Notes under the pieces: model-generated | Seen by the model: the letters and a program-made list of their open reading frames with translations, nothing else | What the model was told of the DNA's origin: nothing | Databases searched by the model: none | Position numbers and translations under genes: made by a program | Assembly (NCBI GenBank): GCA_017994695.1 | Contig: JAGOKF010000025.1 | Span: 1 to 45,111, forward strand | Source of the DNA: Myxococcota bacterium | Lineage (GTDB): Bacteria > Myxococcota_A > UBA9042 > DTJE01 | DNA: 45,111 bases | Reading direction: 5' to 3' | Part shown: in pieces, positions 1-45,111 of the stretch | Numbering within the stretch: position 1 is the first letter of the stretch | Layout of the letters: the number at the start of each line of letters is the position of its first letter

Positions 1-715
1 GTCCGAGATCGCCGGAAAGATGGCGGTCCAGGTGGGGGCCTCGCTGCTCCAGAAGTCCCAGGGGGGGCGGGGGGTGCTGCTGGGCGGCGTCACGGGGGTG
101 GACCCCGGGGTGGTGACGATCCTCGGGGCCGGCACCGTGGGGATCCACGCGGCCCGGGTGGCCGACGGGATGAACGCCCGGGTCTTCCTCCTCGACCGCG
201 ACCTGGACCGGCTCCGGGAGGCGGACCAGGCATTCCTGGGCCGGGTGAACACCCTCTTCGCCGACGCCGATGCCATCGAGCGGCAGGTGATGGCCTCGGA
301 CCTGGTGATCGGGGCCGTGCGGGAGCCGGGGCGCAGGACGCCGGTCCTGGTGCCGGAGGCCCTGGTGGCCCGGATGGTCCCCGGGGCGGTGATCGTGGAC
401 GTCTCCATCGACCAGGGAGGGTGCGTGGAGACCATGCGCCCGACCACCCACGGACACCCGACCTTCCTGGCCCACGACGTGGTGCACTACGGCGTGCCGA
501 ACATGCCCGGGGCGGTGCCCCGGACATCGACTCTGGCCCTGACCCAGGCGACGGTGGGCTATCTGGAACGGATCGCGCGGCTGGGCCTCGAGGAGGCCGT
601 GCGGTCGGACCCGTCCCTCCAGGCGGGCCTGAACACCTACCGAGGAGAGATGGTGCACCCGGTGGTGGCCGACGCCCTGGGGATCCGGGCCGCTCCGCTT
701 TGGGATCTGGCGTGA
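1..715 (+). CDS. ald: Alanine dehydrogenase, C-terminal part (5' end outside window)
   Basis: Catalyses NAD-dependent oxidative deamination of L-alanine to pyruvate and ammonium in the cytoplasm. The reading frame is open to the first bases of the window and reads SEIAGKMAVQVGA before the first in-frame ATG (base 20), the highly conserved stretch just before the nucleotide-binding domain of this family. The gene is therefore cut by the window edge rather than starting at base 20. Visible downstream are the Rossmann loop VTILGAGTVGIHAA, an acidic residue at the end of strand 2 (FLLDRD), and the conserved VIVDVSIDQGGCVET and VPNMPGAVPRTST segments. Only the last two thirds of a roughly 370-residue protein is present. 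It lies 19 bases upstream of the GlgC-like gene on the same strand and may be co-transcribed with it. The identification is secure. Confidence 0.95.
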   Translation, partial: SEIAGKMAVQVGASLLQKSQGGRGVLLGGVTGVDPGVVTILGAGTVGIHAARVADGMNARVFLLDRDLDRLREADQAFLGRVNTLFADADAIERQVMASDLVIGAVREPGRRTPVLVPEALVARMVPGAVIVDVSIDQGGCVETMRPTTHGHPTFLAHDVVHYGVPNMPGAVPRTSTLALTQATVGYLERIARLGLEEAVRSDPSLQAGLNTYRGEMVHPVVADALGIRAAPLWDLA

Positions 716-734
716 TGCCCTTCGGAGGTTTGGG

Positions 735-1946
735 ATGAAGGACGTCGTGGCCCTGGTGCTCGCCGGGGGGCGGGCCGATGCGATGGGCGTGCTGACGGCC
801 CGGAGGGCGATGGCGGCGGTGCCCTTCGGGGGGCTCTACCGGGTGATCGACTTCCCCCTGACCAACCTGTCGGAGTCGGGCGTGGAACGGGTGGGGCTGC
901 TGAGCCAGTTCCACCCCGCCTCCCTGATGGACCACGTGGGGATCGGGCGTCCCTGGGACTACAACGGCCGGAGCCGGGAACTGTCCTTCCTGCCTCCCTT
1001 CGAGGGCGCCGGGGACCTGGACTGGTACCGTGGCACCGCGGACGCGGTCCACCAGAACCTCCACTTCCTCCGGCGGACGGCTCCCCGGGACGTGCTGGTG
1101 ATCTCCGGGGACCATGCCTACCGGATGCACTACGGCCGCCTGCTCGATCGCCACCGGCGGATGAAGGCCGATGTGACGATGGCCTTCCGGGCCATGGACT
1201 GCGGCCGACCGTCTCGTTTCGGGGTCGGGGTGCTGGGGGAGGCGGGACGGGTGCTGGACTACCTGGAGAAGCCGGCGGATCCGCCGTCGAACCTGGCCTC
1301 CCTGACCGTCTACTGCTTCCGGACCGAGGTGCTGGTGGAGGCGGTGCAGCGCAACGCCCGCGAGGGACGGACCTTCCACCTCTATGACGAGGTGATCCCC
1401 GACCTGGTGCGCAACGGGCGGGTCTTCGGGGTGATCCACCGGGGGGGATGGGAGTACCTGCGCCCCCTGGAGTCCTGGCACGAGGCCCACATGCGGTTGC
1501 TGTCCGGACGGGGCGCCGGGGTGCCGATGGACCGGGTGCGGACCAACCCCGAGACGGCGGGGTGGGGGGACGCCCCGCCGGCCTTCTTCGCAGCCGGGGC
1601 GAGGGTGTCCCGGAGCCTGGTCGCCCCGGGGTGTCGGGTTCAGGGGAGGGTATTCCGGTCGGTGCTGTTCCCCTGGGTGGAGGTGGAGCCTGGGGCGGTG
1701 GTGGAGGACTCGGTGGTGCTTCACCGCTGCGTGATCCGATCCGGGGCCCGGGTGATCCGGTCCGTGCTGGACAAGGACGTTCGGGTGGGCGAGGGGGCCG
1801 TGCTGGCCGGGGACGCGCGGCTGGTCTCCGTCGGCAAGGGCGCACGGATCGGGCCCGGCGTGCTGGTCCGCCAGGGGGTGGAGGTCGGCTTCCGGCAGGA
1901 GGTGCCGGAGGCGGCGGTGCTGTCTGTGGACGGAGGTGCGCCATGA
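735..1946 (+). CDS. GlgC-like glucose-1-phosphate adenylyltransferase paralogue with altered active-site loop
   Basis: 403 residues with the ADP-glucose pyrophosphorylase layout: N-terminal nucleotidyltransferase domain, then a left-handed beta-helix of hexapeptide repeats from about residue 280. Conserved elements kept are YRGTADAV, the GDH holding the catalytic Asp (E. coli D142) and the LEKP glucose-1-phosphate lysine (E. coli K195). The ATP/pyrophosphate loop is changed: it reads GGRADAMGVLTARRAMAAVPF, so aligned by eye the E. coli R32 position is Ala16 and K42 is Met26. In plant enzymes the homologous Arg and Lys separate catalytic from modulatory subunits. I infer a regulatory or weakly active partner of the GlgC encoded next, with which it shares an ATGA stop/start overlap. 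The ATG has a CGGAGG ribosome site about 7 bases upstream. It could instead act on another sugar phosphate. Confidence 0.85.
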   Translation: MKDVVALVLAGGRADAMGVLTARRAMAAVPFGGLYRVIDFPLTNLSESGVERVGLLSQFHPASLMDHVGIGRPWDYNGRSRELSFLPPFEGAGDLDWYRGTADAVHQNLHFLRRTAPRDVLVISGDHAYRMHYGRLLDRHRRMKADVTMAFRAMDCGRPSRFGVGVLGEAGRVLDYLEKPADPPSNLASLTVYCFRTEVLVEAVQRNAREGRTFHLYDEVIPDLVRNGRVFGVIHRGGWEYLRPLESWHEAHMRLLSGRGAGVPMDRVRTNPETAGWGDAPPAFFAAGARVSRSLVAPGCRVQGRVFRSVLFPWVEVEPGAVVEDSVVLHRCVIRSGARVIRSVLDKDVRVGEGAVLAGDARLVSVGKGARIGPGVLVRQGVEVGFRQEVPEAAVLSVDGGAP

Positions 1947-3208
1947 GGGCGGACGTCGCGGCGCTGGTGCTGGCCGGCGGGCGGGGCAGCCGCCTGAACC
2001 TGATCGCGGCCAAAAGGGCCAAGCCGGCCGTCCCGTTCGCCGGGATCTACCGGATCATCGACTTCTCGATGTCCAACGCCGCCGACAGCGGCATCTCCCA
2101 CGTCGGGGTCCTGACCCAGTACCGGCCCACCTCCCTGATGGACCACCTGGCCGACGGGGAGGCCTGGGGCCTTTCGGGGATCCGGGCCTCCCTGAAGGTC
2201 CTGCCTCCGTCCCTGGGGTACTCCGCGATCTGGTACCGTGGCACCGCCGACGCGGTGTGGCAGAACCGGTCCTTCCTGCGGCCCCTCGATCCCCGGGATG
2301 TGCTGATCCTGTCCGGGGACCACATCTTCCGGATGGACTTCCGGCCGATGATCGAGCGGCACCGGGCCCTCGGCGCCGACCTGACCATCGCTGCGATGGA
2401 GGTCCCCTGGGAGGAGGTCTCCCGGTTCGGGGTGATGGTGACCGACGACGACGGGAGGGTGGTCCGGTTCCTGGAAAAGAGTCCCGACCGGGTCAGCAAC
2501 CTCGCCAGCATGGGCATCTACGTCTTCCGGACCGGGGTGCTGCTGGAGGAACTGGAGCGCAACTGCCCCGAAGGGCGGTTCGACTTCGGGGCCCACGTGA
2601 TCCCCGGGATGCTTTCCCAGAGGAAGGTCCTCGCCCACCGCTTCGAAGGGTACTGGCGGGACGTCGGGACCCTCCGGTCCTACTGGGAGGCCAACCTGGA
2701 CGCCCTGGACCCGGGGACGGGGCTGGACCTGGCCTCCTGGCGCATCCGCACGAATCCCGAGGGGCGCCGTCAGGTCTTCCACGCCCCGGCGCGGATCGAT
2801 GCCGGGGCCCAGGTGCACCGGAGCCTGATCTCCCGCGGATGCCGCATCGAAGGCTCCGTGATCGGGTCCGTGCTCTCCCCGGGGGTGCGGGTCGCCCGGG
2901 GGGCCGTGGTGGTGGACAGCGTGGTGATGCACGACTGCGAGATCGGGCCCGGGGCCCGGGTCGAGAGGTCCATCCTGGACAAGGACGTCCGGGTGGGTGC
3001 CCGGGCCCGGGTGGGCCGGGCCGACGCCCGGGGAGGGGCCAACGAGCGCTTCCCGTCGCACCTGTCCGACGGGATCTCGGTGGTCGGCAAGGGGACCTCC
3101 CTGCCCGCCGAGGCGATCGTCGGGGCGAACTGCCTGGTGGGTTCCCTGCCCGCCGACACCGATCCGGCCATCCTGGCCCGGGTCCCCGACGGGGAAAGCG
3201 TGATCTAG
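1943..3208 (+). CDS. glgC: Glucose-1-phosphate adenylyltransferase (ADP-glucose pyrophosphorylase)
   Basis: Makes ADP-glucose from ATP and glucose 1-phosphate, the committed step of bacterial glycogen synthesis. 421 residues, the normal length. The canonical motifs are present: GGRGSRLNLIAAKRAKPAVPF at the N-terminus (both catalytic Arg and Lys retained), YRGTADAVWQN, GDHIFRMDF and a C-terminal hexapeptide beta-helix with VLSPGVRV and SILDKDVRVG. The usual EKP lysine motif appears as EKS, so the lysine is kept and the proline is not. The ATG at 1943 overlaps the stop of the preceding paralogue (ATGA) and has GGAGG 6 bases upstream, so the two proteins are likely made in equal amounts and may form a hetero-oligomer. 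No other glycogen gene is visible nearby. Confidence 0.92.
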   Translation: MRADVAALVLAGGRGSRLNLIAAKRAKPAVPFAGIYRIIDFSMSNAADSGISHVGVLTQYRPTSLMDHLADGEAWGLSGIRASLKVLPPSLGYSAIWYRGTADAVWQNRSFLRPLDPRDVLILSGDHIFRMDFRPMIERHRALGADLTIAAMEVPWEEVSRFGVMVTDDDGRVVRFLEKSPDRVSNLASMGIYVFRTGVLLEELERNCPEGRFDFGAHVIPGMLSQRKVLAHRFEGYWRDVGTLRSYWEANLDALDPGTGLDLASWRIRTNPEGRRQVFHAPARIDAGAQVHRSLISRGCRIEGSVIGSVLSPGVRVARGAVVVDSVVMHDCEIGPGARVERSILDKDVRVGARARVGRADARGGANERFPSHLSDGISVVGKGTSLPAEAIVGANCLVGSLPADTDPAILARVPDGESVI

Positions 3209-3265
3209 GACACGGGAACCCGACCGGCACGGATCTTCCCCTGGTTCCTTGTCCCCGCATCGGGA

Positions 3266-3271
3266 TAGAAT
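3266..3271 (+). promoter_or_regulatory. Possible -10 box (TAGAAT) upstream of cyclase/AAA gene
   Basis: TAGAAT in the context GGGATAGAATT. The same sequence context occurs at the well-formed promoter before the HD-domain gene (20491). No good -35 hexamer is seen 16-18 bases upstream, so the call rests on the -10 alone. If real, transcription would start near 3278, arguing for a start codon downstream of the TTG at 3249. Confidence 0.35.
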
Positions 3272-3299
3272 TCCTGCCGACTCCCAGGGATTGGACACC

Positions 3300-6200
3300 T
3301 TGTCTCCCGGGTCGTTCCTGCCTCTCGATCAACGCAGGTCCCTGGAACAGGGCAGGGGGCCCCTCCATGGAAGGGTCTCGGGGTGCGCCCTCACGGTGGA
3401 CCTGGTGGGATCCACCCGCATGATGGAGACCCTGGTGGAGACCCTCGGAGCATCCCGGGCGGCCGAGGCGCTGGGCGGGCTGCTGAACCGGATCTTCACG
3501 GGGTTCGTGGATCGCATTCACGCACGCCACGGCACCGTGACCCATTTTGGCGGGGACGCCCTGACCGCGTGGTTCGAAGACGCCCACCGGGATTCGGCGC
3601 TGCATTGCGCGATGGAAATCCGGGATTTCCTGGCGGCAGAGGCCCTGGTGCTGCCGGGGGATCGATCCCTGCGGATCCAGGCCCGGACCAGCCTCTGCGG
3701 CGGCGAGGTTCTCCGGTGCGTGGTCGGGGACCCGGACATCCAGCGCATGGACGTGCTGGTCGGGACCCTGATGACCCGCCTGGCCCGCCTGAACTCCCGG
3801 ACCCGACCCGGGCAGGTCTGCGTGGACGGAGGGTTCGGGACGCTGCTCCGGGAACTGGGTGCCAGCGTGGAAGCCATTCCCGACGATGGTTCGGAGCAGG
3901 CCTTCGTGGTGATGGACGTCCCGGGGCGGCCACCGTCCGCCCACGGAAGCCTCGTGGTGCCGGAGACGTCCCTGGGAGAGCGGTGGGTCCACCCGGCCAT
4001 CGAGGCCCGGATCCGGTCCTTCGGGGGCGCGTTGCTGGACGAGATGCGGGAGGTCTCGATCCTGTTCCTCCACTTCGAGGGGATCGACTACGACCGGGAT
4101 CCGGAAGCGGAAAGGTGCCTGGACCGCCTGGTCCGGTTCGTCCAGGGGGTCTTCGCCCGGTACGAGGGGCTGTTGCTCCAGGTGGTTCCCGGGGACAAGG
4201 GGGACTATCTGTACGGGTGCTTCGGGGCCCCGATCGCCCACGAGGACGACGTGGACCGAGGGCTGCTGGCGACGCTGGACCTCCTGCATCCTCCGGCCGA
4301 CGCCGGTCTGGCCCGGCCTCCCTCCATCGGGGTGTCCCGGGGCCTGTCCTACGCCGGTGCCTACGGGTCCCCGCTCCGAAGGACCTACGGGGTGCTGGGA
4401 CGGGAGGTGATCCGGGCGGCGCGCCTGATGGAGCGCGCCCGTGCCGGGGAGGTGCTGGCCCCCGAGGCCCTGGTCCAGAGGGCTCCGGAATTCCACGTCG
4501 AGCCCCTGGGCGAGATGTCCCTGAAGGGCTTCGAGGGTTCCGCCTCCGTGGTCCGGGTGACCGGGCGGTCCTCCCGGGCCGAGGCGGTGCTGTCCAGGTC
4601 CGGCGACCCCCTGGAGGGACGGGAGGAGGATCTCCAGGTCCTGATGGACCAGCTGGACGCGCTGGCCGGGAGGCTCCAGGGGGGCCTCACGGTGATCGAG
4701 GGGCCTCCGGGCATGGGGAAGACCCGCCTGGCGATGGAATTCGCCGACCGGGCCCGGCGGAGGGGGATCCCCGTGTTCTGGGCTTCGGGGGAGGCCCTGG
4801 GGACCGAGAGTCCCTATCACGCGTGGCGGCCGGTCTTCGAGGAGGCGGTGCGGCGGGAGGCCCGTCCGGGAGAGGACCTCCGATCGGTGCTGGAACGCCT
4901 GGTGGTCCGGGTCGGCTTCCGCCCGGAATGGGCCGGCCTGCTGGACGTGGTCTTTCCCCTGTCCTGGCCAGAGGTCGTGGACGTGGCCGCGATGTCCCCG
5001 GAGGTCCGGGCCAACAACACCCGGTCCCTGCTGGCCGCGCTGTTGCGGGAGGTGCTGGATGGCGGGGTGGCGGTGGTGGTCCTCGAGGACCTCCACTGGT
5101 TCGACCGGACCTCCCTGAGGCTGCTGCAGGAAACCCGGCACCGGATTCCCGAAGCCCTGTTCCTGGCCCTCAGCCGGCCCCTCGGCGAGGAAACGGATGT
5201 CTTTCCCGAGGTGCTGGCCGCGGCCACGTCCCGGATGTCTCTGGGACCGCTCGGGGAGGCGCAGATCGCCAAGTTGGCCTGCCGGCGCCTCGGATCGGAC
5301 CGGTTGCACCCGGACCTCCGGCGATGGCTGGTCCGGAACACCGACGGCAATCCCCTGATGGTCCGGGAAATGGCCCTGAATCTGAAGGAAACGGGGCTGG
5401 TGGAGGTCCGGGACGGGGTGGCCTCCATCGTCGGTGACGACCCGGAGGCCCTGCCCCGGGAAGCCCCCTCCCTGAAGGAGGTCTTCATCAGCCGTGTCGA
5501 TCGGCTGGACCCGATCGCCCGGACGGTGCTGAAGGTCGCCTCGGTGGCCGGTGGCGTCTTCCCGGAGGGAATCCTGGGACCGGCCCTGGCGAGCGAGGGC
5601 CCCCAGTTCCTGGACGGCGGCACGATCCGGCAGACGCTGGATCGCCTGGTGGACGGGGAATTCCTGGACCGGACCGCCGGGGGAGCCGAAGGGTCGTTCG
5701 CGTTCCAGCACGCCCTGATCCGGGAGGCCGTGTACGGGACGCTGCTGGAGGCCCAGCGGCGGAGGATCCACGGGGCGATGGCCCGGTGGTGGGAGGCTCA
5801 GGAGGAGGTCCATCGCCCGCCGCCCGAGGTGCAGGCCTGGCACTGGCAGCAGGCCGGGGACCGGGAGCGGGCGCTGGACTACCTGGACCTCGCCGCCGAG
5901 CGGGCACTCCAGCGGTTCGCCAACGACGTGGCCTCCGCGCTGTTCGCCCGGGCCCTGTCGCTGCTGGGGGAGGAGTCCCGGGATCGCCTGCGCCGGGCCC
6001 GGTTGGAACTGGGGCTGGGCATCGCCCGGGTGAACCTGCTGCGGTTCGTCGAGGCCACCGCGAACCTGGTCCGGGGCCTGGACCTGCTGGGCTGCCCGAT
6101 GCCCGCCTCCGCGGCCGGGCAGAACCTGGCGCTGCTGAAGGAGGTCGGGGCCCACGTGGTCCGCCGGATCCGGGGGATCCGGCCGGCGGGAGGGACCGAA

Positions 6201-7382
6201 GCGGAGCGGGAACAGGTGCGGATGGTCGTCCGGGCCCTGGAGAGGGTGTCGGAGCTCTACTACATCCGGGCCGAGCCGACGGCGGCCTATCTGGCGGGCT
6301 TCCGGATGATCAACTGGGCGATGCGGGCGGTGCCCTCCCCCGAGGCCGCCCGGGCCTTCGCCAGTTTCGGGGCGGGGGTCGGGTTCATCCCGCTGCACTG
6401 GGCGGCCCCCTTCTACTTCGACCAGGCGAGGGCCCTGCTGCAGCGGTACGGGGACCCGGCCACCGAGAACTACGTCTCCTTCATGGAAGGGTTCTACCGG
6501 CTGGGAACCGGGTCCTTCGAGGAGACGGAGCGACTGCTGCAACGTTCGCTGGAACTGTCGGCGCAACTGGGGGACGAGCGGCGGCAGGCCGATGCCCTGA
6601 GCCAGCTGGTGCCCCTGTACATGTTCCGGGGGGAGGTGGCCAGGGCCCGCCGGCTCGCCGATCAGATGGTCGCCATCAGCCGGGACCGGGACTACCTGCG
6701 GAACCTGGCCGAGGCCCTCTACCTCCGGGGCTGGACGGCCGCGATGGCCGGGGAGGCCGACCAGGCGCTCCGGGACAACGAGGAACTCTGGGAACTGCTG
6801 CTGGCGAGCCCGCGGACCGAGGACCCCTTCCTGGCGCTGGGGGTGCGGGCGGAACGGGCCTACCTGGAAATGCTCCGGGGAGAGAACCACGTCGCCCTCT
6901 ACTGGATCCGGGAGGCGATGGCCCGGGCCAAGGGCTACCAGCCGAACTTCGCCTCGGCGCTGCCGGCCTTCTGCCTGCCCGGGGACCTCTGCTTCCGGCT
7001 GTGGAAGCGGGGCATCCGGGACATCCCGTCCCGGGAACTCCAGACGGCGGTCCGCATGGCCCGGACCTTTGCGAAGGTCTTCCCGGCGGGCCGTTCTGGA
7101 GCCCTGCGGGTGGCGGGGCAGGTGGCCTGGATCCGGGGCCGCCGGCGGGCTGCCCGGAACCGACTGCGGGAGGCCGCAGCGGTCGCGCGGGAAATCGGGA
7201 TGGTGCTGGAGGAGGCCCACGCCCTGCTGTCGCTGGCCGAGATTCTCCCGGAGAGGGACCGGGAGCGGCAGGAGGCCCTGGATCAATGCCGGAGGTTGAT
7301 CCAGGGGCGGGAGGGCCTGGGAGCCTTCGGCCAGCGCCTGCGCTACCAGGGGATTCCCGGCGGGGGCACCGATGGCCCGTGA
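3300..7382 (+). CDS. Soluble adenylate cyclase-like protein: two cyclase domains, AAA NTPase, TPR-like repeats
   Basis: About 1360 residues with the domain order of soluble adenylyl cyclase (ADCY10-like). A first class III cyclase homology domain spans about residues 28-200 (metal Asp in TVDLVGSTR; GGDALTAWF). A second spans about 252-425. Then comes a P-loop NTPase with Walker A GPPGMGKT (about 468-475) and Walker B VVVLEDLHWFD (about 595), and a long helical C-terminal half likely to be TPR-like. The Asn of the family GD-VN-AAR motif is absent in both cyclase domains (GTLMTRLARL and GREVIRAARL), and the second domain also lacks the first metal Asp (LFLHFEG). Cyclase activity is therefore doubtful and a sensor/NTPase role likely. 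No ATG precedes the first cyclase strand. TTG codons at 3249, 3291 and 3300 are possible; I chose 3300 because AGGGA lies 9 bases upstream and a putative -10 box lies at 3266. It overlaps the next gene by 11 bases. Confidence 0.82.
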   Translation: MSPGSFLPLDQRRSLEQGRGPLHGRVSGCALTVDLVGSTRMMETLVETLGASRAAEALGGLLNRIFTGFVDRIHARHGTVTHFGGDALTAWFEDAHRDSALHCAMEIRDFLAAEALVLPGDRSLRIQARTSLCGGEVLRCVVGDPDIQRMDVLVGTLMTRLARLNSRTRPGQVCVDGGFGTLLRELGASVEAIPDDGSEQAFVVMDVPGRPPSAHGSLVVPETSLGERWVHPAIEARIRSFGGALLDEMREVSILFLHFEGIDYDRDPEAERCLDRLVRFVQGVFARYEGLLLQVVPGDKGDYLYGCFGAPIAHEDDVDRGLLATLDLLHPPADAGLARPPSIGVSRGLSYAGAYGSPLRRTYGVLGREVIRAARLMERARAGEVLAPEALVQRAPEFHVEPLGEMSLKGFEGSASVVRVTGRSSRAEAVLSRSGDPLEGREEDLQVLMDQLDALAGRLQGGLTVIEGPPGMGKTRLAMEFADRARRRGIPVFWASGEALGTESPYHAWRPVFEEAVRREARPGEDLRSVLERLVVRVGFRPEWAGLLDVVFPLSWPEVVDVAAMSPEVRANNTRSLLAALLREVLDGGVAVVVLEDLHWFDRTSLRLLQETRHRIPEALFLALSRPLGEETDVFPEVLAAATSRMSLGPLGEAQIAKLACRRLGSDRLHPDLRRWLVRNTDGNPLMVREMALNLKETGLVEVRDGVASIVGDDPEALPREAPSLKEVFISRVDRLDPIARTVLKVASVAGGVFPEGILGPALASEGPQFLDGGTIRQTLDRLVDGEFLDRTAGGAEGSFAFQHALIREAVYGTLLEAQRRRIHGAMARWWEAQEEVHRPPPEVQAWHWQQAGDRERALDYLDLAAERALQRFANDVASALFARALSLLGEESRDRLRRARLELGLGIARVNLLRFVEATANLVRGLDLLGCPMPASAAGQNLALLKEVGAHVVRRIRGIRPAGGTEAEREQVRMVVRALERVSELYYIRAEPTAAYLAGFRMINWAMRAVPSPEAARAFASFGAGVGFIPLHWAAPFYFDQARALLQRYGDPATENYVSFMEGFYRLGTGSFEETERLLQRSLELSAQLGDERRQADALSQLVPLYMFRGEVARARRLADQMVAISRDRDYLRNLAEALYLRGWTAAMAGEADQALRDNEELWELLLASPRTEDPFLALGVRAERAYLEMLRGENHVALYWIREAMARAKGYQPNFASALPAFCLPGDLCFRLWKRGIRDIPSRELQTAVRMARTFAKVFPAGRSGALRVAGQVAWIRGRRRAARNRLREAAAVAREIGMVLEEAHALLSLAEILPERDRERQEALDQCRRLIQGREGLGAFGQRLRYQGIPGGGTDGP

Positions 7383-8511
7383 GATCTTCGTGGAGGGGGA
7401 GGAGGCCCGGACCTGGTCCCGGGAGGCGAAGTGGGAGGTCCTGGGCCCCTACCTTCGCCGCTGGGGCTGGGAAGGCTTCTCCTACGCCACCCTCCAGGAC
7501 GGGTTCGAATACCTCGTGGTGGACGGGGTGGGCTACCTGGCCTACGACACGGTCCGGCACCCCGTGCTGGCGCCCCGGGACATCCGGGCCGTCTTCTGCA
7601 GCCCGATTTGCGCCCCGGAGCACGCCCCGATACTGGTCGGTCGACTGCTGGAACACCGCCGCCGGGCGTGCCTGGCTCCGGTCAGCGAGGAGGTGGCCCG
7701 GGCTCTTCGACCTCTGGGGTTCCGGTGCGTTTCCGTCGGGGAGGAACCCCTGGTTCCCCTGCAGACCTATCCCCTGGACGGAGACTGGCGGGACCACGAC
7801 CTGGTCCGGCGAGCCCGGAACGAGATGCGGCGCCAGGGCGTGGTGATCCGGGAGGTGCCCGATCTCTCGGCGGTGGACCGGGAGGCCCTGGACCGGATCA
7901 CCCGGGGCTGGCTGAGCCACAAGCCCATCGCCGACCGGGAGATCCGGGCATACGCCCGCCCGCCGGTCCACGGCGCGGAGCCGGACGTCCGGACCTTCGT
8001 GGCCTGGGATGCCTCCGGGGAGGTGGCCGGATTCGGCTGCTACGACCCCCTCTACCGGGACGGACAGGTCTTCGGGTACTCGGCCAACATCTGCCGGTGC
8101 GACGAGTCCCGCTTCTCGAAACTCTCGGTGGCGATGCACATGACCGCCGCCCGGGTCTTCCGGGAGGAGGGCAAGGAGGTGCTCAACCTCTGCCTGGCGC
8201 CCTTCCTGGGGGTTCACCGGGCGGAGTTCCGGGACCACCGGTTCACCGAGTGGTTCTTCCGCCTGAGCGACCGGTACGGTTCCCGCATCTACAACTTCGG
8301 GGGCCTCCGGGATCACCGGGTCCGGTACAAGGTGCCCGGCGTGACCAAGTACTTCGCCTCCCGGTCCCTGTTCCCGCCCAACGAGGCCTTCCTGGCCTAC
8401 CTGGGGGCCCGGATGGTGGACGGCTACCTGTCGATGGCGAAGGACCTGCTGCTGGGCATCGGGGAGGGGATGGGACGGGACCTTCGCAGGTCCTTCCGCC
8501 GGCGCCGGTGA
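7372..8511 (+). CDS. DUF2156 / MprF C-terminal-like acyltransferase-fold protein
   Basis: 379 residues, predicted soluble. It resembles the phosphatidylglycerol lysyltransferase C-terminal domain family (DUF2156), a tandem GNAT-like fold that moves aminoacyl or acyl groups onto lipids or small molecules. Family-like features are DLVRRARNEMRRQGVVIREV, an ITRGWLSHKP segment matching the family's WLxxK motif, the central strand TFVAWDASGEVAGFGCYDP, and the C-terminal YNFGGLRDHRVRYK region ending in a KYFASRSLFP-type strand. The membrane domain of full MprF is missing, so a substrate cannot be assigned. Its ATG lies inside the end of the cyclase/AAA gene (11-base overlap), implying translational coupling and a shared pathway with that signalling protein. 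It ends 24 bases from the convergent gene at 8536. Confidence 0.75.
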   Translation: MAREIFVEGEEARTWSREAKWEVLGPYLRRWGWEGFSYATLQDGFEYLVVDGVGYLAYDTVRHPVLAPRDIRAVFCSPICAPEHAPILVGRLLEHRRRACLAPVSEEVARALRPLGFRCVSVGEEPLVPLQTYPLDGDWRDHDLVRRARNEMRRQGVVIREVPDLSAVDREALDRITRGWLSHKPIADREIRAYARPPVHGAEPDVRTFVAWDASGEVAGFGCYDPLYRDGQVFGYSANICRCDESRFSKLSVAMHMTAARVFREEGKEVLNLCLAPFLGVHRAEFRDHRFTEWFFRLSDRYGSRIYNFGGLRDHRVRYKVPGVTKYFASRSLFPPNEAFLAYLGARMVDGYLSMAKDLLLGIGEGMGRDLRRSFRRRR

Positions 8512-8535
8512 TCCGCCGGGGCCCCGCCCGGCCAT

Positions 8536-9411
8536 TCAGGGAGCAGGGATCAGCGCCTTCCGTTCCTCCTCGGAGGCGGCGCAGCGGAACCCGAAGTGGT
8601 GGAATTCCGGCGCGTTGGCCGGGACGTGGGCTCGGCGGTAGATCGTCGTGTTGTAGGGGGCGGGCCAGTACCACGACCCTCCGCGAACCACCCGGCGGGT
8701 GTGCCCGGGACAGGGGTCCCGTCCCTGGCAGGGCCCCCGGGGGTCCGGGCCCAGGCAGTCCGATCCGCACGATCCGTAGGAGTCGCTGTACCAGTCGGCG
8801 ACCCATTCCCAGGAGTTGCCCACCATGTCGTAGAGACCGTGGATTCCCGGGGGACGGGAGCCGACTTCCAGGGGGCGGCCCTTTTCGGGATGGCTGCCCC
8901 GGGCCTTCTTCACTCCGCAGGACCGCCCCGAGTCGTCCATGAAGACCGCCCGGGTGCAGTCGATGGGGTCGTTGCCCCAGGGGTAGAGGCGGCCGTCGGT
9001 GCCCCGGGCCGCCTTCTCCCACTCGGCCTCGGTGGGGAGGTGCTTGCCCCGGGCACGGCAGTAGGCCACGGCGTCGTACCAGGAGACCCCGGTGATGGGC
9101 TGGCGGGGGCGGTCGAAGTCCACGTACCGGGGACCGGCCTTCGGGCACCGGCCGGATCCCACGCAGGCCCGGTACTCGGCCACCGTGACCTCGTGGCGGT
9201 CCATGTAGAACGTCTGGACGAAGACGGTGGCCGCTGGGCGGGCATGGGCCGGGCCGTCGTCGCTGCCCCGGAGGAACGGTCCCCCGGGGATGCAGGCCAT
9301 GTCCGGCGGCGGGTCTTCGCAGGGAATCACCGGGGGCCAGTCCGGCCCGGCCCCGGCGGGGGCGGAAATCAGCATCAGGAACAGCACGGTCAGCGCGGCG
9401 GGACCTCTCAT
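8536..9411 (-). CDS. Secreted formylglycine-generating-enzyme-fold (SUMF1/DUF323) protein without the active-site cysteines
   Basis: 291 residues with an N-terminal signal peptide (MRGPAALTVLFLMLISAPAGAG) and a full FGE-sulfatase fold: FYMDRHEVTVAEYRACV, PITGVSWYDAVAYCRARGKHLPTEAEW, YPWGN, DMVGNSWEWV, RVVRGGSWYW and the terminal FGFRCA. In true formylglycine-generating enzymes two cysteines sit between the GGSW and GFRCA motifs. Here that stretch (PAPYNTTIYRRAHVPANAPEF) has none, so sulfatase activation is unlikely and a binding or structural role is more probable. Eleven or so other cysteines may form disulphides in the periplasm. Its ATG overlaps the stop of the APC permease (ATGA). It is the last gene of the trio starting at 11845. 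Confidence 0.88.
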   Translation of the reverse strand: MRGPAALTVLFLMLISAPAGAGPDWPPVIPCEDPPPDMACIPGGPFLRGSDDGPAHARPAATVFVQTFYMDRHEVTVAEYRACVGSGRCPKAGPRYVDFDRPRQPITGVSWYDAVAYCRARGKHLPTEAEWEKAARGTDGRLYPWGNDPIDCTRAVFMDDSGRSCGVKKARGSHPEKGRPLEVGSRPPGIHGLYDMVGNSWEWVADWYSDSYGSCGSDCLGPDPRGPCQGRDPCPGHTRRVVRGGSWYWPAPYNTTIYRRAHVPANAPEFHHFGFRCAASEEERKALIPAP

Positions 9412-10829
9412 GGGGCCTCCTGTTCCGAGGACGGACTTCCCGGGCGGCCGCCGTTGCCCAGGCGCAGGGCGGCCACCAGCGCCGCCGGGACCGCGAAGCC
9501 CAGCAGGGACCAGGGGCCGCCCGAAAGCATGCCCACCAGCAGCACCAGGATCCCCCCCGCCAGGAAGAAGGCGGCGGTCCAGGGATATCCCGGCAGGCGG
9601 ACCGGGGGCCGGAGTCCCTGGCGCCGCCGGAAGACGAACAGCGTGGCGACCGTGACGCAGGACAGCAGGATCATCACCGCCCCGGTCAGGGTGATCAGGA
9701 ACGAGAAGGACCCGGTGAGGACCAGTGCTGCCGCGAGGGCCGCCTGGGCTCCCAGGGCCTTCGCGGGGGTCTCCCGCACCGGGTGGATTTCGGCCAGGCG
9801 CGGCCAGAGGTAGCCGTCGGCCCCCACGGCCATCGCGATCCGGGATCCGGCCATCACCGTGGAGTTCAGGCCCGCCAGGATCACCAGGAACATCGCCAGG
9901 GCGAAGGCCTCGGCGCCGGTCTCCCCCATCAGCACCCGGGCCGTGGCGACTCCCGCATTGCCGGTGCCCCGGAGGCCTTCCAGGGACAGGGTGAGCAGGA
10001 ACGCCAGGTTCAGCACGAGGTAGAGGCCCACCACCAGGCTGACGGACAGCACGACGGCCCGGGGGATCGTCCGGTGGGGACGCCGGACCTCTCCCCCGAC
10101 GTAGGTCAGCACGTTCCAGCCCGAGAAGGTGAAGAAGACGCCGCAGGCCGCCGACGCGAGGGCCCCCAGGGAGGGGACCGTTCCCTGGGAGGACGGGGGC
10201 GGATCGGGGATCGAAGGCGCCTCCCCGGCCCCGGCGACCCGGGCCACGGCCAGGCCCAGGGCCCAGAGGGCCATCCCGCCGAAGCCGGCGAAGGGGATCC
10301 ATGCCAGGACCTGCTGGATCCGGCTGGCCAGGGGGACTCCCCGGGCATTCCACAGGGTGACCCCCGCGATCACGCCCAGAGCCAGGATCTCCTGTCCCGC
10401 CAAGGTCCAGGACCCCACCTGGACCAGGGGGGTGACGAGCCAGGCCCCGGACCGGGTGCCCTGGAGGGTCCGGGCGGCCCCGATCGCCAGGGCGGCGATG
10501 CTCCCCGGGAAGGACCCCAGCACCGACAGCAGTCCCCAGGAAACGGCCACGGGCCGCCCGAAGGCCCGATCCAGGAAGACGTAGTCGCCTCCGGCCCGGG
10601 GGAAGAGGATGCCCAGTTCGGCGAAGACCTGGGCCCCCGCCGCGGCCATCAGGCCCCCCAGGGCCCACAGGCCCAGATAGGACGCCCACCCAGGGGTGGC
10701 CGCGGCGACCTCCGGCGGCGTCAGGAAGATCCCCACCCCCACCATATTGCCGAGCAACAGTGCCACCGAGGCCCCCAGGCCCAGGCGGCGACCGGGTTCG
10801 TTCCGGGGGACCTGCTGGGCGGCGGTCAT
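9408..10829 (-). CDS. APC-superfamily amino acid permease
   Basis: 473 residues with about 12 hydrophobic segments. Near the N-terminus it carries the APC signature LLLGNMVGVGIFLTPPEVA (TM1, with the glycine-rich substrate loop). It also has the TM2-3 region ELGILFPRAGGDYVFLDRAFG and the conserved SGWNVLTYVGGEVRRPHRTIPRA segment after TM6, typical of the LAT/APA-type transporters. It would move amino acids or amines across the inner membrane by exchange or proton symport; substrate unknown. It is translationally coupled on both sides by ATGA overlaps (at 10826-10829 and 9408-9411), so it is made together with two secreted proteins, an unusual pairing for this family. Confidence 0.9.
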   Translation of the reverse strand: MTAAQQVPRNEPGRRLGLGASVALLLGNMVGVGIFLTPPEVAAATPGWASYLGLWALGGLMAAAGAQVFAELGILFPRAGGDYVFLDRAFGRPVAVSWGLLSVLGSFPGSIAALAIGAARTLQGTRSGAWLVTPLVQVGSWTLAGQEILALGVIAGVTLWNARGVPLASRIQQVLAWIPFAGFGGMALWALGLAVARVAGAGEAPSIPDPPPSSQGTVPSLGALASAACGVFFTFSGWNVLTYVGGEVRRPHRTIPRAVVLSVSLVVGLYLVLNLAFLLTLSLEGLRGTGNAGVATARVLMGETGAEAFALAMFLVILAGLNSTVMAGSRIAMAVGADGYLWPRLAEIHPVRETPAKALGAQAALAAALVLTGSFSFLITLTGAVMILLSCVTVATLFVFRRRQGLRPPVRLPGYPWTAAFFLAGGILVLLVGMLSGGPWSLLGFAVPAALVAALRLGNGGRPGSPSSEQEAP

Positions 10830-11845
10830 CGGCGGGGTGCCTCGGCGGGAGGGGTGCGCCGGGACGGGGGCAGGGCGATCCAGTGGAGGCCCGGATGGGC
10901 CTTGTCGGGCCGTCGGGCACTGACCAGGCGCTTGAACCCGCAGGACACCCCGTCCTCCATCCAGGCCAGGAAGTCGGGGCCCCTCTGGGCGAGGTAGGTG
11001 TAGAAGCCATCGGGGGAATTTTCCGGGGGTCCCCATCCCCCGGCGGTCCGCACGACCACCGACCGGTCGTCGAAGGGGAGGGATCGCATGTTCTCCCGGT
11101 AGTCCGGGGAGCACTCGAAGTACTTCTCGGCGTTGGACGGATAGTAGATGCGCAGCGGGATGCGGGCCTCCCGGAGGATCCGTCCCACCTCCCGGACCGC
11201 CTTGCGCCCCGTCAGGTCCCCCCGGATCGCGAAGACCCGTTCCGCCAGGAACAGTCCCCGGAGATGGCGGTACTGGTCCGGGTCGTCCAGGAAGGTCCGG
11301 ACCCCCTGCTTCCGGTACTCCTTTCGGATGCCCCGAAGGCGCCAGTCGATCAGGTTCCGGGCGATCCGGAAGGCCCGGAGGATCCGCGCCCGGTCCTCCT
11401 CCGAGGCGACGCCCTCCCGGATCCGGTCCTCCATCTCCCGGGCCCGGGCCGGGGACCAGGCCGACAGGAACGACGGGATGTCCGGGTTGTGCAGGAAGGC
11501 CAGGCGGTAGATCGCGTGGACGTCCACCACCACCTGGTCGAAGTCCAGCAGCACCAGCAGTTCCGACCCCGCCCATCCGGCGAACAGGTAGTTCGGGTCG
11601 GTCCCGACTCCCACCAGGGCGCCCCCGAGGCCGGCCACCGCGGGGCGGAAGACCCAGTGGGCCTTCTCGTCGGAGACCACGAAATGGGCGTCCGCCGAGA
11701 GCTGTTTCGGCAGGGGGTCGTAGGGGACCTGCCGCAGCGCCCGGGCCACCTCCGGGTCCAGCGGTCCCGGGGGGTCCCCCGCCCGGGCCATCGCGGGCCA
11801 CAGCAGCAACGCCAGCGCCAGGCAGTGGGAGCGGAGGAACGACAT
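10826..11845 (-). CDS. Secreted protein of unknown function, resembles the LIC_10091 family
   Basis: 339 residues. The signal peptide (MSFLRSHCLALALLLWPAMARAGD) predicts export. Segments VVSDEKAHWVFRPAV, GVGTDPNYLFAGW, LLVLLDFDQVVVDVHAIYR and IRIYYPSNAEKYFE recall, from memory, the conserved hypothetical LIC_10091 family found in leptospires and myxobacteria. That family shares a GVGxxxNY pattern and a late SNxExY motif, and its function is not known. The DFDQVVVDVHA strand looks like the end of an alpha/beta nucleotide-binding-type sheet, but I cannot assign a reaction. It is the first gene of an ATGA-coupled trio with the APC permease and the FGE-fold protein, preceded by a good promoter at 11871-11900. 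Confidence 0.6.
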   Translation of the reverse strand: MSFLRSHCLALALLLWPAMARAGDPPGPLDPEVARALRQVPYDPLPKQLSADAHFVVSDEKAHWVFRPAVAGLGGALVGVGTDPNYLFAGWAGSELLVLLDFDQVVVDVHAIYRLAFLHNPDIPSFLSAWSPARAREMEDRIREGVASEEDRARILRAFRIARNLIDWRLRGIRKEYRKQGVRTFLDDPDQYRHLRGLFLAERVFAIRGDLTGRKAVREVGRILREARIPLRIYYPSNAEKYFECSPDYRENMRSLPFDDRSVVVRTAGGWGPPENSPDGFYTYLAQRGPDFLAWMEDGVSCGFKRLVSARRPDKAHPGLHWIALPPSRRTPPAEAPRR

Positions 11846-11870
11846 GGGCCGGTCTCCGATCAGGCGGCCG

Positions 11871-11900
11871 ATGCTACGGCGGACTCCTGGATCCGGTCAA
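11871..11900 (-). promoter_or_regulatory. Promoter of the LIC_10091-like/APC/FGE-fold operon
   Basis: On the minus strand TTGACC (11900-11895), an 18-base spacer, then TAGCAT (11876-11871). Transcription would start near 11864, giving a leader of about 20 bases before the ATG at 11845. It lies in the 86-base gap after the cytochrome gene, so the trio can be transcribed independently. Confidence 0.65.
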
Positions 11901-11931
11901 ACTTTCGGCAGGGGGGGCCCGGCCCTCCGGA

Positions 11932-13752
11932 TCACTCCCGGGCCTCCTTCCGGAAGGAGTGGCAGGAGGAACACGGCTCCCCGGGATGGTGGTTCCGGGC
12001 CAGGTCGCCGTGGCAGGCGAGGCAGGACTCGCGACCAGAGACGGCCCAGCGATGGGGCTTGTGGCAGTCGGTGCAGGGGGCCTCGGGGTGGTCCCCTTCC
12101 CGGTGCAGGCCGCCGAGGTCCTCGTGACACTCGGCGCAGGGGGTCTGAGGCTGGCGGTTGCCCGGATCGAGGTGGCAGTCCGTGCACGGTCCCGCCATCA
12201 TGGGGGCCTTCCGGTCGATCCGGTGACAGTCGCCGCATTCCAGCGGCGGGCGGTAGCCGGCCTCGTGGCACCTCGTGCAGGGCAGGTCCCCGTGGCGGCC
12301 GTGCAGGGGCAGGGGGTGCCATTCCGGGTCGCCCGTGGGCATCGCCTCGGCCAGCGGCGTCAGCGGGCTCCGGATGGGCATCGTGTGGCAGAGGACGCAG
12401 TCGTTGCCGATGGTCTCGCCTCCCTCGGCCACATGCCGGCCGTCGTGGCAGCGGAAGCAGCCCGGCCAGTTCCGGTGGCCGATGTGGGAGGGATAGGTCT
12501 TCCAGTCCACGCGCATCTTCGGGAAGACGCTGCGGCTCCAGATCAGGAACAGCGTCTCGGCGGTCTCGTCCAGGGCCTGGCGGCGGCTCGCGACCAGGTC
12601 CGGATTCCGTTCCTCGTAGAAGGAGAACAGGGCCTTCCGGATGCCCTGGCGGGCCGCCTCCCGGTCCTCGTAGGGCTGCACCAGGGCCTCCACGGCGGTC
12701 TTCTTCAGGAAGGGCAGGTCCCTCGGGAGCCTTCCCCCGCTCATCGCCCGATCCACGGCGGTCTCCGGCGGGACATAGACGTGGGAGGGGCGGTTGTGGC
12801 AGTCGATGCAGTCCATCCGGTGGGGCGTCCCCGAGGCCACCTCCGAGGGATCGAGCGGGCGGTCCCGGTCCTGGTAGATCACGACCTGGCCGTCCTGCCG
12901 GGTCGCCCGGACCCAGGGGATGTCCAGCATCCGCTCGTCCCGGGCCAGGAACTCCACGACGTTCTCCTTCATCATGTGCCAGTGGATGCCCGAGGACTGT
13001 CCGAGGAGGGGGTCGCCGCCCCCCGTCCGGATCAGCAGGGAGATCTGCTCGGGGGTGTTGGCCTCGTCGTACCGGAAGTGTGGGATCTGCATCAGTTGCG
13101 CCCCGAAGAACTTCTCGGGCCAGTGGCATTCCTCGCAGGTCTCCCGGGCCGGTCGCAGGTTCCGGATCGGGGTCGGGATGGGCCGGGAATAGGAGTTCGT
13201 CAGCACCGCCACGACCTGGTGGAGTCCCGAGATCTTGGACTTCACGTACCACTCGGCGCCGGCGCCGACGTGGCACTCGACGCAGGTGACCCGGGCGTGG
13301 GGGCCTGCCCGCCGGGCGACCGCCTCGGGCTCCATCACCGTGTGGCAGATCTCGCCGCAGAAGGTCGGGGACTCGGTGAAGAGGAAGGCGTTGTAGCCCG
13401 CCATCGCGAAGGCCACCGCCAGCAGGGCGCCCCCGACGAGCGAGAGGGCGAAGACCTTCCGCTGCCGCGGATCGTTGAGGTCCAGGCGGGGAAACGGCAG
13501 CGACTCGGTCGTGCCGGCCCGGCGGCGTCGGAGGCTCTCCCGCCGCATGCCCCAGAGGACCAGCACGATCCCGGACACCGCCACGGTCGGGAAGACCATC
13601 CAGGTGAAGATGCCGAGGTAGGGGCTGGGCTGCCGCAGGCTGAAGTGGACCACGATGGACCCCAGCATCAGCAGCACGCCGAACAGTGTGATCAGACCGC
13701 CGAAATACGAGAGGGTGTTGCGCCAGAGTTCCCGGCCCTGCCTGCCGCTCAT
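11932..13752 (-). CDS. Membrane-anchored 13-haem cytochrome c, NapC/ImcH-like quinol dehydrogenase type
   Basis: 606 residues. Three hydrophobic segments (about 13-37, 45-68, 99-121) anchor it in the inner membrane. A NapC/NirT-like domain follows with CGEICH (a CX3CH site, 132-137), CVECH (157-161), CEECH (206-210) and CIDCH (315-319). A linker then leads to nine closely spaced CXXCH sites from 432 to 598 (CFRCH, CVLCH, CTRCH, CGDCH, CTDCH, CAECH, CTDCH, CLACH, CSSCH). That makes 12 CXXCH plus one CX3CH. Three TM segments plus a NapC domain recall Geobacter ImcH, which takes electrons from menaquinol; the C-terminal haem chain would carry them across the periplasm. The electron acceptor is unknown. 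It has its own promoter, a GGGAGAG ribosome site and no haem-protein neighbour. Confidence 0.88.
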   Translation of the reverse strand: MSGRQGRELWRNTLSYFGGLITLFGVLLMLGSIVVHFSLRQPSPYLGIFTWMVFPTVAVSGIVLVLWGMRRESLRRRRAGTTESLPFPRLDLNDPRQRKVFALSLVGGALLAVAFAMAGYNAFLFTESPTFCGEICHTVMEPEAVARRAGPHARVTCVECHVGAGAEWYVKSKISGLHQVVAVLTNSYSRPIPTPIRNLRPARETCEECHWPEKFFGAQLMQIPHFRYDEANTPEQISLLIRTGGGDPLLGQSSGIHWHMMKENVVEFLARDERMLDIPWVRATRQDGQVVIYQDRDRPLDPSEVASGTPHRMDCIDCHNRPSHVYVPPETAVDRAMSGGRLPRDLPFLKKTAVEALVQPYEDREAARQGIRKALFSFYEERNPDLVASRRQALDETAETLFLIWSRSVFPKMRVDWKTYPSHIGHRNWPGCFRCHDGRHVAEGGETIGNDCVLCHTMPIRSPLTPLAEAMPTGDPEWHPLPLHGRHGDLPCTRCHEAGYRPPLECGDCHRIDRKAPMMAGPCTDCHLDPGNRQPQTPCAECHEDLGGLHREGDHPEAPCTDCHKPHRWAVSGRESCLACHGDLARNHHPGEPCSSCHSFRKEARE

Positions 13753-13782
13753 CGGGCTCTCCCGGGGCTTGCGTCGGCGTGG

Positions 13783-13788
13783 ATTATA
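13783..13788 (-). promoter_or_regulatory. Perfect -10 box (TATAAT) of the cytochrome gene
   Basis: TATAAT on the minus strand, predicted start near 13776, about 24 bases before the ATG at 13752. The -35 position (around 13807-13812) falls in the stem of the lspA terminator and matches the consensus poorly, so an activator or an alternative sigma factor may be needed. Confidence 0.55.
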
Positions 13789-13801
13789 CGGCGGCCGAAA
13801 A

Positions 13802-13830
13802 GGAACCCGGAAGCGGAAATTCCGGGTTTC
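13802..13830 (-). terminator. Rho-independent terminator of ileS-lspA
   Basis: Nine-base perfect inverted repeat AACCCGGAA (13804-13812) / TTCCGGGTT (13820-13828) with a 7-base loop, 11 bases after the lspA stop. Read on the minus strand it is followed by CCTTTTC, a short T-tract. Confidence 0.6.
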
Positions 13831-13840
13831 TCCGGTCCGG

Positions 13841-14854
13841 TCAGGAAGGGCCCTTTTCCTTGGCAGGGGAACGGCTCGAGATCAGCACCAGAAGCACCAC
13901 CCCGACGGAGATCCCGATGTCGGCGACATTGTACCGGGGCCAGTGCCAGTCCTTCCAGTACATGTGGATGAAGTCCACCACGTAGGTCAGCATCAGCCGG
14001 TCCGCCAGGTTGCCGATGGCCCCGCCCAGGATCGCCCCCATCGCCAGCATCGGCAGCAGGCCGGGTGCTGGCGGCTTCCAGAGCAGCCACCCGATCGCCA
14101 CCAGGCCCACCAGGGACAGCACGAAGAAGAGCACCCGGCGCACGTCCTCGTCGAGGTCGTGGAGCATGCTGAAGGCTCCGGCGGGGTTCTCGGCGTAGGA
14201 GAAGTCCAGCATCCCCGGGATCAGCACGACCTCCCGGTCGGCCAGCAGCAGGGTCCGCCCCGCCTCGGCGGGCCGCGTGGGATCCTGCGCCGCCTCCCCC
14301 GGAGGGATCGGCGCGAGGGCCCGTCGGGCCCACTCCCGGACCTGGCCGTCGGGCAGCCGGGGCAGGTGATCCTGCAGAAAGGACTGCACGGTGACCCCCG
14401 CAAGGCTCTCCCGGACCAGGCGGCGGGCCTCGGGCAGCGACAGGTCCGGCCGCTGGCGCATCCGCTCCCGCTCCATCCGGAAGGCGTCGTCCCGGTCGAT
14501 CCTCCGATAGAAGCGAGGCGCGTCCAGCCGGTCCGGCACGAAGAACCCGATCACCGGAGGCAGTTCCCGGCGCGCCTCGATGTCGAAGACCGGCTCCTCG
14601 GGGTCCAGGGCCACCGCCTCGGGCAGCAGGTGGAGCGTGCCCTGGAGCGCGGCGTCGGTGCGATCGGGGAACCGCTGCCGGACGATCTCTCCCGCGGTGG
14701 CTTCCCCGGGACTCTCCGGGACGGTCACCGGCAGCAGGTGCCGGGGGGTCGCCAGGCTTGACTCGGCCCAGCGCTTGGTGCCCAGGTCCAGGGCGGCCAC
14801 GGCGACCGCGGTTCCCAGGGCCAGGGCCAGTTCCAGGCGTCGTCTGGGTGTCAT
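13841..14854 (-). CDS. lspA: Lipoprotein signal peptidase (signal peptidase II) with a large insertion
   Basis: Inner-membrane aspartyl protease that removes signal peptides from prolipoproteins. 337 residues, about twice the usual 150-200. The family motifs are all present: LDLGTK at the end of TM1 (22-27), NPAGAF (224-229), GNLADRL with catalytic Asp285, and WPRYNVADIGIS with catalytic Asp312; four membrane segments are visible. The extra length is one block of roughly 165 residues between TM1 and the IPGMLDFSYAENP strand (about residues 40-205). It is hydrophilic, rich in Arg, Asp and Pro, and predicted to lie in the periplasm. The ATG overlaps the ileS stop (ATGA), the classical ileS-lspA pairing, and the frame stays open without frameshift, so the insertion looks genuine. 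Confidence 0.93.
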   Translation of the reverse strand: MTPRRRLELALALGTAVAVAALDLGTKRWAESSLATPRHLLPVTVPESPGEATAGEIVRQRFPDRTDAALQGTLHLLPEAVALDPEEPVFDIEARRELPPVIGFFVPDRLDAPRFYRRIDRDDAFRMERERMRQRPDLSLPEARRLVRESLAGVTVQSFLQDHLPRLPDGQVREWARRALAPIPPGEAAQDPTRPAEAGRTLLLADREVVLIPGMLDFSYAENPAGAFSMLHDLDEDVRRVLFFVLSLVGLVAIGWLLWKPPAPGLLPMLAMGAILGGAIGNLADRLMLTYVVDFIHMYWKDWHWPRYNVADIGISVGVVLLVLISSRSPAKEKGPS

Positions 14855-17685
14855 GGGGGCTCCATCACGGCGGCGCACCGACCGCAGAGACCTTCGGGAT
14901 GCCGGTGGACGCCGGGAACGCGGATCCAGCACCGGGGGCACCGGGCCTCGGCGATCGGGCGCACCTGGATCTCCGGGGCCGCCCGGTCGGGTTCGACCTG
15001 CATTTGGACCCGGGAAACCCCCAGCAGTTCGTGCAGGGTATCCCCCAGGGACTCCAGGCACGAGGCCAGGCGGCTTCCGGCCGGGATCCGCAGGACCACC
15101 TCGGCGTCCAGGGCCAGGCCGATCTCCTTCCGGGCCCGGGACTCCTCCAGTCGCCGGAGCACCTCGGGCCGGAACTCCAGGAAGGTCTCCATCCGCTCCC
15201 GGAGGACCGGGTCGTCGGGGAGGTCCTCGGCCCGGGGGAAGGGCACCAGGAAGATGCTCTCGGGGTCCCCGGGGGCCTTCGGCAGGTGGCCGTAGGCCTC
15301 CTCGGCGGTGAAGGAGAGGATCGGGGCGAAGAGGGACAGGGTCGTCCGGAGGATGCACCGGATGGCCGTCTGGGCCGACCGCCGGCGGGGGCTGTCCTCG
15401 GCGTCGCAGTAGAGGCGGTCCTTCGTGATGTCCAGGTAGAAGGCCGACAGGTCCGTGATGAAGTAGTCCAGCAGCAGGCGCACGGCGGCGTGGAACTCGT
15501 AGTCCTCGTAGGCCTTCCGGACCGCCCCGGTGACCTGCCGGAGCCGCAGCAGGGCATGGCGATCCACCTCCCGGAGATCCTGGATCGCCAGGGTCCCCCG
15601 GACCGGGTCCAGGTCCGACACCACGCCCAGCATGAAACGCCAGGTGTTGCGGACCTTCCGGTAGGCCTCGACCAGGCGGTTCAGGATCTCGTCCGACAGG
15701 CGGATGTCGTCCCGGTAGTCCTCGGCGGCGGTCCAGAGCCGGAGCAGCTCGGCGCCGTTCTGGTCCATGATCCGGTTCGGATCGATGTAGTTGCCCTCGG
15801 ACTTCGACAGTTTCCGGCCCTGGCCGTCCACCACGAAGCCGTGGGTCAGCACCGTGCGGTAGGGGGCCTGTCCCCGGGTGCCGACCGATGCCAGCAGCGA
15901 CGACTGGAACCAGCCCCGGTGCTGGTCGCTCCCTTCCAGGTAGAGGTCCGTCCGGGGATGGGGCTCGGCGGGGGTGGCCAGGCGGGCCTCCATCACCGCG
16001 GCGTAGGACACCCCGGAGTCGAACCAGACGTCCAGGATGTCCCGCTCCTTGGCCAGATCCCGGGACCCGCAGGCCTCGCAGCGGTAGTCCGGAGGCAGCA
16101 GGTCCTCCAGGGGGAGGTCGAACCACGCGTCGGCCCCGTCCCGGTCGAAGAGGCGGGCCACGTGCTCCACCAGGACCGCGTCGGTCTGCACGTGGTCGCA
16201 GGCCCGGCACCGGGTGGCCACGATGGGGACCCCCCAGTGGCGCTGGCGGCTGACGCACCAGTCCGGTCGGGATCGGATCATGCCGGTGATCCGGTCCCGG
16301 CCCCAGGCAGGGAGGAAGCGCACGTCCGACAGGGCCTCGAGGGCCAGGTTCCGGATCGTTTCCGGGGCCTCCCGGGGGGCCAGGGGGGGCTGCATGGGCT
16401 GGTCCACCCGGAGGAACCACTGGGGCGTGGCCCGGAAGATCACCGGGTTCTTGGACCGCCAGCAATGGGGATAGGAGTGGCGGATCGTCCCGGAGGCCAC
16501 CAGGGCCCCCCGCTCCCGGAGCAGGGCGATCACGTCCGGGTCCGAGTCGAAGACCCCCCGGCCCGCGAACCGGGGGACCTCGGGGGTGAAGCGTCCCGTG
16601 GGGTCCACCGGGGCGAAGGCGGGCAGCCCGTACCGCGCCCCCACGACGAAATCGTCCTCGCCGAATCCCGGGGCCGTGTGGACGCACCCCGTGCCGGTGT
16701 CCATCGTCACGTGATCGCCGACCACCAGCAGGGAGTCCCGGTCCTCGAAGGGGTGGCGGCACGCGGCTCCCTCCAGGGCCCGGCCCGGGAAGGTGGCCAC
16801 GACGGTCCCCTCGGGAACGCCCGTCTCCCGATGGAAGGACTCCCGGAGGGCCTCGGCCAGCACCCAGGTCTCCCCGGAGGGGACCTCCTCGGCGACGTAG
16901 AGGGCCTCCGGGTCCAGGGCGATGGCCAGGTTCGCCGGCAGCGTCCAGGGGGTCGTGGTCCAGATCACCACGCCTCCCGGCCGGCCGGCCAGTTCGGGGA
17001 CCTTCTCCCCGACGCTCGCCAGGAAGGGGAACCGGACGTAGATGCTCGGGGAGTCCGCGTCCCGGTACTCCACCTCCGCGTCGGCCAGCGCCGTTTCGCA
17101 GACCGGGCACCACAGCACGGGCTTGCGGCCCTGATAGACCACCCCGGCGGCGACGAAGTGCCCGAATTCCCGCAGGGTCCGGGCCTCGTAGTCCGGCGTC
17201 ATGGTCCGGTAGGGGTCGTCCCAGTCGGCGAAGGCCCCCAGCCGTCGGAACTCCCGGCTCTGGACCTCGACCCACCGGGCCGCGAACTCCCGGCATCTGC
17301 GCCGGAATCCCGACGGGTTGGACCGGGCCTCCGCCCGTCCGACCTCCTTCTCCACCGCGTGCTCGATGGGCAGGCCGTGGCAGTCCCATCCCGGCCGGAA
17401 CTCCGTGGGCCGTCCCGTCAGGTTGTGGAACTTCACCACGATGTCCTTCAGCACCTTGTTCAGGATGTGGCCGTGGTGGATGTGCCCGTTGGCATAGGGG
17501 GGGCCGTCGTGGAACCGGAAGGGGGTCCCGCCGCCCTGCCGGGCGGCCTCGATCATCCGGCGGTAGATGCCCATCCCCTCCCATCGTTCCAGGATCCGGG
17601 GCTCCTGTTCCCGGAGGTTGGCCTTCATCGGGAAGGAGGTCGAGGGCAGGCGCAGCGTCGATTTCCAGTCCTTGGAGTCGTTCAC
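14851..17685 (-). CDS. ileS: Isoleucyl-tRNA synthetase
   Basis: Class I aminoacyl-tRNA synthetase charging tRNA-Ile. 944 residues, full length for the bacterial type. Seen: the HIGH-like HHGH (about 70-73) within PYANGHIHHGHILNK, the editing (CP1) domain, the KMSKS-like KLSKS (about 624) followed by EGNYIDP, an anticodon-binding helical domain, and a C-terminal zinc finger CPRCWIRVPG...CGRC. Start is GTG at 17685, chosen because GGGAGGAAGG lies just upstream and the next codons match the family N-terminus (STSFPMKANLREQEP). Its stop overlaps the lspA start. I see no T-box leader in the 58 bases after glyA. Confidence 0.97.
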   Translation of the reverse strand: MNDSKDWKSTLRLPSTSFPMKANLREQEPRILERWEGMGIYRRMIEAARQGGGTPFRFHDGPPYANGHIHHGHILNKVLKDIVVKFHNLTGRPTEFRPGWDCHGLPIEHAVEKEVGRAEARSNPSGFRRRCREFAARWVEVQSREFRRLGAFADWDDPYRTMTPDYEARTLREFGHFVAAGVVYQGRKPVLWCPVCETALADAEVEYRDADSPSIYVRFPFLASVGEKVPELAGRPGGVVIWTTTPWTLPANLAIALDPEALYVAEEVPSGETWVLAEALRESFHRETGVPEGTVVATFPGRALEGAACRHPFEDRDSLLVVGDHVTMDTGTGCVHTAPGFGEDDFVVGARYGLPAFAPVDPTGRFTPEVPRFAGRGVFDSDPDVIALLRERGALVASGTIRHSYPHCWRSKNPVIFRATPQWFLRVDQPMQPPLAPREAPETIRNLALEALSDVRFLPAWGRDRITGMIRSRPDWCVSRQRHWGVPIVATRCRACDHVQTDAVLVEHVARLFDRDGADAWFDLPLEDLLPPDYRCEACGSRDLAKERDILDVWFDSGVSYAAVMEARLATPAEPHPRTDLYLEGSDQHRGWFQSSLLASVGTRGQAPYRTVLTHGFVVDGQGRKLSKSEGNYIDPNRIMDQNGAELLRLWTAAEDYRDDIRLSDEILNRLVEAYRKVRNTWRFMLGVVSDLDPVRGTLAIQDLREVDRHALLRLRQVTGAVRKAYEDYEFHAAVRLLLDYFITDLSAFYLDITKDRLYCDAEDSPRRRSAQTAIRCILRTTLSLFAPILSFTAEEAYGHLPKAPGDPESIFLVPFPRAEDLPDDPVLRERMETFLEFRPEVLRRLEESRARKEIGLALDAEVVLRIPAGSRLASCLESLGDTLHELLGVSRVQMQVEPDRAAPEIQVRPIAEARCPRCWIRVPGVHRHPEGLCGRCAAVMEPP

Positions 17686-17711
17686 GGGTGCCTTCCTCCC
17701 GGGGGCGGAAT

Positions 17712-17731
17712 CCGGCGGATCGTGCCGCCGG
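17712..17731 (-). other. Perfect 7-bp hairpin in the glyA-ileS gap
   Basis: CCGGCGG, six-base loop, CCGCCGG, immediately upstream of the ileS ribosome site. No T-tract follows on the minus strand, so it is not a standard terminator. It could mark the glyA transcript end or lie in the ileS leader. Confidence 0.35.
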
Positions 17732-17743
17732 GGGGGCGAAAAA

Positions 17744-19033
17744 TCAATCCCTGGCGGCGGCCCGGGGGCCCGGATCCTCGTCCCCGACGGGCAGCCCCGG
17801 GGCCGGGAAGGCCCGGCAGAACTCCTCGATTTCCAGGGCGATCCGGTCCAGGGCCTCGGGGGATTCCCAGTGGCGGGCCACGTTCTCGATCCACCCGGCG
17901 ATCCGATCCATCTCGGCCTCCCCCATTCCCCGGGACGTCACCGCGGCCGCGCCCAGGCGGATGCCGCTCGGGTCGAAGGGCTTGCGGGGGTCGTTCGGGA
18001 TGGAGTTCGCGTTGCACTCGATCCCGGCCCGGCTCAGGGCCCTGGCGAAGGCCTTGCCCGCCAGGCCCCGGGGGGTCACGTCCACCAGGATCAGGTGGTT
18101 GTCGGTGCCGCCGGTGACCAGGCGGAAGCCCTGGTCCTGGAGCGCCGCCGCCAGGCGCCGGGCGTTGCGGACCACCTGGTGGGCGTACTCCCGGAACTCG
18201 GGCGTCGCGGCCTCCCGCAGGGCCACGGCGATCCCCGCGGTGGTGTGGTTGTGGGGCCCCCCCTGGAGTCCGGGGAAGACGGCCTTGTCGATCTCCTTCG
18301 CCATGGCCTCCCGGCAGAGCAGCATCGCTCCCCGGGGACCCCGGAGGGTCTTGTGGGTCGTCGAGGAGACCACGTCGGCATGGGGCACCGGGCTCGGGTG
18401 CGCGCCGCCGGCCACCAGCCCGGCGATGTGGGCCATGTCCACCAGCAGGATCGCCCCCACCTCGTCGGCGATGGACCGGAAGGCAGCGAAGTCCACCACC
18501 CTGGGGTAGGCGGTGGCCCCGGCGATCAGCAGGCGGGGGCGCTCGGCCCGGGCCAGGGCCCGGACGGCATCCATGTCCAGCCGGCCGGTCTGGGGGTCCA
18601 CGTCGTACTGCACGCTCCGGAAGAACGACCCGGTGATGCTGACCTTCCACCCGTGGGTCAGGTGTCCCCCCGAGGGCAGCGCCATGCCCATCACGGTGTC
18701 CCCGGGTTTCAGGGTGGCGAAATAGACCGCCAGGTTCGCCGGGCTGCCCGAGTAGGGCTGGACGTTGGCGTGATCCGCCCCGAAGAGGGCCCGGGCCCGG
18801 GCGATGGCCAGGTTCTCCAGGGGGTCCACGAACTCCTGGCCCTCGTAGTAGCGTTTGCCGGGATAGCCCTCGCTGTACTTGTTCGTGAAGACGCTTCCGG
18901 TGGCCTCCAGCACCGCCCGGGACACGTAGTTCTCCGACGCGATCAGGCGGATCTGGCGGGCCTGGCGCCGCTCCTCTTCTGCCACCAGGGCGGCCACCTC
19001 GGGATCGGACTCGGCCAGGTGCGGGTCTCTCAT
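17744..19033 (-). CDS. glyA: Serine hydroxymethyltransferase
   Basis: PLP enzyme interconverting serine plus tetrahydrofolate with glycine plus methylene-tetrahydrofolate. 429 residues, usual length. Conserved segments include LIASENYVS, TNKYSEGYPGKRYYEG, VQPYSGSPAN, VDMAHIAGLVAGG and the PLP lysine motif VSSTTHKTLRGPRG. The C-terminus also contains the family sequence NSIPND..KPF..SGIRLG. ATG at 19033 has an AGGAGGAG site just upstream and overlaps the thiC stop (ATGA), so thiC and glyA form one unit. Confidence 0.97.
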   Translation of the reverse strand: MRDPHLAESDPEVAALVAEEERRQARQIRLIASENYVSRAVLEATGSVFTNKYSEGYPGKRYYEGQEFVDPLENLAIARARALFGADHANVQPYSGSPANLAVYFATLKPGDTVMGMALPSGGHLTHGWKVSITGSFFRSVQYDVDPQTGRLDMDAVRALARAERPRLLIAGATAYPRVVDFAAFRSIADEVGAILLVDMAHIAGLVAGGAHPSPVPHADVVSSTTHKTLRGPRGAMLLCREAMAKEIDKAVFPGLQGGPHNHTTAGIAVALREAATPEFREYAHQVVRNARRLAAALQDQGFRLVTGGTDNHLILVDVTPRGLAGKAFARALSRAGIECNANSIPNDPRKPFDPSGIRLGAAAVTSRGMGEAEMDRIAGWIENVARHWESPEALDRIALEIEEFCRAFPAPGLPVGDEDPGPRAAARD

Positions 19034-20343
19034 GGGTTCCTCTCCTCCTGCGAAGGATGCATCGCGTCCTGGAAGTTGCGCATCGCGCAGAAGCGGTCTC
19101 CGCACATGCTGCAGTACCGGGACTTGCGGAATTGCGGCTCCGGAAGGCTCTGGTCGTGGTACTCCCGGGCCCGGTCGGGGTCCAGGGCCAGTGCGAACTG
19201 GCTCTCCCAGTCGAAGGACGCCCGGGCCCGGGCCATCCGGTCGTCCCGTTCCCGGGCCCCGGGGCGCCCCCGGGCGATGTCCGCGGCGTGGGCCGCGATC
19301 CGGAACGCCATCAGGCCCTCCCGGACGTCCGGGGCCTGGGGGAGGCCCAGGTGCTCCTTCGGGGTGACGTAGCACAGGAAGTCGGCGCCCGCCGTCGCCG
19401 CCAGGGCGCCTCCGATGGCCCCGGCGACGTGGTCGTAGCCCGCGGCGACGTCGGTCACCAGGGGTCCCAGGACGTAGAAGGGGGCGCCGTGGCAGACCTC
19501 CTTCTGGCGGCGAACGTTCTCCACCACCTGGTCCAGGGGGACGTGGCCCGGCCCCTCGATCATCACCTGGACGTCCCGGTCCCAGGCCCGGAGGGTCAGG
19601 GTCCCCAGGGCCTGAAGTTCGGCGAACTGGGCCGCGTCGGAGGCATCGGCCAGGCACCCCGGCCGGAGCCCATCGCCCAGGCTCAGCGTCACGTCGTGGC
19701 GGGCGGCGATCTCCAGCACCCGGTCGAAGTGCTCCCAGTAGGGGTTCTCCCGGTCGTTGCGGACCATCCACCGGGCCAGCAGGGCTCCTCCCCGGCTCAC
19801 GATCCCGGTCACGCGGCGATCGGCCAGGGGCAGGAACTCCCGGCGCAGCCCGGCGTGGATCGTCATGAAATCGACGCCCTGGGCCGCCTGGCGCTCGATC
19901 ACCTCGAAGAAGGCCTCCAGGGGGAGGTCCTCGATCTCCCGGACCCAGGTGGCCGCCTGATAGAGCGGCACGGTGCCCAGGGGGGCCGGGCAGGCCTCGA
20001 TCACCGCCTTCCGCACCTCGTCCACGTCGGGTCCGACCGAGAGGTCCATCACCGCGTCGGCGCCGTGGCGCAGAGCCACCCGGACCTTCTCCACCTCCTC
20101 CGACAGGCAGGAGGTGGTCGGGGATCGCCCCAGGTTCACATTGACCTTGACCCGCATGGAGGCGCCGATTCCCGTGGGCCGCAGCCCCCGGTGGCCGGGA
20201 TTGGCCGGGATCACCGCGGTCCCATCGGCCAGCGCCTCCCGCACCTCCTCCACGTCCAGGCCCTCGTCCCGGGCCACGGCGATCATCTCGGGGCTGGCCT
20301 CTCCCATTCGCGCCATCGCCCGCTGGGTGCGTGTCCGCTGCAC
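19030..20343 (-). CDS. thiC: Phosphomethylpyrimidine synthase
   Basis: Radical SAM enzyme that converts aminoimidazole ribotide to hydroxymethylpyrimidine phosphate in thiamine biosynthesis. 437 residues, the shorter bacterial form. Characteristic stretches: RVKVNVNLGRSP, ADAVMDLSVGPD, FMTIHAGL, TGIVSRGGALL, SLGDGLRPGC, MIEGPGHVP and the C-terminal cluster motif CSMCGDRFC (CX2CX4C). I chose GTG at 20343 because GGGAGG stands 7 bases upstream; ATG codons at 20316 and 20307 lack such a site. The mapped promoter leaves a leader of only about 40 bases, which shows no TPP riboswitch. Confidence 0.96.
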   Translation of the reverse strand: MQRTRTQRAMARMGEASPEMIAVARDEGLDVEEVREALADGTAVIPANPGHRGLRPTGIGASMRVKVNVNLGRSPTTSCLSEEVEKVRVALRHGADAVMDLSVGPDVDEVRKAVIEACPAPLGTVPLYQAATWVREIEDLPLEAFFEVIERQAAQGVDFMTIHAGLRREFLPLADRRVTGIVSRGGALLARWMVRNDRENPYWEHFDRVLEIAARHDVTLSLGDGLRPGCLADASDAAQFAELQALGTLTLRAWDRDVQVMIEGPGHVPLDQVVENVRRQKEVCHGAPFYVLGPLVTDVAAGYDHVAGAIGGALAATAGADFLCYVTPKEHLGLPQAPDVREGLMAFRIAAHAADIARGRPGARERDDRMARARASFDWESQFALALDPDRAREYHDQSLPEPQFRKSRYCSMCGDRFCAMRNFQDAMHPSQEERNP

Positions 20344-20389
20344 GTCCGTTCCTCCCGTCCGTCCCGGCCGTTCCGGGCACGGTGGCCGG

Positions 20390-20419
20390 ACTCTACCCCC
20401 GACGGGGCCGCCCTGTCCA
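20390..20419 (-). promoter_or_regulatory. thiC-glyA promoter
   Basis: TGGACA (20419-20414), 18-base spacer, TAGAGT (20395-20390) on the minus strand. Predicted start near 20383, 40 bases before the thiC GTG. Confidence 0.65.
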
Positions 20420-20467
20420 GGAACCGCCCGGATCGCCGCGGCAGACGATCCGGTCATCCGGCCCCCG

Positions 20468-20496
20468 CTGACCGGGGAGGACCCCGGGGATAGAAT
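20468..20496 (+). promoter_or_regulatory. Promoter of the HD-domain gene
   Basis: CTGACC (20468-20473), 17-base spacer, TAGAAT (20491-20496), followed by a leader of about 25 bases to the ATG at 20528. Back to back with the thiC promoter. Confidence 0.6.
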
Positions 20497-20527
20497 CGGG
20501 ACCGTCGGGACACGGGGGCAGCCGTTC

Positions 20528-21721
20528 ATGATCCGCAAGGCCCTGATCGAACGGATCTTCGAGGGGTTCTCCATCCAGCGCTGGAACGACATGGCCCGGC
20601 CGATGGACCTGGTGGAGATGGACAAGCATGGCCACAAGATGGCCCTGGCCTGGATGATCGCCCGGGAGGAGGAGGACCAGGGCCGGCCGGTGCACTGGAC
20701 CCACCTGGTGGAGGGGGCGATCTTCGAACTGTTCCGGCGCATCGTGATCGCCGACATCAAGGCCACCATCCAGCGGGACATCCGCCGGCGGTCGCCCGAG
20801 GTGGCGGCCCGCCTGGACGACTTCGCGATCCGGTCCATCGCGCCTCTGCTTCCCGACGAGGCCTTGCGGCGCCGGATGGCCGAATACCTGAAATCCGACG
20901 GGGATTTCGACCCGGCCGCCCGGCGGATCCTGGACGCCGCCCATGCCCTGGCGACCCGGTGGGAGTACCGCCTGCTGCGGCCGATCAACGGGATCAGTCA
21001 CCGGATTGAGGACCTGGACCGGTGGATGGAACGGGATCTGGACCCCCACCTGGAGATCGCCGGGGTCCGGAGCCTGGTCACCCGGGCTCCCCAGGCCGGA
21101 TTCGGGGACCTGGTGGCCCAGTTGCGCTTCCAGGTCCGGTGGAGCCAGACGCCCCGGGTGCCCCGGACCTCGGTCCTGGGTCACTCGATGTACGTGGCCG
21201 TGCTTGCCTTCCTGGTCCTCCGGGAGATGGGGGCCTGTCCCCGGCGGATCCGGAACGGGGTGTTCGGGGCCCTCTTCCACGATCTTCCGGAAGCCCTGAC
21301 GCGGGACATCCCCTCGCCGATCAAGGGGTCGGACCCGGGGCTCCAGGAGGTCATCGGGCAGATCGAGCGGGCCCTGGTGGAGGAGCAGGTGTACCCGCTG
21401 CTCCCGGAGGCCTGGGCCGCCGATCTCCGGTACCTGATCCAGGACGAATTCGCCTCGCGGGTGCGGGTGGACGGTGGGGTCCGGCCGGTCTCCACCGAGG
21501 CCATCCAGGCGGCGTACAACGAGGACCGGTTCGACGGCTACGACGGCGAGGTAGTGAAGGTCTGCGACCACCTGGCGGCCTTCGTGGAGGCCAGGGCCTC
21601 CCTGGACATGGGCATCCGGACGGCCCACCTGGAACACGGCGTCGGCCACCTGCGGGCCCTGTACCGGGACCGGACGCTGGCCGGGGTGGACCTGGGGGCC
21701 CTCTACGCGGACTTCGGGTGA
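20528..21721 (+). CDS. Two-part HD-domain protein, YfbR-like phosphohydrolase
   Basis: 397 residues. The C-terminal half carries the HD-phosphohydrolase motif in YfbR-like form: H of GHSMYVAVLA, then FHDLPEALTRDIPSPIK (the HD pair and following Glu), and a late CDHLAAF aspartate. YfbR is a 5'-deoxynucleotidase. The N-terminal half (MDKHGHKMALAWMIAREEE and EGAIFELFRRIVIADIK) looks like a second, more degraded copy with the HD dyad absent, an architecture I recall from uncharacterised HD proteins in Firmicutes. Substrate is therefore uncertain; a deoxynucleotide or nucleotide-signal phosphatase is the best guess. The gene has its own promoter and overlaps the end of the convergent radical SAM gene by 19 bases. 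Confidence 0.75.
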   Translation: MIRKALIERIFEGFSIQRWNDMARPMDLVEMDKHGHKMALAWMIAREEEDQGRPVHWTHLVEGAIFELFRRIVIADIKATIQRDIRRRSPEVAARLDDFAIRSIAPLLPDEALRRRMAEYLKSDGDFDPAARRILDAAHALATRWEYRLLRPINGISHRIEDLDRWMERDLDPHLEIAGVRSLVTRAPQAGFGDLVAQLRFQVRWSQTPRVPRTSVLGHSMYVAVLAFLVLREMGACPRRIRNGVFGALFHDLPEALTRDIPSPIKGSDPGLQEVIGQIERALVEEQVYPLLPEAWAADLRYLIQDEFASRVRVDGGVRPVSTEAIQAAYNEDRFDGYDGEVVKVCDHLAAFVEARASLDMGIRTAHLEHGVGHLRALYRDRTLAGVDLGALYADFG

Positions 21722-22857
21722 GGGTCCGGCGGGGTCGCCTCGGCCTCCTTCGCCTGGAGGTAGAGGCACCGGGCGAAGGAAGCGCCCGGTTCGGTATAGA
21801 GGTGCAACGCCCCGCCCCGGCACCAGTCCCAGTGATCGCAGGTCCCGCAGGGGCCCCGCCGGGTCCAGGATCGGTCCCGGAAGACCTGGTAGCGCCGCTC
21901 CCAGACGTCCTTCAACCGCTCCCGGCGGATGTCCCCCTGGTGGAAGGCCGGGGACAGTTCGGGGCAGGCCCCGATGTGACCGTCGGCCAGGATCCCGGCC
22001 ACCTCGACCCCGGCCCGGCACTGGGCCAGGTAGGGCCGGACCCGTCCCTCGAACCGCCAGCCCAGGAACCCCTCCTCCGAGTGCTCCGGCACGGGCAGCC
22101 GGGGGTCCTGGCGGGCCTCCAGGACCCACTCCAGCAGCGCGCGGACCTCGGCGGGTCCCGGCACCAGGTCGGGTCGTTCCCGGGCCCGGCCGATGGGCAT
22201 CACGGGGGCGACCCGCCACAGGGGCACCCGCATCCCGGCCAGCAGGGCCCGCATGCGTGGAAGGTGCGGGATGGCCGGGCGGGTCAGCGTCGAGAGGGCC
22301 TCCAGTTTCCCCGGGAAGCCGGCCTCCTGGAGGAGCCGGATCGCTCGGGCAGCGCGGTCGAAGGCCCCAGGTCCCCGCTGGGCGTCGTTGATTTCCGGGG
22401 GGCCGTCCAGGCTGACGGAGATCGACCCCATCCGGGCCTGGACCAGGGCCCGGGCGAAGGACGCGTCCAGCAGCAGGCCGTTGGTGACCATGCCGTAGGC
22501 GAAGCCCCGGTCCCGGAGGGCCTCGAAGACCCGCAGGATGCCGGGCTTCAGCAGGGGCTCCCCGCCGGTCACGGCCACCATGATGGACCGGGGGTCGAAG
22601 TCCCGGGCCACCTGGTCGATCACCTCGATCCACTCGGCGGCTTCCAGTTCGGTCCCGGGCCCCTCTCCCGTGCAGGAGGACCCGCAGTAGGCGCAGGCCA
22701 GGTTGCACCGGCGGGTCACCTCCAGGAAGAGGTAGCGGAGGGGGTGTTCCCGGGCCTTGTCGTCCAGGCGTCGTGCATGGGCCCGCCAGGCCTCCAGGTA
22801 CCTCTCCCGGGTCGTCGTGGGGCTCGGCGTCGGATCGCCGTCGGCCGGGTCGTTCAT
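21703..22857 (-). CDS. Radical SAM/SPASM peptide-modifying enzyme candidate
   Basis: 384 residues. The radical SAM cluster motif is CNLACAYC (CX3CX2C, Cys51, 55, 58). TGGEPLL (97-103) and SVSLDGPPE complete the core barrel. A SPASM-type C-terminus has Cys280, GX4C with Cys298, then Cys337, 340, 346 and 364; the usual CX2CX5CX3C run lacks its last Cys, so auxiliary cluster ligation may be altered. SPASM enzymes mostly modify ribosomal peptides or proteins. PLRYLFLEVTRRCNLACAYC resembles, from memory, the enzyme of the NCBIfam rSAM/lipoprotein system (TIGR04133). It starts 8 bases after the Cys-rich YGPPP lipoprotein gene with no strong ribosome site of its own, implying translational coupling. 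I infer that the lipoprotein is its substrate. Confidence 0.87.
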   Translation of the reverse strand: MNDPADGDPTPSPTTTRERYLEAWRAHARRLDDKAREHPLRYLFLEVTRRCNLACAYCGSSCTGEGPGTELEAAEWIEVIDQVARDFDPRSIMVAVTGGEPLLKPGILRVFEALRDRGFAYGMVTNGLLLDASFARALVQARMGSISVSLDGPPEINDAQRGPGAFDRAARAIRLLQEAGFPGKLEALSTLTRPAIPHLPRMRALLAGMRVPLWRVAPVMPIGRARERPDLVPGPAEVRALLEWVLEARQDPRLPVPEHSEEGFLGWRFEGRVRPYLAQCRAGVEVAGILADGHIGACPELSPAFHQGDIRRERLKDVWERRYQVFRDRSWTRRGPCGTCDHWDWCRGGALHLYTEPGASFARCLYLQAKEAEATPPDPHPKSA

Positions 22858-22865
22858 CGAGGGTC

Positions 22866-23624
22866 TCAGCGGGAGGGGCTCGGAGGAGGAGGCCCGTAGA
22901 GGATCACGACGGGCTCGTCCTTCGAGACGTCCGGGGGCTCGGCATCCGCCGCGTCCACCGGGGGCAGTTCCGTCGGTTCCACGACGTCCACCGGGGGCGT
23001 TCCCTCGGCGCACAGGTACCAGGTCCCCCCGGTGCAGGGATCGGTGACCGGGTGGGCCTTGTCGCAGTAGTAGTTCTCGCCCCAGGGGCGGCAGTCCTCG
23101 TCGCGGACGCAGGGAGGGGGCCCGTAGGCGACCACCGGCTCGCAGTCCCGGGACACGTCGGCCGGGACGTCCGGGGGTGCCACGTCCAGGGGCTCCACCG
23201 CGTCGCCCTGCCGGCACATCGGCCAGGCGACCGAACCCCCGCAGGGGTCCGTGAAGACGTTTCCGGTGTCGCAGTACCAGCCGCTGCCGTATTGCTGGCG
23301 GCAGTCCTCGTCGGTTTCGCAGGGCTGGGGACCGTAGTAGGTGACCTGGGGGCAGTCCCTCGGGAGGTCCGCGTTCGGGATCTGGTCCACTGGGGACCCG
23401 TCGCCAGGGTGGGCATCCGGTGGGGACGGGTCCGGCGCGAGGGTGTCCCCGGGATCGGAGACGTCCACGATGTCCACCGGAGAGGAGGAATCCTCGCCGG
23501 CGGGCGCCAGGCATCCCCCGCTCCCGGCGAAGAGGCCCCCGGACAGCACCATCGAGGCCCACCGGAAAACCCTGGCCAGGCCGCTGCGGCCCAGGTCGAT
23601 CAGCGCCATCAGCACCATCAGCAT
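22866..23624 (-). CDS. Cys-rich predicted lipoprotein with repeated YGPxP motif, candidate radical SAM substrate
   Basis: 252 residues from the ATG at 23624, which has GGAGGG 6 bases upstream (a TTG at 23630 is too close to that site). The N-terminal export signal ends in SGGLFAGSGGC with Cys38 as a probable lipidation site, though the lipobox lacks the usual Leu at -3. A long Asp/Pro/Ser linker follows (39-90). Two homologous units come next, residues 91-137 and 161-205, each with six cysteines in the same spacing and reading C-x4-5-YGPxPC-x3-DEDC...YYC/WYC...TDPC-GG...C. The last 17 residues restart the unit (DEPVVILYGPPPP) and stop right after the motif. I know of no characterised function. 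Tight coupling to the radical SAM gene suggests that YGPxP is modified; a surface or periplasmic location is likely. Confidence 0.8.
   Translation of the reverse strand: MLMVLMALIDLGRSGLARVFRWASMVLSGGLFAGSGGCLAPAGEDSSSPVDIVDVSDPGDTLAPDPSPPDAHPGDGSPVDQIPNADLPRDCPQVTYYGPQPCETDEDCRQQYGSGWYCDTGNVFTDPCGGSVAWPMCRQGDAVEPLDVAPPDVPADVSRDCEPVVAYGPPPCVRDEDCRPWGENYYCDKAHPVTDPCTGGTWYLCAEGTPPVDVVEPTELPPVDAADAEPPDVSKDEPVVILYGPPPPSPSR
22881..23354 (-). repeat. Protein-level tandem repeat: two six-Cys units plus truncated third, each headed by YGPxP
   Basis: Unit 1 at 23214-23354, unit 2 at 23010-23144, truncated unit 3 at the C-terminus. YGPxP motifs are encoded at 23322-23336 (YGPQP, preceded by another Tyr), 23112-23126 (YGPPP) and 22881-22898 (YGPPPP). 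Units are about 70 codons apart and separated by Asp/Pro/Val linkers (LDVAPPDVPADVSRD; VDVVEPTELPPVDAAD). The motif is kept even where the rest of the third unit is gone. Confidence 0.8.
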
Positions 23625-23653
23625 GGGCAACCCTCCGGACCGGGAACGACCAG

Positions 23654-23683
23654 ATTATAGGAATGCGGGATTCCGAAATGCAA
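23654..23683 (-). promoter_or_regulatory. Promoter of the lipoprotein-radical SAM operon, with inverted repeat in the spacer
   Basis: TTGCAT (23683-23678), 18-base spacer, perfect TATAAT (23659-23654); start predicted near 23647, 23 bases before the ATG. The spacer contains GGAAT-5 bases-ATTCC (23660-23674), a possible operator. Confidence 0.7.
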
Positions 23684-23715
23684 CGGGCCGGGAGGTGTCG
23701 GGGCCCGGCCGGATG

Positions 23716-24291
23716 CTACCGGGTCCCGGGACCGGGCGGCATCCCCGGAGGCGGCGTCCCGTAGTCCCGGATCAGCGCCCGGTCCCGGATGCCGTCCCGG
23801 ATCCGCTTGTCGGCCAGCGCCTGGGCGACCTCGGGAGGGAGCCGGGCCAGGGCATCCTTGTGCCGCAAGGGGGGCCGATCGGGTTCCGGGTGGACCTCCA
23901 GCGCGTCGCAGACCAGGATCACCCGGTCTCCCGAGTCCAGCCGGTCCACCACCCGGAGTTCGGCGCTGCCGCAGGTCCCCGGAATCCGGGGAAGTCCCGA
24001 GGCGGTGCGTTCCAGGGGGATCCCGGCCATCTTGTCGGGCCGGTCGTGGGCCGACACGAGCCCCAGGCGCCCGATCAGGTCCTCCTGACCCTCGGCCAGC
24101 AGGTGCAGCACCATCCGGCCGCTCTGCTGGACCAGGGAGAACGTGCGGTTCCTGGGCGACATCGCCACGACCACCCGCATCCGTTCCGGCACCAGGGTCA
24201 CCGGCATCACCCAGGTGGCGATCTGGGCCCCGTCGATTCCGCCGGCCCGGGAGGCGATGGCGAAGACCTCGTGGTTGGTCAGGTGGAACAT
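23716..24291 (-). CDS. Flavin reductase-like (FMN-binding split-barrel) protein
   Basis: 191 residues resembling the flavin reductase domain family. The N-terminal ATWVMPVTLVPERMRVVVAMSPRNRT matches the family strand-turn in which the first residues after the barrel start bind FMN. The HDRPDKMAGIPLERTASGLP segment and GDRVILVCDALEVH also fit. Such proteins reduce flavins or act as FMN-dependent oxidoreductases; substrate unknown. ATG at 24291 has GAGGAGG six bases upstream, excluding the upstream methionines. The C-terminal 15 residues form a Pro/Gly tail starting YGTPPP, which is odd given the YGPPP lipoprotein encoded next. It lies 71 bases downstream of the flippase gene. Confidence 0.78.
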   Translation of the reverse strand: MFHLTNHEVFAIASRAGGIDGAQIATWVMPVTLVPERMRVVVAMSPRNRTFSLVQQSGRMVLHLLAEGQEDLIGRLGLVSAHDRPDKMAGIPLERTASGLPRIPGTCGSAELRVVDRLDSGDRVILVCDALEVHPEPDRPPLRHKDALARLPPEVAQALADKRIRDGIRDRALIRDYGTPPPGMPPGPGTR

Positions 24292-24362
24292 CGGGTGCCT
24301 CCTCGTTTGAGGGCCCATGGGCCGCAGTCTCGGGAACCCGAGACCGTCCTGGAGGTGGAGGT

Positions 24363-25931
24363 TCATCCGGAACCTCCTCCCGGACCACCGGGTTCGGCTC
24401 CCGACGGGCGCCGCAGCAGGGCCCGCTCCTCGGGGCCCAGGGACATACGAAGGAATGCCGCCAGGAAGGCCAGGATCCCGGGAAGGGCCAGCAGCACGAC
24501 CTCCAGCAGGTTCGCCGGATCCCGCCAGGATCGGAGGGCGAATCCCGCGCCGAGCAGCAGTCCGGCGGGGACCAGGGTCCCGCCATAGGCGTGCCAGGCC
24601 AGGCGTGCCCAGGACGTCCCGATGGACCGGGCTCCGGCGGCCACGACGACCAGCGCGTCGACCACCAGGGCTGCGCAGAGGGTCCCCAGGGCGATCCCGA
24701 CCAGGCCGAAGGGATGCACCAGCAGGATGCTGGCCACCAGGTTCACCAGCAGGCCCGCCACCGAGGCCATGGCCGTGAACCGGTGGCGCCCGGTCATCGT
24801 GAAGACGGCCGAGATCACCCACTGGGGCAGCGACAGCGCGAGGGACAGCAGCAGCAGCGTCATCACCGGGGCCCCCTCCACGAAGGAGGGGCCGACCCAG
24901 TGCACCAGGGCGTCCCGGCCGAAGACCGCCGACGAGGCGGCCAGCATCACCGCCGGGGCCACCGCGAGCCGGGAACCCAGCCGCATCAGGTGCCGGATCC
25001 CCTCCTGGTCCCCGGCGCCCCCCAGGCGCGCCGCCAGGGGCGTCAGGTTGTTCACGAAGGGCTTGACCAGCAGCACCGCATACTCGGCGATCTTCAGCGG
25101 GACGGCGTAGAGGGCCACCATCGGCAGGCCCAGGAACCACTGCACCAGCAGCACGTCGGTGCGCAGCAGCACCAGGGAGGCCACCGACACCAGCAACTGG
25201 AAGATCCCGAACGAGGTGGCCTCCCGCAGCAGCGATCGGTCGAACAGGCGCAGGGACAGGCGCAGGTCGGGGACCAGGCGCAGGGCCGCGACCACATAGG
25301 CCGCGTGCTCCAGCGCGAAGGCCCCCAGGTTCACCCAGGCCACCGCCACCAGACCGTGTCCCATGGACAGCACGGCCCAGGTCCCGGCCCCGAGGACCAG
25401 GCTGGCCCCGATCTGGAAGAGGGCCAGCAGGCCGATGTGCTGGGCCCCGAACAGGACCCCCCGGAAGAGTCCGAAGGGGAGCGACACAGCCCAGGTGCGG
25501 GCTCCCAGGATCAACAGGATGGTCGCGGCCCGTCCCCGGGCGTCCTCGGGGATGTCCAGCAGCGGGCCGTAGACCAGCGACAGGCCGCCCACCAGCAGGG
25601 CCGCCAGCAGCGCCAGGCCCAGGTAGAGCCCCAGGATCGTGCTGATCATCCGGTTGCGGCGATCGATCGCCCCGCTGCCCCTGGACTGGGCGACGAACTT
25701 CACCACCCCGGGCCCCAGGCCGAAGTCCAGCAGGGTGAAGAAACCCAGCACCGAGAACGCCAGGGCCCACAGGCCGTATTCCCGCTCCCCGACCGCCCCG
25801 ATCACCAGCGGGACGAGCACCACCTGGACCCCGAAGGTGACCGCGAACTGGGCGTAACTGGCCAGGGTGTGGCGGGCGACCCGTCGGGCGTCCTCGTGCA
25901 CGGCGGCGTCCTCCAGGGAGCGACCCGTCAT
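24363..25931 (-). CDS. Polysaccharide/lipid-linked oligosaccharide flippase (MOP superfamily)
   Basis: 522 residues with 12-14 hydrophobic segments. The N-terminal LASYAQFAVTFGVQVVLVPLVIGAVGEREYGLWALAFSVLGFFTLLDFGLGPGVVKFV pattern (shown in part: GEREYGLWAL, LLDFGLGPGVVKF) is typical of Wzx-like exporters that flip undecaprenyl- or polyprenyl-linked sugars. No glycan biosynthesis gene is adjacent, so the cargo cannot be named. The C-terminal tail is Gly/Pro-rich. It has its own promoter at 25965-25993 and probably drives the flavin-reductase-like gene as well. Confidence 0.88.
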   Translation of the reverse strand: MTGRSLEDAAVHEDARRVARHTLASYAQFAVTFGVQVVLVPLVIGAVGEREYGLWALAFSVLGFFTLLDFGLGPGVVKFVAQSRGSGAIDRRNRMISTILGLYLGLALLAALLVGGLSLVYGPLLDIPEDARGRAATILLILGARTWAVSLPFGLFRGVLFGAQHIGLLALFQIGASLVLGAGTWAVLSMGHGLVAVAWVNLGAFALEHAAYVVAALRLVPDLRLSLRLFDRSLLREATSFGIFQLLVSVASLVLLRTDVLLVQWFLGLPMVALYAVPLKIAEYAVLLVKPFVNNLTPLAARLGGAGDQEGIRHLMRLGSRLAVAPAVMLAASSAVFGRDALVHWVGPSFVEGAPVMTLLLLSLALSLPQWVISAVFTMTGRHRFTAMASVAGLLVNLVASILLVHPFGLVGIALGTLCAALVVDALVVVAAGARSIGTSWARLAWHAYGGTLVPAGLLLGAGFALRSWRDPANLLEVVLLALPGILAFLAAFLRMSLGPEERALLRRPSGAEPGGPGGGSG

Positions 25932-25964
25932 CCGTCGGTTCCCTCGCGCCGTTCGGGAGATGAG

Positions 25965-25993
25965 AGTATTCGGCGGGAAGGCGCGGGGGTCAA
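25965..25993 (-). promoter_or_regulatory. Flippase promoter
   Basis: TTGACC (25993-25988), 17-base spacer, AATACT (25970-25965) on the minus strand; predicted leader about 27 bases. It lies in a 192-base gap that otherwise shows nothing recognisable. Confidence 0.6.
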
Positions 25994-26123
25994 GAAAGGC
26001 CCCGGAAGGAGTCGCCGGAGGACGTCCCCGGGGGGCGGGAACGGGTCACGAAGCCAACCGTCCCCGATGGCTCTTCAGCGGCCGCTGCCTTCGCGCCTCG
26101 GTCCCATCCCCAGGGCGGTCCCG

Positions 26124-26402
26124 TCAGGCGAGGGCTTTCGGCACCTTGTAGTTCAGTTCCCGGTCGATCTGGTCCCCGGCCAGCTTCTCGATCACGAAGG
26201 GCAGGTCCATCGTGACCTCCACCGCGTCGTCGGTGACCACCACCGTGGCCGAGGTCCCCTTGCCCGACAGGTCGAAGCCCGTCGCGGTCGGGGTCACCTT
26301 CATCATGTACTTCCGGGCCAGGTTCTCGGCCATCGGACCGATCCGTCGGAGGGCCTCGTCCCTGCCCAGGGCGTGCTGGAACCGGTAGTTCTTCTTGCCC
26401 AC
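26124..26402 (-). CDS. Polyhydroxyalkanoic acid system family small protein
   Basis: 92 residues (94 if the ATG at 26408 is used). The order FQHALGRDEALRRIGPMAENLARKY, then a beta-rich part (GFDLSGKGTSATVVVTDDAVEVTMDLP) and a closing amphipathic helix, matches the PHA_gran_rgn family named from PHA-granule loci. No PHA synthase is adjacent here, so a role in granules is only suggested by the family name. AGGAG abuts the ATG at 26408 with no spacing but stands 6 bases before the GTG at 26402, so I prefer the GTG. It has a good promoter at 26439-26467. Confidence 0.75.
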   Translation of the reverse strand: MGKKNYRFQHALGRDEALRRIGPMAENLARKYMMKVTPTATGFDLSGKGTSATVVVTDDAVEVTMDLPFVIEKLAGDQIDRELNYKVPKALA

Positions 26403-26438
26403 GATCATCTCCTAATCAGAGAGAGAACGGACCTCGCC

Positions 26439-26467
26439 TTCCTACCCTCCGGCTTCCGGTCCGTCAA
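26439..26467 (-). promoter_or_regulatory. Promoter of the PHA-system small protein
   Basis: TTGACG (26467-26462), 17-base spacer, TAGGAA (26444-26439) on the minus strand; start near 26432, leader about 30 bases. Confidence 0.55.
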
Positions 26468-26515
26468 GGCCCTGAACGGGTTCCCGGGGCCCGGGCGATC
26501 GATTTTCCAAAGGAC

Positions 26516-26545
26516 TTGAAATCCGCAAGTCATCTTTCATACACT
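26516..26545 (+). promoter_or_regulatory. Promoter of the 77-Cys lipoprotein
   Basis: TTGAAA (26516-26521), 18-base spacer, TACACT (26540-26545). Start near 26552, leader about 49 bases. The region is locally AT-rich compared with its surroundings. Confidence 0.65.
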
Positions 26546-26600
26546 CTGGCGGATTTCGTCCTCCGGGACGACCGGTGACCCCGTTGAACAGGAGAGTTCC

Positions 26601-28343
26601 ATGAGGAGGATTTTGGCGGGAATGGCGGCCCTGGCCGCAGTGGCGGGTCTCGTCGCCTGTGACGGCGGCGGCGACACCAAGTGTTCGGTCAGCGAGGACT
26701 GCGCGAAGGGGCTGGTCTGCCAGAGCCAGAAGTGCGTGGAGCGCCTGTGCAACGGCATCGCCGACTGCAACGGGAACGACATCTGCGTGGACGGTACGCT
26801 GGTGGGCAAGGACCCGAACTTCCGGTACTGCACGGCCCGGCAGTGCACCGAGGAGGGGGCGGCCTGCGCCGAGGCGGGCACCATTTGCCAGGGGGGCCTC
26901 TGCGTGCCGGGCACTCCCGTGAACGACGTGATCGAGACGGACACGCCGGTCGAGGACACCGCCCGTCCCGACGTGGTCGAGGACACCGGGACGGACACCT
27001 TCGTGCCGCCGGTGACCCGGGGGGACTGCAAGCCCTGCACCGGCGACGGCGACTGCGGCGAGAACGCCAAGTGCCTGCCCGTCGGCGCGACCAAGCACTG
27101 CCTGGCCACCTGCCAGACGGACGGCGACTGCCCGGCCTCCTACATCTGCTACGCCTCCTCGACCGCCACGAAGAACTGCCTGCCGGTGTCCTACAACTGC
27201 GTGGCCTGCGCCTACGAGGGCTGCGCGACCGAGGGACAGACCTGCGACTTCGTGTCGGGCAACTGCAAGGACGCCAAGGGCCTGTGCGACAAGTGCACCT
27301 ACGACTTCGACTGCGGCAAGGGCTTCCGGTGCTTCAAGACCGCCGGGACCGCCACCGGGGCCTGCGTGCCCGAATGCTCGGCGTCCGCCGGGTGCACCGA
27401 CGCCACCAACTTCACCTGTGGCGCCACCGAGAAGGGCGTCATGCTCTGCCAGCCCAAGGTCTCCGACCAGTGCGGCGGCTGTCCGAAGGAGACCCCCTTC
27501 CCGGCCGGCGACGGCCAGACCTGCTACCAGTGCCTGAACAACAGCCACTGCGACGTGGCGAAGAAGGAGGTCTGCGACACCGGGTCCCACACCTGCGTGA
27601 GCCAGGGAGTGGACTGCGGCACGGGCCTGATCAAGTGCAACGACGGATCCTGCAAGCAGTGCTGCCAGGACTCGGACTGCGCGAACAACACCGGTCCCTG
27701 CACGGACGGCCGCTGCGCGAACGGCGTGGACGAGTGCCAGAACCAGTGCGTGGATCCCTACCCGGTCTGCGCGGTGATCAACAACATCCCCCAGTGCGTC
27801 CAGTGCATGGTGGACAACGACTGCGCGGCCATCGACCCGGCCTGCAAGTGCACCGGCCAGCCGACCTACGCCTGCCTGAACGACAACGGCAGCGTCTGCT
27901 CGGGCCCGATGTGCTCGGCCACCTGCACCTCCGACGCCGACTGCCCCCCCGGCGCCAACGGCGAGACGCTGCTCTGCAGCCGTCCTGGCGGCGGGTTCTG
28001 CTATGACCCCAGCGGCAAGTGCGACAACATGACCGCCTGCTGCAGCGCTGGCCAGGAGTGCTTCGACGTGCTGAGCATCCTCTTCGGGGGAATCGGCGGC
28101 GGGATGCCCGGGATGCCCGGCGGCGGCCTGCCCTCGACCGGCATGGCGGTCTGCTCCTGCGACGACCAGCATCCCTGCCTGGGCGGCAAGGCCTGCACCG
28201 GGACCTCCGCGATCTGCGCCATCCCGATCCTCAGCGACATGATCTGCCCCGGCGGCCAGCCCCCGTCCAACATGCCCGCGAAGCTCTGCTTCGACATCAT
28301 GGACCTGCTGGGCGGTCTGTTCGGCGGCGGCGGGCTCCCGTGA
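26601..28343 (+). CDS. Large Cys-rich lipoprotein (77 cysteines)
   Basis: 580 residues with a clear lipoprotein signal (MRRILAGMAALAAVAGLVAC, lipobox LVAC at 17-20). A Thr/Asp/Val/Pro linker (about 108-140) divides a short N-terminal Cys domain from a long array of loose C-x5-DxDC-x5-C-x4-C modules such as CTGDGDCGENAKC, CQTDGDCPASYIC and CQDSDCANNTGPC. This pattern is frequent in secreted proteins of myxobacteria and relatives. Disulphide-rich, surface-exposed and probably adhesive or protective; no enzyme motif seen. Two near-identical hydrophobic Gly-rich segments follow CFDVL and CFDIM near the C-terminus (LFGGIGGGMP and LFGGGGLP), suggesting an internal duplication. Codon use looks like its neighbours. 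AGGAGAG lies upstream of the ATG. Confidence 0.85.
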   Translation: MRRILAGMAALAAVAGLVACDGGGDTKCSVSEDCAKGLVCQSQKCVERLCNGIADCNGNDICVDGTLVGKDPNFRYCTARQCTEEGAACAEAGTICQGGLCVPGTPVNDVIETDTPVEDTARPDVVEDTGTDTFVPPVTRGDCKPCTGDGDCGENAKCLPVGATKHCLATCQTDGDCPASYICYASSTATKNCLPVSYNCVACAYEGCATEGQTCDFVSGNCKDAKGLCDKCTYDFDCGKGFRCFKTAGTATGACVPECSASAGCTDATNFTCGATEKGVMLCQPKVSDQCGGCPKETPFPAGDGQTCYQCLNNSHCDVAKKEVCDTGSHTCVSQGVDCGTGLIKCNDGSCKQCCQDSDCANNTGPCTDGRCANGVDECQNQCVDPYPVCAVINNIPQCVQCMVDNDCAAIDPACKCTGQPTYACLNDNGSVCSGPMCSATCTSDADCPPGANGETLLCSRPGGGFCYDPSGKCDNMTACCSAGQECFDVLSILFGGIGGGMPGMPGGGLPSTGMAVCSCDDQHPCLGGKACTGTSAICAIPILSDMICPGGQPPSNMPAKLCFDIMDLLGGLFGGGGLP

Positions 28344-28422
28344 CACCCCGGTAGACCCGGTTCTGTCGCCCTCTTCTTCCCTTCCTGCTGACGGCTGAAC
28401 GGTTCCGGAAGGCCCTTCGATC

Positions 28423-29634
28423 CTAGACGTCGTCCAGCAGGTGCCCCATGCGGTCCCGCTTGGACCGGAGGTAGGTGCGTTCCTTGTCGTGGCGCGGCGG
28501 GACCACCAGGGGCACCCGCTCGGTCACCTCGATGCCGTAGCCCGAGATCCCCACGATCTTCCGCGGGTTGTTGGTCAGCAGGCGCATCCGGCGCACGCCC
28601 AGGTGGGCCAGAATCTGGGCGCCGATGCCGTAGTCCCGGAGATCCTCCCCGAGCCCGAGCCGGAGGTTCGCCTCCACGGTGTCCAGGCCGCCGTCCTGGA
28701 GGGCGTAGGCCCGCACCTTGTTCAGGATCCCGATGCCCCGGCCCTCCTGGCGCAGGTAGAGCAGCACGCCTCCCTCCTGGCCGATGCGCCCCAGGGCCGC
28801 GTGCAACTGGGGCCCGCAGTCGCAGCGCCGGGAGTGGAAGACGTCCCCGGTCAGGCACTCGCTGTGGACCCGGACCAGCACGTCCCGTTCCGGGGAGAGG
28901 GGGCCCCGGACCAGGGCCAGGTGGGCGGTGCCCGTCAGGACATCCTCGTAGATCACGCAGTCGAACTCCCCTTCGGGGGTGGCCACCAGGGACCGTCCCA
29001 CGGAACGCACCAGCAACTCGGTGCGGTACCGCCAGGCGATCACGTCGGCCACCGTGATCACCGGGATGCCCCGCTGCCGGCCCAGTTCCAGCAGCGCCGG
29101 CAGCCGGGCCGTCTCTCCCCGATCGTCCAGCACCTGGCAGATCACCGCGGCGGGTTTCAGCCCGGCCATCCGGGCCAGGTCCACCGCGGCCTCGGTCTGC
29201 CCGGCCCGCCGCAGCACCCCTCCCGGCACCGCCCGGAGCGGGAAGACGTGTCCCGGCACCACGAAGTCGTGCATCGTGGCGTCCTCCCGGAGCAGTTCCT
29301 GGACCGTCAGGGCCCGGTCGAAGGCCGAGATCCCCGTCGAGGTGCCCTCCCGGGCGTCCACCGACACCGTGAAGGCATGGCCGAAGTGCCCGGTGTTCCG
29401 GGGGGCCATCATCGGGAATCCCAGGCGGTCCACCCGCTCGGGGCTCAGGGCCACGCAGACCAGGCCGCTGGCGATCTTGGTCATCTCGTTGATCGCCTCG
29501 GGGGTCACCTTCTCGGCGGCGATGGCCAGGTCGCCCTCGTTCTCCCGGTCCTCGTCGTCCACCAGGATCACCATGCGTCCCAGCCGGAAGGCCTCCAGGG
29601 CCTCCTCCACCGATGCGGTCTCCGGTTGTTCCAT
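28423..29634 (-). CDS. ribBA: Bifunctional 3,4-dihydroxy-2-butanone-4-phosphate synthase / GTP cyclohydrolase II
   Basis: Supplies both precursors of riboflavin. 403 residues. N-terminal DHBP synthase: [11 protein letters not shown] acidic loop, [29 protein letters not shown] and [12 protein letters not shown]-terminal GTP cyclohydrolase [19 protein letters not shown] with the three zinc cysteines, [11 protein letters not shown], and [17 protein letters not shown]. Both active sites look intact. No FMN riboswitch is visible in the 186-base divergent gap upstream. A TAAGAT -10-like box lies at 29696-29691 but has a poor -35. No other rib genes are in the window. Confidence 0.96.
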
Positions 29635-29758
29635 CGTCGCCGCCTCCGGTCCGTCGTCTCCGGCCCGGGGAACCCCTCCGGGCCGGGCGCATCTTACCCG
29701 ATTCCCCGGCTCCCGGAGCACCGGGGAGAGACCCCCATGGAACGGTTCCCCCCGATCG

Positions 29759-29787
29759 TTGCGAACCCATGACAAGTGCTGTAACAT
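29759..29787 (+). promoter_or_regulatory. Promoter of the PpiD-like gene
   Basis: TTGCGA (29759-29764), 17-base spacer, TAACAT (29782-29787); start near 29794, 27 bases before the ATG. Confidence 0.6.
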
Positions 29788-29820
29788 CCGCCGGCCTCTG
29801 GAGCCCGGGGGAGTCGGGGG

Positions 29821-31659
29821 ATGCTGGCAGAACTTCGGAAACAGTCCCGTTCGGTGATCATCTACGTCCTTTTCGGGATCATCATCGTGGTCTTCGTCTT
29901 CACCTTCAACATGAGCAGCGTGGACGTGGGCTGCGGAGGCGGGGGGGCCCGGGTCTCCCAGTCCACCCTGGCCCAGGTGGGGGACCAGGTGGTGGACGGG
30001 TCCCTGATGGCGATGGCCCTGGCCCTCTCGGCGGACCCGCCGCCGCCGGCGACCGGCTTCGACCCCAGGACCTTCCAGGCCGAGATGATCTACCGCACCA
30101 CCCGCTTCTTCCGTCTCCGGGGGGACGATCGCTACCGGCTCTACCAGCCCGATCCCCGGCAGGTCCCGGACCTGAAGAGCCGCAAGGTTGCCGACGACCT
30201 GTTCGAGACGCTGCTGGTCAGCCAGGAGGCGGAGCGCCTGGGCCTCCGGGCCACCCCCGAGGAGATCCGCGCCCGGATCCTGGCGGAGTTCACCGACCCG
30301 TCCACCGGGCAGTTCCGGAAGAGGTCCTACGAGAACTACGTGCGCTACTCCCTGCGGACCTCCCTGGGGCGGTTCGAGGAGTTCGTCGGGCGGGAGATCC
30401 TCCGGGAGAAGATGATCGACCTGGTCACCGCCGGGGTTGCCGTGTCGGACCGGGAGGCCCGCTACCTGGCCTCCCGCCGGCAGGAGAGCCGGTCCTACGA
30501 GTTCCTGGAGGTGGACCCCCAGACCCTGGCCGAGGCCCTGAAGCCCTCCCCCCAGGAGACCGCGCAGTGGCTGTCCTCCCGGGAGGACCGGGTGAAGGCC
30601 TACTACGAGGACCACAAGGCCGAGTTCCGGCAGGCGGAGGCCTACGACTTCCACCTGATCCGGGTGTCGGCCCCCTCCCGGCGGGTGATGGGCATGGTCG
30701 AGGACCCGGAGCAGCGGGGCAACCTGGAGAAGGCCCGGACCGAGGCCCAGAACCGCGCCCGGGAGATCGAGAAGCGCCTCCAGGGGCTGTCGGGCGAGGC
30801 CCTGGTGCAGGCCTTCTCGGAGCAGGCCCGCCAGTTCTCGGACGACGCCCTGACCAGGGAACGGGGCGGGCGGGTCGAGGCGGCCCTCCCGGCCCAGTCG
30901 GTGGGCGCCCTGACGGACGAGGCGGTGGCCTCGGCCCTGGCCCGGCTGCAGCCCCGGACCGCCTCGGGCGTCCTCGAGGGGGACAACGGGTTCTACCTGG
31001 TGCTGCTCCAGGGGATCCAGCCGGCCCGGGAGCGGCCCTACGAGGAGGTCCGGGAGGAGATCGCCTCCCGGATGGCCGCCGAGGAGAGGGCCCAGGCCCG
31101 GATCGAGGAGATCTCGACGCGGATGCTCCAGGCGGCGAAGGATCGGCCCCTGGCGCCGCTGGCCGACACGGCGGCGGAACTGAACGCCCCCTTCTCCCCC
31201 GCCCACCCGGTGCAACTGGGAGAGACCGGCCCGGTGCCTGGCCTGCCGACGTCGCTCCAGGGCCTGGCCTCGGGCAATCCGAAGGCCATCCCCGGCCTGG
31301 GGGAGTCCGAGGCGCTCGTGCAGGCGCTCCTGGCCCTGACGCCCGAGAAGCCCGTCGCGGACCAGGTCTTCACGCTGGACGGCGGGCGCCGGGTCGTGGT
31401 GCGCCTGAAGGAGGCGAAGGCCGCGGGGGAGCCCTCGGCGGAGGAGGTCGAGGCCGCCCGGCAGGAATGGCTGCCGGTGAAGCGCCAGGGGACCTGGCGG
31501 GCCTTCGTGGACGGGCTCCGGGCCCAGGCCGCCGCCTCGGGCCGTCTGGTGGAGAAGGACGCCCTCCAGGCGATGATCCGGGACGAGGCCAAGGCCCGGG
31601 AGGAGGCCCTGATGCAGCGCCTCCGGCCGGGGAAGAAAGAGGCCCCGTCCGCCGACTGA
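29821..31659 (+). CDS. PpiD/SurA-like membrane-anchored periplasmic foldase
   Basis: 612 residues. A cytoplasmic LRKQSRS leader and one membrane segment (about 12-32, [18 protein letters not shown]) place the rest in the periplasm, as in PpiD. A SurA_N-like helical region follows ([38 protein letters not shown]). A parvulin-type PPIC region around 265-400 contains AYDFHLIRV and a YLVLLQG strand, though the best conserved parvulin residues are hard to place and activity may be weak. The C-terminal half (about 420-612) is a charged chaperone-like domain. It likely assists folding of secreted and outer-membrane proteins, fitting a cell with many Cys-rich exported proteins. It has its own promoter and is followed by a perfect palindrome. 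Confidence 0.82.
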
Positions 31660-31665
31660 CCTCCC

Positions 31666-31685
31666 GGGACCCGGATCCGGGTCCC
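31666..31685. terminator. Perfect 20-bp palindrome after the PpiD-like gene
   Basis: GGGACCCGGATCCGGGTCCC, an 8-bp stem with a GATC loop, begins 6 bases after the stop and ends 17 bases before the next promoter. There is no T-tract, so it is either a stem-loop aiding termination or a protein-binding site. Confidence 0.4.
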
Positions 31686-31702
31686 CGATCCCGATCTCCA
31701 TC

Positions 31703-31731
31703 TTGAAGCGGAAGTCCAGGACGGGCAGAAT
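31703..31731 (+). promoter_or_regulatory. Promoter of the NfnAB-like operon
   Basis: TTGAAG (31703-31708), 17-base spacer, CAGAAT (31726-31731); start near 31738, about 20 bases before the GTG at 31759. Confidence 0.6.
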
Positions 31732-31758
31732 CCCGTCGCCTCGAATGGGAGGAGCCCC

Positions 31759-32628
31759 GTGGCCCAGATTTTCGAGAACCGGATCATCGCTCCCGAGGTG
31801 TACCGCATGGTGGTCGAGGCACCCCGGGTCGCCCGGAACCGGCGGGCCGGACAGTTCGTCATCGTCCGCCCGACCCCCGACGGGGAGCGGATTCCCCTGA
31901 CCATCGCCGACGGGGACGCGGACCGGGGCACGGTGACGCTGATCTACCAGGTGGTCGGCACGACCACCGCGGCGATGAGCCTGCTTCGCCCCGGGGACCG
32001 CCTGGAGGACATCGCGGGACCCCTGGGGCAGCCCACCCACATCGACCGCTTCGGGGCGGTGGTGATGGTCGGGGGAGGCATCGGCATCGCCCCGGCCTGG
32101 CCCATCGCCCGGGCGATGAAGGCCGCGGGCAACCGGGTGGTGTCGATCCTCGGGGCCCGGCGCCGGGACCTGTTGATCCTCGAGGAGGAGATGCGGGCGA
32201 CCAGCGACGAGGTTCGGGTCGTGACCGACGACGGGTCCTACGGGAAGCGGGGCTTCGTCACCGACGCGCTGCGGGATCTGCTGGAGGCCGGGGAACCGGC
32301 GGACCTGGTGGTGGCCATCGGCCCGCCCGTGATGATGCAGGCCGTCTCGGAGGTCACCCGCCCCCAGGGGGTCCGCACGCTGGTGAGCCTGAACACGATC
32401 ATGGTGGACGGGACGGGGATGTGCGGGGGCTGCCGGGTCACCGTGGGGGGGGAGCCGCGGTTCGTCTGCGTGGACGGGCCGGAGTTCGACGGCCACCTGG
32501 TGGACTTCGACGAGATGAACCGCCGGAACCGGACCTACCGGGAGATGGAGCGGCAGTCCTACCGGGCCTTCGAGGAACGGCACCGCTGCCGGCTGGAGGC
32601 CCGCATCGAGGAGGCCCGCCATGGCTGA
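31759..32628 (+). CDS. nfnA: Ferredoxin-NADP reductase-like subunit (NfnA / sulfide dehydrogenase beta type)
   Basis: 289 residues. FAD/NAD-binding oxidoreductase of the family that partners a GltD-like subunit. Seen: an FAD-binding barrel with QFVIVRP and RIPLTIAD, the nucleotide-binding [20 protein letters not shown], and a C-terminal [2Fe-2S] site MCGGCRV...[12 protein letters not shown]. In NfnAB this subunit handles NADH while the partner handles NADPH and ferredoxin by flavin bifurcation. Start is GTG at 31759 with GGGAGGAG upstream. It overlaps the next gene by 8 bases. A role as sulfide dehydrogenase or glutamate-synthase-type subunit is the alternative; no large glutamate synthase gene is present. 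Confidence 0.82.
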
Positions 32629-34054
32629 ACTGAGCAACAAGGAACGCCTGGCCATCCCCCCGGTCCCGATGGAGGAGCAGCCCCCGGAGGTGCGGCGCCG
32701 CAACATCCGGGAGGTGCCCCTGGGCTACACCCCGGAACAGGCCATGGCCGAAGCGCGGCGGTGCCTGCTCTGCAAGAACCACCCCTGCGTCCAGGGGTGT
32801 CCCGTGTCGGTGGACATCCCGGGGTTCATCGAGGAGGTCGCCCAGGGGAGGTTCCACGATGCGGCCCGGCGCATCCTCCGGACCAACTGCCTGCCGGCCA
32901 TCTGCGGGAGGGTCTGCCCCCAGGAGGACCAGTGCCAGAAGGTCTGCATGGTGGCGAAGGCCCACAAGGACCCGGCCCGGGCGGTCCAGATCGGCAAGCT
33001 GGAGCGGTTCGTGGCCGACTGGGAACGGGAGCACCACCCGGATCCGGAACCGGTCACGGCGTCCCCGACGGGACACCGGGTGGCCATCGTCGGATCGGGT
33101 CCCGCGGGCCTGACCGCCGCCGGCGACCTGATCGCCCTGGGGCACGAGGTCACCCTCTTCGAGGCCCTCCATCGCCCCGGCGGGGTGCTGGTGTACGGAA
33201 TCCCCGAGTTCCGGCTGCCCAAGGCCATCGTGGACCAGGAGGTGCAGAACCTGGTCCGCCGGGGAGTCCGGCTGGAGTGCAACGTCGCCGTGGGCAAGAG
33301 CGTGTCCATCCCGGACCTCTTCCGGGAGGGGTACGAGGCGATCTTCGTGGCCACCGGCGCGGGGCTCCCGATGTTCAAGAAGATCCCCGGGGAGAATTTC
33401 CTGGGGGTGTACTCGGCCAACGAGTACCTGACCCGGGCCAACCTGATGAACGCCTACGGCTTCCCGGAGACCAGCCCCACGCCGATCCTCCGGGGCCGGA
33501 ACGTCGTGACCTTCGGGGGCGGCAATGTGGCGATGGATGCCGCCCGGACGGCCCTGCGCCTGGGGGCCGAGACCTCCACGATCCTCTACCGGCGGTCCGA
33601 GGTGGAGATGCCGGCCCGGATCGAGGAGATCCACCACGCCCGGGAGGAGGGCGTGGAGTTCCGACTGCTGCAGGACGCCATCGAGATCCTGGGGGACGAC
33701 CAGGGCTGGGTCCGGGCGGTGCGGTGCCTCCGGATGGAACTGGGGGAGCCGGACCAGAGCGGCCGCCGGCGACCGGTGCCGATCCGGGGGAGCGAGTTCG
33801 AGATTCCCGCCGACGTGGTGGTGGTCGCCATCGGCAACGGCCCGAATCCCCTCGTCCCGCAATCGACCCCCGACATCCAGGTGAACCGCTGGGGGAACAT
33901 CCTCGCGGACCCGGCCACGGGCAAGACGTCGATGCAGGGGGTCTGGGCCGGCGGGGACATCGTCCTCGGGGCCGCCACCGTGATCCTGGCCATGGGAGAG
34001 GGGCGCAAGGCCGCGCGGTCCATCGACGAATACCTCCGGACCGGCGTCTGGTGA
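32621..34054 (+). CDS. nfnB: NADPH-dependent GltD-like oxidoreductase (NfnB / gltA-type)
   Basis: 477 residues, the length of the family. N-terminal iron-sulfur region: [22 protein letters not shown] and [21 protein letters not shown], providing two [4Fe-4S] sites. Then an FAD Rossmann motif [35 protein letters not shown], a second nucleotide-binding site [18 protein letters not shown], and the closing [26 protein letters not shown]. With the preceding subunit it would form a transhydrogenase linking NADH, NADPH and ferredoxin pools in the cytoplasm. The ATG overlaps the first gene, as usual for this pair. Confidence 0.88.
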
Positions 34055-34079
34055 GGGGGCCTTCCCCCGGGAGGCGGCG

Positions 34080-34943
34080 GTGGAATTCCTGGGAGGACTG
34101 GCGGTCCTGGTCCTGGGCCTCGGCGGGGTCCTGGCGGGCCTGCGGTCCCGGCCGCTGCGCCGCCTGCTGCTGGTCGCCGCGGTGGTCATCCAGGCGGCCA
34201 TCCTGCTGAGCCTCGGCCTCGACTGGGGCTACTCCTGGGTCGAGGAGTCCCCCATCCACATGGGCCTCCAGCAGAACGTCTGGATCCTGACCCCGGGGCT
34301 GCTGGCCCTGCTGGTGCTGGTCGGAATCGGCCGCTGGGGCAACGCCTTCGTCCCCTACGGGGCCGCGATGGCCCTGGTCCAGGGACTGTCCTTCATCCCG
34401 ATGCTGCTCCAGGTGGAGCGGAACACCTCGATGTCCTTCCTGGCCCTCGCACCGGTGCTGGACCTGTTCGGGGTGCTGCTGGCGGCCTTCTGGCTGATCC
34501 CGGCCGCCTGCGAGGTGATTCCCCCGCCCGGGTCCCACTGGCACCGGGTCGCCTTTGGCCGCCGGGGTCCGTGGATCCGGGCCATCGAAGACCTGGCGTC
34601 GGCCGGCCTGGAGGTGTGCCCGCCGGCCACGGTGCTGGAGTCGGGGGAGGCCCGGGGCGTCCTGGACGGGGCGGAGATCCGGGTTTCGTCGCGGCCCGTC
34701 CTCTGGCCTCCCGGGTACGGGATCCAGGTCCGGATCCGGGGAATCCCGTCCGGTCCGCCGCCGTCCCTGCCCGGGATCGCGCCCTTCGAGCGGGTCGTCC
34801 GCCGGGGAGATGACCTGATCTACGAGGGACGATCCCCCGACGGGTCCGGCGGGGGCGCCGACCGGCTTCGAACCTTCCTGGAGACCTCCCTGGGCCGTCC
34901 CGCGGACTTGGGTGCTGGGAACCCGTCCAGCACTCTGGCATGA
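34080..34943 (+). CDS. Membrane protein of unknown function
   Basis: 287 residues from a GTG at 34080 preceded by GGGAGGCGGC. Five hydrophobic segments are visible in the first 150 residues (about 3-21, 29-47, 67-85, 90-110, 118-145). A cytoplasmic domain of about 135 residues follows, with strands around GAEIRVSSRPVLWPPGYGIQVRIRG. I do not recognise a family. It begins 25 bases after the NfnB-like gene and is probably in the same transcript, so a link to redox metabolism is possible but unproven. Its end overlaps the predicted promoter of the M20 gene. Confidence 0.6.
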   Translation: MEFLGGLAVLVLGLGGVLAGLRSRPLRRLLLVAAVVIQAAILLSLGLDWGYSWVEESPIHMGLQQNVWILTPGLLALLVLVGIGRWGNAFVPYGAAMALVQGLSFIPMLLQVERNTSMSFLALAPVLDLFGVLLAAFWLIPAACEVIPPPGSHWHRVAFGRRGPWIRAIEDLASAGLEVCPPATVLESGEARGVLDGAEIRVSSRPVLWPPGYGIQVRIRGIPSGPPPSLPGIAPFERVVRRGDDLIYEGRSPDGSGGGADRLRTFLETSLGRPADLGAGNPSSTLA

Positions 34944-34944
34944 T
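34939..34944 (+). promoter_or_regulatory. Possible extended -10 box before the M20 hydrolase
   Basis: TGG-CATGAT gives an extended -10 (CATGAT at 34939-34944) with only a weak -35. Start near 34951 would exclude the ATG-like frame extension to 34912 and support the ATG at 34978. Confidence 0.35.
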
Positions 34945-34977
34945 CGTCTGCGGTTCCCGACGAGAGCGGCACCTCCG

Positions 34978-36270
34978 ATGGCCTGGGGATCCCGAAGGCG
35001 CGCCCGGTCCCGGTCCCCGCTGGATGCGGCGGACGGCCTGCTGGAGGGATCCGGGGACCTGGCGGTGGAGTTGCAAGGGGAACTGGTGCGACGCAACGCC
35101 GTCGCCCCGGAACTCGGCGGACCCGGCGAGGCGGCGAAGGCCGATTTCCTGCAGCAGTGGATCGAGGGGGAGAGCCTGGGGCCGGTGATCCGGGTCTCGG
35201 GGGCCGCCGGCGGGGTCGAGCGCCCGAACCTGCTGGTCCGGAGGCCCGGCGCCGCGACCGATCGCTGCCTCTGGTTCCTCTGCCACCTGGACGTCGTTCC
35301 CCCGGGCGACCTCGATGCGTGGCGCAGCGACCCCTTCCGGCTGCGCCGGGAGGGGGACAAGCTGGTGGGGCGGGGGGTCGAGGACAACCACCAGGGCATC
35401 GTCGCGGTGTTGCTGGCCCTCCGGGCCCTGATCCGGGCGGGGCTCGACCTGCCCCGGGCCGTGGGCCTGGCCCTGGTGGCCGACGAGGAGACCGGAGGCC
35501 CCTTCGGGCTGGATCTCGTGATGAAGCAGCACCCGATCCCCTTCGGGCCCGGCGATGCCTTCGTGCTGCCCGACGCGGGGGACGAGGAGGGGGGCGTGAT
35601 CGGGGTGGCCGAGAAGGGGGTCCTGGGGGTGCGCCTCCGGGTCCTGGGCCACGGGGCGTCGGCGGCCGTCCCGATCACCGGGCGGAACGCCCTGGCCGCT
35701 GGGGCCCATCTGGCCGTGGCTCTGGAGGTCCTGGCGCACCGGTTCCCGGATCGGGATGCCCTGTTCCTGCCGTCCCAGTGCACCTTCGAGCCGACTCGGC
35801 ATCTGGAGTCCCCGGGAGACATCCACACCGTTCCGGGGGAGGACGTCTTTCACCTCGATGTCCGGGTGGTTCCCTCGGTGCGACTGGACGACGTGCTGGC
35901 GGCGATCCGGGAGATCGCCACCGAGGTCGGCCGGACCCGCCGGGTGGCCATCCAGGTCGATCCCCTGGTCCGGGAGGACCCGGCACCGGCCACGCCCTCG
36001 GGGCATCCCCTGGTGCGGCACCTGGCCCGGGCCATCCGGCAGGTGTACGGCGTGGAGGCCCGGCCCCGGGGCATCGGGGGAGGGACGCTCGCCGCCCGGA
36101 TCCGGCGCGGAGGGTGGCCCGCGGTGGTCTGGGCCCGGCAGGACGGCACCGCCCACCAGCCCAACGAGTACTGCTGGCTGCCGAACATCCTGGGCGATGC
36201 CCGGGTGCTGTTGCGGTTGATGGCCGAGGGGGACGGGGATCCCGAGGGGTCCGTTCCGGCAGGAGCGTAG
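34978..36270 (+). CDS. M20-family metallo-hydrolase (ArgE/DapE/ACY1 type)
   Basis: 430 residues. The two-metal site of M20 amidohydrolases is visible: HLDVVPPGD (His-x-Asp), GRGVEDNHQG (bridging Asp), ADEETGG (catalytic Glu and metal Glu), LPDAGDEEGG (Asp) and AHQPNEYC (last His). A dimerisation domain lies between. Members cleave N-acyl amino acids, succinyl-diaminopimelate or dipeptides; nothing here fixes the substrate. The frame extends back to 34912, but I chose the ATG at 34978, which follows the putative -10; the ribosome site (GAGAG) is weak. The M24 peptidase gene starts 14 bases after its stop, so the two probably form a peptide or amino-acid catabolic unit. Confidence 0.85.
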   Translation: MAWGSRRRARSRSPLDAADGLLEGSGDLAVELQGELVRRNAVAPELGGPGEAAKADFLQQWIEGESLGPVIRVSGAAGGVERPNLLVRRPGAATDRCLWFLCHLDVVPPGDLDAWRSDPFRLRREGDKLVGRGVEDNHQGIVAVLLALRALIRAGLDLPRAVGLALVADEETGGPFGLDLVMKQHPIPFGPGDAFVLPDAGDEEGGVIGVAEKGVLGVRLRVLGHGASAAVPITGRNALAAGAHLAVALEVLAHRFPDRDALFLPSQCTFEPTRHLESPGDIHTVPGEDVFHLDVRVVPSVRLDDVLAAIREIATEVGRTRRVAIQVDPLVREDPAPATPSGHPLVRHLARAIRQVYGVEARPRGIGGGTLAARIRRGGWPAVVWARQDGTAHQPNEYCWLPNILGDARVLLRLMAEGDGDPEGSVPAGA

Positions 36271-36284
36271 CGAGGGAGGGTTCG

Positions 36285-37460
36285 ATGGACCTGGAGAGGC
36301 TGCAGGAGGCGGTTCGGGAAGCGGGGTTCGACGGGTGGCTGTTCTGCGACTTTCACAACCGGGATGCCCTGGCCTACCGCATCCTGGGAATGGACGGCGG
36401 GAAGTTCACCTCCCGGCGCTGGTTCTACTGGGTCCCGGCCCGGGGGGAGCCGGTCCGGCTGGTGAGCCGGGTCGAGCCGTCCCGCCTGGACGGGCTGCCC
36501 GGGGACAAGCGGTTCTACCTGGCCTTCGAGGAACTGAAGGGGATCCTGGCGGACCTCCTGGGAGGCCGGCGGGTCGCGATGCAGTGGTCGCCGGACCACG
36601 CGATTCCCTACGTCAGCACCGTGGACGGCGGCCTGGTGGACCTGGTGCGGTCGGCGGGGGCCGAGGTGGTCTCGTCGGCGGACCTGGTGCAGGTCTTCGA
36701 GGCGGTGCTGGACGAGGTGGGCTACCGGAGCCATCTCTCGGCCGGGGAGCGGGTGCACCGGGTGAAGGACGAGGCCTTCCAGCGGATCCGGGAGTCCCTG
36801 GCGGGCGGCGATCCCGTCACGGAATACGACGTGCAGTGCTTCATCGTGCAGCGGTTCGAGGACCTGGGGCTGACCTGCGAGGGGGAGCGGCCCATCGTCG
36901 GGGTCAACGACCACCCGGCCGATCCCCACTTTGAGCCGACCCCGGAAAACGCCCGGGTGATCCGGCCGGGGGACACGGTGCTGGTGGACCTCTGGGCCCG
37001 GGACCGGGCCCCCGGGAGCATCTGGCACGACATCACCTGGTGCGGATTCGCCGGGGACCGGCCCCCGGAGGAGTACGTCCGGATCTTCGACGTGGTGCGC
37101 CGGGCCCGGGACGCCTGCGTCGAGTTCATCCGGGACCGCCTGGCCCGCGGCCGGGAATGCCGGGGCTGGGAGGCCGACGAGGCCTGCCGGTCCGTGGTCC
37201 GGGAGGCGGGCTACGGGGACTTCTTCATCCACCGGACGGGGCATTCCATCGGCACCGCGGTGCACGGCAACGGGGTGAACCTGGACGGCCTGGAGACCCG
37301 GGACCTCCGCCGGCTGGTTCCGGGCATCTGCTTCAGCGTCGAGCCGGGGATCTACCTGCCGGGCCGCATGGCGGTCCGGACGGAGGTGGACGTCTTCATC
37401 CGCCTGGACGGGCAGGTGGAGGTCACCGGTCCGGCCCAGCAGGAACTGCTGCTGCTGTGA
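36285..37460 (+). CDS. M24-family Xaa-Pro dipeptidase/aminopeptidase-like protein
   Basis: 391 residues with an N-terminal creatinase-like domain and a C-terminal pita-bread domain. Metal ligands are seen at LVDLWARD (Asp), SIWHDIT (Asp), the TGHSIG His, EPGIY (Glu) and RTEVDVF (Glu). It probably removes residues next to proline or splits Xaa-Pro dipeptides in the cytoplasm. ATG at 36285 is preceded by GGGAGGG. It is co-directional with and 14 bases from the M20 hydrolase. It ends 24 bases from the convergent mannosyltransferase gene. Confidence 0.88.
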   Translation: MDLERLQEAVREAGFDGWLFCDFHNRDALAYRILGMDGGKFTSRRWFYWVPARGEPVRLVSRVEPSRLDGLPGDKRFYLAFEELKGILADLLGGRRVAMQWSPDHAIPYVSTVDGGLVDLVRSAGAEVVSSADLVQVFEAVLDEVGYRSHLSAGERVHRVKDEAFQRIRESLAGGDPVTEYDVQCFIVQRFEDLGLTCEGERPIVGVNDHPADPHFEPTPENARVIRPGDTVLVDLWARDRAPGSIWHDITWCGFAGDRPPEEYVRIFDVVRRARDACVEFIRDRLARGRECRGWEADEACRSVVREAGYGDFFIHRTGHSIGTAVHGNGVNLDGLETRDLRRLVPGICFSVEPGIYLPGRMAVRTEVDVFIRLDGQVEVTGPAQQELLLL

Positions 37461-37484
37461 CCGTTCGAGAGGACGGGGGAGGCG

Positions 37485-38204
37485 TCAGCCCTCGGAGGAT
37501 TCCCGGACCCAGCGCCGGAGACGCCAGGGCATCTTCAGGGACTCCCAGAAGATCCCCCCGGCCAGTTTGGACTGCCCTCGGACCCGGTCCGGGAAGGTGA
37601 TGGGCACCTCGACGATGCGCTTGCCTGCCCGGTGGGCCCGGTAGTTCATCTCCATCTGGAAAGCGTAGCCGGTGGCCCGGACCTTCCGGACGTCGATGTC
37701 CAGCAGCGTCTGGCGCCGCCAGGCCTTGAACCCCCCCGTCAGGTCCCGGACCTTCATGCCCAGGATGGTCCGGGCATACAGGTTGCCCCCCTGGCTCAGG
37801 AACCGCCGCCGGAAGGGCCACGACTCGGTCTCGCCTCCCTTCACGTACCGGCTTCCGATCACGAGGTCCGCGTGGTCCAGGGCCGCCAGCAGGGAAGGCA
37901 GTTGCGCCGGCTGGTGACTGAAGTCGCAGTCCATCTGCACGATCACCTCGAACCCCCGGTCCAGGCACCAGGAGAAGCCGGCCACGTAGGCCCGCCCGAG
38001 CCCCTCCTTGCCGGCCCGGGCCAGCAGGTGGATGGCGGGGTCCTGACCGGCCATGCGCTCCACCAGGGCTCCGGTGCCGTCGGGGCTGTGGTCGTCCACC
38101 ACCAGGACCTCGGCCTCGGGGAGGACCCGCCGGACCTCCGGGACCAGCAGGGGGACGTTCTCCGCCTCGTTGTAGGTCGGGATCACGACGATTGTCCGTT
38201 CCAT
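37485..38204 (-). CDS. Polyprenol monophosphomannose synthase (DPM1-like glycosyltransferase family 2)
   Basis: 239 residues, the soluble DPM1 length, without the C-terminal membrane segments of other forms. GT-A fold motifs: VVIPTYNEAENV at the N-terminus, VVDDHSPDGTG, the QMDCDFSHQP metal site, VIGSRYVKGG, RDLTGGFKAWRR and ATGYAFQMEM. It transfers mannose from GDP-mannose to a polyprenyl phosphate at the inner face of the membrane. The gene lies 83 bases downstream of a GT87-type membrane mannosyltransferase on the same strand, a sensible donor/acceptor pair. ATG at 38204 has GGGAGGA upstream. A CACAAT -10-like box at 38241-38236 may allow separate transcription. Confidence 0.88.
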   Translation of the reverse strand: MERTIVVIPTYNEAENVPLLVPEVRRVLPEAEVLVVDDHSPDGTGALVERMAGQDPAIHLLARAGKEGLGRAYVAGFSWCLDRGFEVIVQMDCDFSHQPAQLPSLLAALDHADLVIGSRYVKGGETESWPFRRRFLSQGGNLYARTILGMKVRDLTGGFKAWRRQTLLDIDVRKVRATGYAFQMEMNYRAHRAGKRIVEVPITFPDRVRGQSKLAGGIFWESLKMPWRLRRWVRESSEG

Positions 38205-38287
38205 CGGGAAGTCCTCCCGCCAGCAGTTCAGCGGCATTGTGCCACATCTCGGGGGCGCCGGATCGGCCGGTTCCGCGGCGATCCCCG

Positions 38288-39436
38288 TCACGGTGTCGCG
38301 GTCGGCCCTTCCCGGCGTCGCAGCGCCAGCAACCCCGCCGCGAAGGGTACCGCCGACGGGACCAGGGCCAGGAAGGGGAAATCGGGGGTCCAGAAGAGGG
38401 CCGGAAAGGCCGGGACCCCGGCGACCAGCCCCGCGAGACCCCAGTGGGTCGCCGTCGCGGCGGGGCCGCTCCCCGTGACGTAGGAACGTTCGATCCCGCG
38501 CCGGACCATCAGCATCCCGGCCAGGAAGACCTGGGGGAAGGACATCGTCCAGGCGATGGGGGCGCAGGCATGGACGAGCGTCCCCAGCAGCGCCCATTCC
38601 GGGAGGAACCCGTCCCGGGAACCGTCCCGGTGTTGCCAGCCCAGCAGCATGGCGGCCAGGAATCCCGCTCCCATCGCCGGCCAGGGGGAAGGCGGCGTGC
38701 CGCCGAGGGTCCACCAGGCCAGGGAGACCAGGGAGAAGTTGCGGACCTCCCGGGCATGGAGGTCCACCTGTCCCGCCGAGACGCGCAGGAACTCCTCCGA
38801 ATGGGGCAGCAGCAGGCTCCCGGCGGCCACCAGGAGGCCCGCCGCGGCAGCCCGGGCCAGCAAGGCGTCCCGGCGTCGCAGGGCCGATGCCGCCAGGAAG
38901 ACCAGGTAGAGTCCCGGCATGGTCTTCAGCATCGTCGCGGCCCCCAGCAGCAGTCCTCCCGCCACCGGGAAGCGCCGGATGCATGGGAGGGCCAACAGGG
39001 GCAGCCAGGCGACCCAGATCGCGACGTTCCCGGTGCCGATGGACCCGAGCGTCACCGGCGAGAACAGCCAGAAGGCGGACAGCAGGCCCAGGGGATGGCG
39101 TCCCAGGCCCGCCGCCAGGGGCAGGGTCACGGCCAGGCCCAGGGCCGCCAGGGTGTTCAGCCCGAAGGCGGCCCGGGCCCGATGCAGCGGCGGCAGATCC
39201 GGAAGCAGGGAGAGGACGAGGGCCAGTCCCGGGGGATAGAGATAGCAGCGCTCTCCTTCCTGGTAGGGGCTCCGGCCCTCCCGGATCGCCCGGGCCGCCT
39301 CGGCATAGCACTGGGTGTCGTTGTCCACCTGGGGCCGGACGGCCGGTTCCACCCTCCAGGTCCACCAGGCGATCGCCAGGGCGGCCCAGGCGCCGATCCA
39401 TACCGGGACGCTCAGCGGACGGGCCAGGGCATTCAT
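38288..39436 (-). CDS. GT87-like (DUF2029) membrane glycosyltransferase
   Basis: 382 residues with about ten hydrophobic segments. GT-C-type features are the acidic first periplasmic loop (QVDNDTQCYAEAARAIREGRSPY) and LYPPGLALVL, both typical of GT87 polyprenyl-phosphate-mannose-dependent mannosyltransferases. It would add mannose to a glycan or lipid on the periplasmic face. ATG at 39436 is supported by GGAGG 9 bases upstream and starts the first membrane segment; the long upstream in-frame extension is Arg-rich and unlikely to be translated. Pairing with the DPM1-like gene downstream supports the function. Confidence 0.8.
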   Translation of the reverse strand: MNALARPLSVPVWIGAWAALAIAWWTWRVEPAVRPQVDNDTQCYAEAARAIREGRSPYQEGERCYLYPPGLALVLSLLPDLPPLHRARAAFGLNTLAALGLAVTLPLAAGLGRHPLGLLSAFWLFSPVTLGSIGTGNVAIWVAWLPLLALPCIRRFPVAGGLLLGAATMLKTMPGLYLVFLAASALRRRDALLARAAAAGLLVAAGSLLLPHSEEFLRVSAGQVDLHAREVRNFSLVSLAWWTLGGTPPSPWPAMGAGFLAAMLLGWQHRDGSRDGFLPEWALLGTLVHACAPIAWTMSFPQVFLAGMLMVRRGIERSYVTGSGPAATATHWGLAGLVAGVPAFPALFWTPDFPFLALVPSAVPFAAGLLALRRREGPTATP

Positions 39437-39596
39437 CCGGCGAGGCCTCCATTCCGGGTCCCGATGATGCCACGGAATCCGGGGCATCCGGCAGGCCGGA
39501 ATGCGGTCGCGGCGACGGGATGCCGGGACGGCGGCGGGCATTCCGGAACGGGGGCTCCCCGCCGGGACCAGGCGCCGAGCCTTCCCGGCGACTTTC

Positions 39597-39625
39597 TTGA
39601 CAGGGAGGGGGCCTCGCCCTAGGCT
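39597..39625 (+). promoter_or_regulatory. Promoter of the outer-membrane protein gene
   Basis: Consensus TTGACA (39597-39602), 17-base spacer, TAGGCT (39620-39625); leader about 13 bases to the ATG at 39645, which is preceded by GGGGAGG. Confidence 0.7.
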
Positions 39626-39644
39626 CCCGGCAGGGGAGGCCTCC

Positions 39645-40562
39645 ATGGCGGCGAGTCGTCGGGTCCTGGTGCTGGCCATCCTGCTGGCGGCGGCCCTTCC
39701 GGCCCGGGCCCGGGAGGACGGGGCTCCGGCCCGGGCCCTCGGGATGTCCGACGCCGTGCGGTCCCTGGGTTTCGGCACCGCCGGCCTATACTTCAATCCG
39801 GCCGCGATGTCCCAGGTGATGTCCTATTCCATCGACATCGGGTACGGCTGGCGGTCCTGGGGCGGGGCCCACAACGCCCACCTGTCCTTCGTGGACAGCA
39901 AGACGAACCCCGACGTCGCCGGGGGTGCCGGGTACACCTATGCCCACCGCAGGAAGGGGGACTTCACCACCCAGACCCACGACCTTCGGTTCGGGGTCAG
40001 TTCGGTGGTCCGGGGGAAGGGCATCCTCTTCTGCTATGGCGGGGGCTTCCGCTACATGAAGGTCGAGCGCAACGGCCCCGGGACCACCTACGACATGAAC
40101 AAGTGGGCCCCAACGCTGGATCTGGGAGTGCTGCTGGGGGTCAACGACCTGATCTTCATCGGCATCTCGGCCCAGAACATCCTGAAGATGCCGGTGGCGA
40201 AGGCCCCCCAGGCCCAGGACCGGATCTTCTTCGGCCCCCGGACCGTGGGGATCGGCGTCGGACTGCAGTATTCCATCCTCCACTGGGGGGTGGACGTGGA
40301 CATCGACCTCCAGAGCAAGGGGGACAACAAGGCCACCGTCAGCCCCATGACCGGCCTGGAGGTCGTGCTGGCCCAGACGATCGCCCTGCGGGTCGGGTTC
40401 CACTGGGACCGGGTCAGCAACCTGGCCCACGACCAGTACCGCATCTCGGGGGGCCTGGGCTACATCAGCCGGTACGTCGGGGTGGACGTGGGCTATTCCC
40501 ACGACGTGAAGCATGCCTCGGATTACGTCGTCGAGTCCTCCATCCGGGTCTTCTTGCCCTGA
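39645..40562 (+). CDS. Outer-membrane beta-barrel protein, FadL/PorV/TraF-like
   Basis: 305 residues with signal peptide MAASRRVLVLAILLAAALPARA. After it comes RALGMSDAVRSLGFGTAGLYFNPAAMSQ, the hallmark of FadL/PorV/TraF-like barrels, in which a small N-terminal segment with an NPA motif precedes the strands. Alternating hydrophobic strands run to a C-terminus ending VVESSIRVFLP with a near-terminal aromatic residue, as expected for barrel insertion. Substrate or cargo unknown; a hydrophobic-compound channel or an assembly scaffold is possible. Codon use does not differ from its neighbours. A consensus promoter precedes it, suggesting high expression. Confidence 0.75.
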   Translation: MAASRRVLVLAILLAAALPARAREDGAPARALGMSDAVRSLGFGTAGLYFNPAAMSQVMSYSIDIGYGWRSWGGAHNAHLSFVDSKTNPDVAGGAGYTYAHRRKGDFTTQTHDLRFGVSSVVRGKGILFCYGGGFRYMKVERNGPGTTYDMNKWAPTLDLGVLLGVNDLIFIGISAQNILKMPVAKAPQAQDRIFFGPRTVGIGVGLQYSILHWGVDVDIDLQSKGDNKATVSPMTGLEVVLAQTIALRVGFHWDRVSNLAHDQYRISGGLGYISRYVGVDVGYSHDVKHASDYVVESSIRVFLP

Positions 40563-40583
40563 CGGTCCGGTTTGTCTTACAGT
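40554..40583 (+). promoter_or_regulatory. Promoter of the Kazal lipoprotein-importer operon
   Basis: TTGCCC (40554-40559), 18-base spacer, TACAGT (40578-40583); start near 40590, leader about 22 bases. The -35 overlaps the end of the outer-membrane protein gene. Confidence 0.5.
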
Positions 40584-40611
40584 ACTTTCGTTCGTCTGGC
40601 TGGAGGATCCG

Positions 40612-42036
40612 ATGCGGAAGGGACTCTGGACCGGGATGCTCTCCTTGGCCCTGGCCTGCGGCGGTGGGGGAGGGAACCGGGACCTCGGGATCGCCGACGA
40701 GGGTCCCGGGGACGTCCGGGACGTCCCGGTGGCGGACCAGGGTCCGGTGGATCCAGGGAGCCCCGACGAGGGGACCATCGAGGATCCGGGGCAGGACCCG
40801 GGCCAGGACCTCGCCCTGGATGATGGCATCGGTCCCGTGGACCCGGGCCAGGACCAGGCCCAGCCGCCCCAGGACGTGGAGGACACCTCGATCCCCCCCC
40901 TCTGCCCCTGCGACGAGACCATCCAGGAGCCGGTCTGCTTCGTGGAGGGCCAGCAGAAGACCGAGTTCCGGAACGACCGCTGCGCCAAGTGCGCCCTCTG
41001 CGCCCCGGGACCGGACTGCGTCGGGTGCACCGGCACGAAGCAGGACTGCGTGGACATCCCGGCTCCGAACTACATCTCCTGGAAGGGGTCGTGCCAGGAG
41101 TGCCCCTGCCGGCTCCAGGACGAGTGCGACATCCTCACCTACCCCGCCTGCGGCAAGGTCTGCGCCGACAAGGGCGGCGTGGCCACCGAGTACGCGGACC
41201 TCTGCGCGATGAAGGCCGACTTCGGGTGCTACCCGGACTACTCGGAGTTCCTGCTGAACTTCGGGGGATGCCAGGCCCCGGCCTGCGAGGCCTGCCTGGG
41301 CCTGGCCCAGAACCCGGTCTGCGGCAGCGACGGGAAGACCTACCGCAACCAGTGCGAACTGGCGAACTGCCCCTCGGCTCCCGGGGTGACCCGGTCCTGC
41401 CTGGGGGCCTGCGTGGGCCGGGACTTCTGTTCCTCCTGTCCCGTGGCCTGCGATCCGGTCTGCGGCGACGACAACGTGACCTACGGCAGCCCCTGCGCCG
41501 CCACCCAGTGCGGCACGAAGGCCCGCCAGGTCCAGTACGCCGGTCCTTGCTGCCCCGAGTGCGACGGGGACCCGCCGGTGGAGACCTGCGCCACCGACGG
41601 CCGGGCCTATCCGAACCTCTGCGTGCTGCTCTGCCAGGGGAAGCAGCCCTGTGGCGACACCGGACCCCAGGTCTGCGGGCTGGACGGGAAGACCTGGCCC
41701 AATCTCTGCTGGGCGAACTGCAAGGCCGGGGGCCAGTACCATGCCGGGGCCTGCACCCGCCTGTGCGAGACCTGCCCGGCGGAGTACCGGCCGGTCTGCG
41801 CCACCTCCCCCGCCGGGACGCCCCAGACCTACCAGAGCGACTGCCACAGGACCTGCCTCGGAGGCACGGGGGGCACCCCGGGCCAGTGCGGATCCTGCAC
41901 GTCCATCTGCGGGACGATCGAGAACCCGAGCGACCCCAACGGCCCCGTGTGCGGCGAGGATGGCATCACCTATCCCTCCTCGTGCTTCCCCCAGAAGTGC
42001 CTGAACATCACCTGGAGGGCCGGGTCCTGCAATTGA
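40612..42036 (+). CDS. Lipoprotein with about six Kazal-like domains
   Basis: 474 residues. Lipobox LALAC (12-16) then an Asp/Gly/Pro linker (about 22-95). After a Cys-rich entry region come Kazal-type cores at 236-244 (PVCGSDGKTY), 282-291 (PVCGDDNVTY), 325-337 (TCATDGRAYPNLC), 353-366 (QVCGLDGKTWPNLC), 395-407 (PVCATSPAGTPQTY) and 446-454 (PVCGEDGITY), each followed by C-x3-C or C-x2-C. Kazal domains are serine-protease inhibitors, so surface protease inhibition is the first guess; other roles are possible because P1 residues cannot be fixed by eye. The terminal TGA overlaps the TTG start of the BtuF-like gene, linking it to a metal-chelate importer. GGAGG lies upstream of the ATG. Confidence 0.87.
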   Translation: MRKGLWTGMLSLALACGGGGGNRDLGIADEGPGDVRDVPVADQGPVDPGSPDEGTIEDPGQDPGQDLALDDGIGPVDPGQDQAQPPQDVEDTSIPPLCPCDETIQEPVCFVEGQQKTEFRNDRCAKCALCAPGPDCVGCTGTKQDCVDIPAPNYISWKGSCQECPCRLQDECDILTYPACGKVCADKGGVATEYADLCAMKADFGCYPDYSEFLLNFGGCQAPACEACLGLAQNPVCGSDGKTYRNQCELANCPSAPGVTRSCLGACVGRDFCSSCPVACDPVCGDDNVTYGSPCAATQCGTKARQVQYAGPCCPECDGDPPVETCATDGRAYPNLCVLLCQGKQPCGDTGPQVCGLDGKTWPNLCWANCKAGGQYHAGACTRLCETCPAEYRPVCATSPAGTPQTYQSDCHRTCLGGTGGTPGQCGSCTSICGTIENPSDPNGPVCGEDGITYPSSCFPQKCLNITWRAGSCN

Positions 42037-42935
42037 GGGACGAAAGGACGCGTTCCCCTGGACCGATCCGCCCGTCCTTGCCCGTCCTGGTGGCGTGCTG
42101 CCTCGGACTGGCGGGATGCTCCAGCGACCGGGCGACCCCGGCGCCGCCCCCGGATCAACCCGCCCGGCGGGTCGTGAGCCTGATCCCCAACGCGACGGAG
42201 ATCCTCTTCGCCCTGGGCGCGGGGGAACGGGTCGTCGGGGTCACCCGCTACTGCGATCGCCCCCAGGAGGCCCGGGGCCTGCCCCGGGTGGGAGGCATCC
42301 TGGACGTCTCCCCGGAGGCGGTGCTGGATCTCCGGCCGGACCTGGTGGTGGGGTCGCCCGCGGTGGTCCGGGGCCGGTTCGCGGACCTGCTGGACCGGGC
42401 GGGGGTTCGGCGACTGGCCCTGACCTTCGAGGGCCCCGACGAGGTGGAGCCGGGCATCCGGGCCATCGGGAGGGCCCTGGCCCTGGACGCCGAGGCCGAG
42501 GCCCTCTGTCGCGACTATCGGCGCCAATGGGACGCCCTCCGGGACGCCCTGCGCCGGGAACCGCCCCTCCGGGCCCTGGTGGTGGTCGGCCGGGCCCCCC
42601 TGGTGGTGGCCGGCGAGGGCTCCCTGCTGGGGGCCCTGGTGAGGCATCTGGGGATGGAGAACGTGGTGAAGGGGCCCCTGGCCTGGCCCACCTGGTCGCC
42701 CGAGGAGGCCCTGCGGGCCCGGCCGGACCTGGTGGTGGACGCGGTGGCCGAGGAGGAGGCCGCTTCCCGGCCGGGGGAGGAGGTCGTTCCCGGGGCGCCG
42801 GGCCGAGTCGTCCGGATTCCCGATCCGGGGATCCTGCGGCCGGGGCCCGGGTTTCCGGCGGCGGCCCGGGCCCTGGTCCAGCAGGTTCTCGGTGGAGGGG
42901 ATGATCCACCCGGGAGCCGGGAGGACCGGCGATGA
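42033..42935 (+). CDS. BtuF-like periplasmic binding lipoprotein
   Basis: 300 residues. Class III binding fold of vitamin B12/iron-chelate importers: VVSLIPNATEILFALGAGERVVGVTRYCDRP, LPRVGGILDVSPEAVLDLRPDLVV and WPTWSPEEALRARPDLVV are characteristic of BtuF. Start TTG at 42033 is chosen because it gives a signal peptide (MRDERTRSPGPIRPSLPVLVACCLGLAGC in part: LVACCLGLAGC, lipobox LAGC); no ATG or GTG precedes the hydrophobic core. The TTG overlaps the stop of the Kazal lipoprotein gene (TTGA), and the only strong ribosome site is distant, so translation is probably coupled. Followed by permease (ATGA) and ATPase. No cobalamin riboswitch seen, so B12 as substrate is plausible but unproven. Confidence 0.86.
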   Translation: MRDERTRSPGPIRPSLPVLVACCLGLAGCSSDRATPAPPPDQPARRVVSLIPNATEILFALGAGERVVGVTRYCDRPQEARGLPRVGGILDVSPEAVLDLRPDLVVGSPAVVRGRFADLLDRAGVRRLALTFEGPDEVEPGIRAIGRALALDAEAEALCRDYRRQWDALRDALRREPPLRALVVVGRAPLVVAGEGSLLGALVRHLGMENVVKGPLAWPTWSPEEALRARPDLVVDAVAEEEAASRPGEEVVPGAPGRVVRIPDPGILRPGPGFPAAARALVQQVLGGGDDPPGSREDRR

Positions 42936-43945
42936 CCGGACCCCGCCGGTGGGCTCCCCCGGTCTTCCTGGGGATCTCGGCGGCCCTTCTCGGGGCCTTC
43001 CTGGTGCTGTCCTGGTCCATCGGCGCCGCGCCGCTGGACCTTCGGACCGCCTGGTCGGACCCCGAATCGATCGACCGGCTGATCCTGGTCCGGGAGCGCA
43101 TTCCCCGGTCACTGCTCGGGGCCATGGTGGGGGCCGCCCTCTCGGTGTCCGGCCTGGTCTTCCAGGCGGTCCTGGCCAATCCCCTGGCGGATCCCTACGT
43201 GATCGGGGTCGCGGGGGGAGCGGCCCTCGGGGGGGCCCTGGTGCTGGCCGTACCCCTGGCGGCGGCCCTGGGGCAGCCGGCCGTCTCCCTGGGTGCCTTC
43301 GCCGGGGGCCTGCTGGCCATCGCCCTGAACTGGACCCTGTCCCGGGGCCGTCGGGGCACCCTCCGGGCGTACCACTTCCTGCTGGTGGGGGTCGTGCTGA
43401 ATGCCGTGGCCTCGGCCGCGGTGATGTTCCTGAAGACCGTGGTCCGGGCCGAGAAGGCCCAGGAGATGCTCCTGTGGCTGATGGGCACCCTCGCGACGGA
43501 CGTCCGGTCCCCCTCCGCGCTGCTGATGGTCTTCGCTCTGCTGGCCCTCGCCGGACTGTGGCTCTACCGGCTGGCCTCGGCCCTGAACGCCCTGACCCTG
43601 GGGGCCGAGGGGGCCTCGGTGCTGGGCGTGGACCCGGTGCGCACCACCCGCCAGGTCTTCCTGGCCGGATCCCTGCTGGTCGCCGCGGCGGTGTCCGTGT
43701 CCGGGCTGATCGGGTTCGTCGGGCTGATCGTGCCCCATGCCGTCCGGAGGGTCATCGGGTCGGATCACCGGTGGACCCTGCCGGCCTGTGCCTGCTCCGG
43801 CGCGGCCTTCCTGGTCCTGGCCGACTGGGGGGTCCGGGCCCTCTTCCCGGTCTTCCACACCGAGTCCCCCGTCGGGGTCCTGACGGCCCTGGTGGGGGGG
43901 CCGGCCTTCGTCTGGCTGCTGCACCGCACCGAGGAGGCCCCGTGA
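42932..43945 (+). CDS. FecCD/BtuC-family permease
   Basis: 337 residues with 8-10 membrane segments. Family sequences: RIPRSLLGAMVGAALSVSGLVFQAVLANPLADPYVIGVAGGAALG near the N-terminus (ANPLADPYVIG is typical), and VSVSGLIGFVGLIVPHAVRRVIGSDHR, the cytoplasmic coupling loop. Forms the inner-membrane channel of the importer with the ATPase encoded next. It overlaps the gene before by ATGA and the gene after by GTGA. Confidence 0.93.
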   Translation: MTGPRRWAPPVFLGISAALLGAFLVLSWSIGAAPLDLRTAWSDPESIDRLILVRERIPRSLLGAMVGAALSVSGLVFQAVLANPLADPYVIGVAGGAALGGALVLAVPLAAALGQPAVSLGAFAGGLLAIALNWTLSRGRRGTLRAYHFLLVGVVLNAVASAAVMFLKTVVRAEKAQEMLLWLMGTLATDVRSPSALLMVFALLALAGLWLYRLASALNALTLGAEGASVLGVDPVRTTRQVFLAGSLLVAAAVSVSGLIGFVGLIVPHAVRRVIGSDHRWTLPACACSGAAFLVLADWGVRALFPVFHTESPVGVLTALVGGPAFVWLLHRTEEAP

Positions 43946-44793
43946 ATCCGGGCACGATCCCCCAGGACCCGGCGCTGGAGATGCGCGGGGTGACCTTCCG
44001 GTGGCCCGGGGCCGGTTCCCCAGTCCTGAACGGGGTTTCCCTCCGGTGCGAGCCCGGCGAGTTCCTCGGGATCCTGGGACCCAACGGGGTCGGCAAGTCC
44101 ACGCTGCTGCGCCTGGCCTGCGGGCTGCTGGAACCCGAGGCCGGGGAGGTCCAGGCGGTGGGCCTGTGCCCTTTCCGGGCCCGGCGCAGGGAGGTCGCCC
44201 GGCGGATCGCCTTCGTGCCGGCCTGGGTCGTACCGGGGTTCCCGATGACGGTCCGGGAACTGGTGGCTCTGGGCAGGACCCCCCATCTCCGGGGCCTCTT
44301 CGAGTCCCGGCAGGACCGGGAGGCCATCGACCGGTCCCTGGTGCTGGCGGAGGTCGCCGACCTGGCGGACCGCCGGTTCCAGGAACTCTCGGCGGGGGAG
44401 CAGCGGCGGGTGCTGGTGGCCCGGGCCCTGGCCCAGGAACCCCGGCTGCTGCTGATGGACGAGCCCACGGCGAACCTCGACGTCGCCCACTCGGTGCGCC
44501 TGCTCGAGGGGGTCCTGGCCCTGGCCCGGCGGTCGGGGATCGGGGTGGCGGCGGCGATCCACGACCTGAACGCGGCCCTGCTGGTCTGCGACCGCATCGC
44601 GCTGCTGCACCAGGGCCGGATCCGGGCCTTCGGGGATCCCGACGAGGTGATGCGGTGGAGCCTCCTGCGGGAGGTCTTCGGCTGCGACCTCTACATCGGC
44701 CGCAACGAGATGAACGGGCGCCTCTTCGTCGCGCCGATGGGCAGCGGCCGGGAAGGTCCTGGTACCGGCGGGATCAAGGGCACTTCTTGCTGA
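43942..44793 (+). CDS. ABC-type metal-chelate/B12 importer ATPase (BtuD-like)
   Basis: 283 residues. Walker A GPNGVGKST, signature LSAGEQRR, Walker B LLLMDEPTANLD and H-loop AAIHD are intact, as is the A-loop region FRWPGAGSPVLNGVSL. It energises import with the preceding permease. Start GTG at 43942 overlaps the permease stop (GTGA). A C-terminal tail of about 50 residues is present. It ends 20 bases inside the convergent minus-strand gene at 44774. Confidence 0.94.
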   Translation: MNPGTIPQDPALEMRGVTFRWPGAGSPVLNGVSLRCEPGEFLGILGPNGVGKSTLLRLACGLLEPEAGEVQAVGLCPFRARRREVARRIAFVPAWVVPGFPMTVRELVALGRTPHLRGLFESRQDREAIDRSLVLAEVADLADRRFQELSAGEQRRVLVARALAQEPRLLLMDEPTANLDVAHSVRLLEGVLALARRSGIGVAAAIHDLNAALLVCDRIALLHQGRIRAFGDPDEVMRWSLLREVFGCDLYIGRNEMNGRLFVAPMGSGREGPGTGGIKGTSC

Positions 44794-45111
44794 CGTCGTA
44801 GGCCATCCGGGTGACCCACTCGGTGTCCTTCGCCGCCTCGATCCAGGCCTTCGTGAAGGCCTGGGGGGTCTCGAAGCCGAACTCCTTGTAGATGGACAGG
44901 ATCCGGCTCATCTCCCCCTTCTTCTGGGCGCAGTAGACCGCGGTGTAGCACCGGGCCAGGGCGTCCCGGTCCACGGCTCCGGTCCCCTCGGCCTCGGCCG
45001 GAGGCGCCTGGACCTCGGGGGCCTGGGTCGCGTCGGGGGTCGCCGCGGGGGGCGGGGCCTCGGGGGCGGTGGCCTTCGGCTCGTTCGTCCCGGCGGCCGG
45101 GGCGGGGGCGG
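44774..45111 (-). CDS. C-terminal part of a Pro/Ala-rich protein of unknown function (5' end outside window)
   Basis: The frame is open to the window edge. Upstream of residue DRDALARCY it reads a low-complexity Pro/Ala/Glu/Thr linker (about 45 residues, e.g. PPPAATPDATQAPEVQAPP). After the linker comes a compact C-terminal domain of 66 residues, ALARCYTAVYCAQKKGEM...FGFETPQAFTKAWIEAAKD...YDVSKKCP, helical with four cysteines. A GTG at 44974 could be a start, but the linker argues that the protein begins outside. I recognise no family. It overlaps the ABC ATPase gene tail to tail. Confidence 0.55.
   Translation of the reverse strand, partial: APAPAAGTNEPKATAPEAPPPAATPDATQAPEVQAPPAEAEGTGAVDRDALARCYTAVYCAQKKGEMSRILSIYKEFGFETPQAFTKAWIEAAKDTEWVTRMAYDVSKKCP

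Follow-up and report, generated by a model that had tools for sequence, protein, structure and literature searches.

Two described systems are closest to the locus analysed here. The first is an in silico pair consisting of a radical SAM/SPASM enzyme (TIGR04133) and a lipoprotein (TIGR04134), which the annotations of Parabacteroides distasonis and Treponema saccharophilum mention by name. We know of no reaction assigned to this pair, and a full-text literature search found no paper using the names TIGR04133/TIGR04134. The second comprises the nif11-class maturases of spliceotides, PlpXY, in which the family entry of PlpX, IPR026482, is presumably TIGR04103. According to the PlpX study, this enzyme converts X in XYG, its natural sites are MYG and LYG, and a splice tag derived from the PlpA2 core has the sequence RPGYGLPI or RPLYGLPI (PMC10533398). 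The same study reports that both RPLYGLPI tags tested in FtsZ remained unspliced and that only two of 16 tag variants were spliced, so the context beyond YGxP appears to matter (PMC10533398). In Nostoc, an enzyme annotated by PGAP as TIGR04103 adjoins a Nif11 precursor with the end ALYGLPPELF, and two further precursors of this cluster lack YG.

The window, a 45,111-nucleotide stretch of a Myxococcota genome, contains a two-gene locus on its minus strand that shares features with both systems. A lipoprotein gene encoding the putative substrate (22866..23624, minus; 252 aa; ATG at 23624, stop 22866-22868) is followed after an 8-nt gap by a TIGR04133-like radical SAM/SPASM gene (21703..22857, minus; 384 aa; ATG at 22857, stop ending at 21703), as a sequence-only reading had described. 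The sequence preceding the second ATG contains no Shine-Dalgarno element, which, together with the 8-nt gap, makes translational coupling of the enzyme probable; the likely ribosome-binding site of the lipoprotein gene, GGAGGG (23631..23636, minus), was recognised by eye. A convergent HD-domain gene abuts the end of the enzyme gene, and the operon has no third gene. The TATAAT promoter proposed earlier (23654-23659) is part of a 33-base block (23654..23686, minus) that is identical in a sister genome while the flanks differ, and this block is probably the promoter of the two-gene operon. However, the -35 element is poor and a sigma-70 scan found nothing, and the case for the promoter is only half convincing.

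The lipoprotein begins with a leader and signal region (residues 1-37; 23514..23624, minus) before the lipid Cys38, at which a lipobox-like sequence ends. By eye, the leader pattern MLMVLMALI-LGR...RW...LSGGLF is similar in lipoproteins of the order. Three motifs, all read on the minus strand, follow: YGPQP (YYGPQP, Y97; 23322..23336) in the 12-residue loop CPQVTYYGPQPC, YGPPP (AYGPPP, Y167; 23112..23126) in the 12-residue loop CEPVVAYGPPPC, and YGPPP (LYGPPPP, Y243; 22884..22898) near the C-terminus and outside the Cys loops, a third motif that the sequence-only reading had also seen. Motifs 2 and 3 have Pro at both Tyr+2 and Tyr+3, whereas motif 1 has Pro at Tyr+2 and Gln at Tyr+3. The earlier description of two six-Cys units is right in its counts (unit 1, C91-C137, 23214..23354; unit 2, C161-C205, 23010..23144; both minus), but to let them open with YGPxP is slightly imprecise, as one Cys precedes each motif. 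Fourteen of the 15 Cys loops in seven loci are 12 residues long, and YG is kept while the residue before it varies (Y in six, A in four, F in two, and G, S and W). Asp/Pro-rich linkers are abundant in the lipoprotein and its relatives, and in the sister species the linkers have diverged while the YG motifs are kept. A further YG, without P, occurs in QQYGSGW. Across the 3.96-Mb genome (96.66% complete), the only two occurrences of the DNA pattern encoding YGPPP lie in the lipoprotein gene, which bears out the view that the motif exceeds chance; the notion that YGPxP is common without the enzyme was rejected on the same count.

In terms of protein families, the enzyme has TIGR04133 as its best NCBIfam match (1.9e-87), although its 293.5 bits are below the curated cut-off of 425 bits, which is passed by a match in two of 377 genomes of the phylum. 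The lipoprotein matches no NCBIfam family at E<=1, TIGR04134 (cut-off 39.8 bits) included; TIGR04134 has no match anywhere in the genome to which the window belongs, nor in the four multi-repeat lipoproteins scanned from relatives. However, all four Bacteroidota partners tested (L108, L119, L124, L154) exceed the TIGR04134 cut-off, so the window locus can be regarded as a multi-repeat variant of the TIGR04133/TIGR04134 pair. Behind the lipid Cys of these partners stands MYGTP, EYGTP or a similar sequence, and a lipobox followed by YGxP is present in the window lipoprotein as well. TIGR04134 members have one motif and a region that looks, by eye, carboxypeptidase-regulatory-like, in contrast to the three motifs and Cys units of the window. 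The analogy with this pair, which the sequence-only reading had drawn, stands, and its idea of a distant, multi-target version is supported, with the limit that both proteins fall short of the formal family cut-offs.

Both the Radical_SAM (2.3e-21) and SPASM (2.6e-07) domains of Pfam are found in the enzyme above their cut-offs. The radical SAM cluster motif CNLACAYC (C51, C55, C58; 22684..22707, minus) is shared by all 44 sequences of the alignment, the window enzyme among them, as are C280, C298, C337, C340 and C346 of the SPASM region (C280-C346; 21820..22020, minus) and His352; these invariant residues are thus common to the window enzyme and the TIGR04133 kind. C364 is, by eye, the sixth SPASM Cys. 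Ala350 occupies the CX3C position, at which Cys is absent in all 44 aligned sequences and present in one other relative (L059); since only eight of 14 TIGR04103-like rows keep this Cys, the difference between the two groups is not sharp. In a quick tree, one clade (SH-aLRT 99) unites the enzyme with L040 and L041, both over the cut-off, and with relatives from Phocaeicola and Fibrobacter; this TIGR04133-like clade stands apart from that of the TIGR04103-like enzymes (SH-aLRT 99 and 96). The enzyme scores 110.9 bits against TIGR04103, far from its cut-off of 725, and 123.5 bits against mycofactocin MftC, its second-best NCBIfam match, so the scores do not mark TIGR04103 as its nearest other family. 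An AlphaFold2 model (pLDDT 91.5) has one helix only ahead of the barrel, and its nearest solved folds are RiPP maturases and anSME; a PDB sequence search returned no structure named as a splicease.

The pairing of enzyme and lipoprotein extends across phyla, with many Bacteroidales and Fibrobacter genomes among the matches listed. A YG lipoprotein adjoins the TIGR04133-like enzyme at 53 of the 80 best-scoring (not randomly drawn) named loci by an automatic test, and at 72 when inspection is included, the 19 additional loci being one reader's judgement without a control. At least seven of these (L111, L122, L136, L146, L150, L151, L152) have no lipobox in the printed reading, and the start of L102 is uncertain; eight of the 80 have no clear YG partner. 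In the phylum itself, the automatic test was positive for 29 of 42 matches, which take in two G110 fragments (maybe one gene) and both own-genus members. Among the 13 misses, L193 is an incomplete gene and seven YG can be made out by eye in L067, while the others have no YG lipoprotein within reach, L185 having an IAIAP repeat instead. The automatic criterion is also positive by chance, as seen on the opposite strand (6/80 and 2/42 loci; 2/30 and 1/29 for the TIGR04103-like and TIGR04053 loci). Nonetheless, YG lipoproteins occur at none of the 29 best-scoring loci of the control family TIGR04053 and beside none of ten other radical SAM paralogues, three of which (L023, L034, L036) also count among the TIGR04053 loci. 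We relied on these control-family and opposite-strand comparisons because the 96 lipoproteins of a shuffle test (240 YG seen vs. 56.1 expected), which include genes read from two loci, had been chosen for YG; that test was therefore rejected as main evidence. The number of YG motifs ranges from one to about nine per chain with YG kept; this and the co-occurrence, both proposed as checks in the sequence-only reading, came out in its favour. However, one enzyme sub-clade has an IAIAP repeat protein at the sole locus where a partner was found, and L041, one of the two enzymes over the TIGR04133 cut-off, adjoins a lipoprotein without YG. No YG protein was seen at the sixth close orthologue, L039, a fragment at a contig edge.

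Similar proteins accompany the TIGR04103-like enzymes of the same phylum: YG lipoproteins were found at 25 of the 30 best-scoring loci, and proteins with several YGxP(P) motifs either neighbour a SPASM enzyme or are fused with it. Unlike the window system, these enzymes belong to the other clade, and their partners have a zinc-ribbon leader and different repeat surroundings. In 32 zinc-ribbon proteins of these loci, Gly follows Tyr at 80 of 83 sites and Pro occupies Tyr+3 in 85% of these 80; residues -1 and +2 vary widely, whereas Y and G are constant. Short peptides beside TIGR04103-like enzymes have the motif at their C-terminus, where few residues follow it. In four genomes, the reading frame of such an enzyme continues into a lipobox and YG repeats. 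For L027, a reading as two genes was rejected, the junction before the hydrophobic core having no ATG, GTG or TTG; in L028, L029 and L030 the junction has an ATG or GTG, so an internal start is possible. YG partners are not universal in this clade, because the control paralogues L020, L021 and L031-L033 belong to it and lack them.

The likeness of the YGxP motif to splicease sites is a new link that the present analysis adds. PlpXY and the window system both combine a radical SAM/SPASM enzyme with a motif on a ribosomal precursor, and the XYG target with P at Tyr+3 (GYGLP, LYGLPP) recurs in motifs 2 and 3. In contrast, PlpX works with PlpY and on a Nif11 precursor, whereas the window has a lipoprotein, an enzyme of a separate clade and, in the operon (the region inspected), no PlpY-like gene; the separate clade and the missing PlpY-like gene speak against identity with PlpXY. 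The best explanation, which we hold to be slightly better than even with splicing included, is a protein-modification system made up of two genes, a multi-repeat form of the TIGR04133/TIGR04134 kind. The lipoprotein gene precedes that of the enzyme, which is probably translated by coupling; the enzyme would then read the N-terminal leader of the precursor in the cytoplasm, before export, and act at each X-Tyr-Gly-x-Pro site, three in the window lipoprotein. Action of the enzyme at YG is highly probable. The most likely chemistry, excision of tyramine leaving alpha-ketoamides, has an even chance of being correct. The lipoprotein would subsequently be exported, lipidated at Cys38 and oxidised. 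Two of its three ketoamides would thereby lie within 12-residue loops flanked by Cys in the cell envelope and might capture proteases or nucleophiles there; disulphides closing these loops, like a protease-related role of any kind, are less likely than not.

The alternative that survives best, with roughly a one-in-four standing in our judgement, is another radical reaction at the Tyr of YGxP or the following residues, such as a cyclophane or Tyr crosslink, epimerisation, hydroxylation or a thioether with a nearby Cys. Enzymes of other chemistries (SkfB, anSME, SuiB, BlsE and PqqE) are among the nearest solved folds and sequences, two of the three motifs in the window subfamily lie between cysteines, and the enzyme clade differs from the TIGR04103-like one. 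However, many relatives have, by eye, no Cys near their YG motifs, so thioethers are not general, and a constant Y and G between variable residues at -1 and +2 is easier to reconcile with XYG splicing than with a crosslink to one fixed partner. Moreover, YGxP recurs in the demonstrated splicease tags.

It is rather unlikely that YGxP stays unmodified as a docking or anchoring element while the enzyme modifies another residue. A sorting signal could lie soon after the lipid Cys, where Bacteroidota proteins have one motif; up to about nine repeats per chain, peptides that end shortly after the motif beside TIGR04103-like enzymes, and control radical SAM neighbours without the motif all argue against such a role. 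Still less probable is a mycofactocin-like reaction, that is, oxidative decarboxylation or carbon-carbon linkage of Tyr, as the rank of MftC among the family matches might suggest. The MftC substrate is a C-terminal Tyr, whereas the Tyr residues considered here are internal and have Gly after them. The mycofactocin enzyme is described as acting on a Tyr that has Val next to it (PMC8326336). A search of 188 genomes of the phylum for the mycofactocin maturase gave no matches at 1e-60, with controls equally silent. Finally, the chance placement of a Pro-rich, low-complexity lipoprotein beside a radical SAM gene, which the plentiful Asp/Pro-rich linkers might invite, is hardly credible in view of a YGPPP pattern unique to this gene, motifs kept in the sister species despite diverged linkers, and pairing that spans phyla vs. 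0/29 in TIGR04053.

Splicing at YG, the reading preferred here, opens an unexplained protein-modifying system to testing, as likeness to a demonstrated splice site yields a prediction that is both specific and cheap, namely that every YG should lose C8H9NO. If it is true, the orphan TIGR04133/TIGR04134 pair gains a function, bacterial envelope proteins would commonly undergo backbone splicing by a radical enzyme, some of them at several sites per chain, and TIGR04133-like enzymes would be new catalysts for putting ketoamides into proteins. Envelope lipoproteins would then carry arrays of alpha-ketoamide electrophiles, and in the window subfamily the variable residue before YG would turn into the P1 side chain. 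Like the loops of Bowman-Birk type inhibitors, the Cys loops of the window lipoprotein are short, Pro-rich and bordered by two Cys, and the residue at the putative P1 varies; this is a resemblance only, with no homology claimed and a hypothetical warhead. It is conceivable, though we would not expect it, that Myxococcota, Bacteroidota, Fibrobacterota and others, gut species too, have exported proteins backbone-spliced at every XYGxP, and that the Bowman-Birk-like loops of the window subfamily are membrane-anchored covalent protease traps. A flavin-reductase-like protein encoded next to the operon (23719..24291, minus), with the end ...RDYGTPPPGMPPGPGTR, is a possible, weakly supported additional target of the enzyme.

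Two minus-strand genes of the window form an operon. The first encodes a lipoprotein of 252 aa (22866-23624); the second, starting 8 nt past the stop of the first, encodes a radical SAM (rSAM)/SPASM enzyme of 384 aa (21703-22857; Pfam). As the sequence-only reading had it, no ribosome site of the enzyme gene was seen on inspection by eye, and the lipoprotein contains three YGPxP motifs and two units of six Cys each. It also has a leader at its N-terminus, a lipobox-like stretch up to Cys38 and linkers rich in Asp and Pro. The TATAAT promoter proposed in that reading stands in part: a 33-base block ending in TATAAT is the same upstream of the operon in the sister species, where the flanks have diverged, but the -35 is weak and a consensus promoter scan gave no match. 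At the other end of the operon, the last 19 bases of the enzyme gene (21703-21721) are shared with the 3' end of a convergent HD-domain gene.

The best NCBIfam match of the enzyme is TIGR04133 (1.9e-87, 293.5 bits), followed by mycofactocin MftC (123.5 bits) and the nif11-class maturase family TIGR04103 (110.9 bits). The analogy with the TIGR04133/TIGR04134 pair drawn in the sequence-only reading is upheld as to the nearest family, but not as to formal membership, for which the cut-off is 425. Among the matches listed, the closest named relatives are Deltaproteobacteria and Myxococcales MAGs. A quick tree was built from 52 selected rSAM rows and rooted on the SPASM family TIGR04053. In it, the enzyme shares a clade (SH-aLRT 99) with Phocaeicola, Fibrobacter and other relatives and with the two rows that exceed the TIGR04133 cut-off; TIGR04103-like enzymes form a separate clade (SH-aLRT 96). 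When the enzyme is aligned with 43 of the best-scoring 80 named loci, all sequences keep the radical SAM cysteines and five cysteines of the SPASM domain, Gly, Ser, Ala or Pro stands at the CX3C position in 44/44, and an invariant His lies two residues further. Cys is kept at the CX3C position in one further relative (L059) and in 8 of 14 TIGR04103-like rows. Solved structures among the best matches of the AlphaFold2 model (pLDDT 91.5) include SkfB, anSME, SuiB, a sactipeptide maturase, ChlB, BlsE and PqqE.

YG lipoproteins do accompany this enzyme in other genomes, as had been expected. In a survey of 14 genomes of the order, a neighbouring multi-YG lipoprotein was found for five full-flank orthologues (the window counted) and six second-tier enzymes (38-42% identity); four third-tier enzymes (34-36% identity) lack one. 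A fixed criterion was then applied, namely a lipobox protein on the same strand, within 1 kb, that has either YG at most 40 residues from its lipidated Cys or two or more YG-x(0-2)-P motifs. Such a neighbour is present at 29 of the 42 TIGR04133 matches (1e-60) found in 32 of 377 genomes of the phylum, and at 53 of the best-scoring 80 named loci, which by title come from Bacteroidales, Fibrobacter, Myxococcota/Deltaproteobacteria, Krumholzibacteriia and a Ktedonobacter MAG. The opposite strand gives two and six, respectively. Inspection of the 27 automatic misses added 19 loci with YG neighbours, exported-looking or not ruled out as such (72/80), and left eight with no clear YG partner. By the same criterion, none of the best-scoring 29 TIGR04053 loci (opposite strand, 1/29) and none of ten other rSAM paralogues, three of which are also among those 29, has a YG lipoprotein.

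The likeness of the partners to TIGR04134 holds for Bacteroidota, where all four lipoproteins tested are formal members, but neither the Deltaproteobacteria multi-repeat partner L103 nor three order lipoproteins tested matched an NCBIfam family. The pair is annotated by name on plasmids of Treponema saccharophilum and Parabacteroides distasonis, with the motifs SCYGMP and CEYGSP. The lipoprotein partner of the L041 enzyme has no YG. Within the TIGR04133-like branch, a sub-clade comprises L019 and L037; no partner lipoprotein was found at L037, and the lipoprotein adjoining the L019 enzyme (L185) has IAIAP[FY]D repeats where others have YG, which suggests that the target has changed.

By eye, the partner lipoproteins show several architectures: a regulatory-like domain and a single motif that follows the lipid Cys (Bacteroidota, some Myxococcota); arrays of KYGGPP behind a twin-arginine-like signal, of LYGPMPVD or of YGVPPD; Cys-containing repeats; and, as a further form, that of the window. 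Cys-bordered loops occur in 7 of 13 loci examined, including the window and its sister, whose two loops are the same; 14 of the 15 loops are 12-mers, and YG is preceded by Y (6), A (4), F (2), G, S or W. The predicted variation in motif number with YG kept is seen among close relatives, with three motifs in the window and three full units plus a motif beside the lipid Cys in L012 and L013.

TIGR04103-like enzymes (1e-40) occur in 149 of the 377 genomes, none over the cut-off. The fixed criterion finds a YG lipoprotein at 25 of the best-scoring 30 loci (opposite strand, 2/30), and three further loci of the 30 have short peptides ending PLYGVVSDP, PLYGVPMPAEL or PMYGIPLPTEL. In L180, a short peptide (4751-4984) with the end QPLYGVVSDP precedes the enzyme that, of all those found in the phylum, comes nearest to the TIGR04103 cut-off, and is likely a spliceotide precursor. 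At 20 of the 30 loci, zinc-ribbon (CxxCxRHVRxxxxCPFC) proteins with LYGAPPPDAG-like repeats (L074-L099) adjoin the enzymes; 32 zinc-ribbon proteins from these 20 loci, gathered for their zinc ribbon rather than for YG, contain 83 Tyr with a following residue, which is Gly in 80, and in 85% of these 80 Pro stands at Tyr+3. Four TIGR04103-like enzymes (L027, L028, L029 and L030) continue in frame into a lipobox preceded by a hydrophobic segment and followed by CxYG repeats, and appear to be natural enzyme-substrate fusions; L029 (6.6e-72 against TIGR04103) belongs to the window's own genome (G000, contig C71). The fused repeats are of the CCxCxYGxIPxExxxxCC kind, ending CDYGxPPPPQCC. No YG partner lies in reach of L020, L021 and L031-L033 of the TIGR04103-like clade. 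PYG is also seen near the N-terminus of some DUF1843 peptides beside TIGR03913-related enzymes (L233, L234).

Since both TIGR04133-like and TIGR04103-like loci have YG proteins, two enzyme clades share one target-like motif. TIGR04103 is presumably the same family as IPR026482. PlpX, of the PlpX/PlpY splicease pair, is a member of IPR026482 (PMC11002830). According to PMC10533398, natural splicease sites are MYG and LYG, engineered GYG is also accepted, and PlpA2-core tags are RPGYGLPI or RPLYGLPI; of 16 tag variants tried in FtsZ, two, each with GYGLPI, underwent splicing, and both LYGLPI variants stayed unspliced. These tags share YGxP with the window-type motifs. On a Nostoc plasmid, an enzyme with the annotation nif11-class maturase 3 has as its neighbour a Nif11 precursor with the C-terminus ALYGLPPELF; YG is absent from two other precursors of the cluster. 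The window system differs from PlpXY in that its enzyme belongs to a clade distinct from the TIGR04103-like one, and no PlpY-like gene was found in the operon.

Because radical SAM enzymes are cytosolic, the window enzyme would act on the lipoprotein in the cytoplasm, ahead of export. In XYG splicing, Tyr is excised, Gly serves as acceptor and X is only homologised; conservation of Y and G amid varying flanking residues fits what such splicing needs. The predicted product would carry ketoamides inside short Cys loops, an arrangement that resembles the Bowman-Birk idea, though a role of that kind is speculation. PMC11117315 and PMC11002830 describe spliceotide products as inhibitors of proteases.

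The TIGR04133/TIGR04134 pair is already known as an in-silico system. Our literature search found no paper naming TIGR04133, TIGR04103 or the lipoprotein's product name, and combined topic searches likewise gave nothing on point. Spliced peptides and proteins were reportedly described as widespread by Scott et al. in 2022. Within the scope of these searches, neither the multi-repeat Cys-loop variant nor the link between TIGR04133 and spliceases has been described.

Whether YGPxP is common away from radical SAM genes, as the sequence-only reading asked, was examined in the window's own assembly (158 contigs, 3.96 Mb, 96.66% complete), where the Tyr-Gly-Pro-Pro-Pro DNA pattern occurs twice, both times within the lipoprotein gene. 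A wider DNA pattern (YGxPP followed by a C at one of the next two bases) matched 12 times: two in the window lipoprotein, one in a neighbouring flavin-reductase-like protein, one in a fused rSAM-lipoprotein on another contig, and eight that by eye comprise three apparent wrong frames, one large unclassified protein and four ordinary enzymes or regulators (glycosyltransferase-, AraC-, aspartyl-tRNA-synthetase- and Mfd-like). These eight have no motif repeat in the stretch printed and no radical SAM motif within 1.5 kb on each side, a short reach, in which even the enzyme portion of the fused protein goes undetected. The flavin-reductase-like protein (23719-24291, minus strand) adjoins the operon and may be an additional target of the window enzyme. 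Its C-terminus is DYGTPPP, as in the sister species; non-adjacent homologues end in DFGTPKP in two relatives and in neither form in a third.
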